Below, piece after piece: positions 1 to 64,000 of a DNA stretch of 64,000 bases (positions are counted from its first letter, which is position 1; every line of letters starts with the position of its first letter). The DNA lies in contig OZ017802.1 in the NCBI GenBank assembly GCA_963969395.1, positions 7,628,501 to 7,692,500 of the forward strand. The letters are read 5' to 3'. The notes below the pieces were generated by a model. It saw only the letters and a program-made list of their open reading frames with translations, did not search any database and was not told the origin of the DNA. This stretch comes from Pseudoscleropodium purum. Lineage: Eukaryota; Streptophyta; Bryopsida; Hypnales; Brachytheciaceae. The position numbers were made by a program, and so were the translations under genes.

Positions 1-1627
1 CGGTGGAATTAAAAATACCTAATTACCATGTGTCATCCACAGTCGCTCCTGTTGATATTGAATTGAAACTTGTATGTCTGAGCCAGACATCTCGAAGCTT
101 TGTAATTGATCAGAGAGGATGTGTTTTCATGCATTAGATTGTTCGGGATGTAGTTTGGATGCACTGCATTGACCTCCCTGCCATCTACCAGTTCGTCACA
201 AAAACTTAGCTAAACGTGAACGGTGAACGGTGTGATGGTGCCATCTATGTTGGTCTGAACTACACACGAAATTCACAACTAAATGTTTTCTGCTAGTTAC
301 CAATGGTATTAGATACGTTTACTTTCTACTGTAGTGATGTTATATAGCCACACTTAACTCAAGATAATGGCTAATGAACTAAGTACTAATCATTCTATTG
401 CAAATTAAGCATGAAGGTAATATTTTAGCTCATAAGCACACACTCCAAACTGGTAGACAGTATTCAACGAAAGCTATTAGTACGTATGTAAGGTGGCTGC
501 TTTCGACTCTCTAGCTTTTCTCCTGAATTTTAGCTTGTGTGATCGTATAATATGGACGTGTTGAGGTGTAAAGAGCCTGGGCCTACAGAAGGTGCTGACG
601 CAATAACTTTGCTGACTTCCGAGTTTCGGGATATGGCAAGAATCTGTCTATCATTCTAAGATTAGAATCAAAGGATGCTGTCAGGGTGAATGGACGACTC
701 TGCATCGTGGAGACGGCCAATCTCAATAACTCATGGGAGTGAACGTTTTGCGCTGTATGTGCATTACATCGACCAGTAGTTGCAAATTGGGCAATATTAT
801 CACCACTCGTGAAATCTTTCTGTGAGGAGTTCGCAGATCAGACATGAAATATGCTCGCGACGAGTGAGTATATTTTATGCGTTGTGGTGCGCTGGACCGA
901 CATGATCCGTTTCTGAAAACTGGGCACTCTCTGCAGTGAAGACCACAATTGCAGTTAATGCCAACTCAAGTTCTATAATAAGTGGAGGAGTACCCTGGTT
1001 GGCTTGTAGGAAGCCGTGCTTGGTGCAGGCTATTGCAAAATTTCCGCGGCTATTACACGGCCTCTTTGTTAGGATTGCAAAACTTGCTATATGCCGGAAG
1101 AGTTTTTGATAGGCTCAAACAAGTACAGAAATTTTTGAATTGACACGCGAATCGGAAACATAGCCCAAGTGACATGTCTCACGTGTAAACAGATTCTATT
1201 TGTTTACAAATGTGGCATAGTTGCTACGTATACGCACTAGAAATTGAGTTGTCTTTCGAGCATGTTCTTCAGGAGACGACTTCGAACCGGGTAGTTTTAT
1301 GTAACGTTTGTGTCCGTCTGTCATCTTTAGTGGCCATATAGGTGAATGTGTTAAGTGTTGCAGAATCTTCACACCCTCTCTTTTGCTCCTCCCTCGTACT
1401 CTGCGTTTATCTTCGGTTTTCATCTTATACCTCATGACATCGGTTCAGAGACAATTTCAGCATGAGGTTTGTCTGCATGAAATGGGAATCTCTCTTGATT
1501 CTAACCTCGTCTCAAACAAACACGGGTGGGGTGGTCTTTGATTGCTCCCAAGGTTGCTTGCGTAGCACTCTTCCTTCGTTTTCTCGTGGTCATGACTGAC
1601 CTTAATCTATTGTTTTCATCCTTGCAG
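1..1627. other. Left flank, probable introns or upstream exons of the SPOC gene
   Basis: This stretch precedes the first exon I can support (1628). The SPOC domain needs roughly 100 more residues upstream, so further exons must lie here or left of the window. I could not place them: no reading frame longer than about 110 codons is open and none resembles the missing part of the domain. The sequence is less AT-rich than the repeat-filled parts of the window, as expected for a genic region. Confidence 0.4.
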
Positions 1628-4202
1628 GTGGTTTCTCTTCTTGTGCAAGATGGGCTCGCAGATCAGGCATCTGCGCATGTGAAGGAGGTTAGTCATCTAC
1701 TTCTACTCATCATTCCTTCTTGTTTGAGTTCTCTCGGTATTGCATGCATTTGCTTTGCAAGAGATTCGCTCTTCAATGTTGTAGAATCCGGTATGTATAG
1801 AAACGTTTACTGGAAAATATTGCAGAAGGCTTGGTTCACAACCTCTGGGATCTAGCGCTCCTTCTGCACAACATTAACTAGTTGACGATGTAAGGATTTA
1901 GCTGCCGTGTTTGTTAAGGACTTATTTTAAAGGTATAAATTAGTTGACTGGGTTTGCTGGGTTATGGCGCTCCTGAGATTCTCTAACATGGATGCTTTGT
2001 TAGATGCTCTCGATAGAAAGGCGTGAGATTTTAAAAAGGATGGTCATGTCTTAATTGTCAGGAATGCTGAGCCTTTTGGTTACTAGCAGAACTCTTGCCA
2101 TTTAAATTCCATGGATACTGAAATTCTGAGATTGTTATCACCATTTTGAAATTTAGGTTTTGAATACGTGACTTGATTTACAAAGTACCAAAATTGGAAG
2201 TACTCACTGGATGGATCAACGAATTATAGTTGGTCATCGTTCTTTTATTCTTATTTCAGCGTGGACTCTCCGTATTTGCCATGGCAACTTCTGTTGGGTA
2301 TGCTGTAAAGGCCAACTGGCAGACCTTGTCTGATGCGTTGTTTTTTGTAAAAATTGACAGGTTGCAACTCAGTATCAAATGGGAGATAGAGTGGGTTTTG
2401 TGGAGCCTCGGTCGGGGTATGAGCTGTACTTGCTTCCACCTGGCAGTGGCACCACGAAACTCCTGAGTGAGCATGGTCACCAGGAGGTCTCACAAGAAGC
2501 AGTCGGCAAGGACGTAGTGTTAGTGGGTGTTATTGTGTGGCGTAGAAGCCGCTTATCATCTTCTTCTACTAGGCAGCCTGACCGTAACAATAATGTAAAG
2601 AGACATGCGGTTACATCCTCAACTCACCATCATGAGTCCAAGAGTAGTCGGGGGGCTGGGGTTGGTCCATCAAAAGATCAACCAAGCAGTGACCAACAAC
2701 CTAGATCGTCGAGGCCGCGAGGCACCAGTACTCCTGCATCTACTGTAAGCTCCGCTTCTGCTGCTGCTGCTGCTGCATCATCAATCCATCACCTTAAATT
2801 CCCAGTTGAGTCCTCCCCCACGAAAGAGACCTCCCCTACTAGTAAGAAATGGCCGTCCTCTTCTCCTACAGTAACCTCTAATGCACATGTGCTGAAATCT
2901 CACCATATCCTTCCCGCCCCCTCTGATGCTACAGCTGATATGCCTCCGGGCTTCTCTGTCCGGCCAACCGCTCAACCTTCTTCTTCTCCTGCTGCTGCTG
3001 CATCTAGACAGCACCTAGATCCTAGATCCGCCCCATCTTTACCCCCCGCAGATGGTCCTCCCGGGTTCTGGCCCCGGCCGGCACCAGCAGCCCAGCAATC
3101 CCTCTCGGAGGAAGATGATGACCTTCCTGAATTCGATTTCAGTGTGCATACCGTAGCAGTTGCAGCGGGGTCCCCCACTGGACAGTTCAATCCAGTGGGG
3201 TCGCCCCCTATTTCTCATCTCTCCCAATTTCCATCTCGTCAGCAGAGTCCTTCCAGAGTAATAGTACCACCACTTGAGCAGGGTAATAATTCTGTTCCAC
3301 CTGCTGACTTTAACTCCGGGTACACACCTAGACCTCCTGGTCTCCCTCCCCCTCCCCAGGACCCTGCTGCTTCGGCTTTTCTTTCCCGACCAAATTACTA
3401 CCCTGCAGTAGCAGCTGCTCCCATGTCTCATGAGGGCGATCAGTTTAGACCTTTGCAACAGGAGCCTCTGAGAGTAGGAGGTGGGCAACAAGCCATGTTG
3501 GGGGCAATGCCACAACAGCAACAGTATGGGGGGTCTATGCCAGTTGGGGCTGCACCTCCTTTGAGGAACGATTTGCCCGAGTGGCGTCCTTCAGCTCAGT
3601 TCCAACTCCGGCCTCCTCTGTATGAGGGGGCTGCTGCACCCCCTCCCCACCTGCATTTTGACCCGGCAGCGACTGTGGGTGGTGCTCCACCCCCTCTATT
3701 GCCTGTGCAACAACAGGATATGTCTTGGCCCACTCCCCAACATCATCAACAACAACACCAGCAGCAGCAAGCCCCACCCACGATTTTGCCGCCACCGCCA
3801 CCACCTCCACCTCCTCAGTGGCAACCTCAACCTCAACCTCAACCTCAACCTCAGGAGCAGACGCGCAGTCATTTCCAACCTCAATGGCAGCAGCAGCATT
3901 CCAATCACTTCCAACAGCACGCTCCTCCTCAACAACAGCATATGGCTCCTCCTGTTAGGCCTGCGGATCCGAGAGGTGGTTCTTTTAATTCCTGGGAGGC
4001 CACGGCAGCTCCTCCCCCCTGGGATGTGGCTGGAACTCGGAATGCAAACAACAGCAACAATAATGAGCACCATAGAGATAATAGAACTAGTGGTGACCAC
4101 CGCATGAAGGATTCTCGTTCTAATGACCAGCTCTCATGGCATGACAACAGAGACAACCACAGAAATGCCAATGGTGGAAGGTCTGATTTCCGTCGAAGGT
4201 AG
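1628..4202 (+). CDS. SPOC-domain protein, C-terminal part (two exons seen, 5' partial)
   Basis: The two supported exons are 1628-1687 and 2361-4202, joined by a GT-AG intron (GTTAGT donor at 1688, TTGACAG acceptor ending 2360); both junctions are phase 0. The joined protein reads LLVQDGLADQASAHVKE, then VATQYQMGDRVGFVEP and YELYLLPPG, and ends the domain with GVIVWRR. This is the C-terminal half of a SPOC domain, the phospho-peptide-binding module of nuclear transcription and RNA-processing proteins. The tail of about 550 residues is low complexity: polyalanine, polyproline, QP repeats, several PPGF motifs and an acidic DDDLPEFDFS motif that I associate with plant TFIIS/PHD-SPOC proteins. FPA-like identity is the alternative. 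The C-terminus is rich in N, D, R and H. The protein is presumably nuclear. The start codon and N-terminal domains are missing, so the subfamily stays open. Stop codon TAG at 4200-4202. Confidence 0.8.
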
Positions 4203-4909
4203 TCTCAATTAATTGGTTGACAGAAAAAGAAGCTCCAGTAGCACCTGTCCATTTTAGTTTTTTTTGCAATGCGCTAGGAGGAACATGAATATATTAAATT
4301 GTCCCACTGAAAACTTGGTGGGGGTTGAATTTTCAAAGATATCATACCTAATGATATCTGGAGGCCACTGTAGTTATGGCATATGAGCTCTCATCTTTGT
4401 ATGTAAAAGACTATGTGGTTGATTTCTGTTAGCAGAGAATTTTGGGACAACTAGAGCTGCATTGAAGTAGAAATCACTGGAGTGGTGTGACAGTTAGTAC
4501 TAGCACTTCTGAGTTTTTGGAAATTTAGAAATTTTGGATGTCTTTGGATGTCACATGAACATGAATTGTATCTTCATTGTATAATCATGTATCATGTATA
4601 ACATGGGTTTTCAAGTAATCAACAGGGCTGACATATTGTGCCAAATTGATATGTGGTATGCACATTCTCATCAGTCCTGAAGCAATGTCATTTGGTTTGG
4701 GGGGAGTATCATACTGACATTTCTGAGGATTAGATAGAATGAAGAAGGTGAGAATCACCCAAGTCTAGATCATCTGTTGGTGTCAGATCTGCTGCAAATA
4801 CTGTGGTATAGTAAATTTTACATGTGACTGACTTGTTGGTTTGATAACAAATGTGGCTGTTATTCAGAATTGTCCCAATTTTTACATGAAGTTGAACTTA
4901 TTTGCCCTA
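4203..4909 (+). other. 3' UTR and flank of the SPOC gene
   Basis: Non-coding and T-rich after the stop codon, and presumably holds the 3' UTR. I see no unambiguous polyadenylation signal and no reading frame of interest. Confidence 0.4.
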
Positions 4910-5510
4910 TTATATAGTGCATGTCACAAAATAACCTTACACTGAGTGTCACAAAATAAACTTACAGCAAACTGAATTTACGAGGAATATTTTTACTAAT
5001 GTAGTGCATGTTAAAAAATAAACTTACAACAAACTGAATTTACAAGGGAAGAATGTTTTTACTAATGATGTTTGTAATGACTCTTCAACTTAAGTACTAC
5101 TATAAAAAAATATATAATGGCATGTATGTTAATTTCATCATACTTTGTACAAACTACTCATAGTATAAATTTGTTCCTCCTTATTAAATAAATTATAATG
5201 GCATGTATGTTAATTTCATAATACTCCATACAAACTAATAGGAAAAATCAATGCATTGAAAGAAAATAAACTTATAGCAAACTAAATATAAACTAATAGG
5301 AGAAATCAATGCGTTGAAACAAAATAAACTTATAGCAAACTAAATATACAAAAGAGTAATATTTTTTCCCTAATGATGTTTGTAATGACTCTTTGACATA
5401 AATACTACTAATGCAAAACTGTTCCTCCCTATATAAAGTTATAATGTCATGTACATTTATTCCACAATACAAACTAATTGGAAAAATTAGTGCATTGAAA
5501 CATTTTAGGT
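4910..5510. repeat. Irregular tandem segmental duplications, AT-rich
   Basis: Several blocks recur in direct orientation with about 10 percent divergence. The phrase AAAATAAACTTA(C/T)A(G/A)CAAACT appears near 4955, 5020, 5267 and 5323. TTTTTACTAATGATGTTTGTAA is near 5055 and is repeated in similar form near 5366. ATAATGGCATGTATGTTAAT is near 5114 and again near 5197. CAAACTAATAGG(A)AAAATCAATGC occurs around 5231 and 5289. Units are nested (about 60 bp and about 300 bp), which suggests stepwise local duplication. There is no coding capacity. Confidence 0.65.
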
Positions 5511-5827
5511 GTTGGATGGATGTGGCAATGACATATAAATTTTTTTATAAGCCTTCCTATTTGTATCACAACTTAGTTTAGCCTATTTTGGTTACATTGA
5601 TTTGTCCTATAACTTTGACCTATTGATGATTGGACAAAATTACAATCAACTAAATTTTTTATTTTTGTGAAAATTGATACAATTCATTAATACATCTACT
5701 TACACTAGTTAATTGTTATACAAATGAAATGTAACTTTGGTAAATTAGTGTCACATGCTCTCATAAGATAAATCAATGTAATGCTTATCGTGCAATACTA
5801 TACTATGAAGGGAGTCACCTTAGATGG

Positions 5828-6153
5828 TAAGTAGGAGGTTCTAAAAGAACACAAGCTCTAAAACCATCCACCTCCTCAAATGTACATTATTTGTACATGT
5901 TGCTTTTTTGTAGCCTTCAGCAATATACAAACTATGTACATTATAGAAGGTGGGCAATTTTAGAGTTCAATGCCATTTCAACTTCAAAATTTCATAACTA
6001 ATTCCATGAAGCTCCCCCCAAAATGAAACAACTTGGATTAGATGCGAATTCCACTTGTCTTTCAAGGAAAATTTACCAAAATATTTCAAGAAGTTCCACC
6101 CCCCAAAATTAGTTCAAACTCTTAAGTAGTCAATTTATGGACCTCCTACCTTA
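5828..6153. mobile_element. MITE, TAAGGTAGG-ended group (subfamily F)
   Basis: The left end reads TAAGTAGGAGGTTCTAAAAG. The right end, reverse-complemented, reads TAAGGTAGGAGGTCCATAAA, giving imperfect inverted ends about 20 bp long. The element is 326 bp, with no coding capacity. The ends start with TA, as expected for a TA target duplication, and match those of the 276-bp MITEs elsewhere in the window. A related copy begins at 51868. Confidence 0.6.
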
Positions 6154-6446
6154 GTCAATTTTGTCTTTAAAGTTTGATCTCTATGTTGGCCAAATTATTT
6201 GAGTATTGTATGGTTGTTTCTAGTTAGATTGTACCTAAATGAGATCAAAGAAGGTACCATTTGCAACTCACAAAACAACAAGAAAACCGCTTTATTAGGA
6301 TTTATAATTTATACCAATGTTCAAGGGTTTATTGAAAAGTAAGTGCCATAAACAATAGTGGGGTTTGCAAAACATATTTCTTAGAAGGGATGGCAATTTC
6401 TTTTTCAAAGAAAAAAATTGGGGAGAAAAAACAAACCTTTCTATTT

Positions 6447-7345
6447 TTAACCTCCTAAAAGGACAAGAGTCCCCTCAAGGGACTTTTGAAGGTTTGGATA
6501 GGTTCCTATGATTTCAATATTTGACATGATTGTAAAAAAGAAAAGCTTATATATAAAAACTCACTAGCTTTATAGGAATATAATTTTTTTTCAATTAGTG
6601 CTTGGAAGCAAAAGTTATGCTACAAGAAGTTCAAAATAGAGGTCATTGGATAGCACAAAAAGAATTGTAAAAATTCAAAATAAAATTCTCAAAATTTTAT
6701 TTGTCATAGAAAATGTTTTTGTATACATGGAAAGCTTTGATTCATTTTATTTAGATTAATGATGAGAAATTTATGGAGAATCTTGTTTTAGGGGCAATCA
6801 AAACATCTTCTTCAAAAAATAAATTACAAGATCCATTTTAAAACTTAGATGATACAGTTTTTCAAAAAAAAGAAGTTCCACATGGTTTAATTTTCTTGCT
6901 AGAACAATCTCATTGTTGGAATTAGTGTGTTTCAACTCCATCTTAGAGATATTAATGATTTAGTTTCTTGTTCTATCTCATACCTACTTCTACTTAATAT
7001 TTTTTAAGAATGAAATTCAAATTTTTTTCACAAGACTCTTAATAAATCTTCAATATATAAAATTTTTAATTCAAAATGTATTTTGCAAGGATTTTAAGTT
7101 TTAAGAATCCAAACTCTTAAAATCAAATTCTAAGACAAGGTATACAAAAATACGTTTTTTTTTCACTTTAAATGCAAATTTCTTGGAATCTATTTGATGA
7201 AAGTCTTTGAAATTTCTTCCCTACAATCTCATACAAATCAAGTGTAAGATCCTATGGTTAGATATGCAAAAAAAAACGTTTTAACATTTTGTCCTTTGCA
7301 ATAGAAATGGTTGTTTTGAGTGTTTTTTGGTCCTTTAGAGGTTAA
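6447..7345. mobile_element. TTAA-flanked element with piggyBac-like ends (subfamily A)
   Basis: The left end reads TTAACCTCCTAAAAGGACAA. The right end, reverse-complemented, reads TTAACCTCTAAAGGACCAAA. So about 900 bp is bounded by inverted repeats of about 18 bp that start directly after TTAA on both sides. TTAA target sites and CC(C/T) ends are the hallmark of the piggyBac superfamily. There is no transposase frame, so it is non-autonomous. Its interior (for example AAGATCCTATGGTTAGA near 7250) recurs at 23814-24510, 41428-42237 and inside subfamily B. Confidence 0.65.
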
Positions 7346-8956
7346 ACATCTTTCAAATCACATTTGCCAAGTTTCTTTAATAATTTAGCAAGGATTGTCA
7401 ACCTTAGCCACTAGGTACGGTAGCAATTAGTAGTTTATTTTTTCTTTCATCCAATTACATCCTTCCACACAACTATATTCTAAAGGATGAAAATCGTACT
7501 TGTTAAAACTTTTTCCTCGATTGTCAACTTTATTCTCTAATTCCAACTAAATTCTCTAATGTTGAATTCTTCAAGTTGCCAAAGACCATTTATTCTATAA
7601 AATATTCAAAGTTGAAACTTCACCTTTGGATATGAACGCAAATAGTTTATTCAATTACCTTGAACTTTACAATCTTTAGTATGCTCAAAAATCCTTAATA
7701 TGCTAAAAGATGTAGGATGTAGAAATTACAAGGTCTATACAAGTGAAATTGTTCTTTATAAGAACACTATGTTGTTTTTTTAAATGAATTTCAAACCTCA
7801 TTTACACATGGTAAATCCCCGAGTTTTTTTCAATAACTAAAAACGTGAGATATTAGTTCAATTTTAGATTAAAAAATCCATCTATAATTTAAAACCTCAA
7901 ACTATGATTAATAGAAAGAATTTAGATGGGGTGATGAAAAGCATACTTTAAACCTTTTCCATATTTTGCCCCCAACTTTTGATCAAAGACTTCAAATCAC
8001 AAATGACTTTTTGAAGTTGGAATCAACTTGATTCTCTCTAACATTTTTTTAGTTAGATAAATTTTGAGAAAAATTTGTTTTCCAGTTATTTGCAAATGAA
8101 GTCTACAATAATATAGACATTTATAATATGATATAATATGATTGATTACAAAATAAAAATAATTTATTATTATTATAAATGTGATTGAAAAAAAAGATTG
8201 TACAACATATTTTGAATCTAAAGTGTTCTTCAATAAAACTTCAAAACAATGATAGGATGTAGCCAAAATTCATAGATATAACTATACTAAATTTATTTTG
8301 ATGCTTTTATTTGATATTTTATAACATGATGGTAAATTATATTAATTTTTTCATACTTATGGTTTTAGATATTGGAATACTATTGAGTATATATTCTCAA
8401 AAATTTGAAACTCAAATCTACAGATATGTTCATCTAATATACTTGCAACTATTGTAAAAAGGAATTCTAAGAAAATCAATTGTAGGTTCTGTAGAAGTCT
8501 TCAAATTTATCTTCCTTCAACATGTATTTCTTTATATAGGAAAAATCGATGATTCATCATAAAATTGTTACAAATGGAAAATTTTAGTATTATATTTTTT
8601 AAATTGAATTTTTATTTGACAAATCCAAATGTCAAAGCACCTATTTTATACTCTTTTAGAACTCTTACTTAGAGAATTATTCTATACTTGGTCTTTCTAT
8701 AGTACAATCTTCTCAAAGGTTAAACCTTGTTTGTTTTATTTATTTTTTAAACTAAGTTTTTAGAGATTCTAGAAAAAATTACTATTGTACCTGGCTATTG
8801 AAGTAAGATGGAAAAACTAAATAAAATAACAAAAGTTGAATTTTTGTGAAAATTACTTCGAAAGGGAGCCAAAAAGCAATACATTAATGTTGTAGATGAT
8901 GAACTATCAAAAAATGGGCCACATGCAAATCTTAAAATAATATATTTGACACCCTC
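7346..8956. other. AT-rich intergenic sequence
   Basis: Very AT-rich, with no open frame longer than about 90 codons (7997-8266, - strand, of biased low-complexity composition and probably chance). I recognise no element ends here; it is probably older decayed repeats. Confidence 0.4.
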
Positions 8957-9546
8957 TTAATTTTGAAGAGCTCTAACGTCTACTTTTCAAACAACAAATA
9001 GATTGAAAATCACTTATTTTTCTCATTATTGTTTTGATGAAAATCATCCTAATTTGTAAAGATACTTTATCAAGTTGATGTCCTATCTAATGGTTGGATT
9101 TGGTATTAATAGAATATATATTTTTCTAAAATTACAAATATAGAAGTAGGTCAAGTGGTCACCAAGCCAAAATTGCATTGACTATAATTCAAAATTGAAT
9201 TTGCAAAAATGAGGTCACAGATAAATAGATTTAAAGAAAAAGAAAATTTCAAAAAACCACCCTATCAAGATAACCTCATTTCAAATCCATTCCAATGAAT
9301 TTTACTCAAAAAATGACAATATTTTGTTTCTAATTGAATTTAGGAGTTTTAAAATTTCCTTTCAAAATTTATAGAAAAATATTGGTGATAGCATAGGTGA
9401 ATCTAACTATACAAATGGAATCTAAAACTCAAAACCTACAACTTTTATTTGTATATGAGTTCCAAAATATTCTCCCAAATAATACTTTATGATGATTTTT
9501 CTCAAATTGTCAATCCTAGATAAGACTCTAGACGTTTAGGAGTTCA
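8957..9546. mobile_element. TTAA-flanked element (subfamily C), first copy
   Basis: This is homologous over its whole length to 44411-44987. Shared stretches include the phrase around TCAAGTT(G/C)(A/T)TGTCCTATC, TTTTTCTAAAATTACAAATRT, and the right end GTTTAGGAGTT. The left edge is TTAA (8957-8960). The right edge is TTCA, one change from TTAA. It is non-coding and about 590 bp. Confidence 0.55.
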
Positions 9547-11098
9547 TGTTTCCTTATAATTAAAGAAGGCAAATTCTTGAAAAAAATTTGAAATTTTTAT
9601 TTATTTTAAAAGATGTTTTTGAACTATTTTTTCCAACTTTAATTTATTATTCAACATGAAATGCTCAATGAAATGCTGATCCTGAAAGTTGGTTGCAAAT
9701 GTACAGTAGTAGTGGACAAAATACAACAAATATTATATGTCTTTTTTGCAATCATTTGTGATTATACAAAGTACAATTATACTATGTATCATTGATATTC
9801 TATACCTTCAATGTAGAGATTCAATTGGTCAAGGATGGTGGGGTGCATTTCATTGATTATTAAATATACTTGTTTTAGGTAGTCAAAGAAAATAATTCAT
9901 ATTGAAATTAAACTAGAACTGGTATGAACCTATATTAGTCTATAACCCCCAATCATAAATGCAATATGGTATTTTGGAGGGATATTTGACATCAAAAGTC
10001 TATAAGTTGAACTGTACACTAGAGATAAGTTTTTATTCTTATGGAATCCAATGACACTTTTAATTTGGTTCATTATTACACCTCCCATATGTGAGAAAAT
10101 CTCAAATATAGTCACAAATAAGAAAATTAAATTAAATTCTTGTTGTTGTTTTTAATTTTAAATTCAGCTATAATTACTATGGAAGACATTTGGCATAAAA
10201 TTTCACTTGTGAGCCAACACTTTTTATATTACTTCATAATCATCAATAATAAATTCACCATTAGTGTAATTAATATTATCCTAATCCTACTTCTAATGGC
10301 AATAGACCAATATTCAAATGTGGCTTCTCAATGTAAGATGAAGCCATTTCTTGTAGTGGTGACTTTGTATAGATTATGTGGCCCTATTTCCTACTATTTG
10401 TATGACTTTGATAACTTTTTTTATTCTTTTTTATTTGAAACAACATTGTAGGGCATAAACTTTGATATTTTGAGTATCTTGGACATCATTTGACATTAAT
10501 TTTTCCAAATTTCAACCATTATCTTCAATAATTTTCAATATTTTTTAGTTGAACTATTTGGAATTATTTTTTTGTCAAACTTGCTTCTTCCCTATGGTTG
10601 TGTCATATATATAAGCATAGGATTCAATCATATTTAATGTAGCATCTAAATATAAATTGCTAATCATTAAATTATCAAATCCAATGGTGTATATCATATA
10701 TATTTTAGTGCATATATCACATTTTAGAAGTCAATATGGTGGCTTGTAATAATATGGTTCTATTTATTCCTTTGAATGTTAAGGGATAACTATTTCTAAT
10801 AGAGAAGTCTCCAAGCCAAGTCTGAGAAGCCATATCACAATTCCATGTTTTTCAATCTTGTGTTTTTACTTTCATATTGAAAATGTGTTTACTTGAAAAT
10901 CTAGATAATAAAATATTTTTATCTTTGTAGGATAATTGTACACCTTTTTATAAATACAAATCTTCAATCAAATCAATCATTGGAGGTACATACTTGTAAG
11001 AGAATATAGAAGTCAAAAGGTAAAATCAACTAACCCCTTGTTATATTTTGTGGTTTTTTTTCACTTAGTATAAGAAACAATGAGAACTTGCCTAATGT
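9547..11098. other. AT-rich intergenic sequence left of the hAT-like element
   Basis: No recognisable gene or element ends. A 103-codon frame at 10140-10451 (+) is hydrophobic with AT-driven codon content. I judge it a chance frame. The last eight bases before the neighbouring element (11099-11106) are its target duplication. Confidence 0.4.
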
Positions 11099-11115
11099 TT
11101 CAAAAGCAGGGTTGA
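11099..11115 (+). repeat. 8-bp target duplication plus left terminal inverted repeat
   Basis: TTCAAAAG (11099-11106) is followed by CAGGGTTGA, the left end of the large element. The same octamer follows the right end exactly. An 8-bp duplication and a terminus of the CAGGG type (compare the CAGGG start of maize Ac) are the standard marks of hAT transposons. Confidence 0.8.
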
Positions 11116-11116
11116 C

Positions 11117-11266
11117 GAATCTCAACGTCCGCCCCAAAATAGCGTCCGTTTTCCGAACACTAGCGGACGCAGCATCCCTCCCGCCATCGGAAGGCGGACG
11201 GCCGGGGCGGTCAGGCGGACAGACCAGACGGGGTGGACGGACAGGGCGGACGGGGCGAACTTTGCA
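11117..11266. repeat. Subterminal CpG-rich CGGACG tract, left end
   Basis: A sharp GC-rich island in AT-rich DNA, built from short words such as GGCGGACGG, GGACGGACAGG and ACGTCCGCC. It lies immediately inside the left terminus and mirrors the tract at 22487-22650. Clustered short motifs next to the ends are typical binding sites for hAT transposases. Open frames across it are artefacts of its composition. Confidence 0.75.
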
Positions 11267-11562
11267 TTGCCATTAGTCATTAAAATTTTTTATATTGTTA
11301 TGTAATTTGAATGTTATACAATAAAAAATGAATGCATCCACGTAAAATAAGATGTATATATAAAAATATTTTTATACGCAAATGAAAATATAGCATCTTT
11401 ATATATAAATATATATGTATAAACAAAATACATGAAAACATAGTTCCAATATCACTATTGAATCCTATACGATCTTTTTAAGATCTAAATCTTTCACATT
11501 CTTTTTTGTTTTTAAACAATGAAAGGACCATTATTTTTAAAAAACAAAATTCTCTTCAAATC

Positions 11563-14500
11563 CTACTTTCCACCAGATGGACCACTACCTTCTCCCAAAA
11601 CAAAAGGAAAATCTGTTGTACCGAAGAGTTTAGCAGATGATTGACGAATTGACCGTTGTTGACTTGGACAGACTATTCGCCCTCCAGATTGAACTTCGAT
11701 GTCCACCTTATGAAATTGTTTCTTGGTTTCCGGAGAGAAGTCATCGTCCTCTTCACGCTTCGTTTTTTGTTTTCTTTTCGGTGATAAATCGACTTTGTCT
11801 GCCTTCAAGGTTCTCAAGTTGCTCTCCACACGATCTACCATCACTTGAACAACTTCATCATCTCCTTTCCCTTGCCATACTGTGAGGCAGTCTCCATCCA
11901 ATAGGAAAGCCTTCCAATGCCCTATAATATCGCCAATGTGCCTATCAAATGCTGCTGCCACATCTACAGATGAATGTCCTGTGCTTGTTTGTCCATTTGT
12001 ATCGTAGACAGCATGAACTTTTGCAGCGTCTTCCAACTTCGACAATAGAAGGGCCCTACCTACAAGGGTGTGGTTGTATGCCTTATACTGCTCATCGAAC
12101 TCTTTTCCATGGTTCACCTCCACCCAACTGTCTTCTGGTCCTCTCTCCACTTTTTTATCTGGAAAACGAAAGAACTTTTCGTGTTGCAAGCTCCAATGTC
12201 CCTCCATGTTGCGACAAAACATTTCGCGGGCCGCGTCATCTACGATTCCTCGAGCCCGCAATTCCACCTCTCTATTATGAGTCATCCACACATCCAAATC
12301 CAATAGTTGCTGAGATTCCTCGTACAAATTATGCCTCTGTTCATTTGCATTCCACCGGATTGGCTTCCTCCAATGTTGATAATTTTGAAATTTGTACGGC
12401 GCTTGATCAAGAGGAAGATTCCAACGATTGTATTCGTAGCTTGGAGGCATAGCTTCTAAAATACCAAACATTTCGTAGAACCTAGCACTCAATGGACTAC
12501 GACACTCACCACACACCGAACGAATGAGTGATGTTTTCACAATGCAAGTGACATGGAAAGTGTGGCGACATTGGCCCATGGTTACCGCACCTTCCGGTCC
12601 GAAGAGGCCTTGGCAAAGGCTACAACAACCATCCAAGATTGGAAAGGCTGGATCACAAGCATGCACCACTTGCTTGTCTTTCACATTGATGTGTGCTGAA
12701 AGTGTGTTGTAAGGGACCCATCCTTCCTCTACTTCCAAGGCCCAATTGATGGGTGGAGCTTGGTCCTTCTTTGTGTGGTTTAACCGTTCAAACATGGCAT
12801 CCATGTTTCTCCAACATGTGATCTCCGTATATCCCTTAGAAGGATGTTGATCAAACATAGTCTTGAACCAACTCAAAGAGCTTTGAATGGCATCGCAATT
12901 TTCATTCGACTCCATTACCAATGTTTGAAGACCTGCCATTGCTCGAGATAGTACAGAGGGTCTATTTTGGAGTCTTTGTACCCATGCTAACCATCGAGAC
13001 TCCAAGCCGCTAGATGGCATAAACTTCTTCAAATCCAAGCACAATTGCAATCGATTCAACTCGTATTCAACGATTCCTTTTGCTTCAATTGCCTCCTCTA
13101 ATTTATGCTTCAACTCTTCAAAGTCACAACTCTCCGTTTGTGTCTCCGCATTCACGTAAACGGATGAAAGTTTTTCCATTGATGGTTGTTGTGTCGCTTT
13201 TAACATGCTCATGTCGTGACTTTCTTGTACATTCACAATGGTAGGGTTGTCGCTTGCTTCGGCCTTATCAAAAGGAAGAGAGAGCTTATCTTCACTCTCT
13301 TGAGTCTCTTGACTGTTTCCGAGTACAATCACTAGTGAGATTGCAACTTCACTCGGATTCTTGGAGGTCCCTTATAATTCTACAATCCGTTTACGCATCT
13401 TCATCAACTCCTCCATTTGCCCCAATGATTGTTGATTTAAATGTTCAACCTCACTCTCCGAAGTCTTTAATTTCAACTTCAAGACTTTGCACCTTGCTTC
13501 CACTCCTCCAAGGTCAGCAATTTTCTTTTCATATTCCACCAATTGTAGTATGTGAACATCTCTTTCTTCGAAAAGTGGTCCGAAAGTCTTCGTGAGATTC
13601 TGAAATGCTATAGCACCTTTCAACATCTCTGGTGCCATGAAAGAAAACTCCTTAGCCAAATTCATAAAAGTCGGAGCAACTTTCGCTAAAAATTCAGTTG
13701 ACATCGTCATCTTGAAAGTTGTATCAAATATATGTGCAACATTCTTTGGATCTGCAAGTAGACTCATTGGAACAATAGTAGCACCATCATCGGGGTTAGA
13801 CGATCCGCCTATTTCTTCATGAAGGTTAGCAAACTGAACCGAGAGCTTCAAAAGATTTTCCAATTGTTTTAAATTGGACATATCTTGCAAGGTTTGATGT
13901 AGTGGACTTGGCAATGACGTTGTAAACGGAAACTCCTCCGCCTGCCTTTTACGCTTGGAACTCCATAATGAGGATATATTATCAATCTTCACGCCTTGTC
14001 CACGAAGCATATGTATTTTGTCTTCTAAACTTAACGTTGGACTAGATTCAACGCCTTAATGCATAGGCGGAGATTTGTAGACCAAACTATCAAAACAATT
14101 GTTGGCTATCAGAATATCAATTGTAGCATTAGCCTTTGCTACTTTCTCCGCCAAGACTTCGTCTACTTTACTTTTTGAAGTTTCCCCGCGTTCCGTGCAA
14201 ATATTGCTTTCGTTTACAAACTCCGTTTGCGTTTGTGCCGCAACATTTGATGTAAAGGTCAAACGCGTTGGAGCTGTGGAAAAGACTTCACCCTCCTACG
14301 CCTCTACATCTTTCTCTACATCTTTCCCCACATTTTTTTAAGAGCTTTCATTGATTGCTTTTGTTGGAGATTGTACAGACCGTAATTCTTCAACATTTGA
14401 GGCTTTCTCCACACCATCCGTTTTCACCTCAATAGTATTTTTTAATACTTTTTCTGTTTCTCCCTCTAAATTGTACAAGTCGGGAATGTCCTTTTGATTG

Positions 14501-14970
14501 GCTTTAAGTAGAAGTAGGCAAGCTGTTGTTGTCAGAAACGTGCTCCAATCAATCTTGCGCTCTAATATAAGTTCCGCGTAAACCATACACGCCACGCTAT
14601 AATTAATATAGCCTTTACTTTTGCACTTGTTTCCGAATAGAACACGCCACACCTCCTCAGATCGATGGACAAAATGTTTGTTGTTGCAAGTCCATGGTTT
14701 ACAACAAAAATCCCGTATATGACTCTTGTGCGACTCCTGAGGCCACAACTTGTCAATGTGGTACATTTTAACATAGGTCCTGCATATTTTTGATGTCCAA
14801 TACTCTGCATCTTCATCTTCCCACCCACTCTCTGCTTTAATTGTAGGGTCATTTAAAATGTCAAGCCGAAGGTCATGTGTAGCCCCCTTCACTTTGCTCT
14901 TCTTTTTGGCTTCGCTTCCCGGAGTCACTCCATCCATATTTCGATCACCTTTGCCGTTCATGATTGTCAA
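11563..14970 (-). pseudogene. Cargo gene 1: coiled-coil and RING-H2 protein, interrupted by in-frame stops
   Basis: One frame of 1,135 codons runs from ATG 14970 to TAG 11563-11565. It has in-frame stops at 14338-14340 (TAA), near 14298 (TAG), 14056-14058 (TAA) and 13372-13374 (TAA), and no frameshift. The longest open part is 13332-11563 (589 codons). Codons 49-150 form a domain shared with cargo gene 2 (GWEDED, YVKM.HI.KLW, MVYAELILERKIDW). The middle has charged, heptad-like stretches consistent with coiled coil (about 13400-13560). A RING-H2 finger at 12502-12624 has C-x2-C-x14-C-x-H-x2-H-x2-C-x10-C-x2-C, suggesting ubiquitin ligase activity. A basic stretch (SPKRKQKTKRE) near the C-terminus may be a nuclear signal. 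The intact zinc ligands suggest recent decay. I know no named family for the whole protein. Confidence 0.7.
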
Positions 14971-15173
14971 TTGGATTCAATAACCAATTGAAGTGAATAA
15001 AAAAATCTCACGTGATAGTCAAAAGTGATGGCATCAACTGTAACACAATAACAAAAGATAGAGGACCCCAACTCTCCACCCCGTAGGAGCAACTAGTGCA
15101 TAAAGCAATAGTAGCACATCCAACTTGGCACCGAAGGAGAATTGAAGTGAGAAGAAATGAAAGTCACTCCACC

Positions 15174-15179
15174 CTTATA
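15174..15179 (-). promoter_or_regulatory. TATA box of cargo gene 1
   Basis: On the - strand this reads CTATAAGGG, right at the gene-side edge of the CpG-rich tract and about 205 bp before the ATG. Position and spacing match the TATA elements of the two other cargo genes. Confidence 0.5.
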
Positions 15180-15418
15180 GCCGTCTGCCGCCGGACCTGC
15201 CCCGGACCACGCGAAGCGGCCCCAAACCTCGCGTCCACCGCGCGGACCGACGACGTCCGCATCGGCAGCGGACGCACCGTCCGCTCGTTGCCTCGTCCAA
15301 CCGCCGCATCCGCCCGGACTGTCCACACTGTCCGCCTTCCGACGCCGTCTGCGCTTTGTACACGCCGACCGCCCCACTTAAACACTGACCGCCGACGGCG
15401 TCCGCCCAGCTGTCCATT
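15180..15418 (-). promoter_or_regulatory. CpG-rich CGGACG tract upstream of cargo gene 1
   Basis: A GC-rich island with GTCCGC, CGGAC and GCGGACGC words on both strands. It abuts the TATA box of cargo gene 1 and ends abruptly at both sides. It shares its vocabulary with the tracts at both element ends. Several long open frames cross it in different frames, none with protein-like composition. Confidence 0.6.
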
Positions 15419-15540
15419 GGTACATCCTATGAGGCCATTATTATTCAAAAAGAGCGGTAACATTTCAAAAATAAAACAGCCTAATAATCATTGCTAAATG
15501 AGGATCAATGTAATTGATTTATCATTTAAAAAAAAAAAAT

Positions 15541-15577
15541 GTAAACCCTAAACCCTATACCCTAATTACCCTAAACC
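15541..15577 (+). repeat. Short interstitial telomere-like repeats
   Basis: AAACCCTAAACCCTATACCC is followed by further ACCCTAA variants, about four or five degenerate copies of the plant telomere word CCCTAAA. It may be a chance or microsatellite-like run, or a promoter telo-box cluster. Confidence 0.4.
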
Positions 15578-17332
15578 TTTTCTTTTCTCCCCTAAATTGT
15601 TTTATGAATGAAGGGAATGTGGTTAAGTTAAATATGTTTGGATTATTTACTTATATTATCCTTCTAAATAGGTTTTGAGCAGATCTGAAGATGGTGGGAA
15701 TTTTTTTAAAGTTCATTAGGAAATCAAATGTTTTGCAGAAATAATCAATTCCTTTTTCATCGTAAGCAAATGAAATTTTTTAAAAAGGCCCCAATACATA
15801 ATTAGAATAATAGTTTAATGGATTTCAATCTCATGATATTTAATGAAAGGTTGTGTTTTCTAATTAGAAGTGCATCACGATCTTCAAATGAACATCGAGT
15901 CTTTCATATTTTTTAATGAAATTTTGATTAGATTTGAAAACAAAGAAAAAGAATCAATGTTTTAACTTTCAAATCATGTATGGCTATATTTTTCCTTAAA
16001 AACATAGAAAAATTCGTTACTTGAGTTGGTGGAGTAGAATACATTATACACTTATACATGTGCTATATTTATTTTGAACGGTAATTCCAATATTCTTATT
16101 TCAGATGTTTTTAAATATTAACTTAAAAAAAGAGGGTTCATTATTTAAAGATCTAAAAAATTAACAAATATAATTTCTATTATAAATAGGAATTGAATTC
16201 GGAATTCGAATTTTGAAATGATTCAAATGAACAAGATATTGATTATAAAATATTTCTTTGTTTAAGTTTTCAAAATGAATTCACGAAACAATTGCAAACT
16301 TTTGAACATAGGTATATGGTATTGTTTCTGGTTTGTACTTTGTAGAGTATAATACTTCAATTTTAATCCTAAATAAATGAAAGAACTCCACATGAATGAA
16401 ATGTTTCTATGTATTGCACAAAGATTTCTACCAATTACTATGATAATTAAATACATTGTTACATTTCATAAAATATTCTACATAGAAAGAAAAAATCATT
16501 TCAGTTTTCAATCATGATAAACGATGTCTTCTACTCTTTTTGATATATGTTCATTTTGTATAACGTGTACATTGTACAATCTTTGAGAACAGGGTAGTTC
16601 ATTTTTCATTTTCAGCTCTCATTGAAATAGAAAATATATTTGTGTTAATGTGTTTGGATTTTGAAATCATTATGTATTCTACGGTCTTGCAAGAATGCAT
16701 CTTACTCCTTCCTTTGAATCCTTTTGATATTTTCTTTTTTTTCCTTTTCTTTTTGTCTCGTAGGGCTCTTATTCTCTTGTTCTCTTCATTTGACCAACCT
16801 ATTTGGCTTGGCTCTTTTCTTTTTTTTTTAATGCAATGGTTTATGCATATGTTATAAAAAATATATATTATTTATTTAAAATTAATATATTGATGAACAA
16901 ACGCATAAAGGCATTCCATTCTTTCACATTTAAAGTTATAAATCTATCATAAATCACTCTTGCAAATTTGAATGATTGAATCGAAAATTTGAAAATGTAA
17001 TTACAAGAGCTTTCAATTCAATCAATTGCATAAATCATAAATGTTGAAATGCAACTCGTATGAGTTTAGCATCTATGAAGATTAATTCATGCCATCCACA
17101 TGCAATTTTCCAATTTAATAAAATGCAATTGAGTACTTCAATTTCTTTCTTTCCAATTCTCCAAGTAACATTCACTTCATATCTTTCTCTATTTGTTTAT
17201 CTACTTTTTGGCAACAAATGGAGAAACCATCTTTGTCTATATTTGCACATGCACTCTTATTTGATTGATGAAGAATAGATCTATGAAATATATAATCATT
17301 GATTTGTTCATGTTGATTTATCTAATATATTT

Positions 17333-17336
<4 letters not shown>

Positions 17337-17365
<29 letters not shown>
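17337..17365. repeat. TA dinucleotide microsatellite
   Basis: About 14 uninterrupted TA units. Confidence 0.9.
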
Positions 17366-17367
<2 letters not shown>

Positions 17368-17569
17368 TTAAAGGAGTATGGAAGACAAGATTGACAGATT
17401 GTGTTCAAATGTTGTTGATTTTGAAATGATTTAGTACTATATCATTTATAAGAATATTATAATAGTATTATGTTATAATATTCCTAAAAAAATTGCGACA
17501 AATATTAAAATACATGCTAAGTTAGGTTTGTTAGCCTACCAATTGTTCATTAATAGACATAATTGAGTA

Positions 17570-17776
17570 GCCCCCTTAAATGAAACATTCACTATCTAAT
17601 ATCTTACAATCCAAATGGTGGATTTGTCTAAAAATTTTTCCACATCTTTTCCAACTAATTTACTACAAGATCCTACGGTTACATAGGCCCCAAAGTATTT
17701 TTCTTCTAAGACTTGGTATTTGCACTACTATTGGCAGTTTTGAAGTGCTTTTAGTGAAAAGAACTTTAGAGGTTAA
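17570..17776 (+). mobile_element. Fragment of TTAA-type element (subfamily B), right end
   Basis: It shares the phrase TACAAGATCCTACGGTTACAT and the terminal ACTTTAGAGGTTAA with the right halves of 39770-40718 and 43230-44160. The left half is missing. It lies inside the hAT-like element. Confidence 0.5.
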
Positions 17777-17844
17777 ACATTTATACCGTGAGATTTTGAA
17801 AAAAGAATAATTTGCTTCATTGGGTTTAGGGATTAAGGTGAGCC

Positions 17845-17993
17845 ATCCGCCCTGTCCGCCCCGTCCTCCGTCCGCCCTGTCCGTCCGATCCGGCGTCCGC
17901 CCTATCCGTCCCGTCCGCCCGGTTACGGCCGTCCGATTGACACGCGGACTGATGTGGTCCGCATGATCTGGACGTCCGCCTCGGGGCGTCCGC
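17845..17993 (+). promoter_or_regulatory. CpG-rich CGGACG tract upstream of cargo gene 2
   Basis: Dense GTCCGCCC and CGTCCGCC words, the same vocabulary as the element ends. It ends directly at a TATATATAT box (17995-18003) and lies about 230 bp before the ATG of cargo gene 2. Confidence 0.6.
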
Positions 17994-17994
17994 A

Positions 17995-18003
17995 TATATA
18001 TAT
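17995..18003 (+). promoter_or_regulatory. TATA box of cargo gene 2
   Basis: TATATATAT lies immediately after the CpG-rich tract, about 224 bp before ATG 18227. Arrangement and distance equal those of the other two cargo genes. Confidence 0.5.
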
Positions 18004-18226
18004 GGGGAGGCAGATGGCTCATTCCGAACAATCGTTCTCTTTTAGAGTGGGCGGACCAATGCCTTGGAAGCTCTGCGTGCCCCTTCCGCTTTGAGTGAAC
18101 GATTGTTGTGAGATTGTTACAAATTTTCACAAAATTCACGCTTGTGAAATTTTAATTAATTAATTAAATCAAAATTTTGGTTCTTAAGCTTTCTAATTGT
18201 TTCATTCTCTTTGCTTCGGCTTCATC

Positions 18227-19489
18227 ATGCCGAAAGATAGAACACCCAAAAAAAGTAGTCGAAAGGGAAGACCCCAATTGTTCGATTGGGATGCTTGGGC
18301 CGATCCATTGTGCGTGGGTGAACTGGGATGGGAAGAGGAACCAACAAGAGTGTGGGATTGCTCAATGTGCAAGAAGTATGTGAAAATGACTCACATTCAA
18401 AAACTTTGGCGACGTGAACGTGTAGAGCACCAAGCGCCACGTTGGGAAGGACAAATGTCTACGTACCAAAGTGAGCACTTCAAACAATGATACACACAAG
18501 TGCATCGAGTTCTTGGCATTAAAAGCGCCAAACCAAATATAATGAATTATAATGTTATGGCAATGGTTTGGGCAGAGATTGTACTCCACAAGGACGTGAA
18601 CTGGCGTACCGCTACAGGTCGCAATGTGGAGAACTATACGTGCACGGATGCCGTTATAGATACACAGTGGAGGGGCGCAAATGATTGCATGCCAGAGTGG
18701 TCCAATCGAGGTTATCTACAACAACCTTCAGTTGTTCTATAAGATGCTGAAGATGCGTGGACAGATGACGATGATGACGATGATATGCAAGCGCCTGTCA
18801 CATTTGGAGTTAGGCACAAGCGGGTAAAAGAACGAGAACGAATTGAATTCGAACAACAAATGCAAGAGGCAACACGCAGAAGCCTTCAAGATCGTGGATG
18901 GCAAGATAGGCATGGTAGGTCCTACAGACGTGAACATGGAACGCGAGAATCTGAACAAGGAAGAGGTGGTTCATACTCTGGTTACGATCCTCAAAATAGA
19001 TATGAAGGTGGAAGAGGGAGCTATGGATCCATGCATTATGGTGGTTCAAGTGCAGTTGGTTCTCATTATGGCACTCCCCCTGAAATTGGCTCTCAAGGTG
19101 GAGCAGGTAGCTATGACAACACGCACTATGGTAGGTCTAGTGGATCTGGTTCATATTATACGACGCCCACTTAAGTGGGCTCCGAAGGTAGTGGAAGAAG
19201 CCATGTAACCCCGTAGTATAGTTGCTCTTTTTACGAAAGCGCCCAATACTATCCGGGATCAACTAGAAGTGATTCATACGGGTATCATGGGGCCTCTTAT
19301 TATGGGGCTTCAAATGAAAGAGGATCAGAGCCTATTATTCCGGTTCTTCTTCCTACTTTTGGAGGTTCAAACTATGGACAAGGAGGTGCACCGAGTGGAT
19401 ATCACGGAAACTACGGAGGTGATCCGTTCATTGGAGTACAAAGAAGAGACAACGGTCAACAATTTGAGTCCGATTCAGATTCCGAATAA
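18227..19489 (+). pseudogene. Cargo gene 2: shared-domain protein with Gly/Tyr/Ser-rich tail, interrupted by in-frame stops
   Basis: A single frame of 420 codons runs from ATG 18227 (MPKDRTPKK, basic like the start of cargo gene 3) to TAA 19487-19489. In-frame stops are TGA 18488-18490, TAA 18740-18742, TAA 19172-19174 and TAG near 19217. There is no frameshift. Codons 34-130 align with codons 49-150 of cargo gene 1: GWEEE, W..C..C..YVKM.HI.KLW..E, HF, RVL, NYNVMAMVWAEIVL, VNW.T. A cysteine pair (CSMC) is present. Next come an acidic run (DDDDDDD), a charged helical segment (KERERIEFEQQMQEATRR) and a low-complexity tail rich in YGG, GGS and SYG, resembling prion-like tails of RNA-binding proteins. 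The product ends in an acidic SDSDSE. The function is unknown to me. The likely role is element-encoded or captured and spread with it. The frame is too consistent to be chance despite the stops. Confidence 0.6.
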
Positions 19490-20090
19490 AAAAACATGCA
19501 AGTATATAGTGAGCATGTATTTGCTCAATTTTCTCATTTTTACTCTCATGACAAGTATAGAGCACTAGATTGGTAGAAGTAGTACAAAATTTTAAATGAA
19601 TAGAACAATTTTGAACAACAATTTTGTTCACATTTTCAAAAAGTGTTGTGTAATAGTGTACACCAAGTATGTATGTAGGCAAGCATATTGTTGAAGACAT
19701 CATTGTATTATTTTATAATAGCGTTGATGTATAAGGCTATAAGCGACTTTGATAAATAATAAAAATATGAAGAAGAAATGTAACTTTGTAAGAGCCATAT
19801 TATGTCTATTTTTGAATTTAGCATTCGAGGTTAAATATGTACTAGCATGGTGTGAATTTTGAAATTATTGTTGTGTGTTTATTACATTTAGAAACTTGTA
19901 AATGGTATAAATGTATTTCTAATTAATTTATGAAAGATTGAATTATTTGAATATTTAAAATTTTTTTATTTTTCATTCAACGATTGCTAAAAACTAAAAT
20001 GATTTCTTATTTGTATGAAGAAATGCCCAAATTAGACAATTAGTGGTTCTTCTTTAGATTCTATTTTCAAATATGGAAAATAAATCGTAT
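19490..20090. other. 3' flank of cargo gene 2
   Basis: AT-rich non-coding sequence with AATAAA-like words (near 19487 and 19756) that could serve polyadenylation. No other feature seen. Confidence 0.4.
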
Positions 20091-20375
20091 CGGGCGGACG
20101 CTTGATTTGTCCGCCCGTGGCCGTCCGATCGGGCAGACGCGGCTGTAGGGTTTCGGGGAGGCAGACGACTGATGCGTCCGCCAGCCGCAACCCGTCCAAT
20201 TGGACGGACGGTTTGGGGCCGTCCGCCGCTACCCGTCGGATCGGGCGGACGCCAGATTTGTCCGCCCGTGGCCGTCCAATCGGGCGGACGGGGCTCGAGG
20301 GTTTTGGGGAGGCGGATGGCCGATGCGTCAGCCAGCCGCAGCCCGTCCGATGGGGCAGACGGGCCGTCCACACCT
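20091..20375 (+). promoter_or_regulatory. CpG-rich tract upstream of cargo gene 3, with internal tandem duplication
   Basis: Two direct copies with a period of about 151 bp: CGGGCGGACGCTTGATTTGT starts at 20091 and CGGGCGGACGCCAGATTTGT at 20242. Each is followed by CCGCCCGTGGCCGTCC and a GGGTTT(C/T)GGGGAGGC motif. The tract ends at a TATAAG box and lies just upstream of the kinase-like gene. It has the same word content as the four other tracts. Confidence 0.7.
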
Positions 20376-20381
20376 TATAAG
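20376..20381 (+). promoter_or_regulatory. TATA box of cargo gene 3
   Basis: TATAAG lies at the end of the CpG-rich tract, 222 bp before ATG 20598, followed by a short GGGCGGACGG block. Confidence 0.5.
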
Positions 20382-20597
20382 AGGGGCGGACGGGCCGTCC
20401 GCATTGTCACTTTTGCTTTGCCCCTTGTGAATGCAAGGTGGAGCAGAGAGCTTGGTGGTTCGTTCTCCATTGGCTCCTTTCCGAGGCAAGGCAAGAGTGG
20501 TTTATTGGGGCCCCCTTGTTGCCAATTTTTTGGACACTTGTGCGTGAATTCAATTTTAAATTAAAAAATTTGATCGATATCAGTTTCATTTGTCACA

Positions 20598-21887
20598 ATG
20601 CCGAACGGGAAGAAGAAGGTTGCAAAGCTTAAACATAGAGAGGGACCATCAAACTTGAAGGTAGCTCGCCAAAGTCCTTCGGAAGAATGCAAGAAATTCA
20701 TGATCGAGCGCATCGTTCAATTTTATGAATCGGAAACAACATTGTCTTTAGACAATAAATACATCAGATATCAAGAGGAGTGCATGTCTAAATTCAAGGT
20801 AGACATGACACAAATGTTGTTGGATGCATTGAATATGGCGAAGTGGCATAACGAAATGCATAAAACGCACTTCACCAAATGTTTGGAAAACAAGGTTCAT
20901 GACGCTTTGTGGAATTCCAAAGTCATTTTGGTTAAATATGGCAAGGAATATCGACCCAATGACGCCCAGTTTGAAGAAGTGATTCTGAAAGCGGACTTAT
21001 TTAGGGGGCGATGTGCTCCATTCGCCAAAAAGCACAATCGAGTTGGTTCAATTGGTTGGTGGAAAAGCAATGATGGAGTTGCTGAAGCGGAAAGGACCAA
21101 ACGGCACCTCATCGCACTTCCAAATACAACACGCGTGATTGCTATTGATGTTAGAACGATGAGAGGTGGATATGCAACGATTCGAAAGGTTCGTATTGAA
21201 GGATGTCCAGGAATACTTCCTTATTCGGAGTTTGTGGCAAAAAAAACCATTCACCACCAAACTCGACCCGATTTTGCAAAGTTAGAACATCAAAACGAAT
21301 CAATGGCTGTTCGAATTCCACACGCGGGTGTGATACGGTTTGTTGCGATGTACGGAACGACGTGTGAAGGTTATGCGTATTGGTGGAATGGTGGAACTCT
21401 TCGACAAATGTTGAATATGGATAAGGACTTTCCAGACAACATTCAAATCCGTTTGATGTATACGAATCCAACCGAAGAGGAGGTTGTAAAAACTCATCAT
21501 TTAGGACGATATCGGAAGAAGCACACGGAGTTGACATGGGCGTTTATGCATATAATGTATGCAGTGCATGTTGTTGGACATTTGCACAATGATCTTTCTC
21601 CGGACAACATCTTGTTGCATTTTCCAGAGGATGAGTCACGTGTGTACATTGGAGTTTGCGATTGGGGTATGACCACCTTAGCTTCTCAGCCAATGAAGTC
21701 TTTGTACACATTCACATCAGCAGATGAGATAAAACAGACTTTGCAGAGGAGATGGTGGGTGGATCCACGTATTGCATATTTGCATAAATCAGGTGCAGAT
21801 GTGGAAGTCATTCCGATGTATTCACGTAAGTCGGAAAAGTATACTATTCGAAAAATTGCTCTACGGATGAATGGAAACAACATGTGA
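20598..21887 (+). CDS. Cargo gene 3: protein-kinase-fold protein
   Basis: An intronless frame of 429 codons. ATG 20598 lies in a CACAATGCCG context and gives a basic N-terminus (MPNGKKKVAKLK). Residues 1-165 match nothing I know. The kinase core follows: a weak Gly-rich loop (MRGGYATIRKVRIEG), the ATP-binding lysine in FVAKKT (about residue 215), a helix-C-like glutamate, a catalytic loop HNDLSPDNILLH (about residues 330-341) and the metal-binding CDWGM (Asp about 355). The catalytic Lys, Asp and Asn and the DxG are present, with DWG instead of DFG, so activity is plausible. In frame after the TGA at 21885-21887 a further 67 codons continue (21888-22088, stop 22089-22091: ETYFNLLLKTPS...), reading like the C-terminal lobe. 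The TGA therefore probably truncates an originally longer protein of about 496 residues. It carries one stop where gene 2 has four. Confidence 0.7.
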   Translation: MPNGKKKVAKLKHREGPSNLKVARQSPSEECKKFMIERIVQFYESETTLSLDNKYIRYQEECMSKFKVDMTQMLLDALNMAKWHNEMHKTHFTKCLENKVHDALWNSKVILVKYGKEYRPNDAQFEEVILKADLFRGRCAPFAKKHNRVGSIGWWKSNDGVAEAERTKRHLIALPNTTRVIAIDVRTMRGGYATIRKVRIEGCPGILPYSEFVAKKTIHHQTRPDFAKLEHQNESMAVRIPHAGVIRFVAMYGTTCEGYAYWWNGGTLRQMLNMDKDFPDNIQIRLMYTNPTEEEVVKTHHLGRYRKKHTELTWAFMHIMYAVHVVGHLHNDLSPDNILLHFPEDESRVYIGVCDWGMTTLASQPMKSLYTFTSADEIKQTLQRRWWVDPRIAYLHKSGADVEVIPMYSRKSEKYTIRKIALRMNGNNM

Positions 21888-22091
21888 GAGACGTATTTCA
21901 ACTTGCTACTTAAAACACCTAGTGCGACACAATTTGCCTTTCATTACTTTGCAAAAGTATTTTATACTTATTTGAAGCGCATTTCTTCGAAGATTGACGA
22001 TGAAAATACTAGTTTGGCCCATGTAATTACGCAATTTTCTAATACATATCGTTGGCCGATGCCAGATGAACATTTCCGCCATTTATATTAG
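21888..22091 (+). pseudogene. In-frame C-terminal continuation of cargo gene 3
   Basis: The same frame as the kinase-like gene stays open for 67 codons after the TGA and closes with TAG at 22089-22091. Its content (FHYFAKVFYTYLKRISSKID) is protein-like and amphipathic. A single CGA-to-TGA or TGG-to-TGA change would explain the break. Whether the stop is a true end or a lesion cannot be settled here. Confidence 0.5.
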
Positions 22092-22486
22092 ATTGGTAGT
22101 GCAGTAGTAGTTGAATAGGTTATATAGGCATTAAAAATTAGTTTAGAAATATAGAGTTGAAATGAAAAAAATTATATGTGCAATTAGCCAAATGTGCACA
22201 ATGTATGGTATTCTATATTAAATTCAATACATTTTGCCCATATTGATTATGTTTGTATTTGTGTTGATCTTGATTTTTTAAATAATATATATATATTTGA
22301 AGTCACAAACTTTTTTAGTTTGCCTTCTGAAAATGAATTGGAATTTTTTCATAGTTTCAAGAGTATCATGGACTCATGGTCAAACTTTATAATCTTTCAA
22401 CTTATAAGAGACATTGTTTTAATAACAAATTGCGAACCATTGCACTTCATTTAACATTTAATTGTTTAAAGATTAAGGGAATGACC
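22092..22486. other. 3' flank of cargo gene 3
   Basis: AT-rich non-coding sequence between the kinase-like gene and the right subterminal tract. Nothing else recognised. Confidence 0.4.
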
Positions 22487-22650
22487 GCGGGGCAGTTTGA
22501 GTAGGGCGGTCGGGGGAAATAGGGCTGTCAAAGCAGACGGGGCGGACGGACGGGGCGGACGGGGTGACAGGCGGACGCTGCGTCCGTCAGGACCGCGAAT
22601 GTCAGCGAACACTGCGGACACAGCGTCCGCGTCCAGACGTCCGGACGTCG
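22487..22650. repeat. Subterminal CpG-rich CGGACG tract, right end
   Basis: GGGCGGACGG and GGACGGGGCGGAC words next to the right terminus, the counterpart of 11117-11266. The last part (ACGTCCGGACGTCG) is palindromic. Confidence 0.75.
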
Positions 22651-22652
22651 TA

Positions 22653-22669
22653 TCAACCCTGTTCAAAAG
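22653..22669 (-). repeat. Right terminal inverted repeat plus 8-bp target duplication
   Basis: TCAACCCTG (22653-22661) is the inverted copy of the left end, followed by TTCAAAAG (22662-22669), identical to the left flank. Confidence 0.8.
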
Positions 22670-23813
22670 AGAGAGACTTCAAATTCTTATCATTAATCCA
22701 TTCAAGAATTGAAGGTATAGAGTAGGAGATACAAAGGTTGAAATTTGAATATATGCATAAGATTCAAATCAATACTTGGTATTTTTTTCACTTTAGAAAT
22801 GGGTGACAATTTACTAAATGGATGATATGTAATTAAAGGCATCTCAAAAACAGCATGAGATGGAGAATAAATCATTTGAATTGTGAATGTTTTGATGGAA
22901 ACAAGAAATTTAATATAGTTTGTTTTTTAATATTTAAAAATATTATTTTTTCATACAATGTATGTCAATGACATATGAAAGATGTATTTGACAAGAATCC
23001 ACTAAATTTTTGCTTCCACATGTAACATGTTGTATGACATTGAATATTGATAAAATTATTTGGAGGTGGATTCTACCTTGCATCTCCACACCAAATGTGT
23101 CAAATTGTAAAAACACAAAAGATGTTGGAAGCTAAAATCCATACTTTGTCTTCATATGCAATTTCAATTGATATTACTTTTCCTTACATTTCCTAGGAGG
23201 TAACTAAATAAATAAATTTTCGGCCATTGCAAGAAGTGAGATTGGAAATGTTGATAACAACACAAGTAAAATTGATTATCTTAGTACCTTAGCAAATTCA
23301 ACACAAGATTATCAAATATTTCATTTATTATAGAGATTTGGTTTCAACAAATGAAATACAATGTTGAACTTTAGTTCTTTCTATGCAAAAATGAGCTTTT
23401 AGACAATAATTAAAGTAAGCCAACCTATTGTGTCTACCAAACTTTAAAGAAAAAAATTTAACTAATTCATATTTTGTCAAATAAAAATATATAAAATATA
23501 TAAATATATAAATAAATAAATATTCTTCCTCTATTATTTGTGTTACTATTGTTGATATTAGTTACTTTGAATGGATAAAGTTGAGTGTGCAAATGTTAGT
23601 CTTGATGTTAGATTGGATTCTAAAAATCTAGAATACACTTATAGCTGGAATTCTATACGATCTTTAAACATTCTATACATATCAAGGCATGTAGCTGTCT
23701 ACATACTTAGATATTATTTCTCCACCTATAAATTTTTTTTCTTAAAGAAATCAATATTTCATCAACCTTCTATGGGTTTTGATGAGAAATTGATCCCAAG
23801 ATAGTGCCTTACT
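22670..23813. other. AT-rich intergenic sequence
   Basis: No gene or clear element ends. A 77-codon frame at 23571-23804 has no recognisable features. Confidence 0.4.
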
Positions 23814-24510
23814 TTACTCCCTAAAGGACCAAGTGTCCCCTTGAGGGGCAAAGGAAAGTTTAGGTAGTTTCTAATATGATCTCAATTTTGGGCATGATTT
23901 TTAGAAACTTTTTTTGAAGATAGAAAGATACATGAATTCATAAGAATATAATTTACATTTCAATTGATGCCTAGGAGCAAACATTATGCCACCTTAAGTT
24001 CAAAATGGAATTTGTTGGGCAACACAAAAAGAACTCAAAACTCAAAATTTTATTTCTCATAGGAAATGTTTTTGTCTACATCAAAAGATTTGATTCATTT
24101 GATTTGGACTAATGATAATAAAGTTATTAAATGTCTTAATTTTTTGGCAATTAGAGCATCTTCTTCAAGAAATAATTTATAGGATTCATTTTTACTCCAA
24201 AACTTACAATAAAAAAGAAGTTCTACATGGTTTAATTTACTTGCTAGAGTAATCTCACCATTGGGATTATTTAATATGTTTCAATTCTATCTTAGAACTA
24301 CTGATGATTTATTTTTTCCTTTTATCTTGTACATATCTTACAATCTATGTGGTCAAAGTTTCTGAAATTTCTTCTACACAATTTTATACTAGTTAAGTGC
24401 AAGATCCTATGGTTAGACATGCAAAATATTATAATTTAAAAGTTCCCACTTTACAATGGAAATGGTATTTTGAGTGTTTTTTGATGGAAAAAGGCCTTCA
24501 TCCTCTAAGT
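23814..24510 (+). mobile_element. TTAA-type element, subfamily A, degenerate copy
   Basis: It begins TTTACTCCCTAAAGGACC and is collinear with 6447-7345: the AGGGGCAAAGG start, GGCATGATTTT, the ATTATGCCACC block, TTGCTAGA.(T/C)AATCTCACCATT, and AAGATCCTATGGTTAGACATG. The right terminus is worn down near 24500. Non-coding. Confidence 0.55.
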
Positions 24511-24579
24511 ATTAATATAAAATCCACTATATTGTATTATAGTATCTAAGTTGCATAGACCTAGAGAATGAGTACTAAA

Positions 24580-24624
<45 letters not shown>
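24580..24624. repeat. CA then TA microsatellite
   Basis: About 8 CA units run straight into about 15 TA units. Confidence 0.9.
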
Positions 24625-24628
<4 letters not shown>

Positions 24629-26303
24629 CAAACTTGATGTTGACACCAATAGTCAAACCCAAAATGATCAACTATAGTAGGAGGTCCTTAAAGTGCTTGG
24701 GTTCTAAAAGTATCTTTTCAATGCACCAACAATGTCAATTCTAGTGCACATTTCAGCCAAGGTAGACATTCCTAGTGACTACTACCTTCCAACTTCAAAA
24801 ATTCACAACCAAGGGCTGCTTCTTATTTGGAGGCCAAACCAATTTAGTGCACCAAAGTCCAAGAATCCTCACTTGTAATTGGACCAAATGCTAAAATTGG
24901 TCCTCAACCCCTTTACACCTAGAGGCTATGCTAATTTGGTGTAATGAATCTTTTATTCAAAAAAGATATGATCTAACATGGCCTGAATTGTTGAATTGGG
25001 TGCACCAAAAATAAGAGGCCAATACTTGGCCTAGGGACCAATGTCGGATTTCAATTTTAAAAACTGATTTTCTAGATATTATTTTTCTCAATAAATTAGA
25101 TCCATTGGATTTTGGGCAATCGGCCTCTAGGTATAAAGTGGCTGGAAATTTTAGCCTTCTTCTCTCTCCCTTATAGTTTTTTTTAAAAATTGGCTTAGCT
25201 TCTTGGCCTCAACGCCTTTAAACTTGGGAGAATCACCCCCTATTATGATATTATAGTGAGTACTTGAGACCGGCCTCTAGCCCAAAAGAGGCTGAAATTT
25301 GGTGCAATCGGCCTCAAGAAAAATTGGCCCAGCCTCTAGGTATAAAGTGGCCCTAATTCCAGAAAGCTCCAAAAAATATGAAACCAATTGGGTTACCTAG
25401 CCGCCCATTCCAATTACTGAAAATCATTTCAAGAACTCAAACCGCCCCCCCTCCCCCCCCAAAAAAAAAAAAAATTAATTTCCATCTCTTCAAGTGGGCA
25501 TTTTATACTCGGACCTACTACGTACAGTACCTCACATCAATCACACATACCATGGACAAGCAACCACATACATTGTGTGTGAGACCAGTACCAACTCCAG
25601 CCAGATACACAGTTGCTCTAAATTCTACAGACCATTTACTGTTGATTTCAGGTATACCAACCCTTCCCATTTCAAGAAGCCATTATGATAGTGCCCCACC
25701 TGCACCCCCCCACTGGCAAAAAAAAAAAAAGGGATCGACCTCCCCCGGCCACCCGCGGACCACATGATCTCGGCCAACCCAGGTGCCGATTTCTCCCACC
25801 ATGACATCATGCACCATAACCTTAAAACTTATGATAAAAAAGTACCGGCAAATGACAATTCCATATCTCCCCTTCCCAGCTCAGCTCAGCGCAGCGCAGC
25901 GAGCTTGCCAGTGGCTCTGCAGATGAGCTAATTACTGCGGCAGTTGCGACGTGCAGTGTGTTGTCCGGCCTCGCTCGCACCTGCACCAATGATCCATCCA
26001 CATCCGCCTTCCCTTATTTGCTCAGTGCCATTTATTTGTAAAAGCCAGTGCTTTCACTTTCGTTGCGCTTCAAATGCCCTGCCATCATGTCCCAATTCCG
26101 TTCAGTTGCCGCAGCTGAGTGTGCATTTGCTCCAGGTCTCCACATGTTGTTTTTCAGAAAGGGGGGGGGGGGGGGGGATTCCAGTTGTGGCCGTGGTTCG
26201 GCCAACGCACGGAACTGCAACTGCCACTGCAGTTGGCCTCTCAGTACTACTGTAGTACCACCACAAGTTATTTAATGGCAAACGTGAATGAAATTGTATC
26301 AAC
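24625..26303. other. Mixed intergenic sequence, no supported gene
   Basis: 24670-25360 contains the phrase CGGCCTCTAGGTATAAAGTGGC (near 25119 and, in similar form, near 25330) and an inverted version (CCTCTAGCCCAAAAGAGGC near 25270), so it is repeat-derived. 25370-26300 is more GC-balanced, with a C/A run at 25445-25474 and a 17-base G run at 26161-26177. Frames of 60-130 codons here cross these homopolymers and look spurious. Confidence 0.4.
26161..26177 (+). repeat. Poly-G run of 17
   Basis: An uninterrupted G homopolymer. Its length may vary or be a sequencing artefact. Confidence 0.9.
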
Positions 26304-27418
26304 TAAGGTACAGTGGGTACCCTGCCCAAATGTACCACTAATTTGCTACTGTGCCTTATTTACTATCATTAGACTGTTTGAATGTTTGTGTATTCAAAAT
26401 GGCAAAGGGAAAGGAGTCTCCAACACACCCAAGAACATGAGGTTTGGATATTATATGCAAAAGTTATTAACCCCAAAGTGACATAGGATATTCTTCCATG
26501 AAGAATTGCTTTCTTAGGTGTTCATTTTGGAGTTTTCCGCATGGCAAACCGGCAACTTTTGGGGTCAATCCAACCGCATAGAGGGACATCACACTATAGT
26601 CTAGGAATGCCCTCAAAAAATTTCAACTACTAATTCGCTTATCTTGTATATTTTTTTGAATTATGAAATGCTGTAAGAAGTGAAGAAAAAGTAGGGGAAA
26701 ACGGTGTTTTTCTTGCTTTGGCACCTTGTATACCAAGCAAACTTACTAATTAGCCATCGAGTCAAAATAGGAATTCAGAGGTTGTCATACCAAATACCAT
26801 GCCTACTTGAATAAATCGCAAGATCTACAAAGTTGTGCTGTACTCGAAATCCTGAATGAAGGTAGGTCGGACTCTTGTAATAGAGGACCTTTTCTTTCAA
26901 TAAATCGACAAAATTTGAAAAACAAAAACCATGGAAATCCAAGCAGTTACAAGTAGCATGATATTTGAAAGGACTTGTACAAATTTTTGTGGCTAGAATG
27001 AATGACTCGATCTTCGGCGAGGTGACTTGAATCGGCCAAGAGCCGAGCAAACAAACCTCACCTGGTTTTTGAACCGCAACCAGGGCTTCACCAATACTTC
27101 CCAACTTTAGATTGTCTTATAAATTGTTGTCCTTCCTTGAATTTCATGTGTTTGGTGTCGTTAGAGAGGTCTTCATGAACCTTACAAATACTCTTTGATA
27201 TAGTTTTGCAATTAAGTTAAGGAAATCATGTAAAATTCGTGATGAAAATTGTTCAGGACGGTTTTTGTCCCCGATGACACTTTGGGGTTAAGAATTCAAA
27301 CAAAATTTGGTTTTGAAAGTGCTTCTTCCACATAGGTATATATTTGATTTTGGAGATGTAGACAGAGTGAAGATGGTAGTTTTAAGGTCAATGGTGTATT
27401 TTTAGGTGCCTACCGTAG
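26304..27418 (+). mobile_element. 276-bp-type MITE (subfamily E) split by a TTAA insertion
   Basis: The outer parts (26304-26470 and 27288-27418) align with the uninterrupted copies at 45453-45728 and, inverted, 50838-51113: left TAAGGTA...GGGTACC, the phrase TTTGGATATTATATGCAAAAG, right TTTGGAGATGTA and GTGCCTACCGTA. The 825-bp insert at 26467-27291 falls exactly at the TTAA shared with those copies. Confidence 0.75.
26467..27291. mobile_element. TTAA-flanked piggyBac-like element, 825 bp with both TTAA copies
   Basis: The ends are TTAACCCCAAAGTGACATAGG and, reverse-complemented on the right, TTAACCCCAAAGTGTCATCGG, matching in about 19 of 21 positions. It is inserted at a TTAA whose empty state is visible in two paralogous MITEs in the window. 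A 109-codon frame on the - strand (27104-26775) shows no transposase motif. It is non-autonomous. Confidence 0.75.
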
Positions 27419-27709
27419 GAAGGTAAGAGGTCATAAAACACCTATTGAGGTAGAAGTATCTATTTGTGAGAATTTAAGCATTTCAACTTGCAAGATATGG
27501 GAAATTCATAGAGAAATTGAGGTCAATGTGTACAAATATAAAGATGAGGAAGATTGATACAATTTTTTTTCTTTCTAATAATAAATATTTTATTCAATAT
27601 GAATGTGGACTTTTCATCAGGATCCATTTTGGTCTCATAGACTCACCTATTTTGGTTAGCTTTGGTACTTCAGCCTAAACCAAGACAAAAGAGAGATAAA
27701 TAGACAAGA
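27419..27709. other. Intergenic sequence
   Basis: No feature recognised. Confidence 0.4.
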
Positions 27710-28200
27710 GTGTACAAACAAAGATATTTTTTGAGGGAATAGTGCATCCAATTGTTATCCACAATAGGTCATCTATAAAGCCATTATAGAGGGGTTGTCC
27801 AAAATAGGTTCTTCTACCATACCTACACATTAACTTCATCATCGACATTTCAATCTGACTACAAATTAGCACTTCCCTACATGTAGATAGTATACACAAT
27901 CTTTTTTTTTATAGTAGCCAATCCATTTTTGATCACCCTCTATTTTAGGTGTATAGGTTGCTCTCTTTCCAAAATAGGTGGAGACAAATAGTGGTTAATT
28001 ATTGCACAATCCATGGCACAGTTGAGATGCATTATGATTGGCTGCTACAAGACTCTTAGTATTGCAACTAGCCCTTAGTTGATTTTGCAACCAACCCGTG
28101 GTTGGAAATAGAAAGACCTACATCATGAGTATATGTTGACAAAATCTTCAATTAAAAATCTTCAAAGTAATTATGTTTGAGAAAAAAAATTCTAAAATCC
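27710..28200. repeat. Dispersed repeat H, first copy
   Basis: Collinear with 58980-59260. Shared phrases include ATAGGTTG(C/T)T(C/T)TCTTTC near 27951, GAGA(C/T)(A/G)AATAGTG(G/A)TTA, CATTAT(G/A)ATTGGCTNCAAGACT and TTGATTTTGCAACCA(A/T)CCC. The type is unknown and no ends were resolved. Confidence 0.5.
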
Positions 28201-29346
28201 TTCTAAACTATATTTTTGTACATGAAAAAAATTCCCCACTTCAATAAACTTAGCTCTAGATATGCATAATTGCTTAAGTGGTTGGAAATGGGTAGGCTAT
28301 GTTATTGAAGGTATGCAGGCTTAGTGTCACTCCTCAATTCTTTCAAAATCCCAAGTACTAGGCTAGACCCTAGATGAATAAATTATTCTTAATTACTACC
28401 AACCTTCATGTAAGATTGGAGTTATTTCTTTCTCATTAAATAACTATCGTGACACGCATGTTATTATAACAAGACGTGTTATAATTGGTCAATTACATGT
28501 GTATACCTTGGAATATTTTCTCAGAATTAATTTTCTCATAATTGACTTATCAATCGAGCAAAAAGCCAATTCTAATTAGTCCATTCAATTCTAATATGTT
28601 GGTCTTTAATAATAGAAATAGAATTACAAGTGAATTTGTTTGCAATGAAAATCACTTTCATTTGAATGGAAATGACATGATGTATCCTTTCCGGGGATCC
28701 TTTCATGTTTATCACAACATCAAAGATTTAAGAACATTCATGTTTGAAATAATTTCTTGAAAAGAAAATGATTTAGTACTAACCAACTTCTTATTCACAC
28801 TATGGTATCAATCAATAGACCAACAATCATAGAAATTTTATTTTGCACTTGGTGATGATGGATTAGTTGGTGCTTTGGTTTTATTCACATTGTGTGCATG
28901 TTTAGTCTTGGGGCTCCATCTAGAACATTGTACTTTATTCTTTGTAGCAATGGGCTTGCCAAGGTAGTCTTCTATAGATGCAAATGTGCCTAGGTGAATA
29001 GGAGTTGTCATTGACCATGACATTTCTAAGGCCACCATAGCACCCTTTATAGAATCACCTTTCACATTGCAAAGTGTACACTTGCATGCAACCTTGGCTT
29101 GCTTCTTCTATTTCAAAAATAAATAAATAGACCAACAATGCACCCCCGAAGCAAAAATACAATGAATTATATTAATACTTAACCCTGTACAAGCCCTTGC
29201 AAATTTAAAAGGTGCATTGAATAATTTCAATATTAACTCTAAAAACAAAGAATGCACCTATTGGTTTAGTCATTAGTATATTTTGGTGAGTACCATGGTC
29301 ATGAGGTCTGCGTCCTTTCAAGGACAATTACCTTGCAAGTTGGAAG
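28201..29346. other. Intergenic sequence with a small cysteine-containing frame
   Basis: On the - strand a frame running from about 29110 through 28838 reads CKCTLCNVKGD, then SIKGAMVALEMSWSMTTP and a basic C-terminus. A CxC..C pattern in front of the ATG at 29065 suggests a decayed zinc-finger fragment, perhaps of a transposase. The evidence is too weak to call a gene. Confidence 0.3.
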
Positions 29347-29618
29347 TAAGGTGGGTACAACCAAAATCACACCTTGCCTAAAAAACCCATCATCAACTCA
29401 GTGTACATCTCCAAAATCAATATGTTGAAGAAACAATTTTAAAACTCTGACCCTTTGTAACTTTTGCACATGGTATTCAAATTTCATGCTCATTGGTAGA
29501 TTCCCACCTCCTTTCATTTCCCAAGAAGAAAATATGAAAATTTTACCAGTTTAATAATAATAATAGTACCTAGGCACAGGAAGCCCAAAGTGGCGGTTTT
29601 GGGGGGTCCCCACCTTAC
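29347..29618 (-). mobile_element. MITE subfamily E, inverted copy, 272 bp
   Basis: The left end is TAAGGTGGGTAC. The right end, CCCCACCTTA, is its inverted counterpart. The interior matches the reverse complement of 45453-45728 (GTGTACATCTCCAAAATCA, TAACTTTTGCACATGGTAT, CCTCCTTTCA). The TTAA site used elsewhere has decayed here. Confidence 0.65.
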
Positions 29619-29979
29619 CACATTTTGATACAACGTACAAAAGCTCAAAGTACAGTACCTGCGGTTGTCTAACACATGGTCAATTATTGGCTGAGGCTGC
29701 CAGTTTACAAAATGCTGTTAACAACCTTGATTGCTTTCTCTACCTGAAACGAATGCAACACGTACTTCCCTATTGTAGACTAAAGTCTGCAGATATGATA
29801 CGGCAGCGATACAATTAACTTCGAAATCTCACGCTGGAATGAATGCTATAATGTGTAATGAAATCTTAGCAAACTGAAACCTACAACAGAAGTATCGCCA
29901 GGCTTGTCCTCTACCTTGCAAAAGAATAATGCGGAAACCGAAGCAATTAGGATTAACGAGCGTCTCCGAGGTCTGGTGT
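29619..29979. other. 3' flank of the KCS gene
   Basis: Non-repetitive and moderately GC-balanced, probably the 3' UTR and downstream region of the ketoacyl-CoA synthase gene. No other feature. Confidence 0.4.
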
Positions 29980-30113
29980 CGAATTCGGATTCACGAGATG
30001 CTTCTCCGCGCTATGGCGTCGAATTCGGGTTCACGGGATGTCTCTCTGAGCTATGGCATCGGATTCGGGTTCACGGGATGTCTCTCTGAGCTATGGCGTC
30101 GAATTCGGGTTTC
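29980..30113. repeat. 40-bp tandem repeat abutting the KCS stop codon
   Basis: Units start at 29980, 30020 and 30060, with a partial unit at 30100-30113 (unit start CGAATTCGGGTTCACGGGAT, end GCTATGGCGT). A more diverged half unit seems to precede it at about 29950-29979. The array ends one base before the stop codon complement (30115-30117), so it forms the start of the KCS 3' UTR. An open + frame across it is a by-product of the repeat. Confidence 0.85.
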
Positions 30114-30114
30114 A

Positions 30115-32527
30115 TTACGAGTGTCTGCTCGATGGCGGTGACCACGAGACGGGGTACGTGTTGACACAATCCATCCAAGGATTCTCGCAATTCTTCGCAT
30201 CTGTGTGATTACTCCTCAGCGATTTCCAAATGGCGCTGTTGCACTTAATCCCGGACCCCAGCGCAATTTGCCACACGAGGTCACCCTTTCGCACTCTGTT
30301 CTTGGCTTCCATGTACGCGAGCACATACCAAATCGAGCTCGAACTCGTGTTGCCAAACCTGTGGAGCGACATCCTTGAAGGCTCCATGTGGTGCTTCGAC
30401 AGACTCAGATTCTTCTCGATGCCGTCCAAGACCGCCTTGCCCCCCGGGTGGATGCAGAAGTGGTCGATGGCGGCCTGGAAGTCGGGAGTGTAGGGCTTCC
30501 GCTGCAGGTGGAGGAACTTGCGACTGATGAAATTGGTGGCGAATTTCAGCTTCTCCGAGAGAGGGAGGATCTTAGGGGCGAGAGTGGTGATGTTGGATTT
30601 GAGAGCTATCCCTGCGGCGGCCATGAGCTCCTTGGAGAGAGAGACGCCGATGATGCCTGCGGAGTCTTGGAGATTCTTCACGCAGCCGAAGCTCTTGGAG
30701 ATAGCGCCGTGGTGAGTGCGCACCACGTGCTGCAAGCTGTACTTGGATCGGCGCTTGTCACCTGCATTGGTCAAGCACTAACTCATCAGCAAGGATGCAA
30801 AAAATTGTGCTTCGCCTGAATTTTCGAAAATTCAATTCAAACAATCAGTTGGAAATAAAATTTTCTAAATCATATAATGAAAGTCCCCGTTCACCATACA
30901 AGAAGAGAGGTTCCATTCACCATACAGGAAAACTTTGCCTACAACAATCTGGAAAACTTGCGCCATCTAAAATTTTGCACATTCCATTAGATGGAGTGTT
31001 TCCACAATCAAAGTTCAATGGTATGGTCAATGGAGCCTCTAATGTGCGGTGTGGTCAATGAAGTCTCTACCTTAATAAATTAAGTAACGACACGATGATT
31101 TGCTAGAAAAAAGGTTGCATTGCTTGGTGCTCGCTTTCCGATTATTTCCGATTTTTCGGCCTACTTTGTGTTACAGGTCTAGAAATCGAGCCTTCACGAA
31201 GATTGTTCACGTGTTACAAAGCTGGTGTACGTACAAATTTCTATAAAATAAGACATGTGCACCCAGAATTGCCACCTGAACTGTACAGAGTGGCAGAGTA
31301 GACTCCTTTTAAAAGTGACGATTCTGGGTGCACAATCCTTACCCGGGGGGGAATTTCCAATACCCCAAAACAGAAATCCAATGTGGCGTTCCCCTATTGT
31401 ATGGATCAAACATGCATGTAGTTTCAACAGAGGCAAACAAATCCTGGCATACAGCTGCGCTCGATCAATTCAGTGTTTGAAAGCTCAAATCTTAGAAAAA
31501 AAACATTCATGATCAGATACTCACTTCGTTTGTTAGAGAGCAGAACCGCTGAAGCGCCCCACCGGAAGATGCAGTTGCCAACCATCATGGATCGGTCATT
31601 CCCCGAATAAACCTGCAACCCGCTGATCATCTCCGTGCTCAACACAATGGCATACGTGTTCTTGTGCACTTTCAACAAGTCCTGCGCAAGACTAATCGCA
31701 ATCACCCCCGCGCTGCACCCCATGCCGCCCAAGTTGTACGTCTCCACATTCTCCCGCATACCGAAGTGGTTCACCACCATAGCTGACAACGACGGAATGG
31801 GGCAGAACGTGCAGTTCACCACGAGAATACCAATCTCATTCGCCTTGATGCCAGTCTTGCGCAGGAGCTCCGCCACGGGCGTGAACAGCGCGATCTCCGC
31901 TTCCTTCATGGTGGTCGCGTGGGTGAAGTCCACGGGCTCAGCGTGCATGGACAACGGAATGTACGTCTCGGGACCTAAGCCTGAGCTGGCGAGAATCTTC
32001 CTCTGAAACTCTAAACTCTGCTCCGTGAAGAAGCCCGAGTTTGCTGCAAGCTCCAGGAAGCGCTCACTCGTCATCTTGCACTTGTCTTCAGGTTTGAAGA
32101 GCGCGTAATCCACCAAATACGTCACGGGTTGGCCGAGGAACCAGAGCCAGGCTATGCATATTACTGATACCAGAAACGCAACCATCGCCAACAAGGATGC
32201 TTGTTGCGTTGCGAGGAGTCGGTAAAGCTCAAGGCTTTGGGAAGTGGCGAACGAAGCAAGGGACGGCCCATGTTGCCAGAGAAAAGTGGCGCTCTGCGCA
32301 ACGGCAAAGAAGGCAAGAAGCACCAGTTTCCGGCCCTTGATCTCCTTCAAAGGAGAGATCAAGCCCTTGAAGCTTGCTAGCCGGGGACCAAGGCAGCTTG
32401 CCCCCATTGTCGACATGGACTGGCGAACTACCTCAATGGAGCCATCCACGGTGTCCAGCTTCACAGCTTTCACCACGGCGCCTGGTTTCGTTACGTCCAT
32501 GTCGCCGCTGGAGCTCTGCACTCCCAT
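30115..32527 (-). CDS. KCS: 3-ketoacyl-CoA synthase (FAE1/CUT1 type), two exons
   Basis: Condensing enzyme of very-long-chain fatty acid elongation, joining malonyl-CoA to long-chain acyl-CoA in the ER for waxes, cutin precursors and sphingolipids. Exon 1 is 32527-31525 and exon 2 is 30761-30115. The intron 31524-30762 has donor GTGAGT and acceptor GCAG, phase 1, and restores LLSNKRSDKRRSKYSL. The product is 549 residues. Two membrane segments lie at about 68-84 and 112-133. The catalytic Cys271 (GGMGCSAG), His439 (FCIHPGGK) and Asn472 (FGNTSSSS) have spacings of 168 and 33, exactly those of Arabidopsis FAE1 Cys223, His391 and Asn424. The N-terminus is about 45 residues longer than in FAE1. 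ATG 32527 has a good context (GCCATGGGA). The gene looks intact and functional. The paralogue number cannot be decided. Confidence 0.95.
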
Positions 32528-32708
32528 GGCCAGGGCAAGTAAGTACTAGTGGTTGCAATGCAAGGCAAGTCCTTGGTCTCAGGCTTGCTTAAAACTCGGT
32601 GAAGTCAGAGTCTGCGGTTGTGGATTCATCAATTGCAATGCAAGAGACAGATCCAATGAACGACTCCAGCTGTACAGTACTCTACGACTCCTTGAGCTAG
32701 CTCTGAGT

Positions 32709-32717
32709 CTATATATC
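32709..32717 (-). promoter_or_regulatory. Candidate TATA box of the KCS gene
   Basis: On the - strand this reads GATATATAG, about 185 bp upstream of the KCS ATG, a plausible distance for a plant 5' leader. Confidence 0.45.
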
Positions 32718-35700
32718 ATTACACTTGCGCTGGCATGGGAATTCAAGTGGTGCCGCGTGAAAGTATGAAGCAGTTCACGCGGTGGGAGGCTAGGAATTTG
32801 TTAGTGCGTCCTGAAACTGGAGCGTGATTTATAGATGAGTGGCTAGCTTACGGGGCATCGTCATGCAAATCGCCGTACTGATCACCAACGTGATGCAAGT
32901 GTCGAGCTAGTACTGAAAGCTTACAACTGGAATTAACCACTCGATTGCTTGCTTGCTTGGCTCATTAATTAATTAGTTTGTTTGTGAAGTATATATCGAC
33001 GAGTTCTTAACGTAAAGGTCATTAACAACTCAGATTCTGATCAGTTGGTTTCGCATCAGGTACCAGTGGAGCGAGTTGAAGCAGTGGCCGGAATTACAAA
33101 ATCAATGGCCATCAAGTCTCCGCACGTCTGTGAACCTAATCCCTGACAAATGAAACCATCCTGCCTGCTAGCTGGCTACCCAGAAACCAATCCTCAGGCG
33201 AAATGTAATATATCTATTCATTCTGTGTCGTCACATGTACACTGTACAATGACTCGATCCCCCAGCAGTGCAGATTTTGGAGTATTTTTTTGTAACTTTG
33301 CGGCGTCACGCTTACAATTGCACATGACATGTGAAGCAATGAAGTTAGCCGTCATAATCTAATCGATTATCTTCACTGTTCTAATTCTAATGAATTTATA
33401 AATTTCCGCGTAAGAAATTCTTTTCAATTCCGCTAGCTAGCTCGTATGGATTTCAATTCATCTTGGCAACTGACACACACTTTTTGCAATCTATGATATG
33501 CATCTTTGACTGTAACCTAGTCAGGACAATGTTCGGATCGTGTTAATCAAATAATATCTAGCGGTGCCACCCCAGCGGGGCACTTGCTTTGATCACTTGC
33601 CTTTCAGTTCTGCTGCAATTGCAAGCTAGCCTTTCATGATTAGTACTGGTGGCCGGCACTGCAGAGTTCAGTGAAAAATCGATCGACCTCGGCAACTGGC
33701 CGATGCGGAGTCAGCTTCACCGTCTCTGACGAACTCTTTAAATGCGCTCCCACCTGCTCTTCCTCCAGCTCCACGGCAGGTGTTCCACGGCAGTAGGTCA
33801 TTATTTGTCAGTACAATTTATGTCACTCTTCTCTGACCATCTGCTTCGTTCCCGTTTTACACTTTCGTGATCATGCATTGTCGCTAACAATTCACACCGG
33901 AAACTAGATCGAATGAATCTCTTCTGTCCAGTGACTCCAGTCCTCGTGTTAGCCAGCGCTTCGAAATAATTGCGCAGTTGAATAGCGCCAATTGCTATAA
34001 TGAAACTTACATATATAATTCGCAAGGTTCCTGTAAAGTACTATATATACTTGCTTTTGGACAGACCATGCTTAATTTAAAGTTCATGTGCTCGTGACAG
34101 GAAAGAGATTTCTCACCTCACGGCGCAAGGATTGATCGATTCAAACTGGTTTCGATGAGCCTAGCCGGTGGAGTGGCGTTCTCGTTGAGCACATACTACA
34201 AATTTCGTGTCCCCAATCATCGTTCTAGCTAAGCACAGATGTAGCATTATTGATACGTACTGTATTTATTATTACTAGAAAGCTCTCACCAGTTCGCTTG
34301 CCGTGGGGTCGATGTTCACATCGAACTGACGACTCCATGCAGCAGATAAAACTAAGTCGAAGTGATTGAGACGTGCGTCAACTCTCCATATTCTCAGGAA
34401 AGTTCGACTCAAAATTGAAGGTGATGCAAGGTGAAATCGTCGCATTAACTTAACTTCACATTGATCTTGTTCAAACATCCCATGCTAGCTTGATGATCGA
34501 ACTCAATTCAAAACCTGTAGTACGTGTTTGTCTTTAAATTTGAGTAAGGTAGGAGATATAAATTTCAAGTCATGTCGGAATTGGAAACCACGAATTTCTT
34601 TCCCACAGTGAACGCTGTACATAGCAGAGTACCGTACGCCTGAGTTCAGTTCATTCCACGTGAGTCCGTGACTGAACAATATTTCATTTTTATTTTTGTC
34701 GGCACAAATGACTTGAAATAACTTATCTTAAAAGTCCTCTTGGAAATGGAACTGTACTAGCTACAGACTGTTCAATTAAGTACTGAACAAGGTTAGGTGT
34801 TGATTAAATCTGCATGATTGAAGTCAGTGATTTTCTAATTTGGGGCTGTGGACACAAACGAAATCACTTTGATTAATTGCGAGAGTAAGTTAAAATACAC
34901 CAACCCCAACCAGCCGAAGTAAATTGATCTTACAGCCTGGGGAGCAAAAGATAAAAGAAAAAAGAGAAAGATGAAGCCACGTGGCATCAATAAGAACAGT
35001 ACTTCATTAGTACGTCCTTAATTAATTGATGCAGTAGGAGGTGAACCTTCCTAAACCGACCTTGACAAACAAAACATTCAGTGCCGTGAAAGTCAAAAGT
35101 TCCAACAGACGAACAAAACATTGAATTCAGTGCCAAAAAAGTCAAAAATTCCAATAGGGAATTACAGACAACCGACGTAACTCCTCATAATGATATCAGT
35201 CACATGGGTCTAAGCAGGGAGGTAATATTTTCTCCATGTGTACTTTCTAAGTGTGCCTTGGGATTGGTCGTTGGAAAAGAGGATCACATCAACAACAAAA
35301 TTGAAGGCAAATTTTTGTAAATTAGTAGGCTTAGGGGCACATAGAAAGTACACAGGTTCAATGAATTTTTTCAGTTTTTTTAAAGCAATATTACTAGAAA
35401 GCAAGTAAAAAGAATTGAGGGAATAATTGACAATATTGTACATCCACTTTCTGCCCAAAATAAATGAAATAAAAGAAATTTTTGGTCCAATTACTTCTTA
35501 AAAATCATGAGGCATGATTTCAAACCCTTTTCTATTTTTGGGCAAATCCTTCTCAATGCAATACGTCTTGGAATTTCTACTAAAAATGTGCTTCACTTCT
35601 ATCTTGAATTCTTGATGCCCCAAAATTTTAGGACCAATTCAAGTTGTGGTTAAAAAGTTATGCCTCAAAAGGACGTTCATTTAGTTATGGGCAATTTTGG

Positions 35701-35762
35701 GCAATTATGATAAATAGGTTCAATTGGGCTTAAATTTTTTATACATACTCTCAACAAGCTTG
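32718..35762. other. Upstream region of the KCS gene, largely non-repetitive
   Basis: GC-balanced up to about 34700, with GCTAGCTAG-type words (33433, 32692) and no recognisable second gene. It likely holds the KCS promoter and unique intergenic DNA. Short frames of 60-80 codons have no protein-like features. From about 35000 it grades into AT-rich repeat DNA. Confidence 0.45.
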
Positions 35763-36700
35763 TTAACCCCTAAATAATTTTGACTATGTTTTCACCAAAA
35801 CCACTTCCAAAATACCATTTATAATATATGTACCAATTCTTTTTCTTAAAACATTTTTGGACACATGTAACTATAGGATCTTATAGTAAACTTGTTTGAG
35901 AACATGAGAAAAAAATTTCAAAAATTTTCAATGTATAGATTGCAAGATATTAGCATTTGAAGTGACATATTTCTTTTCTTTGGCCCTATGAAAATCCGGG
36001 TAGTTGCACTTCAGAAGATCTTATTTGTATGAAAAATGTCAAAAATAGTGGTGACTCTTAGAATTCATTTTTCAAGTCAAGTTGGATACATACTTGAAAA
36101 ATTTCATATCATTTGAAATTATACAACATGTAGAAAAAAAATAGTAAGTAGGAAGGAGTAAAGAATGTTTCAAAATACAAAATTATTAACAATTTATTTA
36201 TGGAATTGAAAATTGTCAATCCCAATGGTTTTAATGTTTTAATAAAAAAAATCTACATCCAATGTTTTTATTTTTTCCAAAAATATTGAAAATTGACTTA
36301 AATAAAGGACTTCAAAGTTTGTCTTAGAATAGAGATTCAATAACAACATGCAAACTCCCACAAACTAAAATTCCTCATAACTTTTGACTCTTTGATCAAA
36401 ATAGAATGATTCAAAGATTTCCAAGTATATATAAATCTAAAGAACCAATTTCAAATTTTAATTTCTTAAAAAAAATGATTTTTAAAGAAGTTTTTTGCTA
36501 CTTGGGTTGTCTATTGAGCAATGAAAAGCACGTATTATACAATAACTTTTTAACCATGTAGTCAAATTGTTGGGCCTTAAAGATACTCCTCGGGCACATG
36601 TGTTAAAATTTCAAAGAAAATAAATAAATACTCCATTTGTAGTTAGCTGCCTAAAATTTCTATGTTGCCAAAAAAAGCAGTTTGGGCATTTCGGAATTAA
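35763..36700 (-). mobile_element. TTAA-type element, subfamily B, inverted copy
   Basis: It starts TTAACCCCTAAATAATTTTGACTATG and ends at TTAA 36697-36700. Its 938 bp are the reverse complement of 43230-44160 (931 bp) with many substitutions: the CATGTAACTATAGGATC block, CAATCCCAATGGTT, GACTTCAAAGTTTG, and TTTCTATGTTGCCAAAAAA near the end. Non-coding. Confidence 0.65.
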
Positions 36701-37530
36701 CATAATCCCCAAAATCAAAAGGCATTCAAGGACATGATTTCGACTTATAAGCCTTTAAGATTGGGCTTTCCTTCTTTGGATAATTTTCAAAATTTACAAT
36801 GTCCAATTTTAAAGGCTCAAAAGTCAAAATGATGCACTTATATGCCTTTCAATTTTTAGAATTATGTTAAGAAGTTTTTTGGGAATATGTATAAAAAAAT
36901 TCAGCCTAATTGGATCTAATAATAATACATGTAAATGAAAAAAGTCCTTTTAAGGCATATTAACTTTTTGGCTATAACTTGGATTCAAGTTTGAAATTTT
37001 CTAGGCATTAATATAGTAGAGTGAAACACACCTCTAGTAAAAATTTCAAGAAGAATTCAACAAATATTGCATTGGAAAGGACTTGCCTCAAAATGGAAAA
37101 TGGCTTGAAATTATGCCTCGAGACTTTAAAGACTAAGCTAGAATTATAGGAAGTCTCCATTTTTCACCATTTCAACATAAAGGACCAAGGATGATACTAC
37201 TACCATTTTGATTGTCGAATTGAATCTGGTGGTCACAATTGGCAAAAAAATATTTCTAGAAACATATGCCAAAATTGTTGGCATATTATTTTTTCAAAAA
37301 ATTTGTAAACAAAAACATCAATCTTTTATTTTTAAGCATCTAATGAATCATATTCTCCCACTTTAATTAATTATTGGGCATGGAATGTTGATCCTAACGG
37401 CCTAACCACTGGGTATAGTATGCATTTTTACTATGGAATGTGTACAATTGGTATACAAGGGTAGAATTGAGATAAGGAAGTAGACATTGGTACCAAATTT
37501 ATGTACTTCTTTACTTTAAATGTTGATATA
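36701..37530. other. AT-rich sequence, repeat-derived
   Basis: It has phrases recalling the TTAA-type elements (for example ATGTATAAAAAAATTCAGCC near 36888) but no resolvable ends. No gene seen. Confidence 0.35.
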
Positions 37531-39734
37531 ACAACCCCCTAAAGTCCCAAAGTTCATGTAAAGGATCCTTGCGTAACTTCAATTTTTGACATGATTTTTT
37601 GAAACATTTTATGCAGATAGAAAATCACATTAGCTTTTAGAGAATATAAGATTTATTTCAATTGGAGCCTATGAGCAAAAATTATGCCATCCTAGTCCAA
37701 AAAGTAGTTCAAGTGGTAGTACAAAAACAATCACAAAATTTTGATTTAAAAAAATTCTCAAAAATTATATTTTTGTATACATTTGAAGCTTTGATTCATT
37801 CTAGGGCAATGACACAATATGGGTAACTATCACTTCCTCGATTCTTTGGACTTAAGAAAAATGTCCTTCTAGAAATGAAAACAATATTGGAAAATTACAA
37901 AATTACATGGAGTTATAGAAGGCATACTGGTATACCACAATTATGTACTATATAGGTCAAATTCAAAAATTGAATTTTCTCCTAATTTCACATATTCAGC
38001 ACATGATTGCATTATAATAGTGAAAGGACTACTTGTTTAAGTTTTTATTATCAAAACAACTAGATATGCACCTTATTAAGTTTGTATTTAAGATTATCAT
38101 GTAGTTTTAAGAAGAAAATGTTACGAAATTGTAGTCCTTTTAAATTGTGTAAAAACTTGTGATTTTTAAAAGTTCCCATAAATAAGGATATATAGTAATA
38201 CATCAAATTAAGAATTAAAATTGAACATAGATGTGACTCAAACATTGTTTTAGCTAATTATCACGTTTATAAACTGTTTCTCTATAAATTGGTATTCCAG
38301 ATTGTTCTTTTTACTTCAAATCCAGAATGGAGATAGTTTTGGATTTGACAACAAAAGAATGAAAAAGAACATCAAAATTGTTCAATTTTCTTGCTCAATA
38401 GTGTTGTGGATAGAGTATTATAACTTTCTCATGAATTTGTCATCAAATTCATGTAAATAAAAAATGTCTAATTTCTAGTAAACATTGAATGAGTCAAAGA
38501 ATGATAGTGTTTTGTGGAGACGGTCCTTTTTGGAATTCATATTGTGCACTTGCCTTCTATTTGGAGTAGAGTTGAGAAAATTATAGACAATCTTGTTTTG
38601 GAGGCAATTTAAGCATGTTTTAAAAAAATAACTTACACAATTCATTTTTGAACACAATTTAAAAAAAATTTCAAAACAAAAAGTTTCACACCATTAATTT
38701 TGCTTGCTAGAACAATTTCACCATTTGGATTCTTGTGTTTCAATTCCATCTTAAAGCTATTAGCAATTTAGTTTTTCATTCAATCTCATATTTACTTCTA
38801 TTGAACAATTTTTTTAAGAATGAATATGGTTTTTCTGTAAACATAGCATTTTTAAACAACTCACTACAAATGAAATTTTCATTTTTTTTCTTTGAAATTT
38901 TCATAGAACATGTGCCTAAGGAGTAGCTTTGAGGCACAACAATTTTCATAACTTTTGACTACATGGTTCAAAAGTTTTTGTATGATATGTCATTTTCAGC
39001 GAAGAATGGTCAACTCAAAAAAATTCTTAAAAATCATTTTCGTAAGGAATAAAAAATTAAAATTGATTTACAGATTTATATCTTTGTAAAATTTTTTCAA
39101 TTATTCCATTTTTATTAATGAAATTAATATTATGAGGGCTTTTAGTTTGCAGGTAGTTATGGTATTTTATTGTAAAATAAACTTTGAAGTCCTTTATTTA
39201 ACTCAATTTTCAATATTTTTGAAAAAATATATAAACATTAGGTGCACATTGTTTATTACAACATTACAACCATTGGATTGACATTTTTCAATTTCATAAC
39301 AAAATTCTTAACAATTTAGTGTTTTGAATCATTTTCTATTTCTTTCTACTTACTATTTTTCTTGTATGTTGTGCAATTCTTAATGATTTGAAAAATTTCA
39401 AGCATGTATCCAACTTGCTTTAAAGAATGAATCCAAAGAGTAACCACTGATTTGGATATTTTTAAATACAAACATGACCTTATGAATGGTAGCTGCCCGA
39501 TTTTTTGTAGGGCCCAAAAAATGAAATTTGTTCATTCAAACACTAATATCTGGAAATCTACATGGAGGAAAATTCTAAAATTTTTCCGCCTCTTCTCAAA
39601 CCAATGTACCACAAGATCCTACAATTATATGTATCCAAATATGTTTTTCTTTTTTAAAATTTTGGTACATCTACTAGAAATGGTAGTTTTAGAGCATTTT
39701 TGGTGAAAACATAGTCAAAATCTCTAAGGGTTAA
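37531..39734 (+). mobile_element. Composite of TTAA-type elements A and B
   Basis: It starts ACAACCCCCTAAAGTCCC like subfamily A, and ends TCTCTAAGGGTTAA like subfamily B. The first part (37531-37800 and about 38500-38880) follows A. The last part (38930-39734) follows B (CAAACTTTGAAGTCCTTTA-like, TTACAACATTACAACCATTGG). Internal segment 37800-38480 is not shared. Probably nested or recombined copies. Confidence 0.5.
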
Positions 39735-39769
39735 ATTTCTTTGATTGTTCTAAGAAGAAATTATGTAGT

Positions 39770-40718
39770 TTTGAAGGTTATGCCCTATGGGATGAGCATG
39801 CGTTTTTTTGGCTACATAGCAATTTAAGGCAAGGATGTGTGACTAGAGATTTCTATATTTTTAGCCCAAATTTTAATAGAAAGTGGAGACAAAGAATATC
39901 TTTCATGTTCACTAAATTTTATGACATTTGGAAATATGAGTCAAAGTTATGACCTAACAGGTTATTTTTTTTATGTAAATGGGTAGTTTGGGCAAATAAA
40001 TAAAAATGACTTTTTTCAAAAACAAAAATTTGAAACTAGTTTTCTAGAATTATATATATGTGGAAAGCATTGAATCTTTCCATTTTGATCAATGAATCAA
40101 AAGTTTTGACAATTTTCTATTTGTAGGTAGTTATCGATTCTTAACTCTAAAATAAAATTTGAAGTCCTTTATTTTACTCAATTTTTGATATTTTTGGATA
40201 AAAATAAAATCATTGCATGTAGAATATTTTTTTCAACATGATAGCAACCATTGAGATTGACATTTTTGAATTCCATAATTAAATTCTTAACAATTTAGTA
40301 TTTTGAATCATTCTCTACTTCCTTCTATTTTTTTATTTCTTTTCTATATGTTGTACAATTACAAATGATCTGAATTTTGTCAAGCATGTGGCCAACTTGT
40401 TGAGGAAAAATAATCCAAAAAAGAACCAACATTTTGAACATTTTTTCATAGAAAAGTGAGCTTAAGAAGTGCAGCTACTTTGTTTTTTGCAGGGCCCAAA
40501 AAACAACTTTAGTGAATTTGAATGTTTATATCTTACAATCTACAATGGTGAAAATTTTTAAATTTTTTATCATATGTTCTTAAATTAGCATACTACAAGA
40601 TCCTATGGTTACATGTGTCTAAAAATGTTGTATTTTCAAAAGTTTGATACTTGTATTAAAAATGGCAGTTTTTGACCATTTTCAATAAAAAATATAGTCA
40701 TGGAACTTTAGGGGTTGA
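39770..40718 (+). mobile_element. TTAA-type element, subfamily B, degenerate
   Basis: Collinear with 43230-44160: GTGTGACTAGAGATTTCTAT near 39836, GACAAAGAATATCTTTCATG, TGAAGTCCTTTATTTTACTC, CTACAAGATCCTATGGTTAC, and the right end ACTTTAGGGGTTGA (TTAA changed to TTGA). Confidence 0.55.
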
Positions 40719-41427
40719 TTACTAGTTTGGAAACTTTAATCTATTTATTTACTAAAAAAGGGAAATATTTGATTTGTGAGAGGTCCTCAAACACATACAT
40801 GTATCAATAGTAGAAGAGTGAAGCTTGCCATTTTTACTCCATTTCTTGATTTTGAGCAAAGTTTGTCAATTTCACTTGATTTGAGATTTGAAAAATTGTA
40901 CGTATCCATTTGCTTTAAAAATGATCCCATTGGAAAGAGTAAGTTTTTTTTATATGATTTTCACTATTGAAAATTCAAACATGAAAGTGTTGATTTGGAG
41001 ATATTTGTGATTTCTACTTATAAAAAAATTGCATTTCAAGATTGCAAAGTGGATTGTGTAATGAATTTGATAGCTCTTCATTTGAACTCAAAGTTTTTGG
41101 AAGTGTATTTTAGTGTGCTAACACAATTTTTCGTTGTTTATGTCACCCCCAATCCCTAAAACCTCTTATGTGCAAATTTTTCAACCATTGGGGGGAGGTT
41201 CAATATACTAAAAATAGTATAATTACATTTTTCTTCTTCTAATCTTACAACTCCTATGCAATTTCACACTCAAAACTGATGTACACACTAGTGAGCGAGT
41301 TCTTTAAACATCTATATGGTTAGATTTAAAAAAAAATTTAATTTGCTTCATTGGAGATAACTATAAGGCCCAAGCTCTTTTTTCATAGGAAATACTCACT
41401 TCAAATGGCTTGGGCATTCCTTAGGGA
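40719..41427. other. AT-rich sequence between TTAA-type elements
   Basis: A 64-codon frame (40776-40970) has no features. The last bases, CCTTAGGGATTAA, look like the right end of another TTAA-type element that abuts the next one and shares its TTAA. Confidence 0.35.
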
Positions 41428-42237
41428 TTAATCCCTAAAAGACAATTGTTCCTTTGAGGAACAAATTGGATTTTGGGTAGGAACCTTTAGTCTCAATTTT
41501 TTTCATTATTTTTTGAAACCTTTTTTAGATAGAAAATCTGATTAGCATTATAGGAATATAATTATTCTTTTAAATGGTGACTGGGAACAAAAGCTATATC
41601 CAAATAAGTTCAAAACTGGGCATCAAAAAAATTAGAACAATCTTGTTTTTTGGACAATTTAGAGCATCTTTCTGAAAAAATAATGTAAAATTCATTTTCG
41701 AATGCAATTTTTACAATTTTTCAAAAACCGAAGTGACACATGGTTTAATTTTCTTTCTAAAACAATATATCTCACCATTGAGATTAGTGCATTTTAATTC
41801 CATCTTAGAGGTATTAATAATTTAGATTCTCCTTCTATCTTGTACCTACTTCTACTTAACAATTTGTTTAAGAATGAAAATTAATTAATTAATTAATTTT
41901 TTCTAGACTCCCTAATCAATTCCCCACCATAAAGATTTAAACCTCAAAAATCTATAGTGCAAAAAATTTAGTTAAGAAGGTTCACAATTAAATAATCTAG
42001 TTCCATAATGTGCAAAAAAATATTTTTTCTTTACTTTATATGTAGATATCTTGCAATTTGTGTGGTGAAAAATTTTGAAATTTATTCCACACATTCTCAT
42101 ACTAGTTAGGTTTAAGATCCTATGGTTAAATGTGCAAAAAAAATAATTTTCAATCTTTTTTTACTCTTTGCAATAGAAATGACAGTTTTCAGTGTTTTTT
42201 GGTTTGAAAAAAAAAGTCTTGAGACTTTAGGAAGTAA
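41428..42237 (+). mobile_element. TTAA-type element, subfamily A
   Basis: It begins TTAATCCCTAAAAGACAATTG and ends near ACTTTAGGAAGTAAA. It is collinear with 6447-7345 and 23814-24510 (TAGAT.GAAAATC, ATCTCACCATTGAGATTAGTG, AAGATCCTATGGTTAAATGTG). Confidence 0.6.
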
Positions 42238-42526
42238 AGTATCCAAATTAATTGTCCTTCGTCATACATTTTCCAGCTTCGAAAAATCAATATTTTGATG
42301 ATTTTCTTGGTGAATTACCATCTTCATGGAGTCGCTCAAATGGCTGAATTTCAACTCATACTTTAAATATTAAATTATTTTTTAACAAATTAAAACATGA
42401 ATAAAAGAAGTACTGCATTCAGAAGAGCACAAATTAGTACAGTCATTGAGAACCCTTTTCACACTTGGTTGTACTCCGTCAAATCATAGTTGCACATGCA
42501 ACTTTTGATCACACAACGGAATGGAA

Positions 42527-43173
42527 TTAACCCCTAAATGCCCAAGGCTTGTTTTGAGCCTTTAGAAATTTGCTCTAAATTGAACAAAAGCCAACATTTT
42601 GATAAGTTGTATCAACTTTTTTTGAATTGTAACCGTATAAATTCAATCTAGACATATTAGAAATCACATAGGAAGAAAAAACACAACAATATCACTTATG
42701 AGTTGGAAGATTATAACGTTTGACCATGAAGGTGTTAAAACTATGAAAAATTTTCAATTCACTTTTTACAAGTCAAACCTAAAAAGTTGGTGATCAAAAA
42801 AATATGAGGTTTAAGGGCCTAAAATGAATAACCCCAATCAATTTATGGCTTTTTCAAAATCTACTCTACAATTTTTTTAAATGAGTTTTGAATGTGATTT
42901 TTTCTTCAAGTCCTAGTGTATTTGAGGCTCATTTACAAGAGCTCTCAACACTATGGGAAGTCAAGATTGCAATGGGTACCCTTACACAAAACCTTGAATA
43001 GAAAAATCACTATAGTTTATTTTCAAGATTAGATTTTTGATGCTAAAACTAGACTTCAAAAAGAACTTTAAAAAAAAATATAAACTACTAAAAATAGCAG
43101 CTTGGTTAGGTTTTATTTAACTCCAAAGTTTTACAAACACTAGATTCTGGTGCCTCGGGTAGTTAGGGGTTAA
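42527..43173. mobile_element. TTAA-flanked element (subfamily D), 647 bp
   Basis: The left end is TTAACCCCTAAATGCCCAAG. The right end, reverse-complemented, is TTAACCCCTAACTACCCGAG. TTAA is present on both sides. Non-coding. It lies only 56 bp from the next TTAA-type element. Confidence 0.7.
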
Positions 43174-43229
43174 AATGTACCATACACTCTGTTCCATAAC
43201 AATTGGATGAGAGAACAAAGGATGTGATA

Positions 43230-44160
43230 TTAACCCCTAAAGGACCAAACTGTGTTTTTTGGCAATATAGAAACTTTGGGCAAGTGCGTGTGACTAAAGA
43301 TTTCTATGTTTTTGACCCAAATTTTGATAGAAAGTGTGGACAAGGAATATCTTTCATGTGCACTAAGTTTCAGGACATTTGGAAATATGAAGCAAAAGTT
43401 ATGGATTATATGTAGTTTGTTTCTCAACTCAAGCAATCTGAGCAAATTTTAAAAATTAATCTTTTTGAAAAAACAAATTTGAAATTGATTTTCTAGATTT
43501 ATATGGACATTAAAAGCTTGGAATCATTCCATTCTGATCAATGAGTCAAAAGTTATGAGGTATTTTAGTTTGCGGGCAGTTATGGATTCTCTACCCCAAA
43601 ATAAACTTTGAAGTCCTTTACGGAACTCAATTTTCAATATTTTTGGAAAAAAATAAAAACATTAGGTGAAGATTGTTTATTACAACATTACAACCATTGG
43701 GATTGGCATTTTTCAATTCTATAAATAAATTGTTAATAATTTAGTATTTTAAACCATTATCTACATCTTTCTATTGAGTATTTTTTTCCTATATGCTATA
43801 CAATTTCACATGATCTAAAAATTTTCAAGCATGTAGTCAACATGCCTTGAAGAATGAATTCAAGGAGTTGCAATCATTTTGAACATTTTTTCATACAAAT
43901 GTGACCTTGTGAAGTTTAGTTACCCAATTTTTCATAGGGACAAAAAAATGATTTTTGTCACTTCAAATGCTATTATCTTGCAATCTACCCAGTGGAAATT
44001 TTTGAAATTCTTACCACATCTTTTCAAACTAGTGCACTACGAGATCTTATGGTGACATGTGTCCAAAAATGTTTTTTTTATAAATTTTGAAACTTGTATA
44101 AGAAATGACAGTTTGGGAGCATTTTTGGCAAAAACATAGTCAAGGTACTTAGGGGGTTAA
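43230..44160 (+). mobile_element. TTAA-flanked element (subfamily B), best copy, 931 bp
   Basis: The ends are TTAACCCCTAAAGGACCAAA and, reverse-complemented, TTAACCCCCTAAGTACCTTG. It is the best-preserved member and serves as reference for the copies at 35763, 38930, 39770, 54850, 56460, 60330 and 63919. No transposase frame; a 70-codon frame at its left end is not protein-like. Confidence 0.7.
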
Positions 44161-44410
44161 AGAAGATGATATATGCACGACCTTAAATCCTTCATTTGAA
44201 GTAGGCCCAATAGGCTAGGTTTATCTCACAGAGAAAACAAAGGAATTTTTTATTTTTCACAAAAATTTTCTTTCACCCCAAATTAGCTACAGTAGGAAAA
44301 GTTGAAAACATATGTTAGGCATGGCTCAAAATAGTTTTAATTTTTTAATTTTAAACTTTTATCCTAGAGAATCCAAAAATTACCTTGCTAGGTCTACTGA
44401 AATGGAGGGT

Positions 44411-44987
44411 TTAATCCTGGAGCGCTCTAATGTCCAATTTTTGGACAACGAACAGATTGAAATTTTGTTTTCTTTCTCAATTCTCTTTGGATGAAAGTCA
44501 TCTAATTTGAGGAGGTTCCTTATCAAGTTCTTGTCCTATCCAATGGTTAAATTTGGTATTATTAGAGTGCATATTTTTCTAAAATTACAAATGTGGAAGT
44601 GTGTTAAGCCAAACATTGCATTGATTTTAGTTCAAAACTTGATTTGCAAAAATGAGGTCATAGATGTAAAGAATCCAAAAATTTCGAAAAATCATCATAT
44701 CAAGAGAACCTCATTTCAAATCCATTCCAACAAGTTTTACTCAAAAAATGATAATATTTTGCTTGTAATTGAATTTAGAAGGAATTTAGAAATTTCCCTT
44801 TCAAAATTTATAAAAAAAAATATTGGTAATAGCACTCGTGAATCTAATTGTATGGATAGAATCTACAATTTAGTATCTACAACTTTTATTTGTATATCAA
44901 ATCCAAAATATTCTTCCAAATAGCGTTTTATAACAATTTTCCCCAAATTGTCAGTTTTGGAAATGGATCCAGATGTTTAGGAGTTAA
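44411..44987. mobile_element. TTAA-flanked element (subfamily C), second copy
   Basis: The left end is TTAATCCTGGAGCGCTC. The right end, reverse-complemented, is TTAACTCCTAAACATCTGG. It is collinear with 8957-9546. A 138-codon frame (44507-44923) crosses it, but the sister copy does not keep it open, so it is probably chance. Confidence 0.6.
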
Positions 44988-45003
44988 TGTCTTGCATGAT
45001 ATA

Positions 45004-45085
45004 CTCCCTTTTGTTTCTAAATAATACCAGTTTGTTTGTTTGTTTTTTAAAAGAAAACACTGGTATTTTTTAGAAACAGAGGGAG
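45004..45085. mobile_element. Stowaway-like MITE, 82 bp
   Basis: A near-perfect foldback: CTCCCTTTTGTTTCTAAATA at the left pairs with the right end, read inverted as CTCCCTCTGTTTCTAAAAAA, then AATACCAG with CTGGTATT. It is flanked by TA on both sides. Ends CTCCCT... with TA duplication are the signature of Stowaway (Tc1/mariner) MITEs. Confidence 0.85.
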
Positions 45086-45452
45086 TAAAAATTCTATTGT
45101 CTTCATATCTTCCACCCTGGACAACTCATGGACAATTTATGTGAGCCTCAGCTGGCAAGGAATATTTGGTATTTTAAGGATGAATTATGTACTGTAGTAA
45201 AATCATGGGACCGACTTCCACAACATGTGCAGACTCTTTGGGATGCAAATTTGCGCAAGAAGGGAACGTAGCTGGTGCATGTAACTTACCTGAACTGCCT
45301 ATCAGACATTCAAGTTCGAGAAACAAAAATGTGTTTGATTGAAATGTATTTCCTGCATTCACGTGAAAATTGCAAGACGGTGCGCAAGTGGAGTCAGGTG
45401 CCTTCTGTCGTTTCAATTGGTGCATTTTTCCATTCCTTGTACATCGAAGTCA

Positions 45453-45728
45453 TAAGGTAGGTACTCCCCAAACTACCATTTTTTACTACTGAGCCTATTT
45501 TCTATCATTAGACTGGTCAGATTTTCATGTATTATTGTTGGCAAGTGAAAGGAGGTTCCAACACAGCAGAGAACGTGGCATTTGGATATTATATGCAAAA
45601 GTTATTAAGGAACAAAGTTTGGTTTTAAGAGCATTTCTTGTACATACATACAGAACTGAATTTGGAGATGTACACGTGATGTAGATGGCGGCTTAAGTTC
45701 AGTGGCACATCTGGGTGTACCTACCGTA
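45453..45728 (+). mobile_element. MITE subfamily E, intact 276-bp copy with empty TTAA site
   Basis: The left end is TAAGGTAGGTACTCC; the right end is GTGTACCTACCGTA, its inverted counterpart. It contains ATATGCAAAAGTTATTAAGG, the uninterrupted version of the site occupied by the insert at 26467-27291. Confidence 0.7.
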
Positions 45729-47200
45729 TACGTTAAATTACTCGTCGACAAACAAAGCTGGCAATGCGACATGGAATTTAATACTGTATAGGAATGTCTG
45801 TGCATGATGCATTATAGACCCATCAGAAAGGCTGACAATCCCATTGAGTTTCATCATATTTCAAATGTTGTCGAAAATCCAAAATGGCACAATGTATTTG
45901 AAGTTACTCATCAAAAGTCTGGCAGTGGCGTAGAATATTTAATATTGGGAATGTTGGAGGGAGGGAGGGAGGGACTTGCAAATGCACCTCCCAACCCCCA
46001 AGTGGCATTTTCAACGAGAATGATGTATTGTGTACAGTTGGGGTCCAATAATTTGTCTCATGAATTTTTGTTCGCAGATAAATGCAACAAAAAAGTTCAC
46101 GGACTTCAGGAAGCTCTCGCTAGCATACTCAAGATGATTGGCAGATTTCCAAACCTCAAATTGCCGGTTAGTACTCTTCACAAGCATCATAACAAATACA
46201 TACATGCAAAATTCAAAATCACTCTCTATCTAGTATACACTATCTCCCATCTAATGTTGAGCCCTCTTCCTCCTTCCTTGAGCTGAAATTGTAGCTTGCA
46301 TTCTATTGGACATATTAGAAATGAGCATTTGCAATTGCTGTAAAGATATTTGAGTTCACACCACTTGAATTGTGTGTATCATTTCTTTCTTGTTGTTTGG
46401 TCAGCTTTGGGATTGCAAATTTTTTTGAGTATCTTCTAAAGGTTCTTTATAGTGAATTAGGAGGACAAACTAACTTCTTCATACCATGAGCTGACCTCCA
46501 CTTCTTTAGAAGTTGTATGATATTTAGGTAACTACTACTCCAATGAAAGTTTGTTGTTTGAAAATCTATGCATTTTTTAATAGCATATAAGAACATCTTG
46601 AAGTTCGTGCTGGCTTTTTGCTAGTTGAATGTGCCTAGGAAGAAAAATTTGTAAGATTATTGGACTCAATTGTACATCCACTTAATCAGTATCTACCCCA
46701 TTGAAGAAACAATTCTAGAACCTCTATCAAAAAAAACTTTGACCTTTCATAACTTTTGCATATAGTATCCAAATAAAACATTTGTTTTGTGTATTGAAAT
46801 CCCCTTTTAGTTGTCAACAAAAACATATAAAAATTTGACAAATAAAAAAATAGTAATTATAATTCAACAAAAAAGTGACACGTTTGTGAATTCCTATCTT
46901 AATCCTTAAACAAGGATCCTAATTTGAGGGGCTAGGTTTTCAAAGAATCGTCAATAAAACTCTTCTAGTACTCAACTAAATGTTGGGAGTTCCTATCTTA
47001 ATTCTCAAACAATAATCCCAAATCAAGGAGCTAGATTTTCAAAGAATCTTCAATAAAATTCCTCCAATATTCAACTAAATGTGAACTTCCTTGGTATCAT
47101 TTTCTTTGTCTTTGTAAGATGCATTTATCAATCTAAGTCTTGGGTCTTGAATCACAATTAGAACTTGGTAGTGGTTTTTCATTTGAAAGTTTGATAAATT
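45729..47200. other. Intergenic sequence with a possible small exon and MITE debris
   Basis: A 160-codon frame at 45804-46286 (+) includes a stretch bounded by splice-like signals (acceptor TTCGCAG before 46077, donor GTTAGT near 46168) that reads KCNKKVHGLQEALASILKMI. It could be a gene relic, but I recognise no family. 46665-46870 matches the interior of MITE subfamily E (ATAACTTTTGCATATAGTAT). Phrases near 45765 and 45910 recur near 47530-47710. Confidence 0.35.
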
Positions 47201-49916
47201 TTTGGATAGTAGCTTCAAGCCAGTTGCCCATGATTGATCATCAAGTAGTTTACTCTTAATGAGACCATTTTAGAGCTAACAAAACTGACATCTAACACAA
47301 GTTGTTCCATTTTTTTGAACCTTCATGGAATTAGTTACGAATTTTTTGAAGTTGAAATTGGTAGTGATCACTAAAAGCAACCACCTCCACTGAAGTGTAC
47401 ACTGCTGGATAATGCACCTCTGTGTCATGATCACTTTGAGAGCATGGGATGCTTTAAGAGCAGACTAGCTTACTGTAGGGGTTAATCAGAAGACCTAATT
47501 ATGCTCATCAATCAAGAGGCTCTCAAGGCAGGCAATGACGTAGAATTTAATATCCAAGTGTCCATTTGAAAACCCAGCCATAGAATTCAATGACTGTGAG
47601 TGTCTATCCAAAATGTGCCTATATATTTATTTTATATTTTATATTTTATTTTGAGACAAATGAAACGGGATTGTGCCTACATATATACACTCCTCAGAAA
47701 GCTGGCACTGAGCCAATGACGTGAGAATTCATAAATCCAAAGCCGGTGCATTCAAAAATGCCTCTAAGGCCATACTCGTCAGAACTCAGAACAAGGTTGG
47801 CAAAGCCCTATCCAACCGACAGTAGATGGTCAAGACTCAAGACTTCTATGAAAGCTACGTGCATTCATTTGTGGAGCAGGAAGGATTGCAAGTTGATTAA
47901 TTCTCAGGGAAAGTGATGAGAGTCCCGTCAAGACAGCTAAGTAGCTTAATTTCAGGAGACGACTGAGCTGGATGACTCTTGGATTGCTGCACACAAATCA
48001 GGTACTTGAATTCAACCCAATGCATCTCTTCAGTTCTGACTGTAAAATTTCAAGCTGGTGGTGAGTATGAGGTTAGCTGGCTTCCCAATCGTACAGTCAC
48101 AAGACGTCTTGCCACAGTAATTTGACACGACACCGACCTGACGCACCCCTCGTACGTATGTCATACAAACATAATTTTCAAAAGAATCCTTGAAATATGC
48201 AGTGGATTTTGAAATGGGTTGTTGAACGTAATCAAATCACTGGTCTAATTAACTGAACATCCAACATCTGCAGCCTGAGGTTCGTGAGCAAAACCTTGAC
48301 GTACACTCCAGCTCCCTAGTCTTTGCACGCAATTAAGACGTCTCCACAATTAAATACTTTGAAAACACTCCTAGATTTGAGAGTACGTGGACGTACCGGA
48401 GTCTACTCTGAAATTGGAATGACTACATGCAATTTAAACTTACTCGCCGTTAGTGGCATGTTGCCTTCATCAACTTTGCAACATCAAGCTCTCTTGTGTA
48501 TGTCTGTGTTAGCAACAAGCAGGAGGCTAAATCACAAGGATTTTTGGCGGTAGACCAAAAGGGAGGAGTCGAGGAGGCGCGCTTGCGTTGACAAATGCAA
48601 CGTAAGAGGAAGGTTGACCACAACTCGCTACGTGCTTTGTTAGACACAATGACAAGCCATTCTACTCAAGAACAGCTAGCCAGATCTGTACTCTTTTTCA
48701 TTATCGAAGGGCTTCAAATGATAGATTAGGGCTTACAAACTTACAATCCTGTTTTGAATAGCCCCATGAAATATTGAACACCGGCAGTTGCTTTGATCGA
48801 GCACTGGAAGTGCCATTGCAGCATGAATCAAGGCCATTATTATAGCTTTCTCTCCCGACAATTCGACAATCTTAGTCGCAATTATTAATGCAACCTTGGT
48901 TTTCCAGTCCAATCTTACTAAGCTTAAACAGACTGAGATCGTCTGAGCTTCATCCTGTAGATTTCAGTTTTGTTGTTAAAATGGTGTAATTCTTGGAGTC
49001 AAAACTGTGTCATTCATCTGCATTATGGTCAAAAACAAGGATGGGTCAGTATTGAGATCTATGTTGCAGGCCCTGCGCTGTTAGTTATGCCAAAGTAGTG
49101 GATCGAATTCCACCAAATCAACCAAACTGACAAAATCGTGGCATTGTGGGTCTTAAAGGGAAGATTCTGGAAGTCCACAAGGATGTTGGTAACTAAGAAT
49201 TTGGACCATAGATTCCACTGATTGCAACTGACCCTGATTAGGAGCAGGTATCAAAGTTGGAGCTCTCCATTAGCGCAATTCAATTGTACCGTATCCAGTG
49301 GTGGTGGATTATAATTCACAATCACAATTTCAGGTGAAAACTTTGAATTGGACAATCTCCATCAAATAAAAAGAGGTCGCTTGCCTTCAGTTCTGCAGTG
49401 ACTCAATCAGCAGCCCTAATATCCGACATTCAAGCCCATGCCAGAGCCTCTAAGTCATAGAGGAATCTAGGATTCTCTATGTCTGAGAAAAAGGCAGTTG
49501 CATCGTCCACATCTATATCCAAGATGAAGCCGTCATGGATACTGAAAGATGAAATTGCGAAAGACTTATTCCCAATTATTTGATTTAATGAGCTCTCACA
49601 AGTGCATCACAACTGATTGAAATTATTCATAGGACCGTCCCAATCTAGAGTTATAGACAGCAACCTCTTGAGATTGAGATGTCTCATTCTCAGAGGGATT
49701 CAATTCAAGTCAATAATTATTGAATCCCGTGAACCTCTTACAACTTGTTCACTTATATACGCAGGGCAGCAGAATCCTTAACTTCAATTCACACTAGTGA
49801 TTTGTCTCAACTTGTTTCAAATAGATGTGACTCCTGGTTTCACAAATGTGACCATCGGAGTTTCAAACTTGGTCGTAAATTTAGTTGAGATTTCATCGTT
49901 TGACTTTGTACCTGCA
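47201..49916. other. Mostly non-repetitive intergenic sequence
   Basis: 47200-47410 resembles the interior of MITE subfamily F (CATGGAATTAGTTACGAATT, AAGTTGAAATT). 47700-49900 is GC-balanced and looks unique, but holds no frame above about 76 codons and no clear exon pattern. An unrecognised non-coding transcript is possible. Confidence 0.35.
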
Positions 49917-50837
49917 TTAATCCCTAAATGCAAAAGGCCCCACATTCTGGCGTTGACAAAATTTTGAGTTAAAAGAAAAACCTGACAAAATCTATTTTAT
50001 CATCCAAAAGCATTTCTAGAAACCAAAAAAAATTATACTGTTTCAAATGAGAGCAGTCTTTGTGCATCATAGGAGGAGTCTTCCCATTGCAAAACTTGAT
50101 TTTGTAATCTTTAAGATTTAAGTGCTTTTCAAGGAGATGAACCTCAAGTCCACTAGATCTGGAAGAAAAATTGCATCACAAATTCCTGGAATCAGTTTTG
50201 AAATGAGGTAAATTGTTTATGGTTATAAGACATGTAATTCCCTTTTTAATTTGAGTTCATATCTTTTACCTAACTATAATCATACATTTGAAATGTAAAT
50301 AAAGGACTGAAAGACTTTGAGCAACTCCCAATTGATCAAGCATTCTAGATTTTCAATCCGTATTTCCACATTCATTGATGTAAAATTGCCACTTGTATTC
50401 TTTTTTTCCATGTGATCCATAACATACCTAGTTTAACCCTTGACTGTTGAAGTGGACATTTAGTGTTTGATGGGTGATAGGGAATCAAATCATATAGGTG
50501 AGAAGTGCAACTATTCATCCTCAAATTTTATTTTGGAAAGGAAAGATCTTTTACAATAGTTTGACTTGCAATGACTTCTTTTGCCATTTTGGAGGCTAGT
50601 TATTCACATGATAATAGAAAAGGATAATTTTGAGGGTCACCCCTTTCATGTTTATAGGCTAACAACTGTTGGATACAATTTAAAAAAAAGTTGTTAAACT
50701 CTACGAATGTGACCACTTGTAACTTCACAAAAAGCTCAAACTAGTATACAATTAGGTTTCATGGTGCCTGCAGTTACATTAAAGCGCCAATATTAATGCT
50801 ACAAGTATCCACTAGTGTAAAGAAATTGCCTATACTT
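49917..50837. other. TTAA-type debris and intergenic sequence
   Basis: It begins TTAATCCCTAAATGCAAAAGG, like the left end of the element at 42527, but no matching right end was found. The remainder is AT-rich without a gene. Confidence 0.35.
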
Positions 50838-51113
50838 TAAGGTAGGAACATCCAAATGTGCCACCGACCTTAAATCGCCATCTATACTATGTGTACATCT
50901 CCAAAGTCAGTTTTGAACCTATGTGGAAGAAAAGCTTTTAGAACCAAACTTTGTTCCTTAATAACTTTTGCATATAGTATCCAAATGCCACGTTCTCTGG
51001 TGTGTTAAAACCTCCTTTCACTTGCCAACAAGAACATATGAAAATTTGACCAGTCTAATAATAGAAATAGGCTTCAGTAGCAAAAAGTGGCAGTTTTGGG
51101 AGTACCTACCTTA
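50838..51113 (-). mobile_element. MITE subfamily E, inverted intact copy, 276 bp
   Basis: The ends are TAAGGTAGGAACATCC and GGGAGTACCTACCTTA. It has exactly the same length as 45453-45728 and is its reverse complement with substitutions. The TTAA (50958-50961) is uninterrupted. Confidence 0.7.
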
Positions 51114-51867
51114 GTGCTTGCTTGCACTCCAGTTGTTTGAAAAAATATGAAGAGCCTGCTCCATGTTTGAAAAGAATATGAAGAACGCAGATTCAATCAC
51201 CCCTTTGGTTTCTTTCAACTTCCAATGACGACTCCCTACATAAAGAGAACGCAACAAACTGGTCCTTGATCGAAACTGAGTGTTTGAATTCAACGAACTC
51301 GTCAATGCCTGAAAATGAATTGAAATCAAATTACAGAAAATGAATCAAAGGAAACCCAATTGATGCAGTTCCCGTAAATCTGAAACACAAAATTAAGTAT
51401 GAAAGTGTCACACACGATGTACCCAATCGAAACATGAAACTATGCTCAGTTGTAACTACTGAGCATAATAGGTTCAATCAGGATTTAGAGTAGCACAGAG
51501 CAACTGTGGAATTTCATAACAATGCACCGAAGAAAAGCCAACTGAAAGCACAAAATTGCAGATAGTTCAAACACAACAACACAACAACAACAATATATAA
51601 GCACTAGTACCCTCACTCAATATGAAGTGAGTCTGGATTCACGTTGAATATTTACAAGTGCAAAAATGAGCGAAAAAACCCCTGCAAAGTCACTCTCACA
51701 AGCACTCTATCACACCATGATTACTCCAGATGACTCTGCTGCAAAATAGATAAAATCTTGAAGCACTAGCATTAGCAGATGGCAGGCTTTTCGAAAATTC
51801 GTATTTCATCTCGGTCTTCCTTCATTAAGCAAGGCAGACGGCTAATGCATGCATGTCCAGCGTCAAG
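51114..51867. other. Intergenic sequence, apparently unique
   Basis: It includes CAACAACAACAA-type microsatellite words near 51575. A 72-codon - frame (51329-51111) has no recognised features. No gene supported. Confidence 0.35.
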
Positions 51868-52150
51868 TAAGGTAGTAGGTCCATAAACCGACCATGAAAG
51901 GGCTGAAACTGATTTTGGGGGAGGTGAAACTTCTTGAAATATTTTTCAGCAAATTTTCCTTGAAAGACAAGTGGAATTGGCATCTAACCCAAGTCATTTC
52001 ATATTTTTTGGAGCTTTGTGGAATTAGTTACAAATTTTTGAAGTTGGAAAAAAGTGGTCATTTGTGGTCATCAAAAGCGCCCACCTCTTGAAATGTGCAT
52101 AATAAGTACATTGAAGAAAGAAAAATGTACCTCTAACTCATGTTTGCTTT
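51868..52150. mobile_element. MITE subfamily F, second copy (right end uncertain)
   Basis: The left end TAAGGTAGTAGGTCCATAAA matches the inverted right end of 5828-6153. The interior shares GTGGAATTAGTTACAAATTTTTGAAGTTGGAA and CCCACCTCTTGAAATGTGCAT with that family. Confidence 0.5.
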
Positions 52151-52329
52151 TAATGCCTAGTCAGAGTTTGAGCCTTCTACCTTACATTTGAATGCTAGCA
52201 AGAGTAAAGCATCTTCTTGTTAGGAGCATCCTCAATCTGCACTTCATGGAGGCATAGCAATGGCAAGTACCAAAAAAAATACAGAAACTTGTCCCTACGC
52301 TAATGGCATCTTCCACGTTACCTTGGCGG

Positions 52330-52502
52330 GCATGGCACTTTCCAGCTCTTGCATGGCAAGAATTGGTCCTTTGTTGTGTCCTCCAAGCTCCTTTGCACTC
52401 CTTGATCAATAGAATCATGGAGTGGTACTTCCTCGCTCTCACATGGCAAGAATTGGTTCTTTGTTATGTCCTCCTAGCTCCTTTGCACTCCTTGGTCAAT
52501 AA
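52330..52502. repeat. Tandem duplication of about 86 bp
   Basis: Two copies share CATGGCAAGAATTGGT(C/T)CTTTGTT, then (G/A)TGTCCTCC(A/T)AGCTCCTTTGCACTCCTTG(A/G)TCAATA. The duplication lies in the same block as the decayed transposase just downstream. Confidence 0.75.
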
Positions 52503-52627
52503 GTCATGGCAATGATTGAATCTCAAAGGGCATGAAAGAGGAAGAAATTTGTTAGCAAAGAAGAGCTTCAACTTTGTTGGAGTTACCTTCATGTTTCACT
52601 GGATCCCATCCAAGGGAATAGTAAAAA

Positions 52628-52819
52628 CACTAGTAGAAAACGTAGGAATTCTAATAGAATTCTATTGATTTGGACATGTTGTCCTAGTCACTATTTTGTT
52701 GATTTCAATAGAAATTTGTTAAAATCAATAGATTTTTGTTGAAATCAACAGAACAGTGATCAGGACAATATGTCCAAATCAACATAATTCTATTAGAATT
52801 TGTGCGTTTTCTAGTAGTG
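52628..52819. mobile_element. CACTA-type foldback MITE, 192 bp
   Basis: The ends CACTAGTAGAAAACG and CGTTTTCTAGTAGTG continue into long, nearly perfect arms (TTCTAATAGAATTCTATTGA and so on), with a short centre near 52720. The flanks are AAA on both sides, a 3-bp duplication as in CACTA elements. It shares GTTGATTT and TTGATTTGGACAT words with the large CACTA-like elements at 53959-58766. Confidence 0.8.
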
Positions 52820-52834
52820 AAAAAAAACAAGACA

Positions 52835-53130
52835 TTTTGGAGGCAAATTGCAATTCCTCATGGCCACTTGGTCAAGAAGAGAGTGTCTTATATAGATTCA
52901 ATAGTGGTACTTTTACCCCTGATCTACAATATTCAGTCATTGCATTTGTAGGCAACCATGTGCAAGCATCTTCAATGTGGATGTGCACTTCTACAATGTA
53001 GAGAAGCTTAATCCCTCCAGAACATCCCATTTTTGCTCAAATGAGGAGCAAAATTTAGAGACATCTTGAACAATTTTCAAGAATAGTTCTTTTCTCATTC
53101 TAAACTGTCTCTTGAATTTCATATGATTGT
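52835..53130 (-). pseudogene. Decayed PIF/Harbinger (HARBI1-like) transposase fragment
   Basis: Conceptual reading of the - strand from about 53130 gives FKRQFRMRKELFLKIVQ, then FEQKWDVLEGLSFS, a stop, KCTSTLKMLAHGC, two further stops and KYHY/IYIR. This follows the N-terminal region conserved in plant HARBI1-like nucleases (FRMR..LFL.IV, LG.SPLQK.TAA.RMLAYG). At least four in-frame stops show it is dead. The downstream catalytic part would lie to the left, where the CACTA MITE at 52628-52819 and a tandem duplication interrupt the region. I could not follow the DDE residues. Confidence 0.65.
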
Positions 53131-53958
53131 AAGTAGGGTTTTTGCAAAATAATCAACCACCAACCAATTATGCCATGACTCCTTGTCATTGAAAATACTT
53201 GCTCCCAAACCTAATACCACCAAAAGAATTCCGAATGGATTGCAAACTTTTTCCCTCTCAAAATTAATTATTGTTGTCATCAAATAGGGCTTTATAGAAT
53301 TTTTCATCAAGGTTGAAATCTGAGGTGCTTGGGCCAAGGTGTGAAATTGCAAATTAAAAGAAAGCTTGTGAGAAAGCCACCATGAATTTGCATAGCATGT
53401 ATTGTTGTAGTGCTAAGTTACCAACCTAAGACTAAGAATATTCTTGATCACCAACCTTATATGTAACTTATAGTTGAGGATTCTTTCATGAGCCAACCTC
53501 AATAAAGAATTGAAACTTTTTCTTTGAGCTAATTAAGAAAAGTAATCTATTCCTCATGCCTAAGAAATTAAAGGGAGTCCAACAAAATAAAATTCTTTAA
53601 CAATTGAGAGGACACAATTAATGAATAGTATTGCATCATCAAGGTTAATCCCCTACTCAATCTCTATAACGCTATACCAAAATAGTTATTCAGTATGGTT
53701 TAAACTATTTATTACAAGGATATAATATTCAAAATCAATTGTAGTGGTAGCATTGTAGCATTTGTGCTATGCAATTGTAATGTTGGTTAGATTGGTCACA
53801 CTAATTATATACTAGCCAATTATTCACCCATACTAAATAATAATTTTAGTATAGTAATTGCCAAAGAAGGATTGAGACTCAATGACTTCCTTTTTAGACC
53901 CATATTACCATGGTATGTACAATTTAGTAACTAAGTTGCACTTCTATCTATCTCTAGA
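53131..53958. other. Intergenic sequence beside the transposase relic
   Basis: No gene supported. It may include the worn 5' part of the transposase element. A 77-codon frame (53352-53119, -) is in another frame than the relic. Confidence 0.35.
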
Positions 53959-54423
53959 AACTACTAGAAAATGACGTCCAAATCAACAGAAAATCAACAT
54001 ATTTCTGTTGATTTGGGTACTGCAGTGACTGTTTTCACATTTTTTTTATTAATGGTGACATTTTTTTTTGTTGATTTGGGTAGTTAGTGACAAAATCAAC
54101 AGATTTTTGTTGAACATTTTTGAACCTCTTTGAATCTTTTGAAATCTTTTAAAATCTCTTAGAATCTCTTGAAATCTTCATTGTATAATATAGTTTTCTT
54201 TTAAATTAAGTATTCACAATTTGGTGTCCATTAAAGTTAGTAGATTTGGAGGTCATTTGCACATAATAAATGAACAATTTTTTAAAAACTTTCAACTAAA
54301 AAAAGTTGTGGAATTGAACCAAATTTCATTTCTAACAATCTTTTCGAGATTTCAAATCTCCAATCAAAAGTTATAGATGAAATTCAAAGAAGTGTTGAAG
54401 ATTGTTTTTTTGGTAAATTCAAA

Positions 54424-54760
54424 AGACTTTGGAGGTTGTTTTGGTATAGTTTTTCAGAAAAACCTTTGAATTAAGAGAAGTTGTAAATTCAAAAAAGATT
54501 TCATCTCCAATAATCTATTTTAAGTTTTGATCCTCCAATCAAAATTTATGCACAAAATTCAAAGAGGATGTTAAAAATGTCAAAAATACTAATTTATCAA
54601 CCTTTCTTCAAACTTTGTCTAAAACTTTTGAATAAAATCTCCAAACCTCAAATGGAATTTTGGAAATGAAAGCTTGTTTAAATTACCAACTTTTTTTAGT
54701 TCAAAATGTTTTCAAAAAAGTTATTCTACTATGCCAAAACAACCTCCAAAGTTTGTTGAA
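54424..54760. repeat. Foldback hairpin inside outer CACTA-like copy
   Basis: Left arm GACTTTGGAGGTTGTTTTGG is answered at the right by CCAAAACAACCTCCAAAGT. Interior arms include GATCCTCCAATCAAAATTTA. Arms are roughly 140 bp with mismatches around a short centre near 54590. Confidence 0.6.
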
Positions 54761-54849
54761 TTTACAAAAAAATAATTTCCAAAACCTATCTCCATTTTGT
54801 TCATGATTTTTTATTGGAGGATTAACATCTTCATAGGATTGTTATAATT

Positions 54850-55392
54850 TAAAGTTTGAAGTTCTGTAAAATTTAGTTGTAGAATTTAGAAATGTCAATT
54901 CCAATTATAATTAATTTGTAATGTTGTAATAAATGATACAGATGCAATGTTATTATTTCTTTTTCAACAATGTTTAAAATTGAATTACAAAAACAATATC
55001 AAAGTTTATTTTAGAGTACAAATTTCACAACTATTAATAAATTAAAAACCTTTATAATTTCCATCTCATTAATGAAAATAGAATACTTCAAAGCTTTTTC
55101 ATATAAAAATAAATTTAGAAAATCAAATCAAAATCTTTATTTCTATAAATAGTGATGTTTTAAGATTTTTTTAAAATTCCCAAGTTCCCTAAAGATTAAT
55201 GAAAGTTACATATGATGCACTAATTTTTCAATTATGTGATCAAAAGTTATTAAAGTTGTTGTGCCTTAGAGCTACTCTTTTGGCACATGTCTTGTGAAAA
55301 TTTTTAAGTATAAGAATTAAACTTTTGTCTAAAATGAGCTATCTAAAATCTCTATATTGCCAAAAAATTTCATTTAGTCATATAGAGGTTAA
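54850..55392 (-). mobile_element. TTAA-type subfamily B fragment inside outer CACTA-like copy
   Basis: Reverse complement of the left half of 43230-44160 (ATGTTGTAATAAATGAT, ATCAAAGTTTATTTTAGA, GCTACTCTTTTGGCACATG, CTATATTGCCAAAAAATTTC), ending at TTAA 55389-55392. The same fragment recurs in the inner copy at 56460-57000, so it was present before the family spread. Confidence 0.5.
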
Positions 55393-56019
55393 TTTTTTAA
55401 TTCCCAAGTGGTCAAGTTTTATCTTTCAAAGAATTTACCCAAAAAAATGTATGTCAATTCTTGAACTTACAAGTGTTCATTATATATTGAAGAAATATGT
55501 TGGGAATTCATATATAAAACTTCAAAAAAATATTTCATATTCATGCTTGAAGGAAATAGTTTATACATAAAAAATATTTAATAACTTTATCATTACTACT
55601 AGAAAATAACGTTTGAATCAATAGAAAATCAACATACTTTTGTTGATTTGTGTATTGCAATGTCCGTTTTCACATTTTTTTTATTCATTTGAATAGTACA
55701 ATGACGAAATCAACAGATTTTTGTTGAACATTTTTGAAATCTTTTGGAATCTTTAAAAATCTTTTGAAATCTTCATTGTACAATGTAGTTTTCTTTTAAA
55801 TTGAGTATTCATGTACAATTTGGTGTCCATTAAAATCAACAGACTTTGGAGGTAATTTGCGCATAATAAATGAATTTTTTCAAGAAGACTTTGATCTAAA
55901 AAAAGCTGTGGAATTGAACCAACTTTCATCTCCAACAATCCGTTTGAGATTTCAATAGTTAAATCAAAAGTTATAAACGAAATTTAGAGAAGTGTTGAAA
56001 TTTAAAAAAAAAACATTCA

Positions 56020-56380
56020 GTAGACTTTGGAGGCCGTTTTGGCATAGTAGAACAACTTTTTTGAAAACATTTTGAACTAATAAAAGTTGTTAATTCAAAC
56101 AAGCTTTCATCTTTAATAATCCATTTGAAGTTTTGATCCTCCAATAAAAAGTTATGAACAAATTTTCGAGAGGATGTTCAAAAATGTCAAAAGTAATGAT
56201 TTCCCAACCTCTCTTTGAAATTTGTTCAAAACTTTTGAGTAAAATCTCCAAACCTCAAACAAAATTTTGGAGATGAAAGCTTGTTTGAATTACTAACTTT
56301 TATTAGTTCAAAATGTTTTCAAAAAAGTTGTTCTACTATGCCAAAACAACCTCCAAAATTTGCTAAATTTATAAAAAAAT
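56020..56380. repeat. Foldback hairpin inside inner CACTA-like copy
   Basis: Left arm GGAGGCCGTTTTGGCATAGT pairs with right arm CTATGCCAAAACAACCTCC. The pairing continues through AACAACTTTTTTGAAAACAT and AAACAAGCTTTCATCT to a centre near 56200. Better preserved than the copy at 54424-54760. Confidence 0.65.
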
Positions 56381-57159
56381 AGTTTCTAATACCTATCTCC
56401 ATTTTTTTTATAACGTTTGATTAAAGGATTAACATCTTTAAGGGATTAATTGTTATAATTTAAAATTCAAAGGTCTTTATAAATTTAATTATAGAATTTA
56501 GAAATGTCAATTCGAATCATGATAAATTTGAAATGTTGTAATAAATGATGTAAATCCGATGTTTTTATTTCTTCTTCAACAATATTTGAAATTGAGTAAC
56601 AAAAAAAAATTTTAAGTTTATTTTAGAGTACAAATTCCACAACTACCGATAAATTAAAAATCTTTATAATTTCCATCTCATTAATCAAAATATAATACTT
56701 ACAAAATTTTTTATATAAAAATAAATTTAGGAAATCAAATTGAAATCTTTATTTTTATAAAAAGTGATATTTTGAGAGTTTTTTGAGATTTTCAATTCCT
56801 TCAAAGATTAATGAAAATTGCATATGATAGAGTAACTTTTCAATCACATGATTAAAAGTCAAAAAAGATTTTGTGCCTTAAAGCTACTCTTTGGGCACAT
56901 ATGGTGTGAAAACTTTAAAGCAAAAAAATTAAAATTTTGTCACAAATGGTTAGGTTTTATCTTTTAAATTATTTACTCAAAATGTGAGTATGTCAATTCT
57001 AAAACTTTCAACTTTTCTTTGCATGTTGAAAAAATATTTTGAAAATATATACTCAAAACTTTAAAAAAAATATTCATATTCATGCTTCAAGGAAATAACA
57101 CATAGGTAAAAAAGAATTTATAGCTTAAGTATTCACAAATTGGTGCTTTTAAAAGTCAG

Positions 57160-57510
57160 TAGACTTTAGGGGTCGTTTTTACATAGTAGACTACCTTTTT
57201 CTTAAGACTTTCAATTAGAAAAAGTTGGGAAATGAAGGTGCCTTTCATTTTCAAAAATCCGTTTGCAATTTGGAGTCTTAAATAGAAAGTTATGGACAAA
57301 GTTTAGAGAGAGGTTGGAATGGCCATTTTTTTTTTGACACTTTTAAACACCTTCTTTGAATGTTGTCCATAACTTTTTATTAAAGGCTCTAAATTTCAAA
57401 CGGATTTTTGGAGATGAAATATACCTTCATTTCCCAACTTTTCTTAGTTGAAAGTTTCAAAAAATAAGTTAGTTTATTATGTGAAAACGGTCCCTAAAGT
57501 CTTCTGACTT
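57160..57510. repeat. Second foldback hairpin, inner copy
   Basis: Left arm AGACTTTAGGGGTCGTTTTT and right arm CGGTCCCTAAAGTCT pair across a centre near 57330. The inner arm GGAAATGAAGGTGCCTTTCATT pairs with GATGAAATATACCTTCATTTCC. Confidence 0.6.
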
Positions 57511-57588
57511 TACAAGGCAAATGCAAGAACAACGAAAAACTAATTAAATAAAAGAAATATTTACTTCCATAGACATGCAACTATATGG

Positions 57589-57645
57589 AAGGTTCATTGA
57601 TTCATGACCTTAGAGTTTCACCTCCAAGGTCCTGGGTTCAAACAC
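57589..57645 (+). repeat. tRNA-like A and B box module, inner CACTA-like copy
   Basis: AAGGTTCATTGA (A-box-like) is followed about 45 bp later by GGTTCAAACACC (B-box-like) inside CCTGGGTTCAAACACCAGG, which can form a T-arm-like stem. It may be a tRNA-derived SINE relic or a chance match. Confidence 0.35.
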
Positions 57646-57989
57646 CAGGGGAGATCCACCCACATGTTGTGGCCACCTATGTGGCTTGTTCGGGTGGCGG
57701 GTGCCATATGGTAGTCCCCGTTAGTAATTTTGATTTTTGAAAATAAAATTTGTGAAATTGAACACTTTTTTGTTGCCAAATCAACATTTTCTTATTGCCA
57801 AATTAACATTTTTTTGCTTTGCTCGATAAAAAAGTGTTCAATTTCATGTCCAAATGAACACTTTTTTGCTATGCAACGTCTTGGTCAACATGTCCAAATC
57901 GACACAAACATGAACACGTCCAAATCAACACTTTTTTGTCATTGTGGATGCTGATTTTTCTACTAGTGCATTTACAAATAGGTGTTTTC

Positions 57990-58350
57990 AAAATTTAGTA
58001 GACTTTGGTGGCCGTTTGCATATGGTAAACTAACTTTTTTTTTAAATTTTGAACTAAGAAAAGTTGGAAAGTGAAGTTAGATTTTATCCCCAAAAATCCG
58101 TTTATGATTTAGAGTCTTCAATTAAAAGTTATGAACAAAATTTAGAGAAGTGTTGGAATGGCCATTTTTCTTTGGCACTTTTAAACATCCTCTTTGAATT
58201 TTGTTCATAACTTATGATTGGAAACTCGAAATTGTAATTGGATTTTTGGAAATGAAAGGTAGCTTCATTTACCAACTTTTTTAGTTGAAAGTTTCAAAAA
58301 ATAAGTTAATTTACTATATGAAAACGGCCAATTGAAGTCTACTAACTTCA
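57990..58350. repeat. Second foldback hairpin, outer copy
   Basis: Left arm TAGACTTTGGTGGCCGTTTG pairs with right GAAAACGGCCAATTGAAGTCTA, with a centre near 58180. Homologous to 57160-57510. Confidence 0.6.
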
Positions 58351-58408
58351 TAAGGCAAATGAAAAAACAATGAAAAACATATATTTCATGAACATGTGAA
58401 CATATTGG

Positions 58409-58465
58409 TAGTTCATTGGTTCAGGACTTAGGAGTTCTATCTCCAAAGTCTAGGGTTCAAACTCC
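58409..58465 (+). repeat. tRNA-like A and B box module, outer CACTA-like copy
   Basis: TAGTTCATTGG fits the A-box pattern with small changes. GGTTCAAACTCC, 45 bp on, fits the B box with one change. Homologous to 57589-57645. Confidence 0.35.
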
Positions 58466-58769
58466 GGTGGTGGCCCACCCGCGTGGTAGGGTTGCCTAGG
58501 TGGCTTGCCTCTGTGGTGGGACTACTTAGATGGCCTATCCACATGCCACGTGGCACATTGCCATTGGACAAAAAAATTCCCAAAAATTTGTTGAAAATCA
58601 ATACTTTTTAGTTGCCAAATCAACACTTTTGTGTTGATTTTAATGTTCAAATCAACATTTTTTTGCTATGCAATGTCCATATCAATATGCCCTAATTAAC
58701 AAAAAAAATTCAACAAAAAAAATCAACATTTTCTGGTTAGTTTGGACGCTGATTTTTCTACTAGTGAGA

Positions 58770-60329
58770 AATCAACAAACTAGGTAACAAGATTTATACA
58801 AAATTTAAGTTAATAAAATGGCAATTAAAACTATACAATACACTTAATGTTATTAGCACTTATTAACTTTATTCAACAAAGGATTTTTGATCAAGGCATA
58901 ATTAAAGAAGGATAGCCCAATGTCATCAATTATCCAATTCCAAACATCTATTGGACATTCCCATTTGTATCAATCACCTACCCACTATAGAAGCCAATGC
59001 AGTTTTTATCACTCATTTTTTTTGCAATATAGGTTGTTTTCTTTCTCTGCAAGTAGAGATGAATAGTGATTAGTTATGGCACACTTTCTAGCATAATTGG
59101 TGCATTATAATTGGCTACAAGACTATCAATATTGCAACCAATCTTTGGTTGATTTTGCAACCATCCCTTGAAAGGTCTATATGACTAATATGGATTGAAT
59201 GGAAACTTTACCTAAAAATTTAAAGGTAATTACATTTTGAAAACTAAAATTCTAAAAAGTTATGGATTCCTTCCTAATTCTATTTTTGTACACATAAAAA
59301 TTTTCGCATTCAACAAACCTTGCTTAAGATATGCTCAATTACTAAAGTAGTTGGAAATGGATCAACTCTCCTTATTACAATTCTAGCAACCCTTTGTCAT
59401 CATGACAATGCATTTGGGAATAAAACATGTTGGTATATGGTTTTAGCATGGTTCTATACATGCTTTACCAATTTAGTCCCTTCCAAACTTAAAAAAATCA
59501 CAAAAAATTCATTTCTTCTTAGAATGTCTTGATTCTACTTACAAATGACTTTATACAAATTTTCAATTTCTATAAAAACATGATTTGACAAATAACTTCT
59601 CCAAAGTATCTACAAATCAAATTTTCTTGATAATAGGCATGTTTAGCTTACATTAATCATGCCAATTTTAGTATTCCTTAAGGAATTGAGGTCGGTTTTT
59701 TAGGTCCAAAATTGTTTCAAAATATTTAAATCCAAAGTAAGGCTAAAATATTCATATGTATTTATTCATTAACAAATCCAACAATAGGATCTTTTAGTTA
59801 ACTTGTTAAAGTATATCTTCCTAAAATTTTAGGATAAGAAACCTTACCAATTACAAAATTGAGTTGCTTGAATTTCAAAAGGAAGTATTTTCAACTTTTA
59901 CATGCCAAATGGTTAGATTTCATCTTTCAAACTTTTTGCACAAAAATAAGTAGATCCTACAACTTGTTACCATCTACAAAGTATTCAAGAAATAAGTTGG
60001 AAATACCTATAACATTAGATGTTTTTTAGCCCATGTAGAGAGCTATGAATTCCCTTGGGTTCCCAAACTCTAGGAAGTGCGCCATAATAGTTGTCTAACA
60101 TGGCAAAGAGATTGCCATGTCATTTTAACTATTTATTATTATTTTCTTCAATTTTTTTAATTTAAAAATTTAAAAATAATTTTTTTGACAACGGCCATTT
60201 TTTAATTGTTCAAGGAACAATTGTAGAAACAAGCTTAAAACAGTCCTTTAGCCTCCCCCCCTCCCCCCCTCCCCCCTCCAAAAAAAACAAAAAAAAATCT
60301 AATGAAGTTTTCAAATAAATATTTTTTTC
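58770..60329. other. AT-rich repeat-derived sequence with second copy of repeat H
   Basis: 58980-59260 matches 27930-28170 (repeat H). Near 59780 AATAGGATCTTTTAGTTAACT recalls the inverted interior of the TTAA-type elements. 60253-60279 is a C-rich run. No gene. Confidence 0.4.
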
Positions 60330-60914
60330 ATATTCTTGCTTGAAAAAATACTAAATAAAAGAATTAGAGTATAATTTAAAATATTGAATTATTAAGAATT
60401 TAGTTGTAGAATTGAAAAATTCCAATCCCAATGGTTGTAATGTTGTAATAAACAATCTACACACACACACAAAAAAAATTCAAAAATATGGAAAATTGAG
60501 TTAAATAATGGACTTCAAAGTTTATATTAGAATAGAGATTCTACAACTACCTACAAACTAAAACTCCTCATGTACCTTCATGTCATTAATAAAAAAAAGG
60601 AATGCTTCAAAGCTTCCTCCATATATAAAAATCTTGGAACCCAATTTCAAATTTTTATTTATGCAAAAAGTGATTTTTAAGTAAATTTTTAAGTTGCCTG
60701 ATCTGCCTATCGGACAATGAAAATTATATGTCATACAACTAACTTTTTAATCATGCATTCAAAATTTATGAAAATTTCTGGGCCTCAAAGCTACTCCTCT
60801 AGTCCTCTCACATGTTGACTAAAGATTTTAGAGAAAAAATGAAAATTCCATTCCTAATGAGCTACCCAAAATTGCTATTTACCAAAAAATGCAATTTGGT
60901 CTTTTAGAGTTTAA
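60330..60914 (-). mobile_element. TTAA-type subfamily B, inverted partial copy
   Basis: AAAAATTCCAATCCCAATGG, GACTTCAAAGTTTATATTAG, ACTACCTACAAACTAAAAC and the end GGTCTTTTAGAGTTTAA match the reverse complement of the left half of 43230-44160. The other end is not resolved. Confidence 0.55.
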
Positions 60915-62442
60915 TATAAAAGTTTTTATGACACAAATATTACGCTTAAATATTGATCCCATCACATAGTTGTATCTTGACTACTTCAAATTAGAGGATA
61001 TATTTGAGAGCACCTAAATAATAATGGCAACACTCATGGGCAAATATATTCTAAAATTAGAAATAATATCATTAAAACTCAAATTTTGGATACTCATTCA
61101 AATAAAAGTCTTTACCATTGTGCATGTTTATCTTTGTGTAAGTCTTTTTCTACAACTAATTTAAAAAAATTCTTGTACAATTTTGGAACTAAAATGATGC
61201 ACAAATGCATGATGTAACTATAATATAAATCTTTATCCATCCTAGTTTTAAAGATTTGTATAGATTTTGCGATACATTTTTGGACCTTAAATTATGCTAA
61301 TTTAACCAATATAACAAGATCAAAGAGTAGTTAATACTAAAATCCTAGCTAGCTTATAAGGTTGGTAAAGTTAATACAGCACAAACATTGGTATTTATAG
61401 TGATGGATTATGTGTTTAAAAAAGTCGCACTCAAAATATGCAAATGCAATGTAACATTCAACTTAAGTAACTTAAGATTGAAATGCCAAACTTTGAGTTT
61501 AGATCCCTAATCAATTGCCCTCTTTCTTAGTACTAAGTGTTATTTTATTTGTTCTAACCATTTGGTACTAATACTATGAAATTCCGGCCAAATCACAGCA
61601 TTTCTAATAGTTAAAATTTCTTAAAACTTCCTTTATTTTGTTTTGTGGTAAGTTCACATGAGCTCCTCCGTGGAAATTCCATTTCTTTGAGAAGTCTAGA
61701 GCCTTAATATGTGGATTTTTTGGTGTTCAAAAAATTGTTTTATTACCATATGTTGTTATTTTTTGTAGATGTCAAGAGCCTAATCTTTGATTCTTATCGT
61801 TTTGTTGCCCCAAACCCTTTGTTATTTGTATTCTAACTTCTTAGACAACGCATCACACAATAAAGCTTTGAATTTTAATTCTCCACTTTAATGTAGGTAT
61901 ACAACTTGAAGATGGTCAAAAGCAACCATTAGTCTATAAGCCATACCCTTGTTTGATCAAAAACTAGTACCTTGTATTGTTTTAAAATCTTTGGATGATC
62001 TTTGCATTTTCTTTCCATTCAAAATCCAAAACCATTTCCCTCCTGTGTTTAAAAAAGAAATTAGCCTTTGTATTTAGAAATTAGAAACTAGTCCCAACTT
62101 CCAATCTTGAAAACCAATCTGGTGTGTGAATGAAAAACTAGACTCTAAATTCCAATTCTACTACCAACACATTCTAGTTCGATCTCATACTGAGCAAGTT
62201 GCAAGCTACCAAAAGAAAAATTGAGGTCATTGGCTATTGAAGGATGTGACTGAACTTGCTATTATTGAAGCTTGATTGTGATTAAGTGGGTTGTTTGTGA
62301 AGTTAATTGGATTGTGATTGAGTTGGGATATGACTAAAGCCTAAACACTACTTGACAAAACTATTGTTCAAAAAATATGTTTAATAAAACAAAAATTGTA
62401 AAACCAACATTGACAATATGAGTAGTGAAGGTTATTGAGAAC
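60915..62442. other. AT-rich intergenic sequence
   Basis: No gene or element ends recognised. Confidence 0.4.
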
Positions 62443-62665
62443 TAAGGTAGACATACTCAATACCAACTGCTAACCTAATACCACCCAAATGCACATCGTT
62501 CATTGATTCTAGAGGGAGAATCTATTATAGTACTACATGCCTTAAATTCACTTATTGTGAAGTTAAGGCATGTAGTATTGTCATAGATTTTCACTCTAAA
62601 ATCAACAAGTGTCCTACATTTGAGTGGTATTAGATTAGCGGTTGGTATTGGGTACGTCTACCTTA
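62443..62665. mobile_element. Palindromic foldback MITE, 223 bp, TAAGGTAG ends
   Basis: TAAGGTAGACATACTCAATA at the left is answered by the right end, inverted TAAGGTAGACGTACCCAATA. Arms of about 108 bp pair almost throughout (CATGCCTTAA with TTAAGGCATG near the centre at 62555). The ends resemble MITE subfamilies E and F. Confidence 0.8.
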
Positions 62666-63918
62666 ATAGTTGGATTTGCAAGAAAGGAAGTTGGAGTGAA
62701 GTGAGAGTTGAAGAAGAGATTCTAGAAGTTCATAGAACTTGAGGTCTACAAATCATGGTTTAGAATTGGCTTTAAGAGACCAGATAAATTATTTATCAAA
62801 GTTTGACTTTTGATTTAAAGAAGAAAAGAAGAAGGGAGTGTTGATTTTAGACTCTTAGTGTCCATTAGGATATAAAGTTATTGACAATTGGAGTCTTATA
62901 TCCTTTTAGTCAATTAGTTGGGCAAATAGTGTTATTTTAATCAAGGCTTTGACATTGAAAAATATTGTAAAAGACAAATAGAAAGAAAAAGAAAAACAAA
63001 ATAGAAAAGATTAGAAAAAAGAAAAGAAAAAAAAAGAAAAAGAGATAAATTAGAGTGTGAATTGGAAATACACTTTTCCTTGTAAGACTTCTTTATTTAA
63101 GAAGTGAGCAAAGAAAAAGACAATAAAAAATCAACAAGATAGAGTGTGATGGGCCACTTAAAGCAAATTGAATCGAAGCAATGGATGACGGGACCATGTT
63201 GGAGGTTGACTTTGAGGTATATGTCTAAACACACTATTCTATTTCACTTTGTTTTTCAAATTCCAAATGGATAGTAGGAGTTAGGTGCTCAAGTCAAACC
63301 TTTAAGAACATTCCGAATCCTAGGATTAGATTTAAATCTTTGCATACAACCTTCAAAGGTTTCCAAAAACATATTACACTTAAAAAATAGACAAAAATTG
63401 AGAAAGATAAGCTAGGATGAAATTTGATTGCTAAATAAGGCAATTTTTGTATGAAGAACACTAGAAATCATCCAATTCAAGCAAAGTTGGAATCTTAGAG
63501 TCTAGATAAAATTTAAAATCTAGTCCTTAAAGAATAATTAATTTGGAATTGTAGGTTAGTAGAAAATGTTGTATGAAGTTTTAGACTTTTAGAGTACTAA
63601 TTAGAAATAAAATTTTGTCTATCTATAATTTTTGTTAGAAAAGTCCACATTTTAAGTGCTTTACCATTATGAAAAGGTAATTTAGTTTTCTACAATATAA
63701 AAATACTAAATCTAGAAACCATTTATTTGAATTTAGAAGTTCATAGAATGTCTTATTGGTAGAAAGCTCCAAGTCAAATAGTTAGAAGTATAGAAAACCC
63801 AACTTTGAATTTAGATAGTGGTAGAACATTCCTAGAGGTTTCCAATACTACTTCATATTTCTAATTTGGATAAACTCTAAAGAAATTAGAGTAGGATGCA
63901 ATTTAGCTGTCAAATAAT
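62666..63918. other. AT-rich intergenic sequence
   Basis: A-rich purine stretch near 62975-63045. No gene or element recognised. Confidence 0.4.
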
Positions 63919-64000
63919 TTAACCCCTAAATGATTTTGACTATGTTTTCATCAAAGCCACTCCAAAATTGTCATTTCTAATACAAATATGAAATTTTAGA
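63919..64000 (-). mobile_element. TTAA-type element, start of an inverted copy cut by the window end
   Basis: TTAACCCCTAAATGATTTTGACTATG is nearly identical to the start of 35763-36700 and continues with matching CAAAGCCACT.CAAAAT sequence to the window edge. Confidence 0.6.

What the first reader, a model, noticed from the sequence alone, without database searches (positions are those of the whole stretch)
11099..22669. An 11.6-kb hAT-like element carrying three genes and no visible transposase
Ends CAGGGTTGA/TCAACCCTG and an exact 8-bp flanking repeat TTCAAAAG bracket three intronless genes. By composition the chance of an 8-bp match exactly at two inverted termini is of the order of one in tens of thousands. 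Non-autonomous hAT elements this large with what looks like a recurrent gene set would be unusual and may be an undescribed cargo-transposon family.
Basis: partly seen in the sequence, partly recalled or inferred. Interest (0 to 1): 0.88.

Follow-up and report, generated by a model that had tools for sequence, protein, structure and literature searches.

The report
Gene-carrying hAT transposon of a moss
This is a worn-out copy of a very abundant jumping element of a moss that carries three genes of its own but no transposase, and that shares its ends and its kinase gene with a sister element that does carry one.

Summary
Window 11107-22661 is an 11,555-bp element with CAGGGTTGA/TCAACCCTG ends and an exact 8-bp duplication. 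Its family is huge in this unnamed 313-Mb genome (inferred: a moss): 3,181 left and 2,925 right ends match, miniature elements included; reversed-pattern controls 0. Three gene regions recur in one order and spacing: A (zinc-finger-like N-terminus plus RING), B (same N-terminus, low-complexity tail; missing from some copies) and C (kinase-like). All three are broken by stop codons here; scored matches elsewhere include stop-free ones.

The partner was found. L039 is a 9,545-bp sister with the same ends, AT-rich middle and kinase gene, a hAT transposase where gene A sits, and no gene B. Of 98 scored kinase matches, 23 have a hAT domain at that place and 17 have gene B, none both (lists capped). 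A GTCCGCC motif, absent from the rest of the window, forms arrays at both ends and before every gene.

Best reading: a two-part hAT system whose transposase-free class moves in trans. What A, B and C do is inferred. No earlier description appeared in the searches made.

The parts
11099..11106 (.). 8-bp target site duplication, left (TTCAAAAG)
11107..22661 (.). whole element, 11,555 bp
11107..11115 (+). left terminal inverted repeat CAGGGTTGA
11126..11262 (.). left subterminal GTCCG/GTCCGCC motif array
11563..14961 (-). gene A region: zinc-finger-like N-terminal domain shared with B, RING-H2 finger, conserved C-terminus; 4 in-frame stops in this copy; true start codon not settled
15174..15179 (-). 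TATA-like box, -218 from the assumed gene A start codon
15190..15405 (.). motif array upstream of gene A
15410..17830 (.). AT-rich noncoding middle, shared with the transposase-bearing sister element (aligned stretch 15316-17824, 94.9%)
17854..18056 (.). motif array upstream of gene B (similar to the middle of the ~300-bp miniature elements), with TATA-like box at -232/-230
18227..19489 (+). gene B region: N-terminal domain with conserved C-x2-C ... C-x3-H, then low-complexity G/S/Y-rich tail; 4 in-frame stops in this copy
20093..20405 (.). motif array upstream of gene C, with TATA-like box at -222
20598..22091 (+). gene C region: protein-kinase-like protein of 497 aa; one in-frame TGA at 21885-21887 in this copy
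22541..22646 (.). right subterminal motif array
22653..22661 (-). right terminal inverted repeat (TCAACCCTG on +)
22662..22669 (.). 8-bp target site duplication, right (TTCAAAAG)

Best explanation
It is a decayed copy of the non-autonomous class of a two-part hAT family of a moss. T-type elements carry a hAT transposase plus kinase C. A-type elements, this one included, carry gene A where the transposase would be, usually add gene B, and keep kinase C. Both types share the two ends and the AT-rich middle, and small (~300-bp) derivatives have the same ends. The T-type transposase moves all of them. Shown: common ends, 8-bp duplications, recurrent gene order, one complete T-type copy, and no overlap of transposase and gene B in the scored lists. 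Inferred: mobilisation in trans. The three genes are not passengers: each sits behind an array of the same motif found at the termini, so one DNA-binding protein of the system (the shared A/B N-terminal domain, or the transposase) probably acts on ends and promoters together. I think it most likely that A/B bring a RING ubiquitin ligase and the kinase to element chromatin or to the transposase, to keep the element expressed or to tune its movement. That last step has no direct test here (about 0.35 likely).
For: Ends and duplications. Eleven duplications fit the hAT preference nTnnnnAn, a consensus recalled and not from a call (T at position 2 in 9 of 11, A at position 7 in 6 of 11, P 0.0008). 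Sister L039: exact duplication GTCCCGCC, same left end 84%, middle 94.9%, kinase region 95.2%, DUF659 (E 1.3e-21) and Dimer_Tnp_hAT (E 3.5e-9). A-type layout: 17 B-C pairs at 2.2-2.6 kb and 11 A-B pairs at 3.2-3.7 kb, none in another arrangement; B and transposase never by the same kinase (17 and 23 of 98, 0 both; the other 58 have neither in these capped lists). Motif: GTCCGCC 23 times in the element, 0 in the 52 kb outside it; 49 of 54 GTCCG in five arrays. Kinase: K217, E236, D334, N339, D357, read as the catalytic residues, invariant in 38 aligned homologues. No stop inside the match: C 40 of 98, 37 of them in frames of at least 483 aa; B 17 of 100; A 8 of 54, over the P0072 part only. pN/pS of 15 stop-free kinases: median 0.40, neutral simulation 0.64.
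Against: All copies whose genes were aligned have broken genes and look dead; 77% of 832 private changes are C>T or G>A. Gene B is cleanly missing from 2 of the 10 copies (C43_393k, C41_3041k) and not whole in others, so it is not needed in every element. A TAA at codon 57 of gene A is shared by 5 of 9 aligned rows, two of them an inverted duplicate, so some copies moved without gene A as I read it, or its true start lies downstream. The selection signal on C is modest: 36 of 105 pairs, which are not independent, fall below the neutral 2.5% bound. The TATA-like box of C is seen in 3 of 10 other copies only. Movement in trans was not observed. L039's transposase was read as two open frames; splicing was not tested. 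No binding, ligase or kinase activity was tested. The fold of the A/B N-terminal domain matched nothing.
Confidence: 0.72

Rival explanations
1. Captured host genes (Pack-type cargo): A, B and C are ordinary moss genes picked up by a hAT element and carried as passengers.
For: Kinase and RING domains are common in plant genomes (recalled); homologues occur in other sources, including two annotated proteins of Ceratodon purpureus. Gene B is missing from some copies.
Against: The same motif array stands before each of the three genes, gene order is fixed in the scored lists, the kinase is also in the T-type sister, and one Ceratodon kinase cluster (KC19_VG055000) has 126 member sequences, which looks like a repeat rather than a single host gene.
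Confidence: 0.08
2. Regulators of transposition only: the motif arrays are transposase-binding sites as in other hAT ends, and A, B and C regulate the transposase (activity, stability, promoter feedback) without touching host silencing.
For: Arrays sit at both subterminal regions and before the transposase gene itself in L039; hAT transposases are known to bind subterminal repeats (recalled).
Against: Does not explain why the elements without a transposase are the ones that carry A and B. Not excluded by any result here.
Confidence: 0.35
3. Self-sufficient element: one of A, B or C is an unrecognised transposase and the element needs no partner.
For: A is long (about 1,130 codons) and most of it has no Pfam match.
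Against: A sister with the same ends carries a hAT transposase exactly where A sits. A contains a RING finger and C a kinase domain.
Confidence: 0.04
4. Chance structure: unrelated inverted ends and a chance 8-bp match.
For: None found.
Against: Thousands of matching ends with control 0, pairing on C1, long collinear copies at about 93%.
Confidence: 0.005

Closest known systems
hAT superfamily DNA transposons (Ac/Ds type; recalled)
   Same: Short CAGGG-type inverted ends, 8-bp duplications, DUF659 and hAT dimerisation domains in the sister's transposase, an internal-deletion derivative (L029) and miniature elements with the same ends.
   Different: The sister carries a kinase gene beside the transposase. 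The window class carries three non-transposase genes, two of them (A, B) absent from the sister L039, each behind the element's own motif array.
VANDAL elements with VANC anti-silencing proteins, Arabidopsis (PMC5735166, passages read; PMC10398659, search listing only)
   Same: Element-specific short motif accumulated in arrays in noncoding regions, rare elsewhere; accessory genes.
   Different: VANDALs are a different superfamily (recalled). No sequence comparison of A or B with VANC was made. Motif binding and loss of methylation are reported for VANC; nothing comparable was tested here. The arrays here also sit at the termini.
TET/JBP-carrying DNA transposons of fungi, including hAT7 (PMC12730594; abstract and section 3.1.2 read)
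   Same: A hAT lineage carrying an accessory enzyme gene thought to counter silencing.
   Different: One accessory dioxygenase beside a transposase, 7-bp duplications; no transposase-free class with its own gene set is mentioned in the parts read.
ToxhAT, 14-kb transposon of fungi (PMC12506042, search listing only; hAT-like by its name)
   Same: Large element with non-transposase cargo.
   Different: Listed for one cargo gene of interest in fungi; the present family has thousands of ends in one moss genome, with genes that look built in.

Membership tests
hAT superfamily | 8-bp target site duplication | tested here: met
   12 elements, 10 exact and 2 with one mismatch; 6 of the 10 copies lack a matching pair
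hAT superfamily | short inverted termini of CAGGG type | tested here: met
hAT superfamily | hAT transposase within the element | tested here: not met
   none found in 11107-22661; the window copy is filed as a non-autonomous member only
hAT superfamily | an autonomous relative with the same ends encodes a hAT transposase | tested here: met
   L039: DUF659 and Dimer_Tnp_hAT, same ends, exact duplication; autonomy itself not tested
hAT superfamily | catalytic acidic triad and cut-and-paste activity | not tested
   residues not mapped; activity needs an experiment
VANDAL/VANC-like anti-silencing systems | element-specific motif arrays in noncoding regions | tested here: met
   specificity tested against the rest of the window only
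VANDAL/VANC-like anti-silencing systems | encoded protein homologous to VANC | not tested
   no VANC sequence was compared; Pfam scan of the B family gave only weak matches (best E 0.0054, zf-C3HC in 3 of 21)
VANDAL/VANC-like anti-silencing systems | encoded protein binds the motif and removes silencing marks | not testable with these tools
   needs binding and methylation assays
Pack-type gene capture | internal genes derive from host genes elsewhere in the genome | tested here: inconclusive
   protein searches scored 98, 54 and 100 element-like matches; a single host parent was not looked for among the unscored candidates

The most novel reading that the evidence does not exclude
A moss hAT family has split into two interdependent element classes. 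One brings the transposase, the other a RING protein and a zinc-finger-like protein, and both bring a kinase. The A/B domain reads a family-specific GTCCGCC array at ends and promoters and recruits ubiquitination and phosphorylation to counter host silencing or to license transposition: a transposon counter-defence module built from signalling enzymes, kept across mosses.
Probability: 0.3. Interest if true: 0.88.

Novelty: new variant of a known kind. Interest (0 to 1): 0.76.

Why it matters
Large non-autonomous transposons often carry random host fragments (recalled). This family carries a recurrent set of its own genes, without the transposase, at high copy number, beside a sister class that supplies the transposase. 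It gives a concrete system for asking how transposons divide labour between element types, and whether a transposon can use a ubiquitin ligase and a kinase against host silencing. Homologues of all three proteins in other sources, Ceratodon among them for the kinase, suggest that it is old and widespread in mosses.

Tried and rejected
Chance origin of the ends: rejected. One of the encoded proteins as transposase: rejected in favour of the L039 type. Two other hAT transposase groups as partners: their 3' regions end differently (L030-L032 diverge after CCAACAC(T/A)GG, L033/L036 and L035/L037 after GGTAACCAAAGC), so they are not the partners; L034 was fetched but its end was not reached. The 2,733-bp pair on C1 as a new carrier: rejected, it is a 274-bp miniature element (exact GTGCAAAA duplication) next to a left-truncated kinase piece. 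Internal arrays as copies of whole termini: only short matches. Relatives of the kinase in viral contigs and prokaryote genomes: none (71 and 228 pattern matches, none confirmed; A and B not searched there). Fold of B: N-terminal domain at pLDDT about 75-92, no structural match. Fold of A: poor model, not used. Empty site of this insertion in its own genome: only the two halves found. Empty sites of other copies: not answered. Gene A start: not settled because of the shared codon-57 stop. Rows left out of the stop counts because shorter than 95% of the gene: 2 of 11 for A, 2 of 8 for B, 0 of 11 for C. Earlier description in print: not seen in the listings, an open-licence library only.
Full report
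What was checked. The window is G000:C46:7628501-7692500 of an unnamed 313-Mb genome in 52 contigs. Relatives of the encoded kinase include two proteins named from Ceratodon purpureus, so I take the host to be a moss; that is an inference. The ends CAGGGTTGA (11107) and TCAACCCTG (22661) and the exact TTCAAAAG repeats are as described. The left 302 bp matched 41 scored places (2,409 candidates, of which the tool scored the best 40). Of these, 39 begin at query positions 2-14, the window's own copy begins at 1, and 1 begins at 56, so the terminus, at position 9, is a family boundary.

Family size and pairing of the ends. A 27-base left-end pattern with up to 2 mismatches matches 3,181 places, and a 24-base right-end pattern 2,925 places; the same patterns read backwards match 0. 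These counts include miniature elements, so they are not counts of 11.6-kb elements. The listings show only the first 100 places. On contig C1, with exact matches only, 71 left and 100 right ends gave 25 inward pairs within 25 kb against 6 same-strand and 6 outward pairs, and 2.0 expected when right ends are placed at random. Fourteen of the 25 measure 227-335 bp; four lie at 11.6-12.6 kb, and the 12.6-kb and the 6.4-kb pair share one right end. One pair (2,733 bp) turned out to be spurious when read. One (5,757 bp, L029) is an internal-deletion derivative with an exact ATTCCAAT duplication.

Copies. Ten further copies were fetched. Eight of them have long collinear matches, about 93% identical, in both the left and right parts; C46_18639k and C42_1238k are strongly rearranged. 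In two of the eight (C43_393k, C41_3041k) the match jumps from element position 6718 to about 9127, so gene B is cleanly missing; gene B is whole in 5 of 10, partial in C48_16673k and C46_18639k, and not found in C42_1238k by the gene search. Of the 10, four have both ends with an 8-bp duplication (three exact, one with one mismatch); six do not, through rearrangement, chimerism or non-matching flanks. Small elements of 274-314 bp with the same ends sit in or beside copies, five of them with duplications (four exact, one with one mismatch). The uninterrupted element sequence is the empty site of the four nested ones. Eleven duplications show the hAT-like preference T at position 2 (9 of 11) and A at position 7 (6 of 11), P 0.0008 against base composition; the consensus nTnnnnAn is recalled, and L039 is not among the eleven.

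The three genes. Gene A (11563-14961, minus) is one long frame in a relative: P0072 runs through what are three separate frames here. It has a RING-H2 finger (Pfam zf-RING_11 1.3e-5, below its curated cut-off; profile match to RNF24, E 4.2e-7). Gene B (18227-19489) has an N-terminal domain with C-x2-C and C-x3-H (C79 and H83 invariant, C44 and C47 in at least 90% of 21 sequences) and a low-complexity tail. The N-termini of A and B are homologous (41% over 83 residues, E 3e-16); calling the domain a zinc finger is my reading of the conserved C and H. Gene C (20598-22091) is kinase-like: Pfam Pkinase matches the window protein at E 6.1e-5, below its curated cut-off, and 37 of 38 relatives at E up to 0.01; K217, E236, D334, N339 and D357 are invariant. 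In the window copy A has 4, B 4 and C 1 in-frame stops. Every one of the 9, 6 and 11 rows aligned (the window's included; shorter rows left out, 2 for A and 2 for B) has at least one stop; the means are 6.0, 3.2 and 4.3 in frame against 11-81 in shifted frames. Private changes are 77% C>T or G>A, and most stops arise from CAA, CAG, CGA and TGG, as expected if silenced and methylated copies decay; methylation itself was not measured. A TAA at codon 57 of A is shared by 5 of 9 rows, two of which are an inverted duplicate.

Stop-free copies. Protein searches of the genome scored 98 kinases (1,483 candidates), 54 gene A (1,817) and 100 gene B (1,385); 40, 8 and 17 have no stop inside the match. 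For C the match covers residues 1-429, and 37 of the 40 lie in frames of at least 483 aa; for A it covers only the P0072 part. Fourteen of the stop-free kinases, picked by me, and L039's gave a median pN/pS of 0.40 over 105 pairs. A neutral simulation with the observed mutation spectrum and no nonsense gives 0.64, with a 2.5% bound of 0.35, and 36 of 105 pairs fall below that bound. The pairs are not independent. So there is some purifying selection before decay; the signal is modest.

The partner. hAT dimerisation domains are abundant: 150 scored of 664 candidates. Compared by coordinates, 23 of the 98 kinases have such a domain 5.4-7.3 kb upstream on the opposite strand, 1 has one on the same strand, and 0 downstream. 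Reading one of them, L039 (C1:2680500-2690490), gave a complete element of 9,545 bp. It has the same left end (84%), the same AT-rich middle (element positions 4210-6718, 94.9%), the kinase region (95.2%, stop-free), the same right end (82%) and an exact GTCCCGCC duplication. On the minus strand, where gene A sits in the window element, it has two frames with DUF659 (1.3e-21) and Dimer_Tnp_hAT (3.5e-9); genes A and B are absent. Its middle ends at the same position 6718 as in the two copies without gene B. In the scored lists, gene B lies 2.2-2.6 kb upstream of 17 kinases on the same strand and in no other arrangement within 12 kb. Gene A lies divergently 3.2-3.7 kb from 11 gene B copies and in no other arrangement. 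No kinase has both gene B and a transposase (17, 23, 0 of 98; 58 have neither in these lists). Gene A lies 5.8-6.1 kb upstream of 5 kinases and at 9.4 and 13.3 kb from 2 more; it occurs once in another arrangement, and the kinase with gene A at 13.3 kb also has a hAT domain nearer by. All these counts rest on capped lists.

Motif arrays. GTCCGCC (either strand) occurs 23 times in the element and not at all in the 52 kb of window outside it. Of 54 GTCCG in the element, 49 lie in five arrays: both termini and before A, B and C; base-shuffled sequences average 10.7, at most 21 in 200. In the window copy a TATA-like box lies at -218 (A), -232/-230 (B) and -222 (C), downstream of or at the edge of its array. 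The boxes of A (8 of 10 other copies) and B (6 of 9) are mostly kept; that of C is seen in only 3 of 10. In L039 the transposase gene too has an array (-530 to -321) and a TATA-like box at -255; its kinase has the array but no TATA match. The miniature elements join left end, a piece like the array before B, and right end.

Interpretation. The structure is well supported: a hAT family with a transposase-plus-kinase class, a class with gene A, usually gene B, and the kinase, deletion derivatives and miniature elements, all with common ends. Movement of the second class in trans follows from that but was not observed. Why the genes are kept is inferred. Shared arrays at ends and promoters suggest that one DNA-binding protein of the system serves both, with the A/B domain and the transposase as candidates. 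VANC proteins of Arabidopsis are a precedent for element-specific motif arrays read by an anti-silencing protein (PMC5735166, passages read). A hAT lineage carrying a TET/JBP enzyme is a precedent for accessory enzymes (PMC12730594, abstract and section 3.1.2). I make no claim of homology to either.

Limits. No other moss genome could be searched. No empty site for this insertion is available. The autonomous class rests on one element read in full plus 23 coordinate matches, of which it is one. Functions of A, B and C are read from domains. Absence of an earlier description rests on nine searches of an open-licence library.

Noticed in passing
G000, e.g. C49:5100342/5121885, C46:392460/405915, C45:21388701/21401561, C41:18786688/18815475, C49:6071590/6082483, C41:19636026/19653544: Many element genes come in opposite-strand pairs with identical scores some 7-62 kb apart: inverted duplications, or an assembly artefact.
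   Followed up: no
L030, L031, L032 (C43:22905600, C41:30107500, C42:22619500): A second hAT group with closely similar copies whose 3' sequence diverges after CCAACAC(T/A)GG; a different family from the one reported.
   Followed up: partly
L033/L036 and L035/L037 (C41:24150450-24155450, C41:27013150-27018150): A third hAT group with a long acidic low-complexity C-terminal tail; two copies 99.6% identical over 2 kb, which suggests recent movement.
   Followed up: partly
L036, about C41:24152850: Another element end, TTTGACAACCCTG on the strand read, behind a run of GTCCGTCC repeats: a further family with similar ends and motif.
   Followed up: no
C46:7698972-7706090, about 6.5-13.6 kb beyond the window's right edge: A hAT domain and a kinase gene in the T-type arrangement lie close to the window.
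   Followed up: no
element position 6718 (window 17824), in C43_393k, C41_3041k and L039: Copies without gene B and the transposase-bearing sister share the same edge of the middle region, which may mark where gene B was gained or lost.
   Followed up: no
5' extensions of P0008, P0015, P0018, P0060 and window 20405-20597: The leader before the kinase gene seems conserved in distant homologues, read by eye from translated upstream stretches.
   Followed up: no
C43_5263k (L009/L010) and C48_16673k (L025/L026): These element copies are interrupted by 3-5-kb insertions with 5-6-bp overlaps of the flanking matches, possibly LTR retroelements.
   Followed up: no
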